64,000 nt of DNA from Gemmatimonadota bacterium (lineage in GTDB: Bacteria; Gemmatimonadota; Gemmatimonadetes; Gemmatimonadales; Gemmatimonadaceae), in assembly GCA_026387895.1 (NCBI GenBank), contig JAPLKT010000121.1, positions 1 through 64,000 of the forward strand, read 5' to 3'. Shown here piece after piece: positions 1-64,000 of the stretch. Under the pieces are notes generated by a model that was not told where the DNA came from, made no database searches, and worked only from the letters and a program-made list of their open reading frames with translations. A program made the position numbers and the translations under genes. Positions within the stretch are counted from its first letter, which is position 1. Each line of letters begins with the position of its first letter.

Positions 1-1097
1 TTGATCTCGCGGCCGTATGCCTCAACCGTCGTGAATCCCCCGCGCATGGGGAGGAGCCGCGTGTAATACGTATTCAGCCCTTCGGAGAACCAGCTCGAAA
101 TGCCGTCCGGCGCGTCGACAGCTCCCACAAACAGATGCCCCATCTCGTGCGTGTAGCTCTGCCGAGGGGACTCTCCCGCGGCGGCGGCGCCAGGCGCGCG
201 CGGGGCGGCACCGCCGAGGAATGATGAGGCGAGGGCTGTTCCCCCGCGGAAGGTGCCGACCTGCACAAAGACGCGATACGGCGGGAGCGGGTTGAGATAT
301 CCATAGGATTTCCCAAGAAACGCATACATCTCGGCGGCCCACGTCATCTCTGGTTCAACTTCCCAGGCAGGGGTGCCGAGCCATGTTGCCATGAAGGGCG
401 CATCGCCGGTGGCTGGGTATCGCCCTATCGGGCCGGCCATAATCCATGACTGTTGCAGGTCGGCGGCGGGGCCCAGGTGTGTGAGGTCGCCGTCACCCAA
501 GCTCATCGCCGCGCGCGATCCTGGGGCGAGATCGGTAAGGTCCCAATGCACCGTGGAGGTTGTTGGTGCGCTGATCTCTGGCAGTACGAGGAACCCGGCC
601 CCAGCACCACTCACGCCGCCATAGGCGGCGAGCAGTCCGAACGGGGGGCCTCGGAACGACGTGCGCGGCGCCTTGGCGCGGTAGCTGTAGGTGAGCGGGA
701 ACTGCACCGCGCGCTCGGCGCGATAGTGGCGATAATAGGGGAATCCGCCAGGGTTCGGCGCGTCGTCTGTAATGGTGAGCGCAATCTCACCGCGCGCATC
801 ACGCACCGAGAGCTGCTCGGTGTGCAGGGCGATGTCTGGCACCCCCGCATACATGATTGGCACGGTGAGCGAAAAGCGCGCACTCGACGGGAATCCTGAG
901 AGCGTGGTACGTACCGCGATTGCGACGACGTTGGAGTCGCCCTCACGGACCGGCTTCCACTCGTGGGCCACACGGCCGACGGGCGCTGGCTGCTGCGCGG
1001 CAACGGGCGGCGCGGCCAGCGCACACAGCGCACTGCAAAGACACAGCGTACGCCAGCGCGCGCGTCGACGCGACGCGGAGTCCGTGGGGCAGGGCAT
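1..1097 (-). CDS. Secreted metallopeptidase (M1/M61-like), 3' end truncated by the window edge
   Basis: Minus-strand frame from ATG at 1097 stays open to the window edge; signal-peptide-like N-terminus; HEMGH (HExxH) followed by WFSEGLNTYY, typical of gluzincins. The ORF track missed it because it runs off the end. Confidence 0.75.
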   Translation of the reverse strand, partial: MPCPTDSASRRRARWRTLCLCSALCALAAPPVAAQQPAPVGRVAHEWKPVREGDSNVVAIAVRTTLSGFPSSARFSLTVPIMYAGVPDIALHTEQLSVRDARGEIALTITDDAPNPGGFPYYRHYRAERAVQFPLTYSYRAKAPRTSFRGPPFGLLAAYGGVSGAGAGFLVLPEISAPTTSTVHWDLTDLAPGSRAAMSLGDGDLTHLGPAADLQQSWIMAGPIGRYPATGDAPFMATWLGTPAWEVEPEMTWAAEMYAFLGKSYGYLNPLPPYRVFVQVGTFRGGTALASSFLGGAAPRAPGAAAAGESPRQSYTHEMGHLFVGAVDAPDGISSWFSEGLNTYYTRLLPMRGGFTTVEAYGREI

Positions 1098-1166
1098 TAG
1101 GAGAATATACGGGCTGAACAGGCCGCTGATAGCCTGCTGATAGCCTGCTGGTAGCGCGCTACTAGC

Positions 1167-2294
1167 CTACGGAACCGGCCCCTTTCCCGGCTCCCCCTGC
1201 AACCACTCGAACCGCATCATCCGCTGGTCTTCCTCGATCGCGGCGACGGCCCACGAGCCCCAGCCATGCTTGATCTCGTTTGTCCCGATCACGCGATCAA
1301 ACACAATGATATTCGACGCGATTTCTCGGAAAATCGTCCGCACCTTCACCGCCGTGATTTCACGCACCTCGGCGACTAACTTCGAGAGTTGGAGGTCGGC
1401 GAGTCGGATCTGATACGTCTTCGGGTCCAAGTAGATCGTCCCATTCACATCCGGCGTGCGGATCTGGTCGTCGGCGCGGAAGTCGATGCGTAACAACATC
1501 CCTTCCTTTGTGGAATCGAGCCCCGCGTACTGGAAGCAATGATTGTTGAGGAACTCGATTCCGGCAAAGTCGCGCAATGTCGGTAAGTGCATCACATAAT
1601 GCCCGTTGCGCTCGCGCTCCACCACATTGCCCATCTTGTATTCCCATCCGTGGGCGTCGCTGCGCATGTGCAGCGTGTCGTACACCGACGGGCCACGCGC
1701 GTCGTCGGCTCGCACTTCACGGCGCGCGCGCTGCACGCTGTACGCGAACGGGAAAGAATCTGACACCACCTGAAACTGTTCGGCATTGAACCGCACCTGC
1801 TGCACCACTTCGAACAGATCGTGGTTGAGCGCAGGGTCAGGACGCCCGGGATTGGAACAGGTCGGCTTGCCGGAGATTTTCACTGCAGCGAGTCGTACGG
1901 AAACTCGCGCGAGCTCCACGCGCACTCGAGGCGCTGCACCGGTGGCCGGCATCACGAAATCCACTAAGGTGGGTGTGAAGCCGAGGTGTACGACGCGTAG
2001 GTGGTAGGTGCCTGGGGCGAGCTGTGTGAAGGCGAACACGCCGCGATCGTTCGTGAAGGTTTGCCGACCGCCGCCGACCAAGCTGACCATCGCGTGGTCG
2101 AGCGGCGTGCCAGTGCCGAGCATGACCACATCGCCGATGACCGTGCCGGCCGTGCCGGCCGTGCCAGACGCTCCGGAGACACCAGCGCCCTGCGCCGCGC
2201 CTCCCTGCGCCGCGCCTCCCTGCGCTACTCCAAACTGCGGGAATACCAGCAGCAGAAGAGCCAGCAGCCACACAGGGCGCGACGAGCGAATCAT
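1167..2294 (-). CDS. Carboxypeptidase-regulatory-like domain secreted protein
   Basis: Signal peptide, then GTVIGDVVMLGTGTPLDHAMVSLVGGGRQTFTNDRGVFAFTQLAPGTYHLRVVHLGF, a CarboxypepD_reg-like beta-sandwich. Confidence 0.75.
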   Translation of the reverse strand: MIRSSRPVWLLALLLLVFPQFGVAQGGAAQGGAAQGAGVSGASGTAGTAGTVIGDVVMLGTGTPLDHAMVSLVGGGRQTFTNDRGVFAFTQLAPGTYHLRVVHLGFTPTLVDFVMPATGAAPRVRVELARVSVRLAAVKISGKPTCSNPGRPDPALNHDLFEVVQQVRFNAEQFQVVSDSFPFAYSVQRARREVRADDARGPSVYDTLHMRSDAHGWEYKMGNVVERERNGHYVMHLPTLRDFAGIEFLNNHCFQYAGLDSTKEGMLLRIDFRADDQIRTPDVNGTIYLDPKTYQIRLADLQLSKLVAEVREITAVKVRTIFREIASNIIVFDRVIGTNEIKHGWGSWAVAAIEEDQRMMRFEWLQGEPGKGPVP

Positions 2295-3463
2295 TACGGC
2301 CGCAAGACGTTTCGTAAGAATCGCTCAGTGTAATACAGCGCCAACTGGTTGCTGGGTCCCTGAAAGACTTCGTCAAAGCCGTGATCGGCCCAGGGGATCT
2401 CCAGATATACCGTCTTCACACCAGCAGCGTTGAGTCCATCGCGAATCAAATGTCCGGCCTCGGGCTGTACGATATGGTCGCGCCGCCCGTAGATCAGCAG
2501 CGTTGGGACCGTCGCCTTGGCCACATGGGTGATTGGCGAGGCATCTGCGAAGGCTGCGGGGAACTGGTCTAACGTGCCGCCAATGAGCGCTTCGTCGGTC
2601 TCGCGCACTTTGATAGGATCCGGGACCGGCGGATGCTTGTACGACTCCGTGAGATTTACGGGCCCGTAGTAGCTCACGATTGCCTTAGGCGGTAGCGGAG
2701 GCGGGACATCGCTCCAGGCGGCGATTGTGGCGAGATGCGCGCCGGCCGAACGTCCCATGTATGCCACGCGCGCGGTGTCGCCGTCATAGTCGAGGGCGTG
2801 ATCGCGAATCCAGGCGAGCATGAGTCGCGTGTCGTCGAGCTGCGCCGGCCAGTGTGCGGCGGGGGCGTGACGGTAATCGATCGCGAAAACCACAAAGCCA
2901 CGCGACGCCAACCACTGCGCAAAGTTCTTGAATGAGTCTGGCGTGCCACGCATCCAGGCGCCACCATAAATCTGTACGAGAATCGGATAGTGCCCGCGCG
3001 CAACGGGTTGGTAGACGTTCATCGTGAGCGGGACACCATCAGGCGCAGCGACAGGAATGCCGCGCGTGATCTTTGCGTCGCCAAGCGGAACACCAAAGAG
3101 CAGTGTGCGGAGCGAGAGTGTCGCGTGTGCGGTACTGTCTCCAAGCGTGCTGGCAAAGGTGCGATCAAAATCGCGGATCGCGCCTGGCACACGAGCATAC
3201 GGTGTGAGCGCAATCACGAACGCGAGCGCGGCGGCACCCGCGCCAACACGCGAGAGGCGGTGGGTCCGGAACGTTGGCAGTGCAATCGCAATGATGAACA
3301 CCGCTGCCATCATATAGAAGAGACTGATCTCCGGCCCGCCCACGCTGAAGGTCAGCATGAAGTAGGTCGGGCCCGGAATCAGAATCCAGATCGCGAGCGC
3401 AAGCAGCGCGACGCCCAGCACGGCCGCGATCAGCGGACGAATGCGCATCGGTGCGTGCGTCAC
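2294..3463 (-). CDS. Alpha/beta hydrolase (esterase/lipase-like) with N-terminal TM segments
   Basis: IYGGAWMRGTPDSF, YMGRSAGAHLA nucleophile elbow, DHGFDEVFQG; ATG/stop overlaps with both neighbours. Confidence 0.8.
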   Translation of the reverse strand: MTHAPMRIRPLIAAVLGVALLALAIWILIPGPTYFMLTFSVGGPEISLFYMMAAVFIIAIALPTFRTHRLSRVGAGAAALAFVIALTPYARVPGAIRDFDRTFASTLGDSTAHATLSLRTLLFGVPLGDAKITRGIPVAAPDGVPLTMNVYQPVARGHYPILVQIYGGAWMRGTPDSFKNFAQWLASRGFVVFAIDYRHAPAAHWPAQLDDTRLMLAWIRDHALDYDGDTARVAYMGRSAGAHLATIAAWSDVPPPLPPKAIVSYYGPVNLTESYKHPPVPDPIKVRETDEALIGGTLDQFPAAFADASPITHVAKATVPTLLIYGRRDHIVQPEAGHLIRDGLNAAGVKTVYLEIPWADHGFDEVFQGPSNQLALYYTERFLRNVLRP

Positions 3464-5553
3464 TTGGTCGGGACGCTCGGCAGCGCGAACGCCACATAGG
3501 TTCCGCCGCTCTTGGCCCCGTTCTTTCCACCACCACAGGCGATCACGAGATATTGCTTGCCGTCGATCATGTAGGTGGATGGCTGCGCGTTGCCGGCCGC
3601 GGGGAGTGCTGCGGTCCAGAGCAGTTTGCCATTCGATTTGTCGAAGGCGCGGATTTTGTTGTCGTAGGTGGTGGCCGCAATAATCAGCAGGCCGTTCTGC
3701 GTGACGATGGCGCCGCCGTAGTTATCGGAGCCGGTGTTCTTTAGCCCCTGCTTCACAAGCTTCGGGTACTCACCAAATGGAATCTTCCAGGCAATCGTCC
3801 CCTTGTTCAGATCGATCGCGTTGAGCGTGCCCCAGGGTGGCTTGATCGCGGGGAAGGAATCGTTGTCGAAGAAAATATCAAAGCCAACACTGCGGTACTT
3901 GAGATAGTTCGGATTCACGCCCGAAGTTGCGGCGATGTCTTTGCCGGTCGTGAGGTAGGCCACCATGTCGTTGATGGTGGCGCCGTCGAGCATGCCGCCA
4001 AAGGCGGACATCCGTCCCGTCCCCTCGCGAATGATCTGCGCGATCTCGGCGTTGGTTTTCTTCTTGCCAATATCAATGAGCGTCGGGCCCGCCGCGGTGC
4101 CTTGGCGTTTGTCGCCGTGGCAGTTGGCGCAGGTGGCGTCATAGAGCGAGGCATCGCTGCGCGGCACCATCTTGAGGAGCCAGGCCATCTCGTTGCTGTT
4201 CACGTAGAGCAGACCGCTTTCCGGGTCGAAGGCTGGGCCGCCCCATTCGCCACCACCGTCCACACCGGGAAAGAGAATCGTCCCCTTGGTGTTTGGCGGA
4301 TCCCACGCGTTGGTGGTCTTGTACTCGCGGAAAATCTTGAGCGCAGTTTCGTGCGCCTTCTTGGTGCGCGTTGTGAGATCCTTCTCGGTGAGTTCCTGTC
4401 GTGCGAAAGGTGGCGGAAGAATCGGGAAGGGCTGCGTCTTGGAGGGCTGTTCGCCATCGAGCCCCGGCGTGGTCGGCATCGCGCGCTCTTCGATTGGGAA
4501 GAGCGGCGTCCCCTTCTCGCGTTCAAAGAGATACACGTGGCCCGTCTTGGTGATCTGCGCAACGGCATCGACCTTCTTTCCGTCGCGCGTCACCGTTACC
4601 AGTGATGGCGCCGCAGGAAAGTCTCGATCCCAGAGATCATGGTGAAGTCCCTGGAAATGCCAGATGCGCTTCCCTGTGCGCGCGTCGAGTGCGAGCACGG
4701 TGTTGGCGAACAGATCGTTGCCGATACGATTAGCGCCGTAGAAATCGAAGGATGCGGAGCCCGTAGCCGCAAAGACCATCGCGCGCTTGGGGTCGAGCGT
4801 CACTCCACTCCACGCATTCGCACCGCCGGCGATTTTCCAGGCATCGGCTGGCCAGGTGTCGTAGCCGAACTCGCCGGGATGCGGAATCGTGTGAAAGCTC
4901 CAGCGCAACGCGCCGGTGTTGACGTCGTAGGCGCGGATGTCGCCCGGTGCGCTCGGGAGCGCCTCGGGCACCGTGCTCCCAATGATGTAGAGATCTTCAA
5001 AGACCACACCCGGAGTGCTCGCACTCACCGAGAGTCCTTGGATCGGGCGATCGAGTCCGGCGCGCAGATCAATCCATCCGCTGTCGCCAAACGTTTTGAT
5101 AGGCGTGCCGAGTTTGCGATCGATGGCGTAGAGACGATTACGATAGGTGTAGAGCACACGATCGCCGGTCACCACGACGCCGCGATGCCGGAAGCGCTGC
5201 GGAGCGGGCTTGCCGGGATTCGGATCGAACTTCCAGAGTTCCTTGCCCGTGGCTGCGTTGAGCGCGAAGAGCTGAAGTTTCGGAGTCGTTCCGTACAGGA
5301 CGCCATCGAGCACGATGGGATTGTTCTGCATCTCGGAGCCTTGCCACTCGTCGTTCGTGGCGTAGCTCCACGCGACTTTCAGCTGTTTAACGTTCGCCGG
5401 CGAGATTTGGCTCAGCGTGGTGTAGTGTGTGTGGTCGGTGTTGCCACCGTACACGGGCCAGTCCGCGTTTTGCGCGTGCGCGCGAGTTGCGAACGCGAGG
5501 AGTAGCAGCGCGACGGCGGAGGTCTTCGTGAGAGTGCGCATGGCGAGAATCAC
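3460..5553 (-). CDS. PQQ-dependent dehydrogenase with internal c-type cytochrome domain
   Basis: N-terminal YGGNTDHTHYTTLSQISPANVKQLKVAW and repeated quinoprotein propeller blades; internal heme motif CANCH; start may be 5541. Confidence 0.9.
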   Translation of the reverse strand: MILAMRTLTKTSAVALLLLAFATRAHAQNADWPVYGGNTDHTHYTTLSQISPANVKQLKVAWSYATNDEWQGSEMQNNPIVLDGVLYGTTPKLQLFALNAATGKELWKFDPNPGKPAPQRFRHRGVVVTGDRVLYTYRNRLYAIDRKLGTPIKTFGDSGWIDLRAGLDRPIQGLSVSASTPGVVFEDLYIIGSTVPEALPSAPGDIRAYDVNTGALRWSFHTIPHPGEFGYDTWPADAWKIAGGANAWSGVTLDPKRAMVFAATGSASFDFYGANRIGNDLFANTVLALDARTGKRIWHFQGLHHDLWDRDFPAAPSLVTVTRDGKKVDAVAQITKTGHVYLFEREKGTPLFPIEERAMPTTPGLDGEQPSKTQPFPILPPPFARQELTEKDLTTRTKKAHETALKIFREYKTTNAWDPPNTKGTILFPGVDGGGEWGGPAFDPESGLLYVNSNEMAWLLKMVPRSDASLYDATCANCHGDKRQGTAAGPTLIDIGKKKTNAEIAQIIREGTGRMSAFGGMLDGATINDMVAYLTTGKDIAATSGVNPNYLKYRSVGFDIFFDNDSFPAIKPPWGTLNAIDLNKGTIAWKIPFGEYPKLVKQGLKNTGSDNYGGAIVTQNGLLIIAATTYDNKIRAFDKSNGKLLWTAALPAAGNAQPSTYMIDGKQYLVIACGGGKNGAKSGGTYVAFALPSVPTK

Positions 5554-5769
5554 AACCAGTTGAGAGTCAGGAAGAAAGCTACGTTCGCGCTTCTGCCGAG
5601 TCAGGTGACGAAGGGATCGATCCGTTGGCAGCGGCGGCTGTGTTGTGTATATATCTAACCACTAAGCGCCACTTCACGTATGTTCTCGCTCGGTGAAACG
5701 CTGTCTGACGAAGGAAAGTCCCTGGTCGTGTTGTATGCTAGACAATCCCACCATTTTTCCCGCCTGCCG

Positions 5770-6579
5770 ATGAACTTCCGTCGCCCTCTGATGCTGGCCA
5801 GCGTCTTCGTCGCTGCCCTCCCCGCCGTGCTCGCCGCCCAGGGTCGCGGTGGTGCGCAGGAACCCCCGAAGAATCTCCAGGTCCTCCCCAAGGACATGCC
5901 CCGTCAGCAGGTCACGGCGATCATGAACAACTTCACAGCCGCCCTCGGCGTGAACTGTGCGTATTGCCACGCGGCAGCAGCAGCGCCTGCGGGTGCAGCG
6001 CCCGCGGCGCCGGCTGGCGGTGGTCGCGGCGGCCCGCCGCTTGACTACTCGCTCGACGACAAGGCCCAGAAGAAAGTCGCCCGTGAGATGCTCAAGATGG
6101 TCGCCGACATCAACGGCAAGTATCTGACGGGTGCCGGACTCACCATGGACGCGCGCAACAGCGTGACCTGCGAGACCTGCCACCGCGGGCTCGCCAAGCC
6201 CAAGACGCTCCGCAACGCACTCGGCGGTGCGATCGACGCCAAGGGTGCCGATTCGGCCGTGGCGCTGTATCGTGAACTGCGCACCCGCTACTTCGGGGCT
6301 GCCGCCTACGACTTCAGCGAGAACTCGCTGGTGGCTGCCGCAACGGATGCGAGCCGCGCCAACAAGAACCCCGTCGCGCTCGCGCTGCTCAAGCTCAACC
6401 TAGAGTTCTACGACAAGTCGGCCGCTACGTATTCGGCGATCGCCAATACGAGTCTTGCCGGCAACGACACCGCCTCGGCGATCACCGCGCTCAAGAAGGC
6501 GATTGAACTACAGCCGACCAACCAGCAGGCGCAGGGGTTGCTCACGCGTCTGATGGCTAAGCCGCCGCAGACGAGGTAG
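5770..6579 (+). CDS. Diheme c-type cytochrome (reaction-centre cytochrome-like family) with TPR-like C-terminus
   Basis: Signal peptide MNFRRPLMLASVFVAALPAVLAAQG; CAYCH and CETCH; TPR-like AITALKKAIELQPTNQQAQGLL. The track ORF starts at 5680, but 5770 fits the signal peptide. Confidence 0.8.
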   Translation: MNFRRPLMLASVFVAALPAVLAAQGRGGAQEPPKNLQVLPKDMPRQQVTAIMNNFTAALGVNCAYCHAAAAAPAGAAPAAPAGGGRGGPPLDYSLDDKAQKKVAREMLKMVADINGKYLTGAGLTMDARNSVTCETCHRGLAKPKTLRNALGGAIDAKGADSAVALYRELRTRYFGAAAYDFSENSLVAAATDASRANKNPVALALLKLNLEFYDKSAATYSAIANTSLAGNDTASAITALKKAIELQPTNQQAQGLLTRLMAKPPQTR

Positions 6580-6599
6580 GACGCCGCTAGATTCCTCCC

Positions 6600-7223
6600 A
6601 TGCCCTCATTCCTTCGTCGTGCCGTTCTGCTGTTTGCTGCTCCTGTCGCGTTGGCGGCTCAGGCGCCGCAACCCACTGCCGCGTATTCGTACGGGGTCTC
6701 CGGCTTTGCTGGCGGGGTACAGCGATCAGCGTCGGGGAAAAAGGAAAATGGAAGTCGCATCATGGCTGGCGTCGCGCTCCTGCATCCGCAAGCACAAGTC
6801 GGCGCACTGAGCGTTGCCGAAGTCAGTGCCGCGTTCGCGCAGATGAATACGTCAGCAGGGAACTACGCGGTACGCGAAAACTCCTTCGAGTTCGGGGCGA
6901 TTGCCGACGTGGTCACGATGGCGCAATCGTCCTGGCACCTCGATGCGGGGCTCGGACTCGTGCTGAGCCGGAGCCTCGGCTGCGCGACCGATGGATCGGA
7001 TACCAAGTCATCGGGAGTCTCAGTTGCATGCGTCCATGCATTTGCGAACAGCGGGACATCGCTGCTCGGCTATCGCGCGCGCGTCGTGAGCAACTGGGGC
7101 GGCGCGTACACGACCGTGATGGTCGGCCTCGATCTGTCTGGGCACACCATCGCTGCCGGATCGAGTGTTGTGCCGAGTTTCTTTGTCGGTGCGCGCTACA
7201 GCCTGGGACCGATCGGGCACTGA
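6600..7223 (+). CDS. Hypothetical secreted/outer-membrane beta-barrel-like protein
   Basis: Signal peptide and alternating beta pattern ending in FFVGARYSL; TAGATT box 6 nt upstream of ATG. Confidence 0.55.
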   Translation: MPSFLRRAVLLFAAPVALAAQAPQPTAAYSYGVSGFAGGVQRSASGKKENGSRIMAGVALLHPQAQVGALSVAEVSAAFAQMNTSAGNYAVRENSFEFGAIADVVTMAQSSWHLDAGLGLVLSRSLGCATDGSDTKSSGVSVACVHAFANSGTSLLGYRARVVSNWGGAYTTVMVGLDLSGHTIAAGSSVVPSFFVGARYSLGPIGH

Positions 7224-7243
7224 ACGGTCCAGCGCCCGATCGG
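7209..7243 (+). terminator. Hairpin containing the stop codon of the 6600-7223 gene
   Basis: CCGATCGGGC ... GCCCGATCGG (10-bp arms) followed by TTT; lies between convergent genes. Confidence 0.5.
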
Positions 7244-7253
7244 TTTCCGGCGC

Positions 7254-8663
7254 TTACCCGACGGCGGCTTTCGCCTGCTGAATCTGCGCGGCGACCGCTT
7301 TGGTGCCGGTGCCGCCGGCGATGTCGCGATGCGAGAGTGAGGTACGTGGGCGGAGTTCGTGCATGACATCCGACTCAAACGCGTGATGCGCGTTCACGAA
7401 ACTCTCGCTCGGGAGTTCTGTCATCTCGATCCCCTTTTCTTCGGCTTCGCGCACCAGCGCGCCCACGGCGCCATGGGCTTCGCGGAAGCTCACGTGCTTG
7501 CGCACGAGATAATCGGCGAGGTCGGTGGCCATCATCGATGACGTACAGGCCGCGGCCATCTTGTCGCGGTTAAAGGTGAGCGTCTCGAGTGAACCGGCCA
7601 CGGCGGGGAGAAGCAGGAGCATGCCGTCGACGGCATCAAAGAGGGAGCGCTTGTCCTCCTGCAGATCTTTGTTGTAGCCGCTCGGCAGTCCCTTGATCGT
7701 GGCGAGCAAGCCGACGAGATCGCCGAGCATGCGCGCGCCGGAGCCGCGAGCGAGTTCGAGCGCGTCGGGGTTCCGTTTCTGCGGCATCATGCTGGATCCG
7801 GTGCTGAAGCTGTCGCCGTAGCGAACAAAGCCGAACTCACTCGAGCCGTACAAAATCAGATCTTCGGCGATGCGCGAGAGGTGCATGCCCAGCATCGTGA
7901 TGGCATAGAGCGTGTCGGCAATGAAGTCGCGATCGCCAACAGCGTCGATGGAGTTGGCGGAGATACGCTCGAAGCCGAGCTCCGTGCGGAGCAGTTCGCG
8001 GTCGATCGGGAATGCTGAGCCGGCGATCGCGCCGGAGCCTAAGGGCATCACCCCCGCAGAACGATGGGCGGCGGCGAGCCGCTCGCGATCGCGCACCAGT
8101 GGCCAGAAGTGATTGAGCATCCAGTGCGCGCCGCTCACCGGTTGTGCGCGCTGCATGTGGGTGTACGCCGGCATGATGGCGTCTTGGAGATGTTCGGCCT
8201 GCGCGATGATGGCACGCTGCAGGGCCGTGATGTGTTCGTCGACGCGCGCGATGGCGTCGCGGGTCCAGAGGCGAGTGGCGGTCGCGACTTGATCGTTGCG
8301 GCTGCGTCCGGTGTGGAGGCGCGAGGCGGGATCGCCTGCGGCTTCGTGGAGGAGGCGGTCGATGATCGTGTGGACGTCTTCGTCGGAGGGAATCGGCTGC
8401 TCACCGCCGGCCAAGCGGGCGGCCACCGTGTCGAGCCCGGCGCGAACCGCTTCGCATTCGGCGCCGGTAAAGACCCCAGCCTTGGCGAGCGCGCGCGCCC
8501 AGCTTTTGGAGAGCTGGATATCGAAGGGCCAGAGGCGAAAGTCGACCGTGATGGAGCGGTTGACTGCTTCGAGGGCCGGATGGGGACCGCCGGCAAAGCG
8601 GCCGCCCCAGAGTTTGTGGGTTCCGCCGTGGGTGGAGCTGGCTTGGGCCTTCTTGGGGGTCAT
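7254..8663 (-). CDS. argH: Argininosuccinate lyase
   Basis: LWGGRFAGG, HTGRSRNDQVATATRLW and GSSMMPQKRNPDALE signatures; AAGGA ribosome-binding site before ATG. Confidence 0.97.
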   Translation of the reverse strand: MTPKKAQASSTHGGTHKLWGGRFAGGPHPALEAVNRSITVDFRLWPFDIQLSKSWARALAKAGVFTGAECEAVRAGLDTVAARLAGGEQPIPSDEDVHTIIDRLLHEAAGDPASRLHTGRSRNDQVATATRLWTRDAIARVDEHITALQRAIIAQAEHLQDAIMPAYTHMQRAQPVSGAHWMLNHFWPLVRDRERLAAAHRSAGVMPLGSGAIAGSAFPIDRELLRTELGFERISANSIDAVGDRDFIADTLYAITMLGMHLSRIAEDLILYGSSEFGFVRYGDSFSTGSSMMPQKRNPDALELARGSGARMLGDLVGLLATIKGLPSGYNKDLQEDKRSLFDAVDGMLLLLPAVAGSLETLTFNRDKMAAACTSSMMATDLADYLVRKHVSFREAHGAVGALVREAEEKGIEMTELPSESFVNAHHAFESDVMHELRPRTSLSHRDIAGGTGTKAVAAQIQQAKAAVG

Positions 8664-8679
8664 CGGATTCCTTGAAATT

Positions 8680-8702
8680 GCATATTGTGAACATAAATAT
8701 GC
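8680..8702. promoter_or_regulatory. Candidate ArgR operator (ARG box) upstream of argH
   Basis: GCATATT-GTGAACATA-AATATGC inverted repeat in the AT-rich argR-argH gap. Confidence 0.5.
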
Positions 8703-8738
8703 GAATATGTAACCGGAGCATGCATGTTCCGGAGGAGA

Positions 8739-9200
8739 TCAGCCTTTCTTGGCGAGGGAGAGGAGGCGTTTTGCGACGCGTTCGCGCGCGGAGTCGGAGC
8801 GACAGATGATGAGGATCGTGTTTTCGCCGGCGATGGTGCCGAGGACGTCCGGGTTCCCTTCGTTGTCGATTGCTTCGGCGATTGGCTGTGCGCCGGCGAC
8901 GACCGTGCGGACGACGATGAGTTCGCCGGTAACGTCCAGTCGGGCGAAGAGCTGCGGGAAGATTGACGCGAGGGTGGCGCGTCCGTCTTCCGAGGAGGAG
9001 GCCGCTTCGGGGACTGTGTAGCGGATGCCCGTTGGGGTAGGAATCCGCGCGATGCGCAGGTCGCGCATATCGCGCGAGAGGGTGGACTGGGTGACGTCCC
9101 ACCCGCGTTCGGCCAGGAGCTGACGGAGCTCTTCTTGGCTGCCAACCGGGCGAGTCGCGATGATCTCTCGGATCACCGTCTGGCGTTCGCGCTTGGTCAT
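8739..9200 (-). CDS. argR: Arginine repressor
   Basis: N-terminal IREIIATRPVGSQEELRQLLAERGWDVTQSTLSRDMRDL winged helix; C-terminal GTIAGENTILIICRS effector domain. Confidence 0.95.
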   Translation of the reverse strand: MTKRERQTVIREIIATRPVGSQEELRQLLAERGWDVTQSTLSRDMRDLRIARIPTPTGIRYTVPEAASSSEDGRATLASIFPQLFARLDVTGELIVVRTVVAGAQPIAEAIDNEGNPDVLGTIAGENTILIICRSDSARERVAKRLLSLAKKG

Positions 9201-9262
9201 GTGTGGCGGGAGTTGAGGTGCATTCGTAGGGTAGCGTATAAAGCGGCGTCGCGTAAGAAGGG

Positions 9263-9305
9263 TTGACAGTCGACGCTTGCTTACTTATGCATTATACAAT
9301 GCATA
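9263..9305 (+). promoter_or_regulatory. argC promoter with overlapping candidate ARG box
   Basis: TTGACA (9263-9268), 17-bp spacer, TATGCA (9286-9291); perfect inverted repeat TATGCAT-TATACA-ATGCATA at 9286-9305 overlapping the argC ATG (9299). Confidence 0.55.
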
Positions 9306-10261
9306 GAATACCAATTGGCGTCCTCGGCGCAAGTGGGTACGCCGGACGAGAGCTCTGTGCCCTCGTTCGGAAACACCCCAATCTCCGCTTGGCCTTTGCC
9401 ACAGCCAATGAACAGGCGGGGCGCACGGTCGAGCTTCCTGGCGGCGGCGAGGTCACCTTTGTCGCAACGGAGCAGGCGCCGCTGGCTGATGCGCAGCTGA
9501 TCTTTAGCTCGCTGCCGCATGGGGCCTCCAAGGCGTGGGTCGAGAAAGCGCGCGCCGCGGGTGCCAAGGTGGTCGACCTCTCGCACGACCTGCGCATCGG
9601 CAACGGTGTGGACGGCGTTGTCTACGGCTTGACCGAGCTCTACCGCGATCAAATTCGTGGCGCCGATGTTGTCGCGAATCCGGGGTGCTATCCGACCTCG
9701 ATTTCTCTCGCGCTCCTTCCGCTGATTGAGCAGGGGCTGATCGCGCACAACGCGACCATCATTGCCAACTCCGCCAGCGGTGTCACGGGAGCGGGCTTCA
9801 CGGCGCGCACTGATCTGCTCTTTGGCGAGATCACCGAGAACTATCGCGCCTACGGCACCGGCAACACGCACCGTCATCTCAACGAGATGCGCGCGCTGCT
9901 CAGCACGTTGAAGTCCGACGCCGAGTTGGTGTTTACGCCGCATTTGCTGCCGATCGCACGCGGGATTTTGTCGAGCATCACGGTGCCGCTCCGCGGGAAC
10001 CTGGACGACGCGATGGCGCCGTTTCGTTCGCGCTACGGCACCGAGCCGTTCATTGAACTTGCGAGCGCGCCGCCGGAGTTGCGGCATGTCACGGGGCGCA
10101 ACACGGTGCGGATTTTCGCGCAGCCGTTGGCGCATCTCAAGCAGCCGACGCTCCTCGTTCTCTCGGCGATCGACAACCTCGTGAAGGGGGCCGCTGGCCA
10201 GGCGTTGCAGAATGCCAACCTGATGCTTGGCCTCGAAGAAACGGCGGGACTCCCGGTATGA
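9299..10261 (+). CDS. argC: N-acetyl-gamma-glutamyl-phosphate reductase
   Basis: IGVLGASGYAGREL, VVANPGCYPTS active-site Cys, SGVTGAGF; alternative ATG at 9287. Confidence 0.93.
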   Translation: MHRIPIGVLGASGYAGRELCALVRKHPNLRLAFATANEQAGRTVELPGGGEVTFVATEQAPLADAQLIFSSLPHGASKAWVEKARAAGAKVVDLSHDLRIGNGVDGVVYGLTELYRDQIRGADVVANPGCYPTSISLALLPLIEQGLIAHNATIIANSASGVTGAGFTARTDLLFGEITENYRAYGTGNTHRHLNEMRALLSTLKSDAELVFTPHLLPIARGILSSITVPLRGNLDDAMAPFRSRYGTEPFIELASAPPELRHVTGRNTVRIFAQPLAHLKQPTLLVLSAIDNLVKGAAGQALQNANLMLGLEETAGLPV

Positions 10262-11034
10262 AGCGGGTGGTAAAGATTGGTGGGCGTGCGCAGGGCGACT
10301 CGCGTCTCCCCGCGGCACTTGCTGCCGCACTTGCTGCAGCTGCCACGCCGCCGACCGGCGGGTTTCTGTGCGTTGTGCACGGCGGCGGCGACGAAGTCAC
10401 CAATCTCCAGCAGCGGCTTGGGCTGCATTCGGCGTTCATTGGCGGGCGTCGGGTGACGAGCGTCGAGGATTTGGAAATTGTGCGGATGGTGTTGTCGGGC
10501 GCTTCGAACAAACGAATTGTGGCGCAGTTGATTTCGCAGGGCGTGAACGCGGTGGGCATCTCGGGTGAAGATGCGTCGTTGTTTACGGCGCGGATCACGG
10601 ATCCAGCGATGGGGCGAGTGGGTGGACACGTCACGGTCAACGCAGCCCTCATTCAGCACTTGGTGCAGGGCGGGTTCGTGCCGGTGATTTCTCCGCTCGC
10701 GCGTGATGCGGAAGATCGCGCGGGCGCAGGACTCAATGTGAATGGCGACGATGCCGCCGCTGCGCTCGCTGCCGCGCTTGCCGCCGACGAGTTGGTACTC
10801 GTGGCTGATGTGCCAGGCGTGCTCGAAGCGGGAGCCGTTATCCCAACGATTGACGAATCAATGGCGCAGCGCTTGATCAGCAGTGGTGTGGCCGCCGGTG
10901 GAATGGCCGCCAAGCTCGACGCCGCACTCACCGCACTGCGCGGTGGTACAAAAGTGGTGCGTATTTCAGGACTCGACGGTATTAGTGACAGCAGCGCGGG
11001 GACGCGCATCGTGCTTTCCTCCCCTCAGGCGTAA
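10258..11034 (+). CDS. argB: Acetylglutamate kinase family
   Basis: VVKIGGRAQ, VVHGGGDEV, LVADVPGVL; ATGA overlap with argC. Confidence 0.88.
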   Translation: MKRVVKIGGRAQGDSRLPAALAAALAAAATPPTGGFLCVVHGGGDEVTNLQQRLGLHSAFIGGRRVTSVEDLEIVRMVLSGASNKRIVAQLISQGVNAVGISGEDASLFTARITDPAMGRVGGHVTVNAALIQHLVQGGFVPVISPLARDAEDRAGAGLNVNGDDAAAALAAALAADELVLVADVPGVLEAGAVIPTIDESMAQRLISSGVAAGGMAAKLDAALTALRGGTKVVRISGLDGISDSSAGTRIVLSSPQA

Positions 11035-11042
11035 GAGACATC

Positions 11043-12230
11043 ATGGCGACGCACACGACTTCCACCCCACAGACCGACTCGCTGCTCGGCGTCTACAAAA
11101 AGCCGCCCATGGAGTTTGTGCGCGGCGCTGGCGTGCACCTGTATGACGCCGATGGCAAGAGCTATCTCGACTTTGTCGCCGGTATCGCGGTGAATGCACT
11201 CGGCTACGGCGATGCCGGCGTAGACGCCACGATGCGCGAGGCGATGGCGACCGGGATTCTGCACACGTCGAACTTGTATCGCACGTCGCCGGGCGAGCAG
11301 CTGGCCGACAAGCTCGTGGCACACACCTTCGCTGATCGCGTATTCTTTTCGAACTCTGGCGCAGAGGCAAACGAAGGGGCGTTTAAAATTGCGCGTCGCT
11401 GGGGTCGGTCGGTTGGTGGGACTGCCAAGCATGAGATCGTGTCGTTGCGCGGTGCCTTCCATGGTCGCTTGATGGGCACGCTCGCGGCGACGGATCGCCC
11501 GTCGTATCGCGCCCCCTTCCGGCCGCTCGCCGGTGGTATTTCCATTATGGAACGCGATCTCGACGAGCTCGCGGTCAACCTCCATTCAGAGACGGTGGCG
11601 GCGGTGATCGCTGAGCCGATCCAGGGTGAGGGCGGTGTGCGCGTGCTCGACACGGCATTCTTGCAGGGACTCCGCGCGCTCACGCAGGAGCGGAACATCG
11701 CGTTGATTCTCGACGAGATTCAGTGCGGCTACGGGCGCACGGGCACGTTTATGGCGCATGAGCATTGGGGCATCACGCCGGACATTCTCACCGTCGCAAA
11801 GCCGATGGCCGCTGGATTGCCGATGGGCGCGGTTCTCACCACCAAGGCAATCGCCGAGCCAATGCAGCCTGGCGATCACGGCACCACGTTCGGTGGCGGG
11901 CCTTTTGTGGCGGCGGTGGGCAATCACGTGTTTGATCGCTTGTCCGACCCAGCACTGCTCGCGCATGTGACGGAGCAGGGGAAGTTTATTGGCGCCACGT
12001 TGCAGGTAATCGCGCAGAAATCGGCGAAGATTCGTGCGGTACGTGGAATGGGATTCATGTGGGGGATCGATGTTGTGGACCCCGCCAAGGACATCATCGG
12101 GCGTTGCATGGAAGCGGGACTGCTGGTGTGTTCCGCAGGGGAGCACACGCTTCGCTTACTTCCGCCGCTCGTGATGTCGCGTGACGAGCTTGCGCGCGGT
12201 CTCCAGCTGCTGGAGTTAGCGATCGGCTGA
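11043..12230 (+). CDS. argD: Acetylornithine aminotransferase
   Basis: FSNSGAEANEGAFKIAR, ILDEIQCGYGRTGTF, TVAKPMAAGLPMGAV PLP-Lys region. Confidence 0.94.
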   Translation: MATHTTSTPQTDSLLGVYKKPPMEFVRGAGVHLYDADGKSYLDFVAGIAVNALGYGDAGVDATMREAMATGILHTSNLYRTSPGEQLADKLVAHTFADRVFFSNSGAEANEGAFKIARRWGRSVGGTAKHEIVSLRGAFHGRLMGTLAATDRPSYRAPFRPLAGGISIMERDLDELAVNLHSETVAAVIAEPIQGEGGVRVLDTAFLQGLRALTQERNIALILDEIQCGYGRTGTFMAHEHWGITPDILTVAKPMAAGLPMGAVLTTKAIAEPMQPGDHGTTFGGGPFVAAVGNHVFDRLSDPALLAHVTEQGKFIGATLQVIAQKSAKIRAVRGMGFMWGIDVVDPAKDIIGRCMEAGLLVCSAGEHTLRLLPPLVMSRDELARGLQLLELAIG

Positions 12231-12262
12231 TCGCGACACCAGAACCGGGACTACCGATGCAA

Positions 12263-12299
12263 CGAGGGGGAGCGCCGACTGTGTCGGCGCTCCCCCTCG
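12263..12299. terminator. Bidirectional hairpin terminator between convergent genes
   Basis: CGAGGGGGAGCGCCGAC-TGT-GTCGGCGCTCCCCCTCG, 17-bp perfect arms; no T-tract. Confidence 0.75.
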
Positions 12300-12314
12300 C
12301 GACTTCCGGACTGA

Positions 12315-13409
12315 CTAGTTGCCGGGCTTCTGGCAGCCGTAGCGGAATTCTTTCTCGGCTGCCTTCGGATTCGCGGCGATCTTCCAGAATTCCGCGTTCC
12401 ACTTGAGCATCGACTTGCTCTTATCGGGGGCGAGCGAGGGGACCTTGGAGAGCCACCCGTCGATGACGTCCTTCTTCGCGAGGAACGCATCGAGTGTCGG
12501 CTTGAGCTGCGCGGCGTTGAGGCAGGGGCCGCGGTAGAGGCGATCCGTGACGTTGCGAATCTTGAGGCGGGAGTCTGGCGCCGAGTAGCGCGTGTTGACC
12601 GCGCCCGACCAATCGAAGTCATAGGCGACGGGATCGAGCTTTGCCGTCGCGGAATCCCGCAGCATCACAATGTTGTGCAGGGCGGAGAGCGACCAGTCGG
12701 TGTTGCCGATGAAGTACTCCCACACACTGACGCGGGCGAGTGCCGCAGCGTCCACATCGTCGAACAGGGCGCCCTGTGTGGTGTCCGGCTTCATGTTGAG
12801 GTGCTGACCCACATCGCTGATGTCTTCGACGAAGAAGGCCCAGCTGGTGATGGGCTTTTCTTTGCCAAGGGAATCCTTGTAGGTGATGCGCGCGAGACGG
12901 ACGCGGAAGCTCTCTTTCGAAAGTTCGTTGTACATCTTGTAGAGCGCGTACTCCTGAAGGATGTACTGCTCATAGTCGCTGTTCCCTGGGCGGCAGTTCG
13001 TGGTGATTTTCACCTTTGCGAGCCCGTTGAAGATCGACTCTTTTGCGTCTTTCCCCTTCCAGTTGAGCCAGAGTGGCGGGAACTCACAGTTGCGCGCTTG
13101 GCGACGGAAGTGCCCGCGCGCGCGGAGGGTGACGGGGAAGCTGACCTGCTTGCCGCCGGCACCCGCGTAGCTGAGCATCCCGTTGTGCTTATTCAGCGCC
13201 AAGCTGTCGCGCTGGCGGATAAGGGCCGTCAACTCGGTGGTGATAGTGATGTTCACCACGGAATCGCCCTTGAAGAGCTTCTCCTGGGCATCCGCACGCG
13301 TGGCGGCGGCGAGGGACGCTATCGCGCACAAGGCAAAAAACGCGCGCGTGATGCCGGTGATGCTGGTGATGCCGGTGATGCTGCTGAATAGGGTGCGGGT
13401 TCTGGTCAT
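12315..13409 (-). CDS. Secreted protein of unknown function
   Basis: Long ORF with signal peptide and GGAG ribosome-binding site; conserved-looking LRARGHFRRQARNCEFPPLWLNW and AYDFDWSGAVNTRYS. Confidence 0.65.
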   Translation of the reverse strand: MTRTRTLFSSITGITSITGITRAFFALCAIASLAAATRADAQEKLFKGDSVVNITITTELTALIRQRDSLALNKHNGMLSYAGAGGKQVSFPVTLRARGHFRRQARNCEFPPLWLNWKGKDAKESIFNGLAKVKITTNCRPGNSDYEQYILQEYALYKMYNELSKESFRVRLARITYKDSLGKEKPITSWAFFVEDISDVGQHLNMKPDTTQGALFDDVDAAALARVSVWEYFIGNTDWSLSALHNIVMLRDSATAKLDPVAYDFDWSGAVNTRYSAPDSRLKIRNVTDRLYRGPCLNAAQLKPTLDAFLAKKDVIDGWLSKVPSLAPDKSKSMLKWNAEFWKIAANPKAAEKEFRYGCQKPGN

Positions 13410-13718
13410 TTCAGCTCCAAGCGTACAAAGTGTGGACCGGTAACGTGCAGAGGGCAGTTGAGATGGTCTCGAGGATTCTGAATCATGCGAAAGCCTGTCG
13501 CAAAGTTGTACGTCGGGAAGTTAGACGGCAACCGGCGAGGGGGCTATGCCACCAGGGCCGGGGAGCGAAGGGGCGGTTGTCCGGGGACTCGGCTCGTGGA
13601 TCAGAACGAGTTCCCCACTGGCGCACCTCGCGACCGCGGGGCATCCTACTAGCTACTAAATGACTGTACGCCGACTCCGTCGCGGGGCGGCTCCTTCGTA
13701 CTGCCTCAGGATTGGTGC

Positions 13719-15314
13719 ATGTTTCGTCGTGCAATTGCGGCCGCTGTGCTGTCGACTGTTCTGGTCTCTCCGATTACCGCGCAGCAGGCGGCGGCGCCTA
13801 ATCCCGCTGCGCGCCCTACGCTGGTCGTTTTTATCACGATTGACCAGATGCGGGCCGACTATTTCGATCGCTTCAAGTCGCAGCTCACGGGCGGACTCAA
13901 GCGCCTGCACGACGAGGGGGCGTTCTTCCCGCAGGGCTTTCAAGACCACGCCATCACGGAGACGGCGCCGGGTCACGCGGCCACGATGTCGGGACGATTC
14001 CCCGTGCATACGGGAATTGTGATGAACACCAAAGGCGTGAACACGCCGACGGCGCCGCTGATCAAAGCACCGGAGCTTGGCGCGTCCCCGTTCCGCTTCC
14101 AAGGCACGACACTGACCGACTGGCTGCGCGCGGTGAACCCGCAAACGCGTGTCCTGTCGGTGTCACGCAAGGATCGCAGCGCGATTCTGCCGATTGGTCG
14201 GAGCAAGAGCCCCGTATACTGGTGGTCAGGGAATGGGACCTTCACCACGAGCACATACTACGCGGACTCGCTCCCGTCGTGGGTAAATGCGTTCAATGCA
14301 CGAAAGATCGCGCAGTCGTACGCGGGGAAGACGTGGAATCTCTTGCTTCCCGCGAGCGCATATCCTGAACCAGATAGCGTGAGCATCGAGAGTCTTGGGA
14401 TTGATTACGCCTTCCCACACGAGATGCACAACGATGCGAGTTACGCCGCCCAAAACATAGCGGGGTTTCCGTGGATGGATGACCTCACGCTCGCGTTTGC
14501 GCTCGACGGCCTCTCAAAGCTGCAACTCGGCGCCACGCCGGATCGCACGGACATCCTGGCAATTTCGTTGTCGACCACCGATGCGATTGGGCATCGGTTC
14601 GGCCCCGACTCGCGCGAACTGCACGATCAGATTCTCCGCCTTGATCGCGCGCTGGGGGTGTTTCTCGATTCACTGTTCACGTTGCGCGGCGAGAAGAATG
14701 TCCTCATCGCGTTGACGGCCGATCACGGCGTGACCCCGTTCCCAATGCTCCGGTCGAAGATCTATCCGAATCAGGATGCCAAGCGCGTGTCGATCGAAAA
14801 CGCAATGCTCGCGTTGCGGACGCGACTCGGCGACGCCGGAGTCGACGCATCAGCGGTGGATTTCGAGGACGGCGTCCTCTCGGTGGTCAAGCCTGAGGCG
14901 TTTACCAACGCAGGGGTGAACGCCGAGCAGACGCTGACCAGCTTTGCACGCGACATCTCGCAGGTGCAAGGGATCCTGCGCGCGGATCTGCTCAGCACCC
15001 TCGCCAAGGCAGACACCGTCCACGACACCCTCGCGCGTCGTTGGCTGCACATGTTCTCTCCCGCGGGACCAATGCGCGTGGTTATTACCCTCACGCCATA
15101 CAGCTATTGGTACGCCACGAACTACGCGACGCACGCGTCTCCGCACGACAGTGATGCGAACGTCCCCATCCTGTTTTGGGGCGCCGGGATTAAGCCGGGG
15201 ATGCATCCTGAATCTGTACGCGTGGTCGACATGGCGCCGACGCTCGCCGCGCTGCTCAAAGTCACTCCGCTCGAGAAACTCGATGGTGTTGTGCTGCGCC
15301 AGGTGATTCGGTAG
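13719..15314 (+). CDS. Alkaline phosphatase family / nucleotide pyrophosphatase-like phosphodiesterase
   Basis: FITIDQMRADYFDRF, TAPGHAATMSGRFPVHTGI, LTADHGVTPFP, SPHDSDANVPILFWGAGIKPG. Confidence 0.9.
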   Translation: MFRRAIAAAVLSTVLVSPITAQQAAAPNPAARPTLVVFITIDQMRADYFDRFKSQLTGGLKRLHDEGAFFPQGFQDHAITETAPGHAATMSGRFPVHTGIVMNTKGVNTPTAPLIKAPELGASPFRFQGTTLTDWLRAVNPQTRVLSVSRKDRSAILPIGRSKSPVYWWSGNGTFTTSTYYADSLPSWVNAFNARKIAQSYAGKTWNLLLPASAYPEPDSVSIESLGIDYAFPHEMHNDASYAAQNIAGFPWMDDLTLAFALDGLSKLQLGATPDRTDILAISLSTTDAIGHRFGPDSRELHDQILRLDRALGVFLDSLFTLRGEKNVLIALTADHGVTPFPMLRSKIYPNQDAKRVSIENAMLALRTRLGDAGVDASAVDFEDGVLSVVKPEAFTNAGVNAEQTLTSFARDISQVQGILRADLLSTLAKADTVHDTLARRWLHMFSPAGPMRVVITLTPYSYWYATNYATHASPHDSDANVPILFWGAGIKPGMHPESVRVVDMAPTLAALLKVTPLEKLDGVVLRQVIR

Positions 15315-15317
15315 CCG

Positions 15318-15944
15318 GTGAAGCGAACCACGCCCGCGGCGGTTGCGGTCTCACCCCTGACCCAAGCCTTCGATGCGATGCGCTTTGGTTCGGCGCGGAC
15401 GCTCGATTTGCGCACCTCGATGCCGACCGCGGAGCAGGCCGTGCAGCGACTCGATCCGTGGATGCGGCAGAAGCAGGTGGAGAAGGCTGGCGATGTGCTG
15501 GTGATCACTGGACGAGGCAATGGGAGTCCGGGCGGGGTGGCCGTGGTGCGTGTTGCCGTGCGCAAAGCACTCACGCAACTCAAACGGAAACGGGTTGTGG
15601 CTGACGTGCAGGAACACACGCCCGGATCGTATGTTGTAACACTCGAACAGACGGCCGCACTGTTCGAAGCGGGGAAGCGCACACGCGATTCCGAATGCGC
15701 ACCATCTGTGCGGCTAACCGAAGTGCGCGGACTCGAACTTCAGACCGTGACCTTGCTCCGTACACTTTCCGCGCGCGCGCTCGACGCCTTGGGTGCGCCT
15801 CGTTCGGAGCGCTTTATGACGGATGAGTTCCAACGCCAGTTCTCGGTGCTCTCGGCGGCAATCCCCGCCGACGCGCCGGATCGTGAAGTTCGACTCCGCG
15901 AGATAATTGCGGCCGCATTGGAAGCCTACGACGACGCTGAGTGA
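15318..15944 (+). CDS. Smr-domain-like protein
   Basis: LDLRTSMPTAEQAVQRLD...VLVITGRGNGSPGGVAVVRVAVRKAL resembles the Smr/MutS2 C-terminal fold; GTG start 3 bp after the previous stop. Confidence 0.6.
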   Translation: MKRTTPAAVAVSPLTQAFDAMRFGSARTLDLRTSMPTAEQAVQRLDPWMRQKQVEKAGDVLVITGRGNGSPGGVAVVRVAVRKALTQLKRKRVVADVQEHTPGSYVVTLEQTAALFEAGKRTRDSECAPSVRLTEVRGLELQTVTLLRTLSARALDALGAPRSERFMTDEFQRQFSVLSAAIPADAPDREVRLREIIAAALEAYDDAE

Positions 15945-16915
15945 CTCCACCACTCGCTTCGGTGCATCGCGCCGAGGCGAGCTCCCCCGACACCTCGACG
16001 CCCGTGACGAAAGCACCTCCACTGATGGAGCAGCGCCGCCTCGGGCGATCCGGAAGAACCGCGTCGATTGTGACGCTCGGCACTTCACGGCTCGCCGCCC
16101 TCGGACAGCAGGACGCGATCACACTCATTCGTGAGGCCATCGATCACGGCGTCAATGTGATCGAGACCGGATGGGCCTATGGTGATGGGAAGGTGGAGCG
16201 GTGGCTCGGCCTCGCGCTTAAGGATGGGTATCGTGACAAAGTGATGCTGGTGTGGCAGTGCGGTGCGTACCGTCGTGACTACAAGACCGCCATGCAGCAG
16301 TTCGATGAATCGTTGCGGCGCGTGGGCACGGACCGCTTCGATATCTGGTCGTTTGGTGAAATGATTTACGACAATGACCCTGACTGGCTCGACGATCATG
16401 GCGGCCTCGACGCCGCGCAGGAAGCGCGCGATCAGCGACGGATCAGCGGCATTGGGTTCAGTGGGCATAAGTCTCCGCATATCCATCTCAAGTTGTTGCA
16501 ACGCGGCTTCGCGTGGGATGTGGTGCAGATGCCGCTGAATCCACTCGACGCGACCTACCGCTCGTTTGAGAAGCAAGTGCTGCCGGAGGCCGTCAGGCGC
16601 GGCATCGCGGTTATCTCGACGAAGCCGATTGCCGGGGGCGCGATTGCGCACGCCAAAATTGTGAAGCCCGATGAGGCGCTGCGGTACTGTTTCTCGCTCC
16701 CGGTGAGCTCTGTTCAGTGTGCCGCAGACGACCGTGCGACGCTCAAGAAGAACCTCAAACTGGCGGCGACGTACAAGCCGTATCACGCTGGGGAGATGGA
16801 TCTGCTGCGCCAAAAGAGCAAGCCGATCGCTGGTGATGGTCGGTTTGAGCGCTATAAAAGCACCCAAGAGTTCGACAGTCCGTTAGGGCAGGCGGCACAC
16901 GGATTTCTCAAGTGA
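15941..16915 (+). CDS. Aldo/keto reductase
   Basis: MEQRRLGRSGRTASIVTLGTSRL, AIDHGVNVIETGWAYGDGKVERWLG; alternative ATG at about 16025. Confidence 0.85.
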   Translation: MTPPLASVHRAEASSPDTSTPVTKAPPLMEQRRLGRSGRTASIVTLGTSRLAALGQQDAITLIREAIDHGVNVIETGWAYGDGKVERWLGLALKDGYRDKVMLVWQCGAYRRDYKTAMQQFDESLRRVGTDRFDIWSFGEMIYDNDPDWLDDHGGLDAAQEARDQRRISGIGFSGHKSPHIHLKLLQRGFAWDVVQMPLNPLDATYRSFEKQVLPEAVRRGIAVISTKPIAGGAIAHAKIVKPDEALRYCFSLPVSSVQCAADDRATLKKNLKLAATYKPYHAGEMDLLRQKSKPIAGDGRFERYKSTQEFDSPLGQAAHGFLK

Positions 16916-16977
16916 TGGCTCGCGCTTTCGTCGCGTGGCCCGTCGATCGTGAATGTTTCTCACACCATCCGGTCTTT

Positions 16978-19086
16978 ATGATGCGTCGCTTCGCTCTCCT
17001 TCTCGCCTTCATCGGCGCTCCGCTCACCATGCCGCTCGTCGCGCAGAGTGTAGTCGGGTACACGCCCGCCAACGCCGACCGGCAGAAGGCGGCCGAACAG
17101 GCCGCCATCGCTCGGCCGGATCCGTCGCGCGCCTCGGTGATGTCCAAGGCACTGTCGGACGGCCCACACGTCGCCGGAACTGCTGGACAGGCGCGCACCC
17201 GCGACTATGTGATCGCGCAGATGAAGGCGATGGGCATCGAAACAGATGTCAAGCAGTATGACATCTGGATGCCGCACCCAACTTCTGTGCAAGTGTGGCG
17301 CATGGGCAAAACGCCCAAGGCGCTGAATCTCAAGGAAGGGCCGGTCGCGTCGGATCCAACGTCGAGCAAATATCCGGAGACGCTCCCTATCAATGGGTAC
17401 AGTGGTTCCGGTGATGTAACGGCTGAGATCATCTATGTGAACTATGGCCTCATTGAGGACTACGCGACCCTCGATTCCCTCGGCATTAGCGTCACGGGAA
17501 AGATTGTGATGGCACGCTATGGTCGCAGCTACCGCGGTATCAAAGCGCGCGAAGCGGAGAAGCATGGAGCCAAGGCGCTGCTGATCTATTCTGATCCGCA
17601 GGATGACGGCTATGGGGTTGGCGATGTGTACCCCGAGGGGGCATATCGTCCGTCGCATGGCATCCAGCGCGGCAGCGTGATGAATGGCGACGGCGATCCG
17701 AGCACCCCAGGCTATGCAAGCGTGAAGGGCGCACCGCGTCTGGCGCTCGACAAAATGGATGTGCCGCATATCCCGGTCGTTCCGATTTCGTATGGCAATG
17801 CGGGAGAACTCCTGCGCGACGTGCGCGGTGGCGTGCTACCGCGCGGCTGGCAGGGCGGCCTTCCGTTCCGCTATCACGTGGGCCCCGGATCGGTGACCGC
17901 GCGTGTGAAAGTCGTGACCGACACCGCGACCAAAGCCATCAAGCCGATCTGGGATACCTTTGGGACGATCCGAGGCACCGAACTGCCCGACGAGCTTGTG
18001 ATTGTCGGTGGGCATCGTGATGCGTGGGGCCCTGGCGCCGCAGACAACGTTAGCGGAACGGTGAGCATCCTTGAGGCGGCGCGTGCGGTCGCCGAACAGG
18101 TGAAGGCGGGGTGGAAGCCGAAGCGCACGTTGGTGTTTGCGACGTGGGACGCGGAGGAGTGGGGAGTGATTGGTTCCACGGAGTACGTGGAGGACGATAC
18201 CCTGCGGCTCGCCAAAGGCGCCGTGGCGTATTTCAATCAGGACGTATCGGCGCAGGGCGGATCGTTTGGTGGCGGCGGATCGCCGTCGTTGCGCCCACTG
18301 CTCCGCGATGTGGCGCGCACGGTGCCGTATCCCGGCAAGCCCGGAACGAGCGTCTACGCGATGTGGCGCACAATGTCGCACACGCCGGATGGACAAGAGC
18401 CCTCGATGGGCGATCCAGGTGGCGGATCCGACTTCGCCCCCTTCTACAACCACCTCGGCATTCCGATTGCGGAGTGGGGATTTGGTGGCGGTGGCGGCGT
18501 GTACCACTCGCTATATGACTCGTACGCGTGGATGTCGACGTTCGGCGACCCGGGCTTCAACTTCCACGCCACGTCGGCGCGTATGGCAGCGGCACTGATG
18601 ATGCGTATGGCCAACGCCGACGTGCTCCCGTACGACTATGTGGAGTTCGCGCGCACGATGCAGACGTATGTTCCCGCTGTACAGATGGCCCTTGGGGCCG
18701 CCGGCTGGAAAACACTCAGCGCGTCGCCGATTGCCGAGGCGGTGGGTCGCATGGAGCAGGCCGCATTGGCCTACAATACCGCACGCGATAACGCACTCGC
18801 GGCGGGGCTGAGTGCCACCGCGGCAAAAAACACGAACGATGCGTTGCTCAAGGTTGAGCGCGCGTTGACGCGCCCTGAAGGACTCAAGACGCGCCCGTGG
18901 TTCCGTAACCTTATTTACGTGGCCGATGAGAACAACGGCTACGCGAACATGGTATTCCCCTCGGTAAACGAAGCCATCCGCTCTGGCGATCAAGCGCTGA
19001 CGCAGCGCGAGATTCTTGATCTCGCTAAGCGTTTCGATGCCGCGACCGCTGCGGTCGACGCGGCACGTTCCGCGCTCAAGCCGTAG
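16978..19086 (+). CDS. M28-family peptidase (glutamate carboxypeptidase II-like)
   Basis: PA-domain region, GGHRDAWGPGAADNVSGT and WDAEEWGVIGSTEYVE metal-ligand motifs; signal peptide from 16978. Confidence 0.93.
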   Translation: MMRRFALLLAFIGAPLTMPLVAQSVVGYTPANADRQKAAEQAAIARPDPSRASVMSKALSDGPHVAGTAGQARTRDYVIAQMKAMGIETDVKQYDIWMPHPTSVQVWRMGKTPKALNLKEGPVASDPTSSKYPETLPINGYSGSGDVTAEIIYVNYGLIEDYATLDSLGISVTGKIVMARYGRSYRGIKAREAEKHGAKALLIYSDPQDDGYGVGDVYPEGAYRPSHGIQRGSVMNGDGDPSTPGYASVKGAPRLALDKMDVPHIPVVPISYGNAGELLRDVRGGVLPRGWQGGLPFRYHVGPGSVTARVKVVTDTATKAIKPIWDTFGTIRGTELPDELVIVGGHRDAWGPGAADNVSGTVSILEAARAVAEQVKAGWKPKRTLVFATWDAEEWGVIGSTEYVEDDTLRLAKGAVAYFNQDVSAQGGSFGGGGSPSLRPLLRDVARTVPYPGKPGTSVYAMWRTMSHTPDGQEPSMGDPGGGSDFAPFYNHLGIPIAEWGFGGGGGVYHSLYDSYAWMSTFGDPGFNFHATSARMAAALMMRMANADVLPYDYVEFARTMQTYVPAVQMALGAAGWKTLSASPIAEAVGRMEQAALAYNTARDNALAAGLSATAAKNTNDALLKVERALTRPEGLKTRPWFRNLIYVADENNGYANMVFPSVNEAIRSGDQALTQREILDLAKRFDAATAAVDAARSALKP

Positions 19087-19099
19087 TGCGGTCGACGCG

Positions 19100-20263
19100 A
19101 TGACGCTGTCGGGCCCTGAGTTACGTCGCTACGCGCGGCAGATCGTACTTCCCGGGTTCGGTACCGACGGGCAGGAACGACTGCGCGCGTCGTCGGTACT
19201 CATTGTGGGGCTTGGTGGATTAGGCTCACCGGCGGCCCTGTATCTCGCGGCCGCCGGGATTGGCCGCATCGGACTCGTTGATGCAGATGTCGTGGACGAC
19301 ACGAATCTGCATCGACAGATCGTGCACGGCACCCCGCAGGTGGGGCTCGCCAAAACCGACTCCGCCGGCACTCGGCTTACCGAGCTGAATCCGCATGTAA
19401 AGCTGGAGCTGCACCAGGAGCAGTTCACGGCGGCCAACGCCGTGCGACTCGTGCGCCAGTACGACGTGATTCTCGATGCCACTGATAATTTTGGGACGCG
19501 GTATGTGGTGAACGACGCGTGTGTGCTTGTGGCGCGTCCGAATGTGTATGCGAGTGTGCATCGCTTCGAAGGGCAGCTCTCGGTGTTTGCCACGCACAAC
19601 GGTCCGTGCTACCGCTGCCTGTATCCGGAACCGCCCGCGGACGGTACCGTGCCGAACTGCGCCGAAGGCGGGGTGCTTGGCGTTGTACCGGGAATCCTCG
19701 GGACTGCGCAGGCTGCAGAAGCAATCAAAGTGATCGCGGGAATTGGAGAGCCACTCGTGGGACGGCTCTTTCTGCTCAACGTTGGATCCATGCAGAGTCG
19801 AACCGTCGTGCTGACGCGGAATCCAGATTGTCCCGCGTGCGGCAGCACTCCACGGATCCGCATCGAGGGCGATGTCATCGTGGCTGATCCACCACTCGCC
19901 CAGCACTACCTGGCCGGATGCACACCACAAACGCCGGTGGACGTTGCGTTTGAGATTTCACCGCGTGAACTCGCCGCACGTCGTGCGGTAGGAGAAGCGC
20001 TGACGGTGGTTGATGTGCGCGAGGAATGGGAATACGCGATTGCGCATCTTGCGGGCGCCACGCTCGTCCCGTTGAGCACGCTTGTGAACGCGGAGCGAGG
20101 GATTCCGCGCGACGGGGAACTGATTGTGTATTGTCATCACGGGGTGCGCAGTGCGCGCGCCGCGGAGTATCTGCGGTCGCGGGGAGTTGCCGGCGCACGG
20201 AGTCTCGCTGGCGGAATCGACCGCTGGAGTCTTGAGATAGATCCAACGACGCCGAGGTACTGA
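19100..20263 (+). CDS. MoeB/ThiF-type adenylyltransferase with C-terminal rhodanese domain
   Basis: VLIVGLGGLGSPAALYLAAAGIG, DATDNFGTRY, paired CYRC and CPAC; rhodanese VDVREEWEYAIAHLAGATLVPLS...YCHHGVRSA. Confidence 0.9.
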   Translation: MTLSGPELRRYARQIVLPGFGTDGQERLRASSVLIVGLGGLGSPAALYLAAAGIGRIGLVDADVVDDTNLHRQIVHGTPQVGLAKTDSAGTRLTELNPHVKLELHQEQFTAANAVRLVRQYDVILDATDNFGTRYVVNDACVLVARPNVYASVHRFEGQLSVFATHNGPCYRCLYPEPPADGTVPNCAEGGVLGVVPGILGTAQAAEAIKVIAGIGEPLVGRLFLLNVGSMQSRTVVLTRNPDCPACGSTPRIRIEGDVIVADPPLAQHYLAGCTPQTPVDVAFEISPRELAARRAVGEALTVVDVREEWEYAIAHLAGATLVPLSTLVNAERGIPRDGELIVYCHHGVRSARAAEYLRSRGVAGARSLAGGIDRWSLEIDPTTPRY

Positions 20264-20265
20264 GG

Positions 20266-21147
20266 ATGGTGTGGGCGGGACTCGTGGCTGTTGGTGTGGT
20301 GTTGGCAGTGTGGTGGCCGATCCGTGCGCGGATTGCCGCGCGTGTCGAGCAGTGCTTTATGGAGGAGAATCCGCGTGGCGCCGACGGATTCATCGTCGGT
20401 GCGGCGCCGTACATGTTCCCCGGGACGCGCTCGGGGGCTGTACTGCTGTTGCATGGGTACAACGATTCGCCGCAGTCCGTGCGGTCGATGGCGCAGCTTA
20501 TCAACGCGCGAGGGTGGACCGTGCACGTGCCCGCATTCCCGGGACATGGGCGCACACTCCAGGCGTTCGCGGCATCGGGCGCGGACCAGTGGATTGCGAC
20601 TGCGCGCGCGGAACTCCGCGCCCTGCAGCGAACGCATCCCGACATCGCGGTGGGCGGGCTCTCGATGGGTGGCGCGATTGCCTTTATGCTTGCCGCGGAG
20701 AATCCCTCGGTGCGGGCGGTGGTGGCATTTGCCCCCTATCTGCACGCGGCGGTCCCATGGCACTTGTTTAAGGCCATCGCACCGCTCGCGTCACTCCGCG
20801 CGCGCTGGGTGTCGGGGGGCGGTGGCCGTTCGGTACGCGATCCCGTCGCGGCGGCGGGGATGATTGCGTATCGCCGGTCGACGTCACGTCTCATGGTTCA
20901 GCTTGCCGATGTCGTGCATCGTGCCCGTGCCGAACTCGGCGCTGTGCATCAGCCCGTGCTGGTGCTGCAGTCGCGTGAGGACAACCGGATTCCGATGGCG
21001 TCAGCAACCGAGGGGTTTGCTCGCATCGGATCGGCAGACAAAACGCTGCAGTGGAGCAGCGGGAGTGGGCACGTGGTCACGGTGGACTACGGCTACGAGC
21101 ATATTGGAGCCGCCGCCGCCGATTGGCTGGAGACGCGCCTGCCGTAG
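20266..21147 (+). CDS. Alpha/beta hydrolase
   Basis: LLLHGYNDSPQSVRSMA, GGLSMGGAIAF, LVLQSREDNRIP, SGSGHVVTVD. Confidence 0.87.
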   Translation: MVWAGLVAVGVVLAVWWPIRARIAARVEQCFMEENPRGADGFIVGAAPYMFPGTRSGAVLLLHGYNDSPQSVRSMAQLINARGWTVHVPAFPGHGRTLQAFAASGADQWIATARAELRALQRTHPDIAVGGLSMGGAIAFMLAAENPSVRAVVAFAPYLHAAVPWHLFKAIAPLASLRARWVSGGGGRSVRDPVAAAGMIAYRRSTSRLMVQLADVVHRARAELGAVHQPVLVLQSREDNRIPMASATEGFARIGSADKTLQWSSGSGHVVTVDYGYEHIGAAAADWLETRLP

Positions 21148-21188
21148 CGCGGCCGTAGCGCGGCTAGTGCACGCTCCGGTTTGTCCGG

Positions 21189-22223
21189 CTAGCGGCCGAG
21201 GTCGCGCGTCTCCCCTGGCTGCATGATCCAGAGGTTCTGCTCGGGGAATCCGGTAGCCTGCCATGCTGCACGAGTGCGCGTGGGCGGCTCATCCACGGGT
21301 TCGTCGGTGAGTACGAATGTGCCCCAGTGCATCCCAACCATCACCGGCAAAAATGCTTGCTGGGCGGCGATTGCTGTGTGGGCGGCAACGGCCTCTTCGG
21401 GGTTTACATGTATCGGCGCCATGAACCAGCGGGGATCGTACGCGCCGATTGGCATCAGCACAGCGTCGAAGGGGCCGTGGTGCTTTGCGATCTCACCGAA
21501 ATCGGGGTGATCGCCAGTATCGCCCACGAAGTAGATGCGGTGATGGGCGGTTTCGAGCACCCAGCCGCACCAGAGCGTGGCGTTGCGTCCGGTCATAGTC
21601 CGTCCGGCGAAATGCCGTGCGGGGACACAGCAGACCTGTGAGCCGCCGTGCGAGCTGCCGTGCGAGCCGCCGTGCGAGCTGCCGGTGGGGGCAGACTGAT
21701 GCCAGTCGAGTTCCACGAGGTGCAGGACGCCGCGCGCGCGGAGCTGGCGACCGACGCCCAGCGGGCAGCACCAGGTGGCGTCGGGGGAGTGAATGGCGAT
21801 TGCTCGAACGGTGGCGTCGCAGAGATGATCGTAGTGATCGTGTGACTGTAAAACGATGTCAATCGGCGGGAGGGCGTCGAGGGCGATGCCCGGGGGAACG
21901 AGTCGCTTGGGCCCCATAAAGGAGAGCGGCGAGGCGCGTTCACCAAAGACCGGGTCGGTCAGGATGTTAAGGCCGTCGATTTGGAGCAGGAAGGAGGAGT
22001 GCCCAATCCAGGTGATGCGGCAGGAGTCCGGTGCGCTCCGTGGGTAGGTAATGGCCGCTGTTGCCGAGGCAGGAGGGGTGCCGCGCGGTGCAGCAAAGAG
22101 CCGTCCCTGGCGTGCCCGGTCCCAGGCCCATTGCCACAGCCCTGTGGCGCGGTGCTCACGGGACCCAGGCCAGGGGTTCTGGAACCGCTCCTGTGGGGTG
22201 TGGTGCGATGGACGGGGCGGCAT
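21189..22223 (-). CDS. MBL-fold metallohydrolase (NAPE-PLD/UlaG-like)
   Basis: TWIGHSSFLLQIDGLNILTDPVFG, VLQSHDHYDHLC, PARHFAGR, HWGTFVLTDEP. Start at 22223 (MPPRPSHHTPQERFQNPWPG) preferred over the 22607 ORF start. Confidence 0.9.
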   Translation of the reverse strand: MPPRPSHHTPQERFQNPWPGSREHRATGLWQWAWDRARQGRLFAAPRGTPPASATAAITYPRSAPDSCRITWIGHSSFLLQIDGLNILTDPVFGERASPLSFMGPKRLVPPGIALDALPPIDIVLQSHDHYDHLCDATVRAIAIHSPDATWCCPLGVGRQLRARGVLHLVELDWHQSAPTGSSHGGSHGSSHGGSQVCCVPARHFAGRTMTGRNATLWCGWVLETAHHRIYFVGDTGDHPDFGEIAKHHGPFDAVLMPIGAYDPRWFMAPIHVNPEEAVAAHTAIAAQQAFLPVMVGMHWGTFVLTDEPVDEPPTRTRAAWQATGFPEQNLWIMQPGETRDLGR

Positions 22224-22268
22224 TGGGGGACAATACCTAGCGGAAGAACCTGCGGCTAGATTCCCTGT
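22224..22268. promoter_or_regulatory. 45-bp divergent promoter region with two start-proximal -10 boxes
   Basis: Minus: TATTGT (22230-22235) 6 nt from ATG 22223. Plus: TAGATT (22257-22262) 6 nt from ATG 22269. Confidence 0.55.
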
Positions 22269-22547
22269 ATGGCGACGATCAGCTGTGCCCGCTGCGGCAA
22301 AGAGAAGGACGCATTCGAGAAGGCTCCATTCCCCGGAGCGATTGGCGCGCGCGTCCTCGAGGGCACCTGTCGCGACTGCTGGGGCGACTGGCTGAAGCAG
22401 CAGACGATGCTGATCAACCACTACGGGTTGAACGTGATGGATCCGCAGGCGCGGCAGTTCCTGACGCGCAACATGGATGCGTTCCTGTTCAAGACCGGCT
22501 CGGGCGACGCCGTCGACACGAGCAAGCAGGGGACGATCGCGCACTGA
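22269..22547 (+). CDS. Fe(2+)-trafficking family protein (YggX-like)
   Basis: MATISCARCGKEKDAFEKAPFPGAIGARVLEGTCRDCWGDWLKQQTMLINHYGLNVMDPQARQFLTRNMDAFLF. Confidence 0.9.
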   Translation: MATISCARCGKEKDAFEKAPFPGAIGARVLEGTCRDCWGDWLKQQTMLINHYGLNVMDPQARQFLTRNMDAFLFKTGSGDAVDTSKQGTIAH

Positions 22548-22560
22548 TCGTGTCGTGCGC

Positions 22561-22589
22561 TTGACATTATTCGCGGTTTGTGAATAATT
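22561..22589 (+). promoter_or_regulatory. Promoter with palindromic operator upstream of the NrtR-like gene
   Basis: TTGACA at 22561-22566; perfect inverted repeat ATTATTC-GCGGTTTGT-GAATAAT at 22566-22588; AATAAT/ATAATT -10 about 6-7 nt before ATG 22596. Confidence 0.6.
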
Positions 22590-22595
22590 AGCGCG

Positions 22596-23297
22596 ATGCC
22601 AGATCACGTCCCGTCACGGTCCAAGGTGCGCCCCACGTTAGGGAGCGCCACCAGCTCACTCGATCTCGTCCTGTGCACGACGCACGGCCGCGCCCTTGCG
22701 GTGCTGCTCGTGCGGGGTTCGGCGCGTGAGGGATGGACCTTGCCTTGGGCCGGTATCACGACGGGCGCGGCGCTGGAGCCCTCGGCGGTGCGCCTCGCGG
22801 CCTCGGCCTCGGGCGCGCCCGCTGCGTGGCTCGCACAGTGCGGGACAATCACCGATACACGACGCCATCCGGGTGGTGCCGCGCTATCGGTGGGGTTTAT
22901 CGGGGTCGCGCCGTCGCGAGCGGTGCCGCCGGCGATGGGGCAGTGGTTCCCAGTCTCCGAGCTCCCAGCGCTGGCTCCGCGCCAGAAAGCGCTGCTCGAT
23001 CTGGGGCTCGCCGCACTGCGCGACCGCATGGATGTGACGCCGGTCGCCTTCCACTTGCTTCCGCGCACCTTCACGCTCTCCGAACTGCAGGAGGTCTACG
23101 AGATCCTCCTCGGCCGCCGCCTGCACAAGGCGAGCTTCCGGCGTGCCCTCCAGGCGGCGTATCTCGTGGAGCCCACCGACGAATGGCGGAGCGAAGGGCG
23201 CGGCCGGCCAGCCCAGCTTTTCAAGTTCGCACCGCGGAAGCGGCGGTCGCATCAGGTGGCGCGCCGCGCCGTGCGCTTCGACCTACTGGGCGGGTAA
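22596..23297 (+). CDS. NrtR-like regulator (degenerate Nudix domain + C-terminal winged helix)
   Basis: Nudix-like N-terminus with non-canonical AVRLAASASGAPAAWL in place of the Nudix box; C-terminal FTLSELQEVYEILLGRRLHKASFRRALQ. Confidence 0.75.
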   Translation: MPDHVPSRSKVRPTLGSATSSLDLVLCTTHGRALAVLLVRGSAREGWTLPWAGITTGAALEPSAVRLAASASGAPAAWLAQCGTITDTRRHPGGAALSVGFIGVAPSRAVPPAMGQWFPVSELPALAPRQKALLDLGLAALRDRMDVTPVAFHLLPRTFTLSELQEVYEILLGRRLHKASFRRALQAAYLVEPTDEWRSEGRGRPAQLFKFAPRKRRSHQVARRAVRFDLLGG

Positions 23298-23384
23298 CCA
23301 GTACGTCACAGGCGACAGCCAGCCCTTGACGGATGCCCTAATTAGTTGCAATGTGTATATAACGCCAAAAGGAATACGGGTCCG

Positions 23385-23810
23385 ATGCTTGCGTACCTAG
23401 ACGCCCTGATTGCTGCCATCGCCGTGCGCGATGCAGACGCAATGACGCGATTGCTCGCCGACCCCATGGCGCGCGTCCTCCCCCGAGCAGCACGGAACGA
23501 GGTGAGCGCGCGATTGGCGGCAATGCTCGACGGGACTTCACGCGCCACGGCAGCGCTCGGCGCGCCACTCCGCCTCCTGCAGCTCCAGCACCAGACCGCG
23601 CAGCTCCTCAACGGGCGCGCAGACGGCGACGATCCGATCGAATACCGCCCGCAGCCGCAGCCGCTACGCGCGCCCGAGCTTTCCCGGCAATCGCGCCGTC
23701 AGCGAGTTTCCGGGCGTGCCGCGAATCGTGCCGCGACAGGCCGCCGCGCCACAGCCACAGGGGAACGTGGCGGCCTCCTCGTTGAGCAACTCAGCGAAAT
23801 CGATCGTTAG
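23385..23810 (+). CDS. Small protein of unknown function, 3' end antisense to the ATP-grasp-SET gene
   Basis: Open frame with a coherent helical N-terminal part (MLAYLDALIAAIAVRDADAMTRLLADPMARVL...); the last ~147 bp overlap the convergent gene. Confidence 0.4.
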   Translation: MLAYLDALIAAIAVRDADAMTRLLADPMARVLPRAARNEVSARLAAMLDGTSRATAALGAPLRLLQLQHQTAQLLNGRADGDDPIEYRPQPQPLRAPELSRQSRRQRVSGRAANRAATGRRATATGERGGLLVEQLSEIDR

Positions 23811-25094
23811 CTCGGTGTCGGCGGCGATGTCGTGTAGGGCGACGACATCAAGACCGCGGAACCCCGTGTTCGGAGCGCAGCAATGGTTTTGCGGCGCCCA
23901 ATCCGTGGGGTCATCGCTCCAGAGCACATAGACCTCGTCGCTCAGCGGGTACGCATAGTGCTTGAAGAGCTCCCGCTGCGCCTCGCTCCAGTGCGCACGC
24001 ACATACGGTCGCGTGATAATCCGCTGGCTGCGCCCCTCGCCGCGGAAAATCGTCTCGCCCGCAGCGATTGCCCGCAGGGCGTAGATCCCGTAGCCGCTAA
24101 TCGCACTGCCGCGCATTTCGTAACACTTCTGCCGACGCACGTGACGCGCGATGCCCTCAGCAATAATGCGTAACGCAAACCCGCGCTGCCCAACCCCGTC
24201 GTGCTTCACGATGTAATCCGCCGAGCCTTCGTAACCGTCGGCGTAGAACAGGGAACAGGCGAAGTTCACTTCGAGGAAAAACAGTTCGCCAGCGGCGTTC
24301 ATGCGGAAATCCATGCGCGCATAACCGACGGCATTGAACCCGGTAAACACGCCGCACGCCGCGGCCTTCAACCGTTCGGCGAGCGCGTCGTCGGTGACTG
24401 CGACATTGGCCTCGGGATGGAGCTCCGACGTCTTGTGCGCGTAGGTCTTGAACTGCGTCTCAGACGGAAAGAGATATTCCACCGGCCGGAACGCGGAACA
24501 GCCGCCGTCGGGCTCCGCCACCACTAGCACGGTGAACTCACGGCCGTCGATGTATTCCTCAACAAGCAGCTCGGGATATTCCGGCAGGAGCTTGCTCACC
24601 TGTGCACGGAGCGCGGCCACATCGGCGACCATCGCCTGTGCATCAATCCCTAGGCTGTCCCCCGCCTCCGACGGTTTCACAAACAACGGGAAGCGCAGCG
24701 CGGCAATCGCGTGCTCGACATCCGCATCTGCGCGTACCAGCACGTGTGCCGGCGACGTCACGCCGACCGTGTGCGCCACGTACTTCATGAGCGGCTTGGT
24801 CGGATTATAGATCGTCGGCGTGGCGCCGGTGTAGGGCAGGTTCAACAGCTCAAGCGTGTGGATCACATCGATCGACGGAATATCCCACTCGAGGTACCCT
24901 TCGCAGAGATTCACGAAGATGTCGTACCCCCCGCGCGACAGCTCTTTCAGCTGTCGGTAGGTGCTGAGCTTGTTGAGTGCCACATGGTGCACCTCGTGTT
25001 CGGGCAACAACCGTGCGAGGTCGCGCGGCGGATCGTAGTGCTTGTAATCGACCTCAGAGCGCGAATAGTCGGGTTGGAGAACACAGATCTTCAT
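23664..25094 (-). CDS. ATP-grasp ligase-SET domain fusion protein
   Basis: N-terminus D-Ala-D-Ala-ligase-like (VNLCEGYLEWDIPSIDVIHTLELLNLPYTGATP, FVKPSEAGDSLGID, EEYIDGREFTVLV, MDFRMNAAGELFFLEVNF); C-terminus SET motifs SGYGIYALRAIAAGETIFRGEG, NHCCAPNT, TELTIDFAE and post-SET CGCGAAACRG. Confidence 0.88.
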   Translation of the reverse strand: MKICVLQPDYSRSEVDYKHYDPPRDLARLLPEHEVHHVALNKLSTYRQLKELSRGGYDIFVNLCEGYLEWDIPSIDVIHTLELLNLPYTGATPTIYNPTKPLMKYVAHTVGVTSPAHVLVRADADVEHAIAALRFPLFVKPSEAGDSLGIDAQAMVADVAALRAQVSKLLPEYPELLVEEYIDGREFTVLVVAEPDGGCSAFRPVEYLFPSETQFKTYAHKTSELHPEANVAVTDDALAERLKAAACGVFTGFNAVGYARMDFRMNAAGELFFLEVNFACSLFYADGYEGSADYIVKHDGVGQRGFALRIIAEGIARHVRRQKCYEMRGSAISGYGIYALRAIAAGETIFRGEGRSQRIITRPYVRAHWSEAQRELFKHYAYPLSDEVYVLWSDDPTDWAPQNHCCAPNTGFRGLDVVALHDIAADTELTIDFAELLNEEAATFPCGCGAAACRGTIRGTPGNSLTARLPGKLGRA

Positions 25095-26200
25095 GCGACC
25101 TTCGCTCCGTCGGTGGGACGACGCTCCAGCGCTTCGTCAAGAATCTGGCGTACCGCCGTGCTGAATGGTGTGGCGGCGAACCGGAGAATCGCGCCGATCG
25201 AGGTGTGATTCTCGTCCTCCGACAGTCCGCACTGCGCGTTCACTTCGAGCACCTGAAGCGCACCGGTGGCGCGATCTTGCCGCAAATCCACGCGCCCGTA
25301 ACCGCGCCCGCCGAGTGCGGCGTAGGCGTCCCAGCTGATGCGCATGATCTCGTCGGCGAGGGCGCCGCTGACCGGCTTGTAGTTCCAGAGATACTCATCG
25401 TTCCCGATCGGCGTTTCTTGTTCATAGATCTCCCAGAGCCGATCGAAGGAGAGGAATTTTTCGTTCTCGGGGAGGTCTTCGTGAAAGAGTCGTTCGACCG
25501 GCGCGTAGATCACCCGTCGTTCGGGCGCATCGTGCGAGCCAATAATGAAGGTCGTGTATTCGGGTCCCTGCACAAACCGCTCGACGAAGATCCCCCCATC
25601 GGCGAGCTCCCAGCCGCGATAGCCGCTCTGCATGGTCGCGAACTGCTCGCGGAGTGCGGCCTCATCGCTCACGACATTCTTGGTACCGATTCCCAAACTT
25701 CCCGCCGAGATGGCGGGCTTGAGGATGAGGGGCGCGCCGAGTCGGTCGAAGATGCCGGGGATGTTGCTGCCGTCCGGCGGGATGACTTCCCACGGCGAGG
25801 TCGGAACGTTGGCGCGTTCGAACGCGCGCTTCATCACGATCTTCGAGGTGGTGATGTCGAAGAAGTGGACGTCGGCGCCTGTGTAGTCGAGTCCGAGTTC
25901 GTTGAGCAGGTGGATCACGGAGAGGCCCGGTGATCCATTGATTTCGTCGCCGTCGCAGAGATTGAACATGATCGGCGCGCCGGCGCTGCTCGTGCGCGCT
26001 GTTTCCCGCGCGCCCTCAAGCGCGCCCTTAAGCGCGGCCTCGAGCGTGGCGCGCGCGCCCGCCATTGTCACGGGGGTCCACTGCCAGTGTGTGCCAAGCG
26101 CCGCGAACGCGCGCGCATACTCGGCTTCTCCCTGCGAGAAGTCGTTGTAGTAGGCGAGATTCGGATCGGTGGTCTCGACCGTTGGGACGAGAACCCACAC
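25091..26200 (-). CDS. ATP-grasp (D-Ala-D-Ala ligase-like) protein
   Basis: FNLCDGDEINGSPGLSVIHLLNELGLDYTGAD, LILKPAISAGSLGIG, VERFVQGPEYTTFII, GRVDLRQDRATGALQVLEVNAQCGLSED; GTG start; stop overlaps the start of the SET fusion. Confidence 0.88.
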   Translation of the reverse strand: MWVLVPTVETTDPNLAYYNDFSQGEAEYARAFAALGTHWQWTPVTMAGARATLEAALKGALEGARETARTSSAGAPIMFNLCDGDEINGSPGLSVIHLLNELGLDYTGADVHFFDITTSKIVMKRAFERANVPTSPWEVIPPDGSNIPGIFDRLGAPLILKPAISAGSLGIGTKNVVSDEAALREQFATMQSGYRGWELADGGIFVERFVQGPEYTTFIIGSHDAPERRVIYAPVERLFHEDLPENEKFLSFDRLWEIYEQETPIGNDEYLWNYKPVSGALADEIMRISWDAYAALGGRGYGRVDLRQDRATGALQVLEVNAQCGLSEDENHTSIGAILRFAATPFSTAVRQILDEALERRPTDGAKVA

Positions 26201-26326
26201 AGGGCGCGGTGTGATGCTAGCGCTCCCGGTGGCGGAACGTGCAGGACGGGAAAATCATCCGTTCAAACTGTGGTACGCGCGCACGAGCGACAAGAGCAGC
26301 CCGCGCGGGTGGCAACGACGCGTCCG

Positions 26327-27346
26327 TTACGGACGCCGTCCCACCTGCTCGAAGGGGATGTTCCCGATAGGCCACTCGGCCCAGCCGGTGAGGTCAAAGT
26401 GCCACCACTCGGAGGGGTTCACCGAGAACCCCTCGCTCTCCATGACGGCGCGGAGCAGATCGCGGCGCCAGCGTTCCAGCGACGTCCCGCCCGGATAGCT
26501 GGGGTACGAACGGTGCGAGAACTCGTCATAGCCGCCGGGCATCCGCACCGGCTTTCCGTCGGCCAGCGTATACAGCGTGAGATCAACGGCCGCCCCGCGA
26601 TTGTGTTTCGACCCCGTGGCGGGGTTGGCGACAAACTCGTGGTCGGCGCCGGTGGTCGCGTCCCAGAACATCTTGGTCACGTACCAGGGGCGGTAGGCAT
26701 CGTGAATCAGGAGCCCGAACCCAAACGCCTTCAACGTGCGATTCGCGCGCACCACGGCCTCGGCGGCTGGGCGCTGCATGAAGGCGCGCCCCTGCGAATA
26801 CATGGCCGCGCCCATGAAGTTGTTGTCCGTAGCGTAGCGAATGTCGAGACGGATCGTGGAGTCGAGCGTGACGAGCTCCACGAGTTCCGGCGCGCGTTTC
26901 CCTGTCTCTGCTGGGACCGTGGCGGCAAGCGCATTGCGACGGAGCTCTGTGATCGGGCGCAGGGGCTTCACCCGAAAGGTGACCCCCTCTTCGGTGCCAA
27001 CGGCGAACCGCACGAGCGGCTGTCCCGTTGCGACTGTAAGTCGAAGTTCCCCGTTCACGCGCGTGAAGTCACGTGCTGGGACAACCGTGCGGTTCCCGTG
27101 GCTGGTGAATGCCACGAGTGCGCCGTTAACCTCGGCCACGATCTGCGTGTCTGCGGCGAAGGTGTATTCACCGATGTACGGAAGCAACGCCGCGGCGACT
27201 GATCGAGGGGGCGTCGGCACCGCGCTTAGCGCGATCGGAGTCGGCGCGACGGCGATCACAGGCGACGTTCCCGCCTGCGCATCAAGCGGACTCGCGAGGG
27301 CGAGCATGGCGATTGCGACGCACGTGGTGCGCATATTGTACGTCAT
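26327..27346 (-). CDS. Secreted D-alanyl-D-alanine dipeptidase (VanX / M15D family) with N-terminal extra domain
   Basis: LDIRYATDNNFMGAAMY, LLIHDAYRPWYVTKMFWD, GSKHNRGAAVDLTLY, EWWHFDLTGW; signal peptide MRTTCVAIAMLALASPLDAQA. Confidence 0.9.
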   Translation of the reverse strand: MTYNMRTTCVAIAMLALASPLDAQAGTSPVIAVAPTPIALSAVPTPPRSVAAALLPYIGEYTFAADTQIVAEVNGALVAFTSHGNRTVVPARDFTRVNGELRLTVATGQPLVRFAVGTEEGVTFRVKPLRPITELRRNALAATVPAETGKRAPELVELVTLDSTIRLDIRYATDNNFMGAAMYSQGRAFMQRPAAEAVVRANRTLKAFGFGLLIHDAYRPWYVTKMFWDATTGADHEFVANPATGSKHNRGAAVDLTLYTLADGKPVRMPGGYDEFSHRSYPSYPGGTSLERWRRDLLRAVMESEGFSVNPSEWWHFDLTGWAEWPIGNIPFEQVGRRP

Positions 27347-27381
27347 GACCCCCCGGAGAAGTTCACAGGGGGCAGTGGAAA

Positions 27382-27591
27382 TCAGGCAGCGCCGGCGATG
27401 TAGCGGGCGAAGCGGCCGCAGTTCGTGCACTTCAGCGTCACCTGGCACCGTGGCGGCGGCGGAACGTCGCCTGGATCCCGCTCGATCGAGCCCGAGCAGC
27501 TTGGGCAGGAGAGGGGCGATCCGTTACGATCGTTGGCGATCAGATTTAGGGCTTGCGCCGGGTTGAACGAGGCCGGACGAGGCTTACGCAT
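27382..27591 (-). CDS. Small zinc-ribbon protein
   Basis: MRKPRPASFNPAQALNLIANDRNGSPLSCPSCSGSIERD...LKCTNCGRFARYIA (two CxxC); GGAG ribosome-binding site. Confidence 0.65.
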   Translation of the reverse strand: MRKPRPASFNPAQALNLIANDRNGSPLSCPSCSGSIERDPGDVPPPPRCQVTLKCTNCGRFARYIAGAA

Positions 27592-27741
27592 ACAGTCTCC
27601 ACTGGATAACCCGGGCCCATACGGCACCGGTCTGGCATGACTGTAACCTAATCAGTCCGAGCCCAAAATCGTAGTGGTGAGACTCTGTGTTTCGGTGTTT
27701 GTTCGTCTATTTCCAACTATAAATACGCGTCGAAACCGGTT

Positions 27742-29265
27742 TCACCCGGTCAGTACTGGAAGTTCACGGATTTTCTTGGCCCATTCAGCCGGTCCGGACT
27801 CGTGCACGTTGTGCCCTTCGGCATCCACGGCAACGGTTACCGGCATGTCGGCGACCTCAAACTCGTAGATCGCCTCCATTCCGAGCTCTTCAAATGCCAC
27901 CAACCGTGAGCTGCGAATCGCTTTGGACACGAGGTACGCGGCCCCGCCGATCGCCATTAGGTATGCGGCCTTGTGCTTCCGGATGGCTTCGAGCCCCACC
28001 GGCCCGCGTTCGGCCTTCCCGATCATCGCAATCAATCCGGTCTTGGCCAGCATCATCTCGGTGAACTTGTCCATTCGTGTGGCGGTAGTCGGACCCGCGG
28101 GTCCGACGACTTCATCACGCACGGGGTCCACGGGGCCCACGTAGTAGATCATCCGGTTCGTGAAGTCGACACCCGGCGGCAGTCCCTCACCGCTCGCGTA
28201 GAGATCGGCGATCCGCTTGTGTGCGGCATCGCGTCCCGTGAGCAGCTTGCCGTTGAGCAATAGGCGATCCCCGGCTTTCCAGCTCTGCACCTCGGCCGGT
28301 GTCAGGGCGTCGAGGTTCACGTGCTTCGCGTTCCGGTCGGGGTGCCAGGTGACCTTTGGCCAGTCGCTGAGCTTTGGCGTGGGGAGCTGCGCGATACCCG
28401 AACCATCGAGCGTGAAGTGCGCGTGGCGCGTGGCGGCGCAGTTTGGAATTATTGCCACCGGCTTGCTGGCCGCGTGCGTGGGGTAATCGAGGATCTTTAC
28501 GTCGAGCACCGTCGAGAGCCCGCCCAGACCCTGCGCGCCGATCCCGAGTGCGTTGACCTTGTCGAACAGTTCGATGCGGAGCTCTTCGATCTTGTTTTGC
28601 GGGCCGCGCGCTTTGAGCTGCGTCATGTCGATATCTCCCATGAGCGACTCTTTGGCGAGCAGCATCGCCTTCTCCGCCGTGCCGCCGATGCCGATGCCGA
28701 GCATGCCTGGCGGGCACCAGCCGGCGCCCATCGTCGGGACCGTCTTCAGCACCCAGTCGACGATGCTGTCACTGGGATTGAGCATCACGAACTTTGACTT
28801 GTTCTCAGAGCCGCCCCCCTTGGCCGCGAGTTGTACCTCGACGGTGTCGCCCGGGACGATCTCATAGTGGACCACGGCCGGCGTGTTGTCGCGGGTATTC
28901 GTGCGACCAAAGGCTGGGTCGGAAACAATCGAGGCTCGGAGCACATTGTCGGGCTGCAGATACGCGCGCCGTACGCCCTCGTTCACCATATCGGTCACCG
29001 ACATCGTGGCGTCCCAGCGCACATTCATCCCGACCTTGAGGAACACCACCACAATGCCGGTGTCCTGGCAAATGGGACGGTGTCCCTCGGCGCACATGCG
29101 CGAGTTGGTGAGGATCTGGGCAATCGCATCTTTGGCCGCCGGCGACTGCTCGTTCTCGTAGGCATCACCAAGCGCCGTGATGTAGTCCACGGGGTGGAAA
29201 TACGAGATGTGCTGGAGGGCGTCCTGAATGGACTGGATGAAGTCGGACTGTGCGATGACGGTCAT
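27742..29265 (-). CDS. Fumarate hydratase class I (Fe-S type)
   Basis: GHRPICQDTGIVVVFLKVG, AKGGGSENKSKFVMLNPSDSIVDWVLKTVPTMGAGWCPPGMLGIGIGGT, YYVGPVDPVRDEVVGPAGPTTATRMDKF. Confidence 0.94.
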   Translation of the reverse strand: MTVIAQSDFIQSIQDALQHISYFHPVDYITALGDAYENEQSPAAKDAIAQILTNSRMCAEGHRPICQDTGIVVVFLKVGMNVRWDATMSVTDMVNEGVRRAYLQPDNVLRASIVSDPAFGRTNTRDNTPAVVHYEIVPGDTVEVQLAAKGGGSENKSKFVMLNPSDSIVDWVLKTVPTMGAGWCPPGMLGIGIGGTAEKAMLLAKESLMGDIDMTQLKARGPQNKIEELRIELFDKVNALGIGAQGLGGLSTVLDVKILDYPTHAASKPVAIIPNCAATRHAHFTLDGSGIAQLPTPKLSDWPKVTWHPDRNAKHVNLDALTPAEVQSWKAGDRLLLNGKLLTGRDAAHKRIADLYASGEGLPPGVDFTNRMIYYVGPVDPVRDEVVGPAGPTTATRMDKFTEMMLAKTGLIAMIGKAERGPVGLEAIRKHKAAYLMAIGGAAYLVSKAIRSSRLVAFEELGMEAIYEFEVADMPVTVAVDAEGHNVHESGPAEWAKKIRELPVLTG

Positions 29266-29356
29266 GGTCGTGGCTCAAGGGTCCAATGGTGGAATCTAGC
29301 CAGCGTTCGCGGTGGTGGTGACATCCGCCGCCGCGGTGCTCCCGCTCCCGTTCCCG

Positions 29357-30559
29357 TTAGCGCTGTAGCCGCCGGATTGAGCTCACCCCAAGCACCGGCC
29401 CGACCGCTAACGCGGCAAAGGCCCACGGCCAGCCCGCGCCACGGACGATTGGCGGAATCATTTGGATGGTGATGGTGGTGAGCAGGAAGCCGAGGGATGT
29501 CTGGAGAGTGAGCGCGGTGCCCACGGCGTGCGGCTCCACCGACTCCGTGACGAGCACACTGAACTGCGCACTGTCGGCGATAATGAAGAACCCCCAGATG
29601 ATGGTGACGGGAGCAAGAATCCAGAGTGAGCGTCCGAAGCTCAGTCCGATGAGCGCGCAACAGGTGCCGCTGATGACGAGCGCGCGAATCACGAGTGGTA
29701 CGCGCCCGATCCGGTCGGCGACCCAGCCGCCCCACACACAGCCAATACCCCCCACTGCGATCACGGCGAACGACAGCACGGCGATCGCGGGCGACGAGGG
29801 TGCGGTGAGTGCGTGCGCATCGCCGGCCACACTTGCGGCGAGGAAGGCGGGGATCCAGGTCCAGTACGAATACAGCTCGGCCATGTGCCCGAGGTAGCCA
29901 CCCGTGGCGAGCCGCCAGCGGCGCGAGCGTACCACGTCGGCGGCCAACGACCAGGAGAACGGGCGTGGCGGGAAGGCGTGTGGGCCGTCACGATAAAAAC
30001 TGAAGACAAGCACCGCAGCCAGAAGTGCACCGCTGCAACAGACCACCGTTACGCCAATCACCGTGGCGTTCGGTATTGCGTGAACGAGATAGGGCACGGC
30101 TTTCCCGATCGTGAGCGCTCCGACCACGGTGCCCACGGCGAGTCCGCGCCGCTCGCGGAACCAGGTGCTCGCCATCTTCATCGCCGGTGGATACACACCG
30201 GCAAGACAGACCCCGGAGAAAAACCGACTCGCGATAATCACCGCGAATGATCCAGCAACTGCCATTGGCGCACTCGCCAACGCGCCGAGTGTCGCCGCTG
30301 TGGCAAAGAGCAGTCGCGCCGGAATCACATCAGCGAGGTTAAGCAACGCCGAGAGCGCGGTGCCAATCACGAATCCGAGCTGCACTGCGACGGTGAGCAT
30401 CGCGACTTGGCCGCCCGTCAGGTCGAAGCGCGCTTGCAGCTGCGGTGCGACCGCGCTACCGGCGAACCAAAGTGACATGCCGAGCAACTCGGCGGTCGCC
30501 AGCAAGGCGAGCATGCGCCAGCGATCAGGCGCACGATCAGGCGCGCGATCGCTAGGCAT
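29357..30559 (-). CDS. MFS transporter
   Basis: Twelve-TM-like hydrophobicity; MSLWFAGSAVAPQLQARFDLTGGQVAMLTVAVQLGFVIGT; start MPSDRAPDRAPDRWRMLALL. Confidence 0.85.
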   Translation of the reverse strand: MPSDRAPDRAPDRWRMLALLATAELLGMSLWFAGSAVAPQLQARFDLTGGQVAMLTVAVQLGFVIGTALSALLNLADVIPARLLFATAATLGALASAPMAVAGSFAVIIASRFFSGVCLAGVYPPAMKMASTWFRERRGLAVGTVVGALTIGKAVPYLVHAIPNATVIGVTVVCCSGALLAAVLVFSFYRDGPHAFPPRPFSWSLAADVVRSRRWRLATGGYLGHMAELYSYWTWIPAFLAASVAGDAHALTAPSSPAIAVLSFAVIAVGGIGCVWGGWVADRIGRVPLVIRALVISGTCCALIGLSFGRSLWILAPVTIIWGFFIIADSAQFSVLVTESVEPHAVGTALTLQTSLGFLLTTITIQMIPPIVRGAGWPWAFAALAVGPVLGVSSIRRLQR

Positions 30560-30578
30560 GGATGGTGAGCTGGTCACG

Positions 30579-31730
30579 TCAGCGCACACGGAGCGACGCA
30601 TAGAAGTCCAGTGTATCAGAGGCGACGCGATCCCAGGTGAGCGATTGGACGGAGCGCTGGGCTGCGGCGCGCATCTCGTTAAGGTGCGCCGATTGCGCCA
30701 TGTGCGCGATGGCATCCGCCATCTGAGCGCCAGTCGTGTACTCGGGGAGCAGCGTTCCCAGTTCCGGTGTGACCAGTGTGTCGGCTGCGCCGACGTTCGA
30801 GACGACTGGGGTGAGTCCACACGCCATCGTCTCGACGAGTGACATGTTGAACCCCTCGCTCCAGCTCGCTGACACGAACAGTTGCTGCTCCGCGAGAAGC
30901 GTCGGCAACGCGTCCCTGTCGTAGCGCGGGTGCACGACGAGCCGTTCTGCCGCGCTCGTTGGGAAGAGCGGGGCGAGTGTTTCGCGGCCGATATGCGTCC
31001 CCAGGAGATGCGACTGCACAGGTATCGCGCGCGCTTCGAGCAACCGCGCGGCATCGAGGATGACCTGACGCCCCTTGTTGATGGTCCAGGCGCCGAGGAC
31101 GGCGATGCCCAGTGGTGCGCCGCTCGGGTGTGGACGCGGGGCCGGACGTCCCAGTAAGGTCGCCGGGAGCGCGTTCGGGATGACGGTCGTGCGGCGGGCG
31201 TCCAGTTGGAGGTTCCTGTGGGCCCAGTCGCGGTTGCGCTGGTTGAGAAACACCGCCCCGTCGGACGCACGCAGCGTGCGCGCCACTTCGCGCAGCCGCC
31301 AGCCGCCGTGGTATAGGCGGTATTTCCACGAGAGCGTGAGTTCGCCGCGCTGGGCACGTTCCACGCGGACTTTATGTGCCCAGTGTTCTAGGCCATGCGC
31401 GCGCGTGACTGTGAGTGGAGCGCCCGCGCGACTCCCGGAAGGTCGCACCGAGAGCCAGCGCCAGAGGTCGCCAGTGGAGGCATCGACGACGTCGAAGCGC
31501 GACGCGTTGGCGGAGAGAAACTTTGCCACGTGCCACGGGAAGGCCAACATCTGTCGCACGCGGGCTGTCGACGAGCCGGCCGGTGTGTCGAAGGCATCGT
31601 CGAAGGTAAAGAACTCCGTGGTCGCTCCGCGCGCGCGCATGGCGGCTGCCAACTGCATCGTGGCACCGCTCACCCCCGCGTTCGGGTCGAGCGCATGATG
31701 CACCACGAACAGCACACGCGGCGCGCTCAC
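30579..31730 (-). CDS. Glycosyltransferase (GT4-like)
   Basis: VVHHALDPNAGVSGATMQLAAAM, VIPNALPATLLGRPAP, SASWSEGFNMSLVETMACGLTPVVSNVGA. Confidence 0.88.
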   Translation of the reverse strand: MSAPRVLFVVHHALDPNAGVSGATMQLAAAMRARGATTEFFTFDDAFDTPAGSSTARVRQMLAFPWHVAKFLSANASRFDVVDASTGDLWRWLSVRPSGSRAGAPLTVTRAHGLEHWAHKVRVERAQRGELTLSWKYRLYHGGWRLREVARTLRASDGAVFLNQRNRDWAHRNLQLDARRTTVIPNALPATLLGRPAPRPHPSGAPLGIAVLGAWTINKGRQVILDAARLLEARAIPVQSHLLGTHIGRETLAPLFPTSAAERLVVHPRYDRDALPTLLAEQQLFVSASWSEGFNMSLVETMACGLTPVVSNVGAADTLVTPELGTLLPEYTTGAQMADAIAHMAQSAHLNEMRAAAQRSVQSLTWDRVASDTLDFYASLRVR

Positions 31731-32452
31731 GTACGGCGCGCTCCGCTTGCTCCGCGGGTAGCGACGGTCAGCGAATGAGCGCCGAACCAGCGGGTTATCG
31801 GGCGCACCTGATCGAGCGCAAACATCCGCCTGGGACGGCGACCAGGCAGGTACAGATAGTGCCCGAACCCGTCAATCACGTCGACCTGGCACCCGAGCGC
31901 ACGCAGGGCTCGCACGCGTCCGATGAGTGTCACTGGCTGGTTGATGGGCTGTCCCGTTTCGGCGTACGGGCGCCCGGTGAGATTCCGGAACGCGCGATAC
32001 AATCCGAGCAGCCCAATGTAGTTCGGCGTTGTGATGATGAGCCGTCCGCCAGGCTTCGTGACGCGCACGAGCTCGGCGAGTCCTGCGGATGGCGACGGCA
32101 CGTGCTCGAGCGTCTCAAAACTACAGATGAGGTCGAAGGTCGCGTCCGCAAAGGGAAGACGCTCGATATCGCCGGCGAGGAATCCGCCCTCGGGTGCCAG
32201 TGGCGCAACGTCGCGTTTGGCGATCGCGACGGCGGCCGTCGAATAGTCCGCGAAGGCAATGCAGCGGGCGCCGCGGCCCGCGAGCCATCGGGCAAAGGCG
32301 CCGCGGCCGCAGGCGATCTCGAGTACCACGCTGCCGGTGAGATCGCCCACACAGGGAATCGCGGCCTCGTGCCATGGCGAGAGTGCGTCGTCGGGCTGCT
32401 CGACCTCGAGCGCGCGATGCCATGCGTCATAGGCGCGGCGTGCATCAGTCAT
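31727..32452 (-). CDS. Class I SAM-dependent methyltransferase
   Basis: VVLEIACGRGAFARWLAGRGARCIAFADYS, FDLICSFETLEHVPSPSAGLAELVRVTKPGGRLIITTPN; ATGA overlap with the upstream gene. Confidence 0.88.
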   Translation of the reverse strand: MTDARRAYDAWHRALEVEQPDDALSPWHEAAIPCVGDLTGSVVLEIACGRGAFARWLAGRGARCIAFADYSTAAVAIAKRDVAPLAPEGGFLAGDIERLPFADATFDLICSFETLEHVPSPSAGLAELVRVTKPGGRLIITTPNYIGLLGLYRAFRNLTGRPYAETGQPINQPVTLIGRVRALRALGCQVDVIDGFGHYLYLPGRRPRRMFALDQVRPITRWFGAHSLTVATRGASGARRT

Positions 32453-33342
32453 CCGCGCACGACGCGATGCGCCTGCTCCTGCCACGCGCGGAAGTGCCAG
32501 AGGATGTGCCACGCTTCGGCTACAAGCGACACGAGCGCGCTGCAGCCGTCGACGAGTACTGGACGTTCACGTATCGCGCGGAGCCGTGTGAGCACCACGC
32601 GTCGCAGCAGTAGTATGAGCGGGAGGGCTTCGCGGTGAATGGCCGCGTAGAGCACCGCTGAATAATGCTGCCGCGCGAGCGCTCCCCCCCACGCGAGTCG
32701 CCGCGGCGGGTGGTCTACAATGGCCTCCGAGGAGAATCCTTCGACGAGTCCGCCGTCACGTGCACGCTGCTGCAGGTCGAAATCTTCCATGTGCGCGTGC
32801 GGAAAACGTTCATCAAATCCGCCAAACTGTTCAAAGGCGCTGCGGCGAATCAGGAAGTTGCAACTCCAGATCCACGCGCCCGTTTCGTTCACTGGCGAGA
32901 TCTGTAGGGGCGATGTCCATGGCTGGCGACAGACCGTACATCCTGGGGAGATCTCCCAGCCACGCGCGACCGCGACGAGGAAGCCACTCAGCCAGTTGGG
33001 ATCCGGAAGACAGTCGTCGTCAGTAAAGACGAGATACGACGCCCGCGCCAGCCGCGCGCCTGCATTTCGGTTTGCGGCGGGGCCCCGCCGTGGGCCCGCC
33101 GTCCACAGGGCCCACGGGTAGCGGTCCGCTACCATGCGGCGAGAGATCTCGTCTGTACTGTCGTCAGAAACGATGACTTCGTAACGCGCGGCGTCGAGCG
33201 ATTGCATGCCGGGTGCGAGTCGATCGAGGCACTGGGCCAGCGTGTCGGGGCGTTGGTACGTGGGAATCACGACGCTCAAGGTCGGCGTCGCGCGCCCATC
33301 GTCCGGCACCGGCGTCAGGTCCATCCTGCCGTGCGGCGCCAC
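32449..33342 (-). CDS. Glycosyltransferase family 2
   Basis: LSVVIPTYQRPDTLAQCLDRL, VSDDSTDEIS, AANRNAGARLARASYLVFTDDDC. Confidence 0.9.
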   Translation of the reverse strand: MAPHGRMDLTPVPDDGRATPTLSVVIPTYQRPDTLAQCLDRLAPGMQSLDAARYEVIVSDDSTDEISRRMVADRYPWALWTAGPRRGPAANRNAGARLARASYLVFTDDDCLPDPNWLSGFLVAVARGWEISPGCTVCRQPWTSPLQISPVNETGAWIWSCNFLIRRSAFEQFGGFDERFPHAHMEDFDLQQRARDGGLVEGFSSEAIVDHPPRRLAWGGALARQHYSAVLYAAIHREALPLILLLRRVVLTRLRAIRERPVLVDGCSALVSLVAEAWHILWHFRAWQEQAHRVVRG

Positions 33343-34292
33343 ACCTTCCGGTCGAGTCTCCAGTATCGCTTCACCGAAAACTCTTCATCGCCCGGGAACA
33401 TCTCCGTGTCGGCAACGGCATCGGTAAAGTTGTTGCCGTTCGCCGACGACTGATCAGCCCAGTGCAACAGCTCCGCCTCCAACGTCATGGGGCGAACGGC
33501 CGCACCATGTTCGGGAAGTCCGTGATGCGACTGAATAAAATGATGCAGTTCGAGTTCCTGCACGTCTGTCAGCGTGCCGGGCGGCAGCGTGCGCAGTCGA
33601 CGGTCCAGCATGATCGAGCCGAGGACGATATGCTGCAGCAGATAGCCGGCCTGCGTGTAGTCAAAGCCGGCGGCACCAATGGAGTACGTCTCAACCTTCC
33701 CGATGTCGTGCAACAGCGCGCCGGCGGTGACGAGATCGCGGTCGCCGCCCATCGTCTCGGTGGAGTGGCGTGCGATCGAGGCGACTTCGACCACATGCAA
33801 CAGGAGCCCGCCGACGAGCGCGTGGTGACCGCGCGGGGCACCTGGGGTCCGCTCAAATCGTGAACGGAACTCGTCGTCGGCAAAGAAGAGATCGACCGCG
33901 CGCCGTAACGTTTTGGACGTCATCTCGCCGCGCCACTGATCGACCTGTGTCCAGAGCGATTCCGTGGACTGGCGAATGCGCGGGAGAAAGTCGTCGAGAT
34001 TAATGGCGGCGCTCGGCACCACGCGCGGCGAGCTCGCGACCTTGATTTGGCGACGCCCCAGATAGAACTCGACGGTGCCGATCACCTGCACGACCATGCC
34101 AGCTTTGACGCCGGCCATCGCGGGGACCTGCTCCTTCCAAATATTAGCGCCGATCGTCCCGCTGGCATTGCCGAGCTGCAGCGCAACGTAGGGATCGCCG
34201 CTCTTGGTCTGCTTGTCCTCGCGCGTGCGCACCATCAGCTCGTGCTGAACGCGTGTGCCTTCGACGAGCGATGGGATATCGAGGATGGCCAC
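33315..34292 (-). CDS. OB-fold + HD-domain nuclease (YhaM-like 3'-5' exoribonuclease family)
   Basis: VRTREDKQTKSGDPYVALQLGNASGTIGANIW (OB) and HHALVGGLLLHVVEVASIA...GALLHDIGKVETYS (HD); GTG start. Confidence 0.82.
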   Translation of the reverse strand: MAILDIPSLVEGTRVQHELMVRTREDKQTKSGDPYVALQLGNASGTIGANIWKEQVPAMAGVKAGMVVQVIGTVEFYLGRRQIKVASSPRVVPSAAINLDDFLPRIRQSTESLWTQVDQWRGEMTSKTLRRAVDLFFADDEFRSRFERTPGAPRGHHALVGGLLLHVVEVASIARHSTETMGGDRDLVTAGALLHDIGKVETYSIGAAGFDYTQAGYLLQHIVLGSIMLDRRLRTLPPGTLTDVQELELHHFIQSHHGLPEHGAAVRPMTLEAELLHWADQSSANGNNFTDAVADTEMFPGDEEFSVKRYWRLDRKVWRRTAGWT

Positions 34293-34336
34293 AGTTGTCT
34301 GCGCATCGTTGCGCGGCGGGAGGAGGGAAACGGGGC

Positions 34337-34358
34337 CGAGTCCGCGATTACGGACTCG
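34337..34358 (-). terminator. Hairpin downstream of the TolB-like gene
   Basis: CGAGTCCG-CGATTA-CGGACTCG, 8-bp arms, 10 bp past the stop. Confidence 0.5.
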
Positions 34359-34367
34359 ACGCTGACC

Positions 34368-35501
34368 TCACGGCTTCCAGTCAGCCATGAAAAGATTAGT
34401 CTCGTGCGGCTGCGAGCCGTACCGATTTGACGCCCACATCAGCTTTTTACCATCCGGGCTGAAAATAGGGAAGCCGTCAAACTCCATGTTCTTGGTGACT
34501 TGTTCGAGCCCCGACCCGTCGAGGTTCACAAGATAGAGGTCGAAGTTCCGGCTCTTAGGATTCGTGTAGTTCGACGAGAAAATGATACGTGTGCCGTCGT
34601 TCGTCCACGAGGGACCGAAGCTCGCGCCGCCGAGGTGCGTGATCTGCCGTTGGTTGGAGCCGTCGGCGTTCATGACGTAGAGATCCATCTTGTTCGGACG
34701 GATCATGTTCTGCTTGAGCAGGTCGCGGTACAGCGCGATCTCTGTGCTGTCGGTCGGGTGATACGCGCGGTAGACAATCTGCTTGCCGTCGGGCGACCAC
34801 CAGGGACCGCCGTCGTAGCCAGGCGTCGTGGTGAGCTGCTTCACGTCGGTGCCGTCGACGTTCATGGTGTAGATGTCGAGATCCCCACCCTTGAGCGACG
34901 TAAACACAATCCGTTTGCCGTCTGGCGACAGCACGCCCTCGGCGGTGTACACGCCGTAGTTCGTGAGGCGCTTCAGCCCCGAGCCGTCACGGTTGACGGT
35001 GTACATGTCGTAGGGATCGATCCCCCACACGTAGCCCTTGGAAGGATCTGGAACAGGCGGGCAGGCGCTGTCGGCCATGTGCGTCGAGCCGAAGAAGAGC
35101 CGCTTGCCGTCGGGGAGGAACCAGCCGCAGGTCGTCTTGCCGGCATTTGGCGAGACACGTTTTCGCTCGGTGCCATCGATTTTCATCACATACTGGAGGT
35201 CGCACTGATGCGCCTGTCCAGGAATCTGCGCTTGGTACGTGACCCACTTTCCGTCGCGCGAGAAGTAGGCCTCGGCGTTGCTGCCGCCAAAGGTGAGCTG
35301 ACGGATGTTGCGCAGGTGCGAGTCCTCGCCCGGATCGGCGGGACGTGCGACTGGCTTGGTCGGCGCGGCGGTCGGCTCAACCGGTGTGGTGGACAGGGCT
35401 TTCTCGAGCGGGGCCTTGGCGGCGGGGCCTTGAGCCCCTGCCGTTGAAGCAACCACCGCGAACAGGAGCGCGGTGGTCCGAATGTGAATCACGGAAGACA
35501 T
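34368..35501 (-). CDS. TolB-like PD40 beta-propeller secreted protein
   Basis: Repeated LSPDGKRIVFTS, WSPDGKQIVYRA, FSPDGKKLMWAS blades; signal peptide. Confidence 0.9.
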   Translation of the reverse strand: MSSVIHIRTTALLFAVVASTAGAQGPAAKAPLEKALSTTPVEPTAAPTKPVARPADPGEDSHLRNIRQLTFGGSNAEAYFSRDGKWVTYQAQIPGQAHQCDLQYVMKIDGTERKRVSPNAGKTTCGWFLPDGKRLFFGSTHMADSACPPVPDPSKGYVWGIDPYDMYTVNRDGSGLKRLTNYGVYTAEGVLSPDGKRIVFTSLKGGDLDIYTMNVDGTDVKQLTTTPGYDGGPWWSPDGKQIVYRAYHPTDSTEIALYRDLLKQNMIRPNKMDLYVMNADGSNQRQITHLGGASFGPSWTNDGTRIIFSSNYTNPKSRNFDLYLVNLDGSGLEQVTKNMEFDGFPIFSPDGKKLMWASNRYGSQPHETNLFMADWKP

Positions 35502-35510
35502 GAGAGAGGG

Positions 35511-37121
35511 CTAGTGTTGCTTGAGACGGCCAGGAGCTGGCGTTGCAGCGATGGGCCCGGCGAGGGCGAGGAGGTCCTTCGTGGTCTTGCCGCGCCGCAA
35601 GAGATCCAACGCCTTCTGCAACTGGGGATCATCGTGGAGGTCACGGCGCTTGGCCGTGCTGTCACCCCACGCGAGTGTGGCGATCTTGCCGTCGAGCAGA
35701 CGGTCGATGTACTTGATGCCCGCATCGAACTCCTTGCGGTCCACGGTCACGCCACGCTTGGCGAGACGCGCGTAGAACTCATCACGCATCGCCGGTGTAA
35801 TCGCGAAATCGGGCTTCACCTGCTTGCTCATCTCGAACGAGTAGTCGTAGAGCGCCAGGTAGGTCTCCTGCTGCTTGGAGAGCATTGAGCGCGCCAACTT
35901 CTGCTCGGCGGTCGTAAAGGTGTCGTACGGCACGATGACGTCCGGCGTGATGGCGCCGCCACCGTACACCACGCGGCCGCCGTCGCTCTTGTACTTGGGG
36001 CGATTCTGGCGCACCGCTTCGGTCTCGAGCGAATCCGGCTTCACTTCGACGAGCTGACCGTCGTCGGTGAGCTTGCGTTCTTTTTGGATGCTGCGACCGC
36101 TCGGGGTGTACCACCTGGCAGTTGTGAGCTTGATCGCAAAACCACCGTCGAGTCGGTACATGGACTGCACGAGTCCCTTGCCGAAGGATGTGGTTCCGAC
36201 GACGAGTGCGCGATCGTGATCCTGCAACGCGCCCGCGACGATTTCAGAGGCAGAGGCCGAATAGCCGTCGGTGAGAATCACGAGCGGAATCTTCGGCGCA
36301 ATCGGGGTCATGTCCGTCAGGTGAACCTGCGGCGGCTCGCCGCGCCCGCGTACGCTGAGAATCTCTTTCCCCTTCTCAACGAAGAGGTTGGTCATCGTGT
36401 CGGCCTGCTCGAGGAACCCACCGGGATTCCCGCGCAGGTCGAGCACCAAACTCGTCGCGCCTTCGGCGACGAGACGTTTGAGATTGTCCGTGACTTCCTT
36501 TGCCGCCGTCTCGCTGAAGCCCTGCACGGGGATATAGGCGGTCTTTCCGTCGAGCATGATTCCATACGGCACGGCCGGAATGCGAATCACGCGACGGGTG
36601 AAGGTCACCGCGAACGGTTCCGTGGTGCCAGGACGCACAAAGGTTGCGCCGATCTTGGTGCCCGGCTCACCCTTCAACCGTCCGGAGACCATCTCGATTT
36701 TCCAAGAGGCGGTGATCCGTGCGGTGTCGATCTTCACAATTCGATCGCCGACACGAATGCCCGCTTCGTCGGCCGGTGTATGCGGGAAAACTTTGGCGAT
36801 GACGATCGTGCCTTCCTGCTGCTCGATCTGCATGCCAACGCCGGCGTAGAACCCACCAGTTGTCTGATTGAACGCCTCAAGCTGCTTGGGCGAATAGATC
36901 TCGGCGTAGGGATCCTTGAGCTCTGCTACGAGCCCGCGGGCGGCCTTCTCGTAGAGCGAGCCAATGTCGACCGAGTCGACATAGCGATCGCTGACGATAG
37001 CCATGACCTGTTCAAACAGGCGCACACCACTCTGCGCGCCGCGTTCTTGGAACACGAACGCGCCCGCAATGAGGGGAATGAACGCGAGCCCGATCATGGC
37101 TGCCTTTGGGAGTCTACGCAT
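35511..37121 (-). CDS. S41-family C-terminal processing peptidase
   Basis: PDZ region GIRVGDRIVKID; VLDLRGNPGGFLEQADTM; LTDGYSASASEIVAGALQD; GTTSFGKGLVQ. Confidence 0.93.
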   Translation of the reverse strand: MRRLPKAAMIGLAFIPLIAGAFVFQERGAQSGVRLFEQVMAIVSDRYVDSVDIGSLYEKAARGLVAELKDPYAEIYSPKQLEAFNQTTGGFYAGVGMQIEQQEGTIVIAKVFPHTPADEAGIRVGDRIVKIDTARITASWKIEMVSGRLKGEPGTKIGATFVRPGTTEPFAVTFTRRVIRIPAVPYGIMLDGKTAYIPVQGFSETAAKEVTDNLKRLVAEGATSLVLDLRGNPGGFLEQADTMTNLFVEKGKEILSVRGRGEPPQVHLTDMTPIAPKIPLVILTDGYSASASEIVAGALQDHDRALVVGTTSFGKGLVQSMYRLDGGFAIKLTTARWYTPSGRSIQKERKLTDDGQLVEVKPDSLETEAVRQNRPKYKSDGGRVVYGGGAITPDVIVPYDTFTTAEQKLARSMLSKQQETYLALYDYSFEMSKQVKPDFAITPAMRDEFYARLAKRGVTVDRKEFDAGIKYIDRLLDGKIATLAWGDSTAKRRDLHDDPQLQKALDLLRRGKTTKDLLALAGPIAATPAPGRLKQH

Positions 37122-37260
37122 CGAAATTCGAGTCGCTCGTGAGAGGAAGAGGGAGAATACCTAGTCGGTACGTCTGTCGCCACGGCGAGTTTCGTGCCAT
37201 CAGGCACTCCGTAACTCTACCTAACTCGCCCAACTCTATACGGGACAACGGGATAGATCG

Positions 37261-38106
37261 TTAGGTCGCTTTTTGCCCTAGGCGATAGCTGACCACCCAG
37301 TTCTTCCCATCCTGCTCGATTACTGCCTCGCGGGCCGCGCCCGAGGTCACCAGCATCTCGTGGGCGGGTTGGAGCACGCGCTGCAGGTGGGAGGGGAACC
37401 GTTGCACCAGGGGGAGTTGTTCGGCGAGTTGCTCGAGGGGAACGCGCCAGGTGGCGTGCCCGTTGGCGCGCGCCACCTCGAGCAGTCGGTAGAGCCGGCG
37501 CGCGACTGGGCTGTTGAGCGACCAGTACTGCGAGGACGACAGGGTGACACTCCAGCCCGCGGCGATGTTCGCGCGGAGTGGAGCGGCGATCGTCACACGC
37601 GCGTCGCCAGGTTCGTTGCTCGTAAGCAGCGGAAAGAGCCCAAGTTGGTCGCGATCTGTCATGCGCCGCCGGTCGATCTGCACGAGTGCGAGCACGGCCA
37701 TCTGGCCCGAAAAGAGCGGGCCCGCGGAGCCTTCCCGATAGCAGTCGGTGGATTCGAGCAGGGTACGTTCGAGACGGGTGAGCGCCGAGCGCAGTTGCTC
37801 GTAGGTGCGTCCGTCCACGCGCCGTCCCATGGCACGGAGGAAGGCGTGGAGTGTGAAGGAGACGGTGCCGTCGGCGGGCGCGCCCGCCTCGTGATAGCGG
37901 CGCATCACCTCGACGTAGACATCTTGATCGAAGGTGCCAGGCAGGCGTTCCCCTGGGGCGGGGAGCACGCGCCAGCGTCCGCCGGCGGGCGGTGACCAGG
38001 TGATGGACGCTTCGTCGGACGAGTCGCTGAGCCGAAAGATGGGGAGCGCCTCAAGGGAGCGGTCGAGCACGATGGTGCGCGAAGGCTGCTTGCGGCGCGT
38101 GGCCAT
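37261..38106 (-). CDS. Replication initiator protein A (RPA)-like protein
   Basis: WRVLPAPGERLPGTFDQDVYVEVMRRY...VSFTLHAFLRAMGRRVDGRTYEQLRSALTRLERTLL...PVARRLYRLLEVAR...LPLVQRFPSHLQRVLQPAHEML pattern of the RPA/RepA-like family. Confidence 0.75.
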   Translation of the reverse strand: MATRRKQPSRTIVLDRSLEALPIFRLSDSSDEASITWSPPAGGRWRVLPAPGERLPGTFDQDVYVEVMRRYHEAGAPADGTVSFTLHAFLRAMGRRVDGRTYEQLRSALTRLERTLLESTDCYREGSAGPLFSGQMAVLALVQIDRRRMTDRDQLGLFPLLTSNEPGDARVTIAAPLRANIAAGWSVTLSSSQYWSLNSPVARRLYRLLEVARANGHATWRVPLEQLAEQLPLVQRFPSHLQRVLQPAHEMLVTSGAAREAVIEQDGKNWVVSYRLGQKAT

Positions 38107-38179
38107 TAGACGCGGTTGGTCGAGCCGGACCTGAGCCGCAGCGACCGCGCGCGACGGGGGCGTTGCTGGTGCCGCGCAC

Positions 38180-38725
38180 TCATCGCAGTTCCTCGCGACC
38201 GAGTGCGGCACGCACGGCTTCGCGAATGGCGATGATCACGGCGTCGCGCGCGGCGGGTGAATCGTCGCGCACGTTTAGCTCGATACCGTCGGCGACAGGA
38301 AGCCGGCGCCAGCTCACGGGCTTGTCGTCGTCGTGCGACACGGCGCGATCGCTGCCGGCGCCGAGTGCGGGGGCGAGTGATAGTGCGACGCGCCGTTCGA
38401 GTTGATCAGCGCCGACGTCTTTCATCTCCGTCTTGATGGCGTCGAGCGTTTGGCCTTCGCGCTGACGAATCTTGATGGCGAGCAACTGCAGGAGATGCCG
38501 AAAGTGATACGTCGCCGCGGTTCCCTTGCCTTCGGGATGATCGATGAGCCCGGCCGCGACGTAGAAACGCACCGCGCGCGCACTTGGCGTGGCGCGCGCT
38601 GATGCGTTGGTGGGCCGCATTCCAGCAGCGTCAACGAGTGCCGTGGCATGCGAGGCGAGTCCGCGTGCGTTCCATGGAGCGTGGCGCGCGTGGGCGCGCA
38701 GAAGTGCTACAGAAGACTCAGCCAT
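38180..38725 (-). CDS. MerR-family-like transcriptional regulator
   Basis: SARAVRFYVAAGLIDHPEGKGTAATYHFRHLLQLLAIKIRQREGQTLDAIKTEM; TATTGT 6 nt upstream of ATG. Confidence 0.75.
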   Translation of the reverse strand: MAESSVALLRAHARHAPWNARGLASHATALVDAAGMRPTNASARATPSARAVRFYVAAGLIDHPEGKGTAATYHFRHLLQLLAIKIRQREGQTLDAIKTEMKDVGADQLERRVALSLAPALGAGSDRAVSHDDDKPVSWRRLPVADGIELNVRDDSPAARDAVIIAIREAVRAALGREELR

Positions 38726-38785
38726 GCCGATACAATAACTCCAGCGGAGCGAAACTTCGAGAACGGGGCGGGTGGGGCGGGCAGC

Positions 38786-38824
38786 GGGGGGTAACAACGG
38801 GAGGTAACAACGGGAGGTAGAAAT
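38786..38824. repeat. 13-bp direct repeats, about 3 copies
   Basis: GGGGGGTAACAAC / GGGAGGTAACAAC / GGGAGGTAGAAAT. Confidence 0.85.
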
Positions 38825-38854
38825 GGGGGGTGCGCGATGGTTCGCGCACCCCCC
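38825..38854 (-). terminator. Hairpin downstream of the histone-like gene
   Basis: GGGGGGTGCGCGA-TGGT-TCGCGCACCCCCC, 13-bp arms. Confidence 0.65.
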
Positions 38855-38894
38855 GTTCTCCCGTATGGCCAGGGGCCGCGGGAGACAGTTTGCG

Positions 38895-39527
38895 TTATTT
38901 CTTAGCCTTTGGGGCTTTTTTCACGACTTTCACGACTTTTTTGGCGGATTTCGCCGGCTTGGCCACCTTCTTAGCCGCCTTGACCGGCTTTTTGGCGGTT
39001 TTGGCGACCTTCTTCGCCGGCTTCGCCGGCTTGACGGCCTTCTTGGCGACCTTGACCGGCTTCTTCGCGGCGACCTTTGCTGGCTTCTTGGCGGGGGCCT
39101 TGGCAGCAGCCTTCGGCACGGCCTTGGCTGGCGCGGCCTTGGCTGGCGCGGCCTTGGCTGGCGCGGCCGCTGCGGCCGCTGCTACCGCTGGGGCGGCGAT
39201 AACGGGCGCGGCTGTCTCCGTCTCGGAGCCGGGCTTGCGACCGCGCTTCCGCGGGGCGCTCAACCCACCGCCGAACAGATCCGAGTCGTCCTCTTCCTCG
39301 ACGACGCCGGCGTCCGGTGCCAGTTCGCCCGGGACGCTCTCTTCGTCGTCGTCATCCGACTCCTCGGTGCTGTCCCACAGCGAGTCACTCTGGTCCTTAT
39401 TGATGGCCCAGCCGCCGTCCTCGTCCTCATCGTCGTCGTAGGGAATCCCGCCGCCGCTGTATCCCCCGAGCTCCTCGCCCTCGTCGTCGCCGTAGCCGCC
39501 AGGGGCCATTGCATCGCCGAAACTCAT
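38895..39527 (-). CDS. Histone H1-like basic protein with acidic N-terminus
   Basis: MSFGDAMAPGGY...DDDEDED...EESDDDDEE...SAPRKRGRKPG then long PAKKAAPAKK tail; strong CAGGAGG ribosome-binding site. Confidence 0.85.
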   Translation of the reverse strand: MSFGDAMAPGGYGDDEGEELGGYSGGGIPYDDDEDEDGGWAINKDQSDSLWDSTEESDDDDEESVPGELAPDAGVVEEEDDSDLFGGGLSAPRKRGRKPGSETETAAPVIAAPAVAAAAAAAPAKAAPAKAAPAKAVPKAAAKAPAKKPAKVAAKKPVKVAKKAVKPAKPAKKVAKTAKKPVKAAKKVAKPAKSAKKVVKVVKKAPKAKK

Positions 39528-39690
39528 GTCCTGCCTCCTGTCACAACGTTCAATAAATAGATGGACGACGTGGTCCACCGCTGAATACATAAGTCGCGCG
39601 CAGCCGTCCAGGAATCAAAGACTGAATCTGCCCGTTGAGCCACAGAGTATACGACACCCGCCCACCGCACAAGGTGGGTGGGGCGGGGAG

Positions 39691-42600
39691 TTAGTGATCC
39701 GTGGGCGTGGGCTCAGCGACGACCTGCCGACCGCTCTTTCCGCGCGCCATGAACCACACCGAGAAGTCGTCGAGCAGCGAGTACACGACCGGCACCACAA
39801 ACAGGGTCAGCATGGTGCTGGTGATCAGACCGCCGATCACCGCATGCGCCATCGGGGCACGCTGTTCGGCGCCTTCACCAATCGCGAAGGCGAGCGGGAG
39901 CATGCCGAAGATCATGGCCACGGCGGTCATGATGATTGGACGAAGCCGGATGCGCCCTGACTCGAGAATGGCTGGGAGGCGATCCGCGCCTTCCTCACGC
40001 CGCTGGTCCACGAAGTCGATGAGCAAGATGCCGTTCTTCGTCACAAGTCCCATCAGCATGATGATGCCGATCATACTCATCACGTTGATCGTACCCTTGG
40101 TGACGAGCAGGGCGAGCATCACGCCCAAGAAGCTAAGCGGCAGCGCGAGCATGATCGCGAGCGGCTGCAAGAACGAGCCAAACAGCGACGCAAGAATCAG
40201 GTAGATGAAGATCACCGCGAGCATCAGCGCTTCGCCGACGTACCGCTTGGTGTCGTTCAGGTCCTGCACGCTGCCGGTAAAGACCGTACGGTAGCCGGGC
40301 GGGAGCACGAGCGAATCAATCGCGGCCTTGGCACGGTCCGCGACGTCACCGATCGGCGTGTTGGGCAGCACCTGCGCATTGATGCGGATCTGCCGTTCGA
40401 GTGCGCGGCGCTCAATCTGCTGTGGACCCACACCGGCTTTGATGTCGGCCACCTGGCTCAGCATGACGCCCGCTGGCAGTCCGGTGCGGCTGTCGATGCC
40501 AGTTCCGTTGATCATGAGATTGGCGACATCGCTCTCACTCCGGCGGAGCGAGTCGGGGAAGATCACCACCACATCGTGCGTATAGCCGGCGGGATCCTGC
40601 CACACGGAGGCGCGGAATCCACTGAACAGCGGTTGCAGGGTGTTCGCGATCGCATTGATGCCGAGTCCAGCCGCCCACGCCTGCTGACGGTCGACGCTCA
40701 CATTGAGCTGCGGAATGTTCCCCTCATCGCTCGACTGCGGCTCGGCCATGCCGGGCACCTTTTTCATCGCTTCGAGCACCTGGCTCGCGATGAGCTTGAG
40801 GCGCTGCGGCTCCGGCCCCTGCACATTCACAGTGATCGGCGCGCCGCGCCCGCCGAAGATCGTCTGGGTCTGTCCGATGCTGGCGTTGATGCCCGGGAAC
40901 TTGCTCAGTGAGCCGCGGAGCTTGCTTTGGATTTCAAACTGCGAATGCGGCCGCTCGCTGCGCGGCTTGAGGCGCAGGTTGATGTTGCCGTTGTTGATGC
41001 CGCCCCCTCGTCCGCCGGTCGACAGCGAGGTGAAGTCGAGATCTTCCTTAAACTCTTTGCGGATGAACCCATCGAGCGCGCGCGCTTTGCCGAGCGTGTA
41101 CTGCAGATTCGAGCCTGGCGCCGTGCGGAAACTCACCGAGAACTCGCCGCCGTCGAAGTCCGGCATCCAGGTGAAGCCGAGTTGCGTGTAGATCACGCCG
41201 GCGAGCACGACCGACGCGAAGGCACCCCCGAGTACCGCGAGGCGATGGCTCATCGCCCATCGGAGGCCATTGGGGTAGTGATCCGCCATGCGCTCGAACC
41301 AGTAGTCGAAACGTAAGGCCACGCGCCGAATCGGTCCGGCGCTCTTGATCTGTGCGTTCTTCGGGACCACGAAGTCGCGAATACGCTTATCCTTGGCACC
41401 TTTCGTCTGCGACACCCATGCCGCTTCGCCATGTTGAATGGTCTCGGGGTCATACCAAATCGACGAGAGCATGGGGTCGAGCGTGAACGACACGAAGAGC
41501 GACACGATGACGGCAAAGCTCACCGTCACGCCGAACTGGAAGAAGATCTTGCCGATCTGCCCGCCCATGAATGCGACGGGGATGAACACGGCCACGACCG
41601 CCATCGTGGTGGCGAACACGGCGAGTCCAATTTCGTCAGTCCCTTCTTTGGCGGCTTGATAGTGATCTTTTCCCATCGCCACGTGGCGCACGATGTTTTC
41701 GCGCACGACGATCGCGTCGTCAATGAGCAAGCCGATGGCGAGTGACAGCGCCAGCAGCGTCATCGTGTTGATGGTGAACCCGAGCACCCACATGGCAAAG
41801 AATGCGGAGATGATCGAGACGGGCAAGGTGAGCCCCGTAATGACTGTGGAGCGCCACGAGTTCAAGAACAGGTAGATGATCAGGATCGTGAGCACGGCCC
41901 CAACGCCGATCGTCAGCTGCACATCTTCGAGCGACGAACGAATACGCCGCGAGTCGTCCTTGGTCAGGCGGAGCTGCACGTCGGCCGGCAGCTGCCGTTC
42001 AATTTCACCGAGCACGCTCTTGATGTTGTCGGCAACTTGGACGGTGTTCGAGCCGGAGATCTTGAGCACCTCGAGCGAGAGCGCGACGGTGTCTTTGTAG
42101 AGTGAGGCGGAGCGCCGTTCGCCAATCGTGTCGAGGACGGTTGCGACGTCACGCACGCGCACCGGCGTGCCATTGCGCACCGTGATGACGAGATCGCGGA
42201 AGTTGAGCGGGTCGGTGAGGCGGCCGGTGACGCGGACGCCGCGTTCGGTGTCGCCCTTCTTGATGCGTCCCGCGGGCACTTCGCGATTCTCGCGATCGAG
42301 CGCGGTGCTCACTTGGTCGGGGCTCAAGCCGTAGGCGCGCATCGCGGCCGGGTCGAGCTCGACGTGAATCTCGCGGGTGGCTGCCCCACTCAGCTGGACG
42401 CCGCCGACACCATTGACACTCTCAAGGCGCGGTCGGATGACCTGATCGCCGAGGTCGGTGAGTTCACGGAGCGAGCGCTCCTTGCTCATCACGGCGACGG
42501 TGAGGATCGGCGAGTCGTTGGGATCGTAGCGCGAGATCGAGGGTTCGCCGATGTCACGCGGCAGCTGACGGCGGATACGTCCCACTTTGGCCGAGACTTC

Positions 42601-42918
42601 TGGCTGCATGCGTGTGGGATCGACGCCGAGCTTGAACTGGAGTCGAACGTTGGCACTGCCTTCGGACGAGGTCGAGGAGAGCTCGTACAGGCCGTCGACG
42701 GTGTTCAACGCCGTTTCGATCGGGCGCGCGACTTCGCGTTCCACCACTTCGGGAGATGCGCCCGGATACGAAACGCTGACGGTAATGATTGGGTACGTGA
42801 CGTCAGGATATTCGTCGACGGCGAGTCGCTTATACGACGCGACGCCAAGAACGACCAACGCCAACATCATCATGGTGGCGAAGACGGGACGTTTGATAGA
42901 AACGTCGGAGAGGAACAT
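39691..42918 (-). CDS. RND-family efflux permease (HAE1/AcrB-like)
   Basis: MFLSDVSIKRPVFATMMMLALVVLGVASYKRL, DDAIVVRENIVRH, GIIMLMGLVTKNGILLIDF. Confidence 0.96.
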   Translation of the reverse strand: MFLSDVSIKRPVFATMMMLALVVLGVASYKRLAVDEYPDVTYPIITVSVSYPGASPEVVEREVARPIETALNTVDGLYELSSTSSEGSANVRLQFKLGVDPTRMQPEVSAKVGRIRRQLPRDIGEPSISRYDPNDSPILTVAVMSKERSLRELTDLGDQVIRPRLESVNGVGGVQLSGAATREIHVELDPAAMRAYGLSPDQVSTALDRENREVPAGRIKKGDTERGVRVTGRLTDPLNFRDLVITVRNGTPVRVRDVATVLDTIGERRSASLYKDTVALSLEVLKISGSNTVQVADNIKSVLGEIERQLPADVQLRLTKDDSRRIRSSLEDVQLTIGVGAVLTILIIYLFLNSWRSTVITGLTLPVSIISAFFAMWVLGFTINTMTLLALSLAIGLLIDDAIVVRENIVRHVAMGKDHYQAAKEGTDEIGLAVFATTMAVVAVFIPVAFMGGQIGKIFFQFGVTVSFAVIVSLFVSFTLDPMLSSIWYDPETIQHGEAAWVSQTKGAKDKRIRDFVVPKNAQIKSAGPIRRVALRFDYWFERMADHYPNGLRWAMSHRLAVLGGAFASVVLAGVIYTQLGFTWMPDFDGGEFSVSFRTAPGSNLQYTLGKARALDGFIRKEFKEDLDFTSLSTGGRGGGINNGNINLRLKPRSERPHSQFEIQSKLRGSLSKFPGINASIGQTQTIFGGRGAPITVNVQGPEPQRLKLIASQVLEAMKKVPGMAEPQSSDEGNIPQLNVSVDRQQAWAAGLGINAIANTLQPLFSGFRASVWQDPAGYTHDVVVIFPDSLRRSESDVANLMINGTGIDSRTGLPAGVMLSQVADIKAGVGPQQIERRALERQIRINAQVLPNTPIGDVADRAKAAIDSLVLPPGYRTVFTGSVQDLNDTKRYVGEALMLAVIFIYLILASLFGSFLQPLAIMLALPLSFLGVMLALLVTKGTINVMSMIGIIMLMGLVTKNGILLIDFVDQRREEGADRLPAILESGRIRLRPIIMTAVAMIFGMLPLAFAIGEGAEQRAPMAHAVIGGLITSTMLTLFVVPVVYSLLDDFSVWFMARGKSGRQVVAEPTPTDH

Positions 42919-44291
42919 CAGGGCGCTCCCTTCTTCCGGTATTCACCTTTGGCGGCGCCCTTCTTTGCGCCGTCGGCTGCGTCGCTCGGGGCGCGGTCAC
43001 CCATGGCGCCCGTGCTCTCGTTTTTGCCTTCGCGCCCACCAGGCCCACCAGGCCCACCGCGTCCGCCGCGCCCACCACCGGCTTTCGTGTCCGTGCCGAT
43101 GACGGTGGCCTTCATGCCACGTCCGAGCGTTCCTGGATTTCCAACGACCACGAGGTCCCGCTCTTGCACGCCCTCAAGAATCTCCACGACGCCGCGCGCA
43201 TCGTCTGTAATGCCGGTCTTGATGGTGGACGCGCTTAGCGTGCCTCCCTCGACCTTGTAGACCATCGTCTTCCCGTCGACGGGGCTAATGCGGACTGCCG
43301 ACTGCGGAACGACCAAGGCGTTTGTCACGGTGCGGGCAATAATCTGCCCTGTCGAGAAGGTGTTGCCCTTGAGCGCATTCCGGGGATTCGGGATCTGGAT
43401 GTAGACGGTGACGTTCCGCGACGTCGGATCGATCGTTGGGCTGACGCGCGCCACCTTGCCAGTGAACTGCTTGCCGTCGGCGGCGAAGCGCGCGAGCTGC
43501 CCCTCGCGGACGCCGTTCGCGAGTTTCGCGGGGAGGGCGGCCGTGAGTTCAAGAATTTCGTTTCGCACGAGGGTAAAGAGGGCGGCCCCACGCATTGTCT
43601 GCTCGCCGTTCTGCACACTCTTTGTGCCGATGATGCCGGCGACGGGCGCCACGACCCGCATATCGCGCACAAGATTCTGGGCGGTACGCAGGCGAGCTTC
43701 CGACGCGGCAAGGCGCGCTCTGGCGGCTTCGGCGGTTTGCTGGGAGGTGCGCAGGTCGCGTTCCGCAATCGCGCCGGCCTTGAACAGCACGGCATTCTGT
43801 TCGGCGGTCCACTTCTGCGTCTCGAAATCACTTTGCGTGGCGAGACGGTCCGCCTCGGCCGACGCCAGCGCCGCTTCTTGTTCGGTCGATTCAAACTTCG
43901 CGAGCAGCTGCCCGGCTTTCACGGTCTGCCCTTCGCGGACGAGCACCGACTCGAGAATGCCGTCGCTGCGTGTGCGGACGGCGATCGTTTCGATTGGGCG
44001 CAGATCGCCAGAGATGGGTAGGCCGGCTTCGATGCTGCCGCGTCCGACTTTGTACACATCGGTCGCCGAGAGAATCACCGAGGCGGTGCGTTCGCCGCCG
44101 CCACGCCCCCCTCTGCCCCCCCTGGCGTCACCGCCGCTGGCTCCGCGCCCCGTCTTGGAGTCGGTGCTTGCGTCAGCTTTTTTGCCGTCTCCCTGCGGCG
44201 CTTGCGCACCAGAGAACGACGGCGCGACCGACAGCCCAAGCGCGAATAGGAGCGCGAGCTCAAGCGCGAGCGGGTGGGAGCGACGAGACAT
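42918..44291 (-). CDS. RND efflux periplasmic adaptor (membrane fusion protein)
   Basis: SGDLRPIETIAVRTRSDGILESVLVREGQTVKAGQLLAKFES lipoyl-like motif, coiled-coil, barrel; start MSRRSHPLALELALL. Confidence 0.92.
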   Translation of the reverse strand: MSRRSHPLALELALLFALGLSVAPSFSGAQAPQGDGKKADASTDSKTGRGASGGDARGGRGGRGGGERTASVILSATDVYKVGRGSIEAGLPISGDLRPIETIAVRTRSDGILESVLVREGQTVKAGQLLAKFESTEQEAALASAEADRLATQSDFETQKWTAEQNAVLFKAGAIAERDLRTSQQTAEAARARLAASEARLRTAQNLVRDMRVVAPVAGIIGTKSVQNGEQTMRGAALFTLVRNEILELTAALPAKLANGVREGQLARFAADGKQFTGKVARVSPTIDPTSRNVTVYIQIPNPRNALKGNTFSTGQIIARTVTNALVVPQSAVRISPVDGKTMVYKVEGGTLSASTIKTGITDDARGVVEILEGVQERDLVVVGNPGTLGRGMKATVIGTDTKAGGGRGGRGGPGGPGGREGKNESTGAMGDRAPSDAADGAKKGAAKGEYRKKGAP

Positions 44292-44313
44292 CAGCGCGCG
44301 GGTGCGCGCCGGA

Positions 44314-45771
44314 TTAGCGATTCGAAGGTGCACTGGGCAATCCTGAGTTGGAGCGGACCGGCACCGTGCCGCCCGTGGGGAGCGGAATCGGTCGGCCACG
44401 CAAGCGCGCCAGTTCGGCGGCGGCGAGATAGAGGTCGTACGTGGAGCGTGCTTCGGTCGACTTGGCTGTGAGCAGCGCGAGCTGTGCATCGGACACTTCG
44501 ACCTGCGTCGATAGCCCACGCGAGAAGCGCAACGTGGCAAGCTCAAACGCCTCTTGGGCTTCCGCGGCATTCACCGTCCGGGCGTTGTATGCCAACTGCG
44601 CTCGGCTGAACTCCGCGCGCCCGCGTGCGATTTCAAGCGAGGCGGCTTCTTGCACTTGATGCAGCGCGGTTTCGGAAATCTTGGCGGCCGCGCGTGCGAG
44701 GTCGACGTTTCCTTTCGTGCGGAGCCCGTCGAAGACCGCCCAGCTCATCGCGACGGTGAAGCTACGGTCAGGAAAGAAGCCGTTGTTTTGGCACACTTTG
44801 CCCGTGATGCCCGCCGGGCAGAAGGCGGCGGAGGTGGCACCAAGGCGATCCGGAAAGCCGTTCACCGTCGGGAGCGCGAGATAGCCCCAGTTGAAGGTCG
44901 CGGTAATGCTGGGCAGGTAGTCGCCACGCGCGACACGCACCGCTTGTTGGCGGGAGCGCAGCGAGAGTTCCGCCGAGCGCACTGAGCCGCGGATTTCGTC
45001 GGCGAGCTTGTCATTGGCGACGGTGTTGACCACCTGACGCACCATGGTGGTGTCGAGCGCGGTGGTGAGGACGAGCGGGCGGTCGGCGTCGATGTCGAGG
45101 AGTCGCTTGACGTCGAGGAGTGAGACGTCGCGATCGGAGTGCGCTTGGATAGCGAGCGGTTCAATATTCGCACGGTCGACGCGCGCGCGGAGCACGTCGA
45201 AGCGCGCGGAGCGTCCCGCGGCAAAGAGTTGCTCCACTTGGGCGAGGCGGTCGCTGGACAGCTTGAGGTTTTCGTCCTGCAGGGCCGCGAGTCGGGCGAG
45301 ATAGAGCGCGTTGAGATAGCTCCGCTGGATGTCGACCGCGAGCCGGGCGCGGGTTTCGCCTGCGTCGAAGCGCACGGCTTGCCGCGTATTGTCGGCGGCA
45401 CGAGTGGCCGCGACAATCTTTCCGCCCTGAAACAGCGTTTGCGAAAGGGCGAAGGTGTTGTTGTACGTGTACGCTTGTCCGAACACCGAACCGACGATCT
45501 CGGCGCGCGCATTGGTGAGCACTTGGTTGTAGCTGCTGTTCAAGCGGAGCTGCGGCAGCCCTGTGGCGCGCGCGGTGATGACCGCTGCGTCGGCATTATC
45601 GACCAAGAGCAAGGCGAGCTTGTTCTCATCCGAACTGCGCAGCATGTAGTTGACCGCATCGGCAATGCCGACGCGGGCAGTATCTGCGCGCTGACCCTGC
45701 GCGGCAGGGAGCGCCAAGCAGGTCGCGCAGACGAGTGCGCTAACGCGCGAAAGTACGGAGCGTGAAATCAT
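44314..45771 (-). CDS. TolC-family outer membrane protein
   Basis: Two OEP-like repeats (NTFALSQTLFQGGKIVAATRAADNTRQ; FELATLRFSRGLSTQVEVSDAQLALLTAKSTEARSTYDLYLAAAELARLRG); signal peptide MISRSVLSRVSALVCATCLA. Confidence 0.92.
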   Translation of the reverse strand: MISRSVLSRVSALVCATCLALPAAQGQRADTARVGIADAVNYMLRSSDENKLALLLVDNADAAVITARATGLPQLRLNSSYNQVLTNARAEIVGSVFGQAYTYNNTFALSQTLFQGGKIVAATRAADNTRQAVRFDAGETRARLAVDIQRSYLNALYLARLAALQDENLKLSSDRLAQVEQLFAAGRSARFDVLRARVDRANIEPLAIQAHSDRDVSLLDVKRLLDIDADRPLVLTTALDTTMVRQVVNTVANDKLADEIRGSVRSAELSLRSRQQAVRVARGDYLPSITATFNWGYLALPTVNGFPDRLGATSAAFCPAGITGKVCQNNGFFPDRSFTVAMSWAVFDGLRTKGNVDLARAAAKISETALHQVQEAASLEIARGRAEFSRAQLAYNARTVNAAEAQEAFELATLRFSRGLSTQVEVSDAQLALLTAKSTEARSTYDLYLAAAELARLRGRPIPLPTGGTVPVRSNSGLPSAPSNR

Positions 45772-45996
45772 CAGAGTAAGTACGCCTAAGGGAGCGCTGA
45801 CGCTGAGGTCAGCCTCCCCGAAAAAGCGGGGCAGGTGGGCAGAGTTGCAGCGCCGGATCGCGGCATCTAGCCGCAACGAGGTAACGCGAGCTCTACAGAA
45901 AAACTCTCAAGTCAACGGAATCGATATAATGGCTCTATTTTGGCTTGTATATGTCGCTATGGTGTCTTTATAATTCAGAAATGTAGTGGCTTTTGC

Positions 45997-46971
45997 CTAC
46001 TTCTTGACCATCGACTTGAGCGCTCCGTCAATATCTGGACGATGCGACTCGTATTCTGGGAGCTTCTTCGCCAACTCCGCGTCCTTTGCGGCCACCAGAC
46101 GTTTCTCAAAGGCCGCGCGCTCGGTCGGCTTGTTGGCGAGTCCTGCGGCCTTCATCGCGACCACCAGCCCAAGCAGATGCGTCGGGTTCGCCGCGAGAAT
46201 TGTGTCGGACTGCGCCTTGGCGACCGCGGCATCGCCGGCAATGACGGCAATCATGCCGATGTCATAGCGGCGATGCGTGTCGAGCGCCCCGATCATCTCA
46301 TATGCCTGGATCGCCATGGGCGCGAAAATTCGAGCGCTGTCCTGCTTCCCCTCGGAGCCGTAGCGCATCACCCGATCAAACAGCCGGTCGGCGCGCTGCT
46401 CGGGGGTCATTTGCGAAATATCTGGCGCCGCTCCACCACCGGCACCGGCTCTACCACCGGCACCGGCTCTACCACCGGCTCCACCACCGGCTCCACCACC
46501 GGCTCCACCACTGAACGGGCCCGCCATCGGAGCGTTGCCGAGTGGTGTCTTCTCGCCCTCCGACGCCGCGCCGCCGGCGTTTCCTGAGAGCTTCTGCGCA
46601 ATGAGAAACACCACGAGCATGAGTACGGCGATGCCAGGAACGAGCCATCCCCACTGGAAGGTCCCGGCGGCGGCCGGCTGCGCGCCTGTCGCAACAGGCC
46701 CCGCAACAGGCCCCGCAACAGGCCCCGCAACAGGCCCCGTAGCCGGGCCCGCAGCCGACCCGCCCTTGGCACGACGCTGCTCCTGCTGGCGCGCCGTGCC
46801 GCTCTCGCTCACCGCTACGCCGCACTGATGGCAGAAGTGCGCTCCCGAGGCGAGCGGCTTGCCGCACACACTACAGACGGCCTTGGGGTTCAGGAGGGCG
46901 CCGCAGGTGGCGCAGAAGTGTCCGGTCGCGGTCTCGCCGCAGCTTGGGCAGTTCGGGCTGGAGTTGGTCAT
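45997..46971 (-). CDS. Double zinc-ribbon membrane protein with repetitive linkers
   Basis: CPSCGETATGHFCATCG and CSVCGKPLASGAHFCHQCG; TM GIAVLMLVVFLIAQ; TATGTT 6 nt upstream of ATG. Confidence 0.8.
   Translation of the reverse strand: MTNSSPNCPSCGETATGHFCATCGALLNPKAVCSVCGKPLASGAHFCHQCGVAVSESGTARQQEQRRAKGGSAAGPATGPVAGPVAGPVAGPVATGAQPAAAGTFQWGWLVPGIAVLMLVVFLIAQKLSGNAGGAASEGEKTPLGNAPMAGPFSGGAGGGAGGGAGGRAGAGGRAGAGGGAAPDISQMTPEQRADRLFDRVMRYGSEGKQDSARIFAPMAIQAYEMIGALDTHRRYDIGMIAVIAGDAAVAKAQSDTILAANPTHLLGLVVAMKAAGLANKPTERAAFEKRLVAAKDAELAKKLPEYESHRPDIDGALKSMVKK
46431..46511. repeat. In-frame 12/18-bp minisatellite
   Basis: GGCACCGGCTCTACCACC x2 then GGCTCCACCACC x3. Confidence 0.85.
46691..46738. 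repeat. 12-bp tandem repeat, 4 perfect copies
   Basis: GCAACAGGCCCC x4, in frame (GPVA repeats). Confidence 0.92.
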
Positions 46972-47087
46972 CGGACAAACATACAGGAATCACTGCCGGA
47001 ATTGGGGGCTCGGCGGTTTGCCGAGTGGCGTGCGGCGGCTGATATTTCAGAAGACGGAACCTCCCCCTTCCTGCGAGCATCACCATC

Positions 47088-48452
47088 GTGGCCGGTAAGT
47101 CGCGTGCCCTCCTCGCCGATCTTGGCGGGGCCACCAAGAAGGACATTCTGGAGCTGGCCGAGGCGCATGGCGTCCGGTACCTGCGGCTCATGTTCACGGA
47201 CATTCTTGGGATTAACAAGAATGTTGAGATCCCGGCGTCGCAGTTTGCGAAGGCGCTCGACGGCGACATCATGTTTGACGGGTCGTCGATTGAGGGGTTC
47301 GTGCGGATCGAGGAGTCGGACATGCTGCTCGTGCCCGACCTGACGACGTTCAAGATCTTTCCTGGCGGTGACGACCAAGGGCGCGTGGCGCGCATGATTT
47401 GCGATATCCAGACGCCGGAAGGGGCGCCGTTCGATGGCGATCCGCGCGGCGCACTCAAGCGCCAAGTGGCCCGTGCCGCGCAGATGGGCTACACGATGAA
47501 CGCCGGCATGGAAGCGGAGTTCTTCATGTTCAAGTTGTCGGCCGATGGCATGCCGACCACGACGACGCACGATGCCGGATCGTATTTCGATCTTGCACCC
47601 GTGGATCTTGGCGAGACCGCGCGTCGCGCGGTGGTGGATGTACTTGAACAGATGGGCTTTGAGATTGAGGCTGCGCATCACGAAGTGGCGCATGGGCAGC
47701 ATGAGATCGATTTCCGCTATGCTGACGCGGTGACCACGGCGGACAATCTCGCCACGTTCCGCTTTGTGGTGCGTGATGTGGCGCAGCGCTTTGGGTTGCA
47801 CGCGTCGTTCATGCCGAAGCCGATTTTCGGGCAGAACGGCAGCGGGATGCACACACACCAGTCGCTGTTTCATAGCGGGAAGAACGCATTTTACGACGCG
47901 AAGGGCGACTACGAGCTCTCGGCGATTGCGCACCACTACATTGGTGGCCTGCTCACGCATGCGCGCGGCATGAGTGCGATTACGAATCCGCTGGTGAACT
48001 CGTACAAGCGGCTCGTGCCGGGATTTGAAGCGCCTGTGAATGTGGCGTGGAGCATGCGGAATCGGTCGCCGTTGATTCGTGTGCCGGCGCGCCGCGGGAC
48101 TGGGACGCGTGTGGAGTTGCGCTCGCCGGATCCGGCGGCGAATCCGTATCTTGCGCTCGCGGTGATGCTTGCCGCCGGGCTTGATGGCATCGATACCAAG
48201 GCGAGCTCGCGCGAGCCGGTGAACGAGAATATTTGGGAGATGTCGCATCGCGAGAAGCGTCGGCTGCGCATTGATGATCTGCCACACGACCTCAACGAAG
48301 CGTGCGACGAACTCGAGAAGAGCGATGTCGTACAAGCCGCGCTTGGGCGTCATATCACGACGAACTTCCTTGCGGCGAAGCGGCAGGAGTGGAGTGATTA
48401 CATCTCGCAGGTGAGCGCGTGGGAGTTAGAGCAGTATCTCGCGAAGTACTAG
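47088..48452 (+). CDS. glnA: Glutamine synthetase type I
   Basis: FDGSSIEGFVRIEESDMLLVPDL, AHHEVAHGQHEIDFRYADA, KPIFGQNGSGMHTHQSLF; C-terminus of GSI-alpha type. Confidence 0.95.
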   Translation: MAGKSRALLADLGGATKKDILELAEAHGVRYLRLMFTDILGINKNVEIPASQFAKALDGDIMFDGSSIEGFVRIEESDMLLVPDLTTFKIFPGGDDQGRVARMICDIQTPEGAPFDGDPRGALKRQVARAAQMGYTMNAGMEAEFFMFKLSADGMPTTTTHDAGSYFDLAPVDLGETARRAVVDVLEQMGFEIEAAHHEVAHGQHEIDFRYADAVTTADNLATFRFVVRDVAQRFGLHASFMPKPIFGQNGSGMHTHQSLFHSGKNAFYDAKGDYELSAIAHHYIGGLLTHARGMSAITNPLVNSYKRLVPGFEAPVNVAWSMRNRSPLIRVPARRGTGTRVELRSPDPAANPYLALAVMLAAGLDGIDTKASSREPVNENIWEMSHREKRRLRIDDLPHDLNEACDELEKSDVVQAALGRHITTNFLAAKRQEWSDYISQVSAWELEQYLAKY

Positions 48453-50098
48453 CGCTTGTGGTGGCGTGCCTTGTCGGCGCGCCATCGCTGCGTGCGCTCC
48501 AGGCGCAGGGGGTTCCCGCCTCCGGGTGCACCACCGATACGCTCACGGTCGGATTTCCGCAGCGCTGGCTTGGCACACGTATTGGCCAAGTGTCGGTGGA
48601 TGCGCGCACCGTTGAGGCGCCGCCCGGGGTGATTGGGAGTTTTGTTCGCGCGCTGCATTTCACCACCCGACTCAGTGTTCCGCTGAAGAACCTGACCTTT
48701 GCGGCGGGGCAGGTGATGGACTCGCTTGAGATTCAGGAGTCTGTGCGACGCCTGCGACGGAGCGGCGTCTACAATGACGTGCTCCTCGCGGGCACGCGCT
48801 GCGGCGACGGACCGACCGATATCACAATCACCACGCGCGATTCGTGGAGTCTCCGCGGTGATGTACGCTACGGACGGGTGACGTCGCGTGTGTCAGTGAG
48901 CGAGATGAATGTTGGCGGATCAGGGCGGTCGATTTCTGCGGTGGCGGAGAATGTCGACGACCGCGCCGCCGTCACGCTCACCTATTCAGATCCGTACCTC
49001 TTTGGGTCGATGCTGCGCGGCGGCCTCGCGTTGCGGAACTATGCCGACGGGCGGTCGTGGGGCTGGAACATCCGCACCAAAGATTTTTCGCCGCGCGATC
49101 TGTGGCGCATGGCGTTCACGAGTTCACAGCTGATGCGTGCGCAGTTGGATGTGACGCAACCGGTGGCGTTGATCATCGAACGACGTCTGGATGTCTTGTC
49201 ATTCCAGCGTCGGATTCAGCAGGACGAAGGGGGAGTGACGGCATTTGTGTTCGGCGTGGAACATGAGAAGTCGGATTTAGATGTCGTCCAGCGCAATGCG
49301 CGCCTTGGGCGCCCCACGGTCGCCCGCGAATTCACGGCGCCACTGGCGGGCTTTGCGCGCCGATCAATGCAGGTAGGGGCCATCGACTGGCTCGTGCCCG
49401 GACAGCTGAATGCTGAAGTCCCGAATGGATTCGACGGCGAGTTCGTCATCGGAGTGGGACACGATCTGATGACGAACGGCCCCATTACGCATTTCGACAG
49501 CTGGGGTGGTTACACGGCGCAACCCAACGCCAGCACGATTCTGACCGGTGATCTCTGGCTCTCGGGCTACGTTGAAAACGATTTGATCGCCGACGGCGTG
49601 GCTCGCATTGCGGCGGCGGCGTATCGTCGTGCGCCGCGCGGCTCGTGGGCGCTCCGCGTGGCGGCGGAACGTGTGTTGAACCCAGACCCCGATGTGTTCG
49701 CGCTCTCGACCGTGGACCCGACGCTGCGTGCGCTGATTCCGGGGTCACGTCTCGCGGAGAGCGCGCTGAATGTGACGCTTGAACGCTCGATCAATGCGTA
49801 CACAAAGAATAGGCAGTGGGCGATCGATGCGGTGCCGTTCATTCAGTACACGGAACGTCATCGCAATGTGGCGACCAACGACACACTCACCACGAACCCG
49901 GAAGTCGTCTTGCTTGGCATTGGTATTCGGCGTGTCTGGGGACAGCCCTCACAATCGCCAATCCGGTTCGACATTGCCAAGACGGTGTGGATGCGCGGGA
50001 GCGTGTCGAATCGTTGGATCATCACATTCTCCACGCAGCCGTGGTTCAATCCGTCACGTCGACGCCAAGGCGGACGTGATCTAAACAACGGGCGCTAG
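48419..50098 (+). CDS. Outer-membrane barrel protein with POTRA-like N-terminus
   Basis: VMDSLEIQESVRRLRRSGVYNDVLLAG...ITITTRDSWSLRGDVRYG (POTRA/Omp85-like) followed by a beta-rich C-terminus; true start may lie after the glnA stop. Confidence 0.65.
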   Translation: MGVRAVSREVLALVVACLVGAPSLRALQAQGVPASGCTTDTLTVGFPQRWLGTRIGQVSVDARTVEAPPGVIGSFVRALHFTTRLSVPLKNLTFAAGQVMDSLEIQESVRRLRRSGVYNDVLLAGTRCGDGPTDITITTRDSWSLRGDVRYGRVTSRVSVSEMNVGGSGRSISAVAENVDDRAAVTLTYSDPYLFGSMLRGGLALRNYADGRSWGWNIRTKDFSPRDLWRMAFTSSQLMRAQLDVTQPVALIIERRLDVLSFQRRIQQDEGGVTAFVFGVEHEKSDLDVVQRNARLGRPTVAREFTAPLAGFARRSMQVGAIDWLVPGQLNAEVPNGFDGEFVIGVGHDLMTNGPITHFDSWGGYTAQPNASTILTGDLWLSGYVENDLIADGVARIAAAAYRRAPRGSWALRVAAERVLNPDPDVFALSTVDPTLRALIPGSRLAESALNVTLERSINAYTKNRQWAIDAVPFIQYTERHRNVATNDTLTTNPEVVLLGIGIRRVWGQPSQSPIRFDIAKTVWMRGSVSNRWIITFSTQPWFNPSRRRQGGRDLNNGR

Positions 50099-50132
50099 GT
50101 TACGCACCGCCACTGAAACGCCACGCAACGCG

Positions 50133-50165
50133 GAGGGCCCCATCGGCATTGCCGATGGGGCCCTC
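50133..50165. terminator. Convergent hairpin terminator
   Basis: GAGGGCCCCATCGGCA-T-TGCCGATGGGGCCCTC, 16-bp perfect arms. Confidence 0.8.
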
Positions 50166-50184
50166 TTACTGCACCACAGCGGAA

Positions 50185-52404
50185 TCAGACTGGGAAGAGC
50201 ATCTCGCGGTATCGCGGCAACGGCCAGAAATCGTCGCCGACGGTGAGCTCGATGGCATCACTCACCGCGCGCACGGCTTCCATCGCCCCAGCGCCGACGC
50301 TCGTCAAATGCTGCGCCTGCTTGGCGGGGTCGTGATGCAGCGTCTCCGCCTTCGCGATGGCTGCATGCAGGGCGACCGCCGCCTTCTGCAGCGCCACGAC
50401 CTGCCTGCCGGTCGCTTCGGCCGCGGCGCGCTGCGGCACACTCTTGATGCCCGCACTCTTGGCCTTGGCCGACGCATCGGCGAGTGTGCCGAGGTAGGCG
50501 TACGATGCCGGCAGCACGAGTGTATCGACCATCTCGGCGAGCGTGTACATCTCGATCATGATGTCCTTGATGTAGCGCTCGAGCCGGATGTGATACCGCG
50601 AGTCCACCTCTTCCTTGGTCAGGATGCCGAGTGAGGTGAAGAGGTGCATGCTCTGCTTGGAGACGATCTGGAGCAATGCCTCGGGCGAGCGGCGATAATT
50701 GGGGAGGCCGCGCTTCTTCGCTTCCTTGACCCACTCGTCGCTGTAGCCGTTGCCTTCGAAGCGCACAGCCGTGGTGAGCTTGAAGGCTTGACGCACAACC
50801 TTGAGCACGGCGTCGTGGGGATCCTTGGTGGTCTTGAGTTCCTGCTTCAGTGCTGCCGTCATCTCAACCACCGCTTCGGCGACCGTCGCGTTGAGCAGCA
50901 TCACGGGGAATGCGATGCTCTGGCTTGAGCCCACAGCGCGGAACTCGAACTTGGCGCCGGTGAATGCGAACGGCGACGTGCGGTTCCGGTCGGTGTTATC
51001 CTTGGCGACTTCGGGGAGCTTCGCGACGCCGAGCTGAATCATGGCTTGGGCCGCGCCCTGCGAGCCCGTCTTGCCAGCGGCGATGTCGTCGATGACGCGG
51101 GTGAGCATGTCACCCATGAACACCGAGATGATGGCCGGCGGCGCTTCGTTGGCACCGAGGCGATGCTCGTTGCCGCTCGTGGCGATACCCGCGCGGATCA
51201 GGCCGGCATGCTTGTGCACCGCCTTGAGGACGGCGGCCAAGAAGAGTAGGAAGCGGATGTTCTGGTGCGGCGTCTTGCCCGGCTTGAGCAGGTTCACGCC
51301 GTCGAGCTCGTTGTCGGACGTGATGGCCATCGACCAGTTGCAGTGCTTGCCGCTGCCATTGATGCCAGCAAACGGCTTCTCGGCGAGCAGCGCCTGGAGG
51401 CCGTGACGGATTGCGACTTTTTTGAGCACCGACATCACGAGTTGGTTGTGATCTACGGCGATGTCGGTTTCTTCGAACTGCGGCGCCATCTCAAACTGGC
51501 AGGGCGCGACTTCGTTGTGGCGCGTGACAATCGGCACGCCAAGTTTGGCGAGCTCGAACTCGACTTCCGCGATGCAGGCGAGCACGCGCTCGGGGATTCC
51601 ACCGAAGTAGTGGTCTTCGAGCTGCTGACCGCGTGGCGGGGCCGCGCCGACGAGCGTGCGGCCACCCATCACGAGATCAGGGCGCATGGCGAAGTGGGTG
51701 CGGTCGATGAGGAAGTACTCCTGCTCGGCGCCCATCGTGGTGTAGACGCGGAGCGCGCCCGTGTCGCCGATGAGCTCGAGGAGCTCCTTGGCTTTTTCGG
51801 AGAGGATGTCGCTCGAGCGAAGGAGCGGGGTCATCTCGTCGAGCGCTTCGCCGTGATAGCCGATGAAGACCGACGGAATGCACAGCGTCTTGGCGCCTGG
51901 GCTCTCCATTATGAACACCGGCGAGGCCGGGTTCCACGCCGTGTAGCCGCGGGCTTCCCACGTGGCGCGCAGTCCGCCGCTCGGGAAGGAGGACGCATCG
52001 GGCTCCGACTGAATGAGCTGGTCGCCGGTGAACTGCTCGATCGCCGACTTGTTCTCGTCGAAGGCCAGGAAGGCATCATGCTTTTCGGCGGTGAGCCCCG
52101 TCTGCGGCTGGAACCAGTGGCAGAAGTGAGTGACGCCACGCGAGACCGCCCATTCCTTGATGACCTGCGCCACGGTCGGCGCGATCTCGAGATCGAGCTT
52201 CTTTCCGAGGCGCACGGCCTCGACGAGCTTCTGATAAACGTCCTTCGGCAGCTTGTCGCGCATCTGACGCGCGCCAAAGGTATTGATGCCGAAGTACGAC
52301 GAGGTCGGTTCGTTGGAACCAGCGGCCGGAACATCGGGGGCGGCGGTCACGCGATTGCTGATGGCGTGCATTGCCGAAACGCGGGGCGAGATCTTGCTCG
52401 ACAT
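50185..52404 (-). CDS. glnN: Glutamine synthetase type III
   Basis: FGINTFGARQMRDKLPKDVY, ESPGAKTLCIPSVFIGYHGEALDEMTPLLRS, AEKPFAGINGSGKHCNWSM, NRTSPFAFTGAKFEFRAVGSSQS. Confidence 0.95.
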   Translation of the reverse strand: MSSKISPRVSAMHAISNRVTAAPDVPAAGSNEPTSSYFGINTFGARQMRDKLPKDVYQKLVEAVRLGKKLDLEIAPTVAQVIKEWAVSRGVTHFCHWFQPQTGLTAEKHDAFLAFDENKSAIEQFTGDQLIQSEPDASSFPSGGLRATWEARGYTAWNPASPVFIMESPGAKTLCIPSVFIGYHGEALDEMTPLLRSSDILSEKAKELLELIGDTGALRVYTTMGAEQEYFLIDRTHFAMRPDLVMGGRTLVGAAPPRGQQLEDHYFGGIPERVLACIAEVEFELAKLGVPIVTRHNEVAPCQFEMAPQFEETDIAVDHNQLVMSVLKKVAIRHGLQALLAEKPFAGINGSGKHCNWSMAITSDNELDGVNLLKPGKTPHQNIRFLLFLAAVLKAVHKHAGLIRAGIATSGNEHRLGANEAPPAIISVFMGDMLTRVIDDIAAGKTGSQGAAQAMIQLGVAKLPEVAKDNTDRNRTSPFAFTGAKFEFRAVGSSQSIAFPVMLLNATVAEAVVEMTAALKQELKTTKDPHDAVLKVVRQAFKLTTAVRFEGNGYSDEWVKEAKKRGLPNYRRSPEALLQIVSKQSMHLFTSLGILTKEEVDSRYHIRLERYIKDIMIEMYTLAEMVDTLVLPASYAYLGTLADASAKAKSAGIKSVPQRAAAEATGRQVVALQKAAVALHAAIAKAETLHHDPAKQAQHLTSVGAGAMEAVRAVSDAIELTVGDDFWPLPRYREMLFPV

Positions 52405-52464
52405 GGCGTGTGGTCTGGATTCAGTGTGGGGATGCGGTGTGCAATAACTTCTGCACATCATGCA

Positions 52465-52493
52465 AATCTAAACACATATTTCTCTAATTTCAA
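52465..52493 (-). promoter_or_regulatory. Sigma70-like promoter of the type III glutamine synthetase
   Basis: Minus strand TTGAAA-N17-TAGATT in an AT-rich stretch. Confidence 0.5.
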
Positions 52494-52673
52494 GCAATAA
52501 TTTGTAAAACTGCTGTCTTGTTGGTGCGATTCACGCACAAGACGACTATCACGAGGCTCTCCGTTGCCTGCGTAGAACTGGGTTAAGTACATACGGGACA
52601 TAGCCTTAGGCCATGTCCCGTATCTGTGTTGTGCCCTGATGTGAAGGCAAGCAAGGCTACATCTATGTAGTAG

Positions 52674-54074
52674 TTACCACCAGCCGAGCACCTTCCACCA
52701 GCCGAGTCCGACCACGGTGAAGATGGTGATGGTGGTGAGTGCGACGATGAGACCGAGTCGCCACCAATCGCGTTGGGTCACATAGCCAGCACCGAAGTAG
52801 ATAGGCGAGGTGGTGGTGCCGAAGTGTGTGAGTGCGGCGCCCAAGTTGGAGAAGTAGGCAAGGAAGAGCACAGCGATCAGCGGCGGTGCGCCTGCTGCGA
52901 GGAGCACCACGAGAAACGGGGTGAACATCGCGGTGATGTGGGCGGTGATGCTCGCGAAGCCGTAGTGCGCAAAGAAGTAGACGAGTACGAGCACCGCGAG
53001 CGCGGCGCCCCAGGTCCAGCCAGTGGTCACGCCCGCGGCGGCCTGTGCGAAGCGTGTGGTGAGTCCACTTTCGCCGATCGCCCCGGCCATGCGGACGAGT
53101 CCGCCGTACCAGAGAAAGACATCCCACGCGCCGCGTTCGCTGGTGATGTCGTCCCAGGTGAGCACGCCGGCGAGGAAGAGTGCGCTGACGCCGCCCATGG
53201 CCACGACGGTGTAGTCGAGGTGATGGAACGGGGTGGTCATCCAGGTGATGGCGACGATGCCGAACACAACGAGCATGACCCGTTCGCTGCGCGACATGGG
53301 GCCCATGCGCTGCAGCTCGTCGTTCGCCATGCGGGCGGCGTCGGGGGTGCTGGTGATTTCGGGCGGATAGATGGCAAAGAGCAACCGCGGTACGACGAGC
53401 AAGGCGAGCAGTGCGGGGACAGACGCGCCGAGGAGCCAGGTGGTGTAGGAGAGATCCACGTGTGCGGTGTCGTGCGCGAACTTGGCGGCGAGAACGTTGG
53501 ACACCTGCCCGGTGAGGAAGGTGGCGCAGGCGATCACGTCGCACTGGTAGACCGTGAAGAGCAGGTAGGCGCCGAGTCGTCGGGCGGTAGGACCCGGTTG
53601 TGAGTCGTAGGCCTCAGCGAGTGAGCGGGCGACGGGGAAGACCACACCGCCGGCGCGCGCGGAGTTGCTGGGGAGGAACGAGGCGAGGAGCGTGTCGGTG
53701 CCGACGAGTGCGTAGGCGAGGCCCAGTGAGCTGGAGCCGATGGCGCGAATGAAGCGATACGCGATGCGTCGTCCGAGTCCCGTTTTGAGGACGCCGCGCG
53801 ACATGAAGAAGGCGCAGAGTACGAGCCAGACAAGCGGTTCGGAGTAGCCACCGAGCGCTTTGGCGGGAGTGAGCGTTCCCGTGAGTGCGAGTGTGGTCAC
53901 GCCGAGGAAGACCACGGCACCCGCGGGGACGGGGCGCACGATGGATCCCGCGATGGTGGCCGCGAATATCGCGAAGAGCCGCCAGGACTCGGGGGTGATC
54001 CCCGCGGGCAGGGGCACGGCGAGGATGATGGCCGCGGTCCCGAGGACGGTCGCCCATCGAAGCGTGGAGTTCAT
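52674..54074 (-). CDS. SLC13/DASS-family anion transporter
   Basis: Repeated SNSARAGGVVFP / FAHYGFASITAHITAMFTPF and SNLGAALTHFGTTTSPIYFGAGYV motifs; multi-TM; TATATT 7 nt upstream of ATG. Confidence 0.88.
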   Translation of the reverse strand: MNSTLRWATVLGTAAIILAVPLPAGITPESWRLFAIFAATIAGSIVRPVPAGAVVFLGVTTLALTGTLTPAKALGGYSEPLVWLVLCAFFMSRGVLKTGLGRRIAYRFIRAIGSSSLGLAYALVGTDTLLASFLPSNSARAGGVVFPVARSLAEAYDSQPGPTARRLGAYLLFTVYQCDVIACATFLTGQVSNVLAAKFAHDTAHVDLSYTTWLLGASVPALLALLVVPRLLFAIYPPEITSTPDAARMANDELQRMGPMSRSERVMLVVFGIVAITWMTTPFHHLDYTVVAMGGVSALFLAGVLTWDDITSERGAWDVFLWYGGLVRMAGAIGESGLTTRFAQAAAGVTTGWTWGAALAVLVLVYFFAHYGFASITAHITAMFTPFLVVLLAAGAPPLIAVLFLAYFSNLGAALTHFGTTTSPIYFGAGYVTQRDWWRLGLIVALTTITIFTVVGLGWWKVLGWW

Positions 54075-54135
54075 AGCGGCGAATATACGATGTGGAGCGG
54101 CGGTTCGCCTCGGGAGTGCGCGCTGGTGATTCGCC

Positions 54136-54164
54136 TTGAGGAAGAGGTGTGGGGCGGCTACCTT
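54136..54164 (+). promoter_or_regulatory. tRNA-Cys promoter
   Basis: TTGAGG-N17-TACCTT, 11 nt before the tRNA 5' end. Confidence 0.45.
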
Positions 54165-54175
54165 CCGTCGAGTAG

Positions 54176-54246
54176 GGCGCCGTCGCCAAGTGGTAAGGCA
54201 GGAGACTGCAAATCTCCCACCGTCGGTTCGATTCCGACCGGCGCCT
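54176..54246 (+). tRNA. tRNA-Cys (GCA)
   Basis: GGCGCCG/CGGCGCC acceptor; GGAGA-CTGCAAA-TCTCC anticodon arm; GGTTCGATTCC T arm; CCA not encoded. Confidence 0.93.
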
Positions 54247-54266
54247 CTGAATACAACGCATCAAAT

Positions 54267-54301
54267 AACACACGAAACAACACACGAAACAACACACGAA
54301 A
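54267..54301 (+). repeat. 12-bp A/C-rich direct repeats, about 3 copies
   Basis: AACACACGAAAC AACACACGAAAC AACACACGAAA between tRNA and hairpin. Confidence 0.9.
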
Positions 54302-54332
54302 GGGGCCGAGCGACGTCACGTCGCTCGGCCCC
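54302..54332 (+). terminator. tRNA-Cys terminator
   Basis: GGGGCCGAGCGACGT-C-ACGTCGCTCGGCCCC then TTTGT. Confidence 0.85.
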
Positions 54333-54451
54333 TTTGTGCAAACGGCATTTGAGAAAGTTTGCAATCACTATTGCGCATTGCGCACATAAGGGTGTAATCT
54401 TTTGGCATCGCCCCGCGACGCGTCCGGGCGCAGTGGTGCGATAGCGCGAAG

Positions 54452-54490
54452 CGAAAGGCCGGTAACTCGTGAGAGTTCACCGGCCTTTCG
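54452..54490 (-). terminator. Terminator downstream of the MBL-rhodanese gene
   Basis: CGAAAGGCCGGT...ACCGGCCTTTCG with nested AACTC/GAGTT; lies 6 bp past the frame-2 stop at 54496. Confidence 0.75.
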
Positions 54491-54495
54491 TGCGT

Positions 54496-55849
54496 TCAGT
54501 CGTGTGTTCCGTCGAGTGCGATCGCGCGTCCTTCGCGCGCCCAATCGCCGAATCCTCCTCGGAGATTCACGATGTTGTGTACGCCGGCACGACGCAAAAC
54601 ACTCGAGGCAATCGCACTGCGCGCGCCGCCCTGACACTGCAGCACAATGGGCTTGTCGCGCGGAATTGCTGCCAATCGCTCGGTGAGGTACCCAACCGGG
54701 ATGTGCAGCGCGCCCGGAATGTGCCCGTGCGCAAACTCGCTGTGATTGCGTACGTCCACGACGGTGACCTCGTGCGCGGCAACGCGCGGCCCCATGTCCG
54801 CTCCCGTGGCCTGCGGAATGGTCTCCACGCCGTTCCCGACTGACATCCACGCGGTAATCGCCTCGGCGGTCGTAAAGCCGGCCACATGGTCGAGGCCGAT
54901 CATGGCCATCTCGCGCGTCGCGCGCGCGGCCTGCGCGAATGTTGAGCGTGCCCGGGATGTACCCAGCGGCGAACTCGTCCGCGGCACGAATGTCGACCAC
55001 GATTCCTTCACGCACCACCGTGGGTGTGAGCGCGGTGGCTTCAAGTGCCTTGGGGCTTGGCATGGCGCCAAGGATCGCCGGGCCGTCGCGGTTGAGGCGC
55101 TTCATGGTCGCGAAATACACCGGCGGCTCAGGCTGCCCAGCGAGCACTTCGTGCACAAAGCGGTCTTCCTGCGTGGCACTCACCCCCCAGTTGGCAATGC
55201 GCTCATAGCCAACGGTGCTCTGTGGCATGGCGCCGAGTGCTTTGCCGCACGCCGAGCCGGCGCCGTGGCCGGGCCAGACTTGGACGTAGTCGGGGAGTGC
55301 GCGGAACCGCTCGAGCGAATGGAAGAGTTGGCGCGCGGCGACTTCCATGGTGTTCGCCAGGCGCGCGGCGCGCTCGAGCAGATCCGGGCGCCCGACATCG
55401 CCAACGAACACAAAATCGCCGGAGCAGAGCCCAACGGGGCGATCGCTGGCGGCCGTGTCCGTCACGAGGAAGCTGAGATGCTCCGGCGTGTGTCCGGGGG
55501 TGTGCAGCACATCGAGGCGCACCTTGCCGAGGGTGATCTGATCACCGTCGTGCAGGAGCTGTGCGTGATCGGCCGCGGCAAAGCGATACTGCCAATCCGC
55601 TCCCCCTTCGGCGCTCAAATACAGTCTGGCACCAGTGGCGCGTGCGAGCTCACGACTGCCGGAGAGGAAATCGGCGTGGATGTGCGTCTCGGTAACCGCC
55701 ACAATCTGCAACTTCTCGGCGGCCGCGGCCGCGATATAGGCCGCGATATCGCGATTGGCGTCAATCACGATCGCCTCGCGCGTGCCGTCGCAGCCAATCA
55801 GGTAGCTCGCTTGGGCGAGACCGTCGTCGTAGAAGCGTTTGAAGAACAT
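54496..55849 (-). pseudogene. MBL persulfide dioxygenase-rhodanese fusion, disrupted by internal deletion/frameshift near 54940
   Basis: Frame 1: MFFKRFYDDGLAQASYLIG, THIHADFLSGSREL, HTPGHTPEHLSFLV ... EFAAGYIPGTLNI. Frame 2 continues FAQAARATREMAMIGLDHVAGF ... VDVRNHSEFAHGHIPGALHIP...LQCQGGARSAIA. Confidence 0.78.
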
Positions 55850-55865
55850 ATCGTGGCTCCGCGCG

Positions 55866-56651
55866 TTAGAACTGCGAGCGATTCTGCCAGAGGAGCAGCG
55901 TAGCGACCACGAGCAGCAGTAGGGCAAATCCCCGCTTGAGACTGCCGACGGCGACTTCGCGGGCGAGCCGCGTGCCGACAACAAGACCAATCATGGACGT
56001 CGCGGTAAAGATAGCGATGACCCCCCACGGGAGCGCGGCGACGTTGTGTTGCCCGGCGAAACCCGCCACGCAGTTAGCGGTGATAATGAGCAACGACGTT
56101 CCCACCGCTTCGCGCATGGCCACACCGCCGTAGCCGACGAGCGCAGGAACGATCAAGAAGCCCCCGCCAACGCCCACGAGTCCAGTGAGCGTGCCAACGC
56201 AGAGTCCAACCAGTGCGAGCACCGCAGGGCGCGGCGGCGCGGCGTCGGCGGGCACATCGGCTTTGCTCGCCGAACGCAGCATGGTGACGGCGGAGGCGAG
56301 CATGACGGTGCCGAGGATCACGAGTTGGAGCGTTCCTTTCACGCCGTGCGAGAGTCGAGCGGCCACGAAGGCGGCGGACATCGACGCAGCGCCGACAATC
56401 AGCACGCGCTGCATGTTCACAAACCCTGCGCGGTATCGACCCACGGCTCCAACGAGTGTCGTGAAGCCCACCACCGGATAGCTCATCGCGATTGCGAGCT
56501 TGGGGTCGTAGCCGAGCACGTACACAAACACCGGCACGGTGAGAATAGAGCCGCCCCCGCCGAGCATGCCGAGGGTGATGCCGATGATGAAGGAGAGCGC
56601 GAGCCCTGGGAGGAGATGGCCTGGCGTTGCGATGCTCAGGAGGTCGGTCAT
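55866..56651 (-). CDS. TauE/SafE-family sulfite exporter-like permease
   Basis: FIIGITLGMLGGGGSILTVPVFVYVLGYDPKLAIAMSYPVVGFTTLVGA and second-half GVGGGFLIVPALVGYGGVAMREAVGTSLLIIT. Confidence 0.9.
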   Translation of the reverse strand: MTDLLSIATPGHLLPGLALSFIIGITLGMLGGGGSILTVPVFVYVLGYDPKLAIAMSYPVVGFTTLVGAVGRYRAGFVNMQRVLIVGAASMSAAFVAARLSHGVKGTLQLVILGTVMLASAVTMLRSASKADVPADAAPPRPAVLALVGLCVGTLTGLVGVGGGFLIVPALVGYGGVAMREAVGTSLLIITANCVAGFAGQHNVAALPWGVIAIFTATSMIGLVVGTRLAREVAVGSLKRGFALLLLVVATLLLWQNRSQF

Positions 56652-58315
56652 GCGTTGAGCACCGGATGCCACCGTGTTGGGGCTTGGCGTTCGACGATTT
56701 GTTCGGCCATGGCGGCAATACGGAAGAGGAGACGTTCGCCCCAGGGGCGGCCGATGGCTTGCAGCCCGATTGGGAGACCGTTGCTGTCGTAGCCAGCCGG
56801 CATGGTGATGGCGGGGTGACCCGTGAAGTTGGCCGGTTGGCAGAAGCGCATGACGCGCAGCGACATGGAGAGGTCGCTGTTGCCATGGGGAAGCGAGCGC
56901 TCGTCGATCGCGGGCGCGGTCTGGCCGGTGGTCGGCGTGATGATCGCGTCGACGTCGCTGAAGGCGCGGGCCCACAGGGCCTGCGCTCTCGTACGGATGC
57001 GCTGTGCGGTGAGATAATCGCGCGCGCTGAAGCTACGAGCCAAGGTGAGATTTACCCGCACGTCGAGTCCGAAGTCGCGACGATGTTCGGCGTAATGCCG
57101 CTCCATGCTGGTGGTCATCTCGCTGGTGATGCTCACGATGTGCGCGATGCGCTGCGCGTCGAGCTCAGGGATTTCGACGTCGTGCAGGGTGGCGCCACGC
57201 GCGACGAGCTGCTGCAGCAACCGATCGGTGCGTTGCACTACCTCGGCGGTCGCGTGCTCGAACCAGGGGCGATAGATCCCCAGTCGGATGCCCGCGAGTG
57301 AGGCTGGCGCGGATTCATCGAGGGAGATTTCGGGTTTGTCGGCGGTGTTCGCGTCGTGCGTGTCGTGGCCCGCCATGATGGCCCAGGCGCGCGCGGTGTC
57401 GCGCACGGTGGCGGCGATGGGTCCGAGGTAGCCCAGACTCCAGCAGAGCGGAAAGGCGCCGTGCTCACTCACTCGACCGAAGGTGCTCTTGATGCCGACT
57501 ACGCCACAGAGCGCCGCGGGAATACGAATGGAGCCGCCGCCGTCAGCGCCAATCGCCACGGGTACGAGTCCGGCAGCAACGGCGGTGCCGGAGCCGCTGG
57601 AAGAGGCGCCGGTGTGGTAGCGGTCGTTGTACGGATTGCGCGTGCACCCGTGATGCGGATTGAGACCGGTGATGTTGATGCCGATCTCGTGCATGTTGGT
57701 TTTGCCAACAATCAATGCGCCGGCGGCACGCATGCGGGCGACGACCGTGGCGTCGTGCGTGGCGGGCGTGCGTCCCAGAAATTTGGTGCCGACAGCCGTG
57801 GGATAGCCGGCGACGTCCATTTCATCTTTCACGCCGACAGGGACGCCGTCGAAGAGGCCGAGTGGGCGGCCGGCGCGCCAGCGGTCGGTGCTCGCGCGCG
57901 CTTGGGCGAGGACGTCGTCGCGATTGATGGCAATAAAGGCGCGCAGGGGGCGGTCGCCGCGTTCACTCTCGTCGACGCGGGCGAGGAACCGCGTGGCGAC
58001 GTCGGTGGGGGTGGTGCGACCCGAGCGGTACGCCTCGTGATAATCGTCGACGCTCGGGAAGTGGAATCCTGGAGCGGTGGTGGGTGCTGTCGCGTGGACG
58101 AGCGGGGGGAGCGCGCGCGTGTCGGCTGGCAGGTGCGGGTACATGGTGGGGACTTCGTCCGGGGTGCGCTGATCAAAGCCGGCGAGCCCGCCATCCTTCT
58201 TCAGTTTCTCCACCAAGAGCGGCCCAATAACTGGGCTTTCAGCGAGTGTGACGACGACGCGCAGTCCCGTGGTGCCCAGTTTGGGGAGCGAGACGTCCTT
58301 GAGATCGTAGGTCAC
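56648..58315 (-). CDS. Amidase (amidase signature family)
   Basis: GVPVGVKDEMDVAGYPT, TGASSSGSGTAVAAGLVPVAIGADGGGSIRIPAALCGVVGIKSTFG; GTG start overlapping the upstream stop. Confidence 0.92.
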   Translation of the reverse strand: MTYDLKDVSLPKLGTTGLRVVVTLAESPVIGPLLVEKLKKDGGLAGFDQRTPDEVPTMYPHLPADTRALPPLVHATAPTTAPGFHFPSVDDYHEAYRSGRTTPTDVATRFLARVDESERGDRPLRAFIAINRDDVLAQARASTDRWRAGRPLGLFDGVPVGVKDEMDVAGYPTAVGTKFLGRTPATHDATVVARMRAAGALIVGKTNMHEIGINITGLNPHHGCTRNPYNDRYHTGASSSGSGTAVAAGLVPVAIGADGGGSIRIPAALCGVVGIKSTFGRVSEHGAFPLCWSLGYLGPIAATVRDTARAWAIMAGHDTHDANTADKPEISLDESAPASLAGIRLGIYRPWFEHATAEVVQRTDRLLQQLVARGATLHDVEIPELDAQRIAHIVSITSEMTTSMERHYAEHRRDFGLDVRVNLTLARSFSARDYLTAQRIRTRAQALWARAFSDVDAIITPTTGQTAPAIDERSLPHGNSDLSMSLRVMRFCQPANFTGHPAITMPAGYDSNGLPIGLQAIGRPWGERLLFRIAAMAEQIVERQAPTRWHPVLNA

Positions 58316-60468
58316 GGCGTGCCTCTCGAGTACTTGGATACGCGTCCACGTGGACCCGCGACCCATCCCGCGTCTGGCGCGGGGAAGCTCACGGCCCATG
58401 AGGTAAGAGTATCACCGTGTTGCCAGCTGGCGCCGAAGTCGGTGGTGAAGGCGGTACCCCATCCGCCGGTGGCCACAAAGGTCGGGGTGCGTGCGCCGCG
58501 CACGAGCGCGAGTCCTTGCGTGACGCCGTCGGGGCGGTGGAGGGCGTCGCCCGCGGGTTTCCAGGTGAGACCGCCGTCGGTGGTGCGGATGGCGAAGTCG
58601 GTGATGCCGCGCGGAATGTTGTAGTCGCCGCCCACGGCGAGTCCGTTGAGTGGATCACTGAAGGCAATGCCGAAGAGTCCGGCGCTCGCGCCGCCCGGCA
58701 TGCCGGTGCCGGCAACCGTCCAGCTCCGCCCGCGGTCGGTGGTGCGAAAGACGCGCGCTTCTTTGCCACCGCCGGTGGCAATCCAGGCGTTGCTCGTGCC
58801 CTGTGTGGTGAGCTGCGTGTTGCTTGCGGCGAAGGCCGCTTCTTTGTCGATGATTGGCGGGATGTTGGCGGGGTTGGAGCGCTGCCAGCTCTTGCCCCCG
58901 TCGGCGGTGGTGAGAATCACCAGCTTGTTGTCGATCGGATCGCTGAAGGTGACGCCATGTTGCGCGTCCCAGAAGGCGAGCCCGTCGAGGAAAATGCCTG
59001 TGGTGGAATCGCTGAAGGTGAGTTGCCAAGATTTTGCGCCATCGGTGGTGCGATAGATGCGCGCTTGTCCTTGTTCGGCGGGCCCGGCGCTTGCGACGAC
59101 GGCGGTGTTGGCGTCGAAGGCGGTGATGCCGCGGAAATCCAAGCGGGCGGCACCCGGGACGGAGTCCACCTGCCAGGTGGTGCCCCCGTCGATGGTGCGG
59201 AACACTTTCCCACCGGTGCAACCCACCCACGCGACACTCGGCGTGGGCGCGCTCATGCTGCGGCAACTTGATGTGCTGCGCACTGGCTGCGCCGTCCAGG
59301 GGGTGGCGTTGGTGGTGAAGAGCAGCTGGTCGACGATCTGTTCGGCGAGCTTGATCGGTTCCCCTTCATTGCGATTCGTGAGGACGATCACCGTCGCTTT
59401 GAGCGCGGGAATGCGAATGATCGCGTTGCGGAAGCCGATAGAGGAGCCAGTGTGATAGAGGCGCGGGACACCGCGGTAGCTGTCGGTGAGCCAGCCGTAG
59501 CCGTAGCCGGTGCGTTTACGGTCGGTGGTGGACCCAGAGGTGAAGGCTTCCTTGAGTATGGCCTGCGGGAGAATGGCGTCGGTGTAGAGCGCTTGATCCC
59601 AGCGGTAGAGATCGTCGATGGAGCTGTAGATGCCACCATCGCCGAGTACGGCGGAGGTGTTGGACTGATCGGTGCGGGTCCAGGTGGTGCCGGTGCGCGA
59701 GTGGCCGAAGACGCGATTTGTGAGGGCTGGATCGCCTTGTCGATAGGCGATGGTGGTGCTCATACCGAGCGGGGTGAAGATGCGCTGTTTGAGGAACTGG
59801 TCGAACGGGATGCCGCTACCGTAGCCTGTGTTGCTGTAGTGGTAGGTGGCGCCTGCCGGGCTGAGCACGCTGTCGGTGTGCTTCATGAAGGTGAGGGCGT
59901 CGGCGTCGCTGACTTGGCGTGTTTGTGAATCGGGGACGAAGTCTTCGTAATCGCGGAGCCCGCTGGTGTGGTGCAGGAGGTGTTTGACCGTGATCGACTT
60001 GCCGTAGGCGGGGAAATCTGGCCAGATGTCGGTGAGCGATTCGTCGAGTCGCAGTTTGCCGTCGTTGACCAGGAGGAGAGTGGCGGCGGCGGTGAACTGC
60101 TTGGTCATGGAGGCGAGGCGGAAGTTGCTGCGGCTCGTGATGGTGGTGTTGGCGGTGGCGTTGGTGGTGGCGTTGGTGGTGTTTGGTGCGAGGTCGCTGC
60201 TTCCGTAGCCTGAGTGGACGAGCAGTTGGCCGTCGAGGGCGACGAGGACGGCGGCGCCAGGTCCGTTGGGGGTGCGATAGGCGCTGAAGAGGGAGTCGAG
60301 GAAGGCGGTGGTGAGCGGGCCCGTGAGCGCGCCCGCGAGCGCGCCGTGCGTCGAGCGCGCGGCCATCGTGAGCGCGATGATCGTCAGCGCGGCGATGCGT
60401 ATGGCAGCACGTGACGTGCGCAGTGACAGGCGCTGCGACGGGCGGTTGCGGGCGGGGGCTGCAGTCAT
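58312..60468 (-). CDS. Class C beta-lactamase-like serine hydrolase fused to a Ycf48/BNR-type beta-propeller
   Basis: SMTKQ (SxxK) and YSNTGYG (YxN) in the N-terminal half; repeated RTIDGGTTWQ, RTTDGAKSWQ, TTADGGKSWQR, RTTDRGRSWT, RTTDGGLTWKP in the C-terminal half. Confidence 0.9.
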   Translation of the reverse strand: MTAAPARNRPSQRLSLRTSRAAIRIAALTIIALTMAARSTHGALAGALTGPLTTAFLDSLFSAYRTPNGPGAAVLVALDGQLLVHSGYGSSDLAPNTTNATTNATANTTITSRSNFRLASMTKQFTAAATLLLVNDGKLRLDESLTDIWPDFPAYGKSITVKHLLHHTSGLRDYEDFVPDSQTRQVSDADALTFMKHTDSVLSPAGATYHYSNTGYGSGIPFDQFLKQRIFTPLGMSTTIAYRQGDPALTNRVFGHSRTGTTWTRTDQSNTSAVLGDGGIYSSIDDLYRWDQALYTDAILPQAILKEAFTSGSTTDRKRTGYGYGWLTDSYRGVPRLYHTGSSIGFRNAIIRIPALKATVIVLTNRNEGEPIKLAEQIVDQLLFTTNATPWTAQPVRSTSSCRSMSAPTPSVAWVGCTGGKVFRTIDGGTTWQVDSVPGAARLDFRGITAFDANTAVVASAGPAEQGQARIYRTTDGAKSWQLTFSDSTTGIFLDGLAFWDAQHGVTFSDPIDNKLVILTTADGGKSWQRSNPANIPPIIDKEAAFAASNTQLTTQGTSNAWIATGGGKEARVFRTTDRGRSWTVAGTGMPGGASAGLFGIAFSDPLNGLAVGGDYNIPRGITDFAIRTTDGGLTWKPAGDALHRPDGVTQGLALVRGARTPTFVATGGWGTAFTTDFGASWQHGDTLTSWAVSFPAPDAGWVAGPRGRVSKYSRGTP

Positions 60469-60567
60469 GGCGGGGAACTCCTCGCATTGCGGGGAACGGG
60501 TGCGATAGCCAAAGTACGATATTGGCTGAGTTGAGGCTATTCTCTCGCGCGCTGACTGGAGTGTGTG

Positions 60568-61350
60568 ATGCACGACCTGACCACGCAACTGCTGGCCGGT
60601 ACGACTACGGTGTTGGCCATGATGTTCCTGCTCTGGTGTCTACACCTCGCGCTCAAGAACGCGGCGGTGGTCGACGTGGGGTGGACGGCGGGGCTTGGGA
60701 TTCTCGCGGTGCTCTACGCCTGGCTTGGCACCGGTTGGGGTCCGCGCCGTCTAGCCGTGTTGCTGATGGTGGGGCTGTGGAGTGCGCGGCTGACCCTGCA
60801 TTTGGTGGCGCGGGTGTCGAGCGAACCGGAGGATGCGCGCTACACCGAGATTCGGGCGCGTTGGAAGACGAACCTTGGCATCAAGTTCTTCGCCTTCTTC
60901 ATGTTTCAGGGGGTGCTGGATCTGCTGCTGTCCACCCCGTATCTGATGGCGTCGCGGAATGCAGCGGTTGGGGTGAGCCCGTTCGAGCTACTCGGCGCGC
61001 TGATCTGGGTGGTGGCCGTCATTGGCGAGGCGATTGCCGACCGGCAGCTCCGCGCGTTCAAAGCGGACCCTGCCAACAAAGGCACGGTGTGCCGCGTGGG
61101 GCTCTGGGGATGGAGCCGGCACCCGAACTACTTCTTTGAATGGTTGATTTGGGTGTCGTTCGCGACTTTTGCGCTCGGTTCGCCCTGGGGATGGCTGGGG
61201 ATTGGGTGTCCGATCCTGATGCTGTACTTCTTGTTGCGGGTCACCGGGATCCCGGCGACCGAAGCGCACGCGGTGAAGTCGCGCGGGGAGTCGTACCGGC
61301 AGTATCAGCGGGAGGTGTCGGCGTTTGTGCCGCGGCGGCCGCGGGGGTAG
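60568..61350 (+). CDS. DUF1295 (steroid 5-alpha-reductase-like) membrane protein
   Basis: VVDVGWTAGLGILAVLYA, LWGWSRHPNYFFEWLIWVSF, GESYRQYQREVSAFVPRRPR. Confidence 0.9.
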   Translation: MHDLTTQLLAGTTTVLAMMFLLWCLHLALKNAAVVDVGWTAGLGILAVLYAWLGTGWGPRRLAVLLMVGLWSARLTLHLVARVSSEPEDARYTEIRARWKTNLGIKFFAFFMFQGVLDLLLSTPYLMASRNAAVGVSPFELLGALIWVVAVIGEAIADRQLRAFKADPANKGTVCRVGLWGWSRHPNYFFEWLIWVSFATFALGSPWGWLGIGCPILMLYFLLRVTGIPATEAHAVKSRGESYRQYQREVSAFVPRRPRG

Positions 61351-61443
61351 TAGTACGCCAACTGATGTTGACTCGGCGGCCGAGCCGAGCGTAGGGTTCG
61401 TTGCCACCATCCACAACGCATTCCCCGACCGAGGGTTGGCACG

Positions 61444-61662
61444 ATGAAGCTCAACTACTACGCCGACACAGATTCGCTGTACATCGACCTCGCGGAGCGT
61501 CCAAGCGTCGAGAGCCGCGAGATTTCTGAGGGAGTCGTCCTCGACTACGACGGCAACGGCCTACTGGTTGGCATCGACATCGATCACGCGCGCACGAAAG
61601 TGAACCTCGAGCGATTGATCCTCAGTCAGTGGCCGGCGCGGGTCGAGACCACACCCGACTAA
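61444..61662 (+). CDS. DUF2283-like small protein
   Basis: MKLNYYADTDSLYIDLAERPSVESREISEGVVLDYDGNGLLVGIDIDHA. Confidence 0.85.
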   Translation: MKLNYYADTDSLYIDLAERPSVESREISEGVVLDYDGNGLLVGIDIDHARTKVNLERLILSQWPARVETTPD

Positions 61663-62423
61663 ATCGTATACCCCCCGTCCGCCATGTACACGCCGCCGGT
61701 GCAGAACGACGCGGCGTCGGAGCAGAGAAACAGAGCCAACCCGCTGATGTCGTCTGGCTCGCCCAAGCGGTTGACCGCCTGCTTGCGCAGCGTGTAGGCG
61801 AGAAGCTTGGGGTCGGACCACAGCGCACTCGCGAAGTCGGTCTTGATCAGCCCCGGGCAGATCGCGTTGGCGCGGACGTGATGCTTTCCCCACTCCTTGG
61901 CCATCACCTTCGTGAGCGAAATAATCGCCGCCTTGCTCACGGAATAAATACCGAGCCCCGGCTCCGGCGAGACACCACCGATGCTCGAGATGTTGAGCAC
62001 CGCGCCACCGCCACGCGCGATCATGCTGGGCAGGCAGGCCGAAGCGATTTCGAAGGGCGCCTTGAGGTTCACCCCCATGATCTTGTCGAAGACGTCGCCG
62101 GTGCTCTGTTCGACCGGACCGTAGGCGGGATTCGCAGCGGCGTTGTTCACGAGGATATCGACCCCGCCAAACTGCTGGGTGGCAAAGGCGACAATCCGCG
62201 CCGCCTCCCCCGCTCGGCCAACATGCGACGAAAGGCCCGTCGCACGTCCACCCTCGGCGGTGATCAGCGCCACCGTGGCGTCCACCGATTCTTGCTTCCG
62301 ACTTACCACCACGATCTGCGCGCCCTGCGCCGCAAAGAGACGCGCCATCGATTGGCCGATACCGCGCGTGGCACCGGTGATCACGGCGACCTTGCCGTCG
62401 AGAGAGAATTGGGTGGTGGACAT
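61659..62423 (-). CDS. Short-chain dehydrogenase/reductase
   Basis: VAVITGATRGIGQSMARLFAAQGA, NNAAANPAYG, YSVSKAAIISLTKVMAKEWG. Confidence 0.92.
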   Translation of the reverse strand: MSTTQFSLDGKVAVITGATRGIGQSMARLFAAQGAQIVVVSRKQESVDATVALITAEGGRATGLSSHVGRAGEAARIVAFATQQFGGVDILVNNAAANPAYGPVEQSTGDVFDKIMGVNLKAPFEIASACLPSMIARGGGAVLNISSIGGVSPEPGLGIYSVSKAAIISLTKVMAKEWGKHHVRANAICPGLIKTDFASALWSDPKLLAYTLRKQAVNRLGEPDDISGLALFLCSDAASFCTGGVYMADGGYTI

Positions 62424-62472
62424 ACAAGTGGTGAGCGGGAAGTTCGAGCGCGGAACCGTTAGATTGTGAATG

Positions 62473-63087
62473 ATGCCGAACAGTCCTCGACTTCGCACCT
62501 CTCTGGCCACCGCACTCTGCGCGGCGGCGCTTGTGCTGCCAGCGATTATCGTGTCGGCGTGCGGCGCACCGGTGCCAATGCACGGCAGCTTGCTGAGCGA
62601 CCCGCAGCTGGCCCCACCGCTTGTGCTGACGGGCGCAGATGGCACGCGGTTCGACCTGGCCGCCGAGCAGGGGAAGATCGTGCTGATCTATTTCGGGTAC
62701 ACGCACTGTCCCGATGCCTGTCCGACGATGTTGAGCGACTGGGCCAAGGTTCGTCGCACGATGGGGAAGGACGCCAATCGTGTGCGGTTCGTGTTCGCTA
62801 CGGTCGATCCCGACCGCGACACGCCAGCAATCGCATCCGCGTATGCGCAGAAGTTTGACGCGGCGATTCTCGGATTTGCGGTTGGGCGTCCTGCCATCGA
62901 CACGGTCCGTCAGGCGTGGGGCTTTGCGGTGTTTAAGGAATTCTTGCGGAGTATGCCCGCGGGGACGTATGGGGTGATACATCCCGGGCAGGCGTTTGTG
63001 GTGTATCCCGATGGCAAACTGACAATGATCTACCCGCCAAACACCAAGCCCGCGGACATCGCGGCTGACTTGAAAAGGATCAAGTGA
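62473..63087 (+). CDS. SCO1/SenC-family protein
   Basis: LIYFGYTHCPDACPTMLSDWAKV (CxxxC), FVFATVDPDRDTP, GVIHPGQAFVVYPDG; TAGATT 7 nt upstream of ATG 62473. Confidence 0.9.
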   Translation: MPNSPRLRTSLATALCAAALVLPAIIVSACGAPVPMHGSLLSDPQLAPPLVLTGADGTRFDLAAEQGKIVLIYFGYTHCPDACPTMLSDWAKVRRTMGKDANRVRFVFATVDPDRDTPAIASAYAQKFDAAILGFAVGRPAIDTVRQAWGFAVFKEFLRSMPAGTYGVIHPGQAFVVYPDGKLTMIYPPNTKPADIAADLKRIK

Positions 63088-64000
63088 TGATGCGTCGCCT
63101 TCTGACGATCGCTGCGGTGGTCGTGGTCTGCGCTCCGCCGCTGCGCACGCAGTCGCCAGTGAAGCCCGCGGCTCCAGCTCCTGCCGCGCCGGCCGTACTC
63201 ATTGCCCCCTGCCCCACGAGCGAAGCCGACTGTGTGCCGCCGGCGGTGCAGCGCGAGTTCCGCGGCGTCTGGGTGGCCACCGCGCGCAACACCGATTGGC
63301 CCTCCAAGCCCGGACTCCCCACGGCGCAGCAGCAGGACGAGTTACTTGCGATCATGGATCGCGCGGCGAAGGTCGGGCTGAATGCGGTGATTTTTCAGGT
63401 GCGCCCCGAGGGCGATGCGTTCTACGCTGACGGATTAGAGCCCTGGTCGGAGTATCTCACCGGCAAGCAGGGGCGCGCCCCTAATCCCGCGTGGGACCCG
63501 CTCGCCTTTGCCGTGCGTGAGGCGCATGCGCGCGGGATGGAGCTGCATGCCTGGTTCAATCCGTATCGCGCTAAAGAGCCCAACATGAAGGGGCCGCTCG
63601 CGAAGTCGGCGTTCGCGAGCACACATCCGGCGCTGGTCAAGAAGTATGCGACGCACCTGTGGATGGATCCCGGTGAGCCCGCGGTGCGCAAGCACACGCT
63701 GGCGGTGGTGCTCGATGTGGTGAAGCGCTATGACATCGATGGCGTCCACTTAGATGACTATTTCTATCCGTATCCTGAGAAGCGTGCGAATGGCTCCACC
63801 GATTTTCCTGATGACGCAAGCTGGAAGCGCTATCAGAAGAAGGGGGGCGAGCTCGTGCGCGATGACTGGCGCCGCGAGAATGTGAATCAATTGGTCGAAG
63901 AGCTCTACACCGGGATCAAGAAGACCAAGTCGTGGGTCAAGTTCGGGATCTCCCCCTTTGGCATCTGGCGCCCCGGCAACCCCGAGTCGGTGAAGGGCTT
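63087..64000 (+). CDS. Family 10-like glycosyl hydrolase (GHL10/DUF187), truncated by the window edge
   Basis: REFRGVWVATARNTDWPSKPGL, LNAVIFQVRPEGDAFYADGLEPWSEYLTG, MELHAWFNPYRAK, DIDGVHLDDYFYPYP; open to the window end. Confidence 0.88.
   Translation, partial: MMRRLLTIAAVVVVCAPPLRTQSPVKPAAPAPAAPAVLIAPCPTSEADCVPPAVQREFRGVWVATARNTDWPSKPGLPTAQQQDELLAIMDRAAKVGLNAVIFQVRPEGDAFYADGLEPWSEYLTGKQGRAPNPAWDPLAFAVREAHARGMELHAWFNPYRAKEPNMKGPLAKSAFASTHPALVKKYATHLWMDPGEPAVRKHTLAVVLDVVKRYDIDGVHLDDYFYPYPEKRANGSTDFPDDASWKRYQKKGGELVRDDWRRENVNQLVEELYTGIKKTKSWVKFGISPFGIWRPGNPESVKG

Follow-up and report, generated by a model that had tools for sequence, protein, structure and literature searches.

A gene coding for a plasmid-type replication initiator of the RPA family lies in the window, by which we mean the whole stretch of 64,000 nucleotides analysed, among the genes and features listed in Table 1. 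Its frame is open throughout, and the product scores 70.2 bits against the PF10134 (RPA) profile, above the curated cut-off of 27 (E 2.5e-19). This is the sole PF10134 match in the whole assembly, and 57 of 57 orthologues match the profile too. Together with orthologues in 97 genomes of the Gemmatimonadaceae, this result bears out the first-pass annotation, made from the sequence alone, which had placed a plasmid-type initiator on the chromosome at this position.

Table 1. Genes and sequence features around RPA, with their positions in the window
Feature	Position	Strand	Description	Basis
OB-fold and HD-domain protein	33315..34292	-	RPA neighbour in the window's genus; near MerR in sister families	
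PD40 beta-propeller protein	34368..35501	-	conserved neighbour of RPA	
S41/CtpA-like PDZ protease	35511..37121	-	downstream of RPA, its most constant neighbour	Pfam, same-strand linkage
RPA gene	37261..38106	-	281 aa, WH1-WH2 plasmid-initiator fold	PF10134, AlphaFold2, Foldseek
Predicted WH2 recognition helix	37342..37395	-	residues 238-255 (PSHLQRVLQPAHEMLVTS), core near-invariant	model, conservation
Predicted WH1 helix	37765..37812	-	residues 99-114 (GRTYEQLRSALTRLER), near-invariant	model secondary structure, conservation
MerR-type regulator	38180..38725 (probable start)	-	longest frame to 38797; orthologues align from residue ~24	MerR_1 PF13411, E 1.5e-6
13-bp repeat, 2.7 copies	38785..38819	undefined (.)	iteron-like at first sight	TRF
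Hairpin GGGGGGTGCGCG...CGCGCACCCCCC	38825..38854	-	between H1-like gene and MerR; terminator-like	read by eye, unscored
Histone-H1-like protein	38895..39590		Lys/Ala/Pro-rich, upstream of MerR	

Upstream of RPA, on the same strand, a MerR-type gene ends 73 bp before the RPA start codon (ATG). The MerR helix-turn-helix was recognized in this upstream frame with 28.7 bits for PF13411 (cut-off 21.6). As orthologues align only from about residue 24, the gene probably starts at 38725, which would give a protein of 181 aa, and not at 38797 or 38824.

The annotated flanks of RPA are ordinary chromosomal genes, coding for the OB-HD protein, the PD40 protein, the S41 protease, the H1-like lysine-rich protein and AcrB. 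Genes for partition, a transposase or a relaxase were not seen among the annotated RPA neighbours, the rest of the window being read as gene calls only. Moreover, the genes beside the RPA loci are those for S41, PD40, MerR, SDR and PLD proteins, with no ParA/ParB or other plasmid genes that would indicate a plasmid or chromid module. The earlier statement that partition, transposase and other plasmid genes are missing from the flanks thus holds for the annotated neighbours. The H1-like gene, which has fast-evolving internal repeats, is kept as a neighbour in several genera. The 13-bp repeat was rejected as an iteron array, since it has only 2.7 copies and is not kept in the closest relative (G015).

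Predicted fold of the RPA protein

In the AlphaFold2 model of the window protein (57 input sequences; pLDDT 88, pTM 0.87), two tandem winged-helix domains of the RepE fold make up a complete WH1-WH2 iteron initiator. Foldseek matched this model to RepE, RctB and pi with E values of 1e-8 to 2e-5 and a probability of 1.00, and 43 of 43 matches to PDB structures with E<=0.001 were RepE, pi, RctB or a Rep-DNA complex. RepE (F plasmid), pi (R6K) and RctB (Vibrio chromosome 2) are the best structural matches and cover the whole length of RPA. However, their identity to RPA is 11-15%, and they act at iteron arrays, none of which was found at RPA. A search of the PDB by sequence gave no convincing match. 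Homologues in phages or viral contigs were not found by sequence either, and a phage origin of RPA was rejected on this ground.

Many columns are invariant among 31 diverse RPA sequences, with dense invariant runs in the WH1 and WH2 helices. The assignment of the WH2 helix as the recognition helix is a prediction by analogy with RepE. Both predicted DNA-contact helices are conserved, and the modelled DNA-binding fold is intact. Since RPA has kept both winged helices and these near-invariant helices, it most likely still binds DNA in a sequence-specific manner, in trans.

Distribution and inheritance in the Gemmatimonadaceae

PF10134 was detected in 97 of the 106 sampled Gemmatimonadaceae genomes versus none of the 191 other genomes of the phylum (297 in all). 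A smaller set of 61 genomes, comprising the window's own and its relatives, gave 33 of 37 for the family and 0 of 24 for other families of the order. Over both sets, 11 family genomes were found without RPA. The adjacent PD40 orthologue, retained in eight of eight sister-family genomes, is missing from all 11 too, and 10 lack the MerR orthologue as well; G016, an RPA-less family genome, has no DnaA match either. In G073, the contig breaks off inside RPA, directly after MerR. With PD40 missing too and a contig end of this kind in G073, these absences look like assembly gaps, and true loss of RPA was rejected. RPA is therefore effectively universal in the Gemmatimonadaceae, where it is a fixed, single-copy chromosomal gene.

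At nearly all loci the S41 protease gene follows RPA on the same strand, mostly 38 to 500 bp apart (exceptions, 1.6 and 2.8 kb). On the other side, RPA is preceded by MerR directly (about 44-125 bp), by an SDR gene or by SDR plus PLD genes, and in G070, G079 and G105 MerR is found about 32, 26 and 7 kb away, respectively. The constant partner of RPA is the downstream S41 protease, and the MerR pairing is not a defining unit. The operon-like MerR-RPA pair described in the first-pass annotation is real in the window, and direct adjacency extends to part of the family; it is not a conserved unit across the family, where SDR or PLD genes can intervene or MerR can lie several to about 30 kb away. 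MerR is also present in sister families without RPA, which means that RPA joined an older neighbourhood. At three sister-family MerR loci (L157-L159), LemA-like and M48-like genes stand alongside, and the OB-HD gene is close in two of the three, these names being assigned by eye from the first residues.

In the RPA tree, which has long branches and an uncertain deeper order, all chromosomal forms make up a single clade (support 100/97) separate from the plasmid forms. Distances between RPA sequences correlate with the S41, PD40 and MerR distances (Mantel r 0.65, 0.53 and 0.31, respectively; 0 of 2000 permutations). Among the pairs listed, close ones have dN/dS values of about 0.1 or less, with 0.097 for the pair with the closest relative, and the values of distant ones are saturated. 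RPA is under purifying selection. Universal vertical conservation had been named beforehand as refuting the first-pass interpretation if it came with no replication or DNA-binding activity. The first half of this holds, and the predicted DNA-contact helices are conserved along with the gene.

Many genera show, in their sequence, a promoter-like element of RPA's own near the start codon. One such element, TTGCCCG-ATTCACG[AT]GC...ACATT, lies about 10-45 bp upstream of the start of RPA (L062, L063, L166, L211, L215, L235, L246, L253) and suggests that transcription of RPA may be near-leaderless in this clade. A family-wide operator or target site upstream of RPA was not found; TTGCCCG-ATTCACG[AT]GC, present in one clade only and fitting a promoter spacer, was rejected as a candidate.

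Plasmid relatives and iterons

The nearest plasmid relatives of RPA come from Rubrobacter, Deinococcus, Thermus and Meiothermus/Allomeiothermus (25-31% identity). The RepA/TrfA proteins of Rubrobacter, Deinococcus, Thermus and Allomeiothermus share the PF10134 WH1-WH2 core with chromosomal RPA over most of its length. However, these plasmid forms have 459-499 aa (n=10 read), whereas chromosomal RPA has about 280 aa and ends after WH2. The plasmid forms carry a C-terminal extension, and their genes have 6-10 iterons next to them, often with ParA nearby; chromosomal RPA has none of these; the window protein, with its 281 aa, lacks the extension of ~190 aa beyond WH2 that marks the plasmid RepA subfamily.

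In five of five Rubrobacter plasmid RPA proteins, DnaA_N matches near the C-terminus with E values of 6e-8 to 4e-4, two of them over the curated cut-off, and 57 of 57 chromosomal forms are without this domain. Judged from these matches, the Rubrobacter RPA/TrfA proteins with DnaA domain I (L257:3998-5431, L275:2459-3916, L276:2342-3748, L277:2348-3739 and L278:2309-3760) are predicted fusions of a WH1-WH2 iteron initiator with the helicase-loading domain of DnaA. In E. coli, helicase loading involves DnaA domain I (PMC4980987).

A uniform repeat scan detected 6-10 iterons beside each of the 12 plasmid genes examined, whose products have 459-566 aa. The spacing was mostly about 22-23 or 31-35 bp, and shuffled controls of six plasmid loci gave at most 2 copies. 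The same scan found no iterons at any of 90 chromosomal RPA loci. The result for the plasmid controls agrees with the position of repA next to parAB and direct repeats on a Thermus megaplasmid (PMC4409726). At 21 of the 90 chromosomal loci, at least 4 repeat copies occur near -1000 bp, with all spacings multiples of 3 and with units that look Lys/Ala-rich. These clusters were rejected as iterons and look like coding repeats, most of them fitting the H1-like gene.

Both types of RPA occur in one genome of the family, G259. Its main contig carries the orthologue of the window gene, and two plasmid-like contigs, C5 (L162, 209 kb) and C6 (L161, 95 kb), code for RPA proteins of 511 and 566 aa with ParA-like genes nearby. 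These two proteins share PF10134 with the chromosomal orthologue of the same host, but differ from it in their sequence (27-29% identity), their ParA neighbours, their iterons at 22-bp spacing and their separate branch in the tree. While PF10134 is a known protein family, the family-wide chromosomal form without iterons and without a tail is new; a literature search of incomplete coverage found no description of a family-wide chromosomal RPA gene.

Replication context and possible roles

RPA and dnaA share a contig in 11 genomes. The distance between them is roughly 55 to 300 kb in 10 of these (G003, G014, G021, G030, G063, G070, G079, G104, G105 and G156) and 680 kb in G033, and RPA is oriented towards dnaA in all of these contigs except that of G033. 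The dnaA gene was found in 18 of the 19 genomes tested. A GC-skew analysis, proposed in the first-pass annotation as a check of the RPA site, gave no sign change at RPA in G156, G003, G021 or G070. The origin-side minimum falls near dnaA in G003, in G021 and, as a shallow change, in G070; in G156, for which the sampled skew of the whole chromosome is weak and noisy, it falls between dnaA (about 52 kb away) and RPA (25 kb away). Within the window, the DNA to either side of RPA has positive skew. An origin at the RPA gene was thus rejected in these four genomes.

A scan of 864 kb of near-origin DNA, the window among it, detected no iteron array, and the two clusters it gave are low-complexity repeats spaced by multiples of 3. 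Searched with E. coli-type patterns, the DNA within about 10 kb of dnaA showed no classical cluster of DnaA boxes in the sampled Gemmatimonadales (L261-L274, L139-L140), and a single DnaA box, TTATCCACA, stands just upstream of dnaA in several family genomes. The chromosomal origin of the sampled Gemmatimonadales seems to be non-classical or to use another box. The two sister-family genomes examined, which are without RPA, have no DnaA-box cluster either, and the missing cluster is therefore not tied to RPA.

We consider it probable that RPA is an exapted plasmid initiator, without replicon and C-terminal module, which works as a regulator in trans by binding specific DNA sequences. Distribution, monophyly, synteny and selection establish the entry, chromosomal landing and fixation of the gene, and RPA lacks the ~190-aa C-terminal module of its plasmid relatives, an adjacent iteron origin and par genes. 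A WH1-WH2 initiator of the Rubrobacter/Deinococcus/Thermus plasmid type entered the Gemmatimonadaceae ancestor, arrived on the chromosome as a lone gene next to an older MerR gene and a CtpA-like protease gene, and was then fixed. As the DNA-gripping core was kept and the tail and iteron array were lost, RPA is probably now a DNA-binding regulator. It would still bind a conserved DNA sequence in trans and would regulate transcription or replication timing, instead of serving as the initiator of its own replicon; in the lineage of the window, RPA and MerR are probably transcribed together. Of the two readings offered at the outset, it is the domesticated initiator that these data support. The locus constitutes a clear case in which the initiator of a selfish replicon was fixed among the core genes of the chromosome, an event placed at the base of one family. 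The plasmid relatives, even within the same genomes, are ready controls, and RPA offers a direct test of whether a WH1-WH2 initiator freed from its origin comes to regulate, license or defend.

Three points count against the regulator reading. RepE/pi-type initiators, of similar size at about 250-300 aa, need no such tail to initiate, and its absence is therefore no proof of lost initiation; the distance of 55-300 kb from dnaA and the lack of a classical DnaA-box cluster leave room for a role in replication; and the search for a target site or family-wide operator found none. It nevertheless seems rather unlikely that RPA still helps to start chromosome replication in trans at the chromosomal origin, as a second, essential initiator or as a helicase-loading partner of DnaA. 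Such a role would fit the complete WH1-WH2 fold, for which RepE and RctB are the nearest matches, the universality of RPA in the family, its usual distance from dnaA and the lack of DnaA-box clusters there. However, dnaA itself is present in nearly all genomes tested, the skew minimum falls near dnaA or between dnaA and RPA, the 864 kb of near-origin DNA hold no iteron array, and the two sister-family genomes without RPA are equally without DnaA-box clusters. That a plasmid-derived iteron-type initiator has become part of the core control of chromosome replication in the whole family, working with DnaA at a non-classical origin, we regard as unlikely.

It is quite improbable that RPA is an incompatibility factor that blocks or handcuffs related incoming plasmids by binding their iterons. 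Although RPA-type iteron plasmids with ParA are carried within the family (G259 C5 and C6), and a WH1-WH2 core without the C-terminal module could be a natural dominant-negative, RPA has only 25-29% identity to those plasmid proteins, the recognition helices differ, and the plasmids coexist with chromosomal RPA in G259. Moreover, anti-plasmid genes are, to our knowledge, seldom universal and syntenic in a family. Finally, the other reading offered at the outset, in which RPA is a relic left by the integration of a plasmid or secondary replicon and no longer has a function, is hardly credible and was rejected: RPA does descend from plasmid initiators, but purifying selection, family-wide orthology with single-copy retention, and the absence of par genes, iterons and other plasmid genes stand against it.

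Other large contigs of two family genomes carry RPA-like frames of about 600 aa that diverge very strongly (L156, on the 1.04-Mb contig C4 of G033, and L160, on C43 of G034), and these are possible megaplasmid or chromid initiators.
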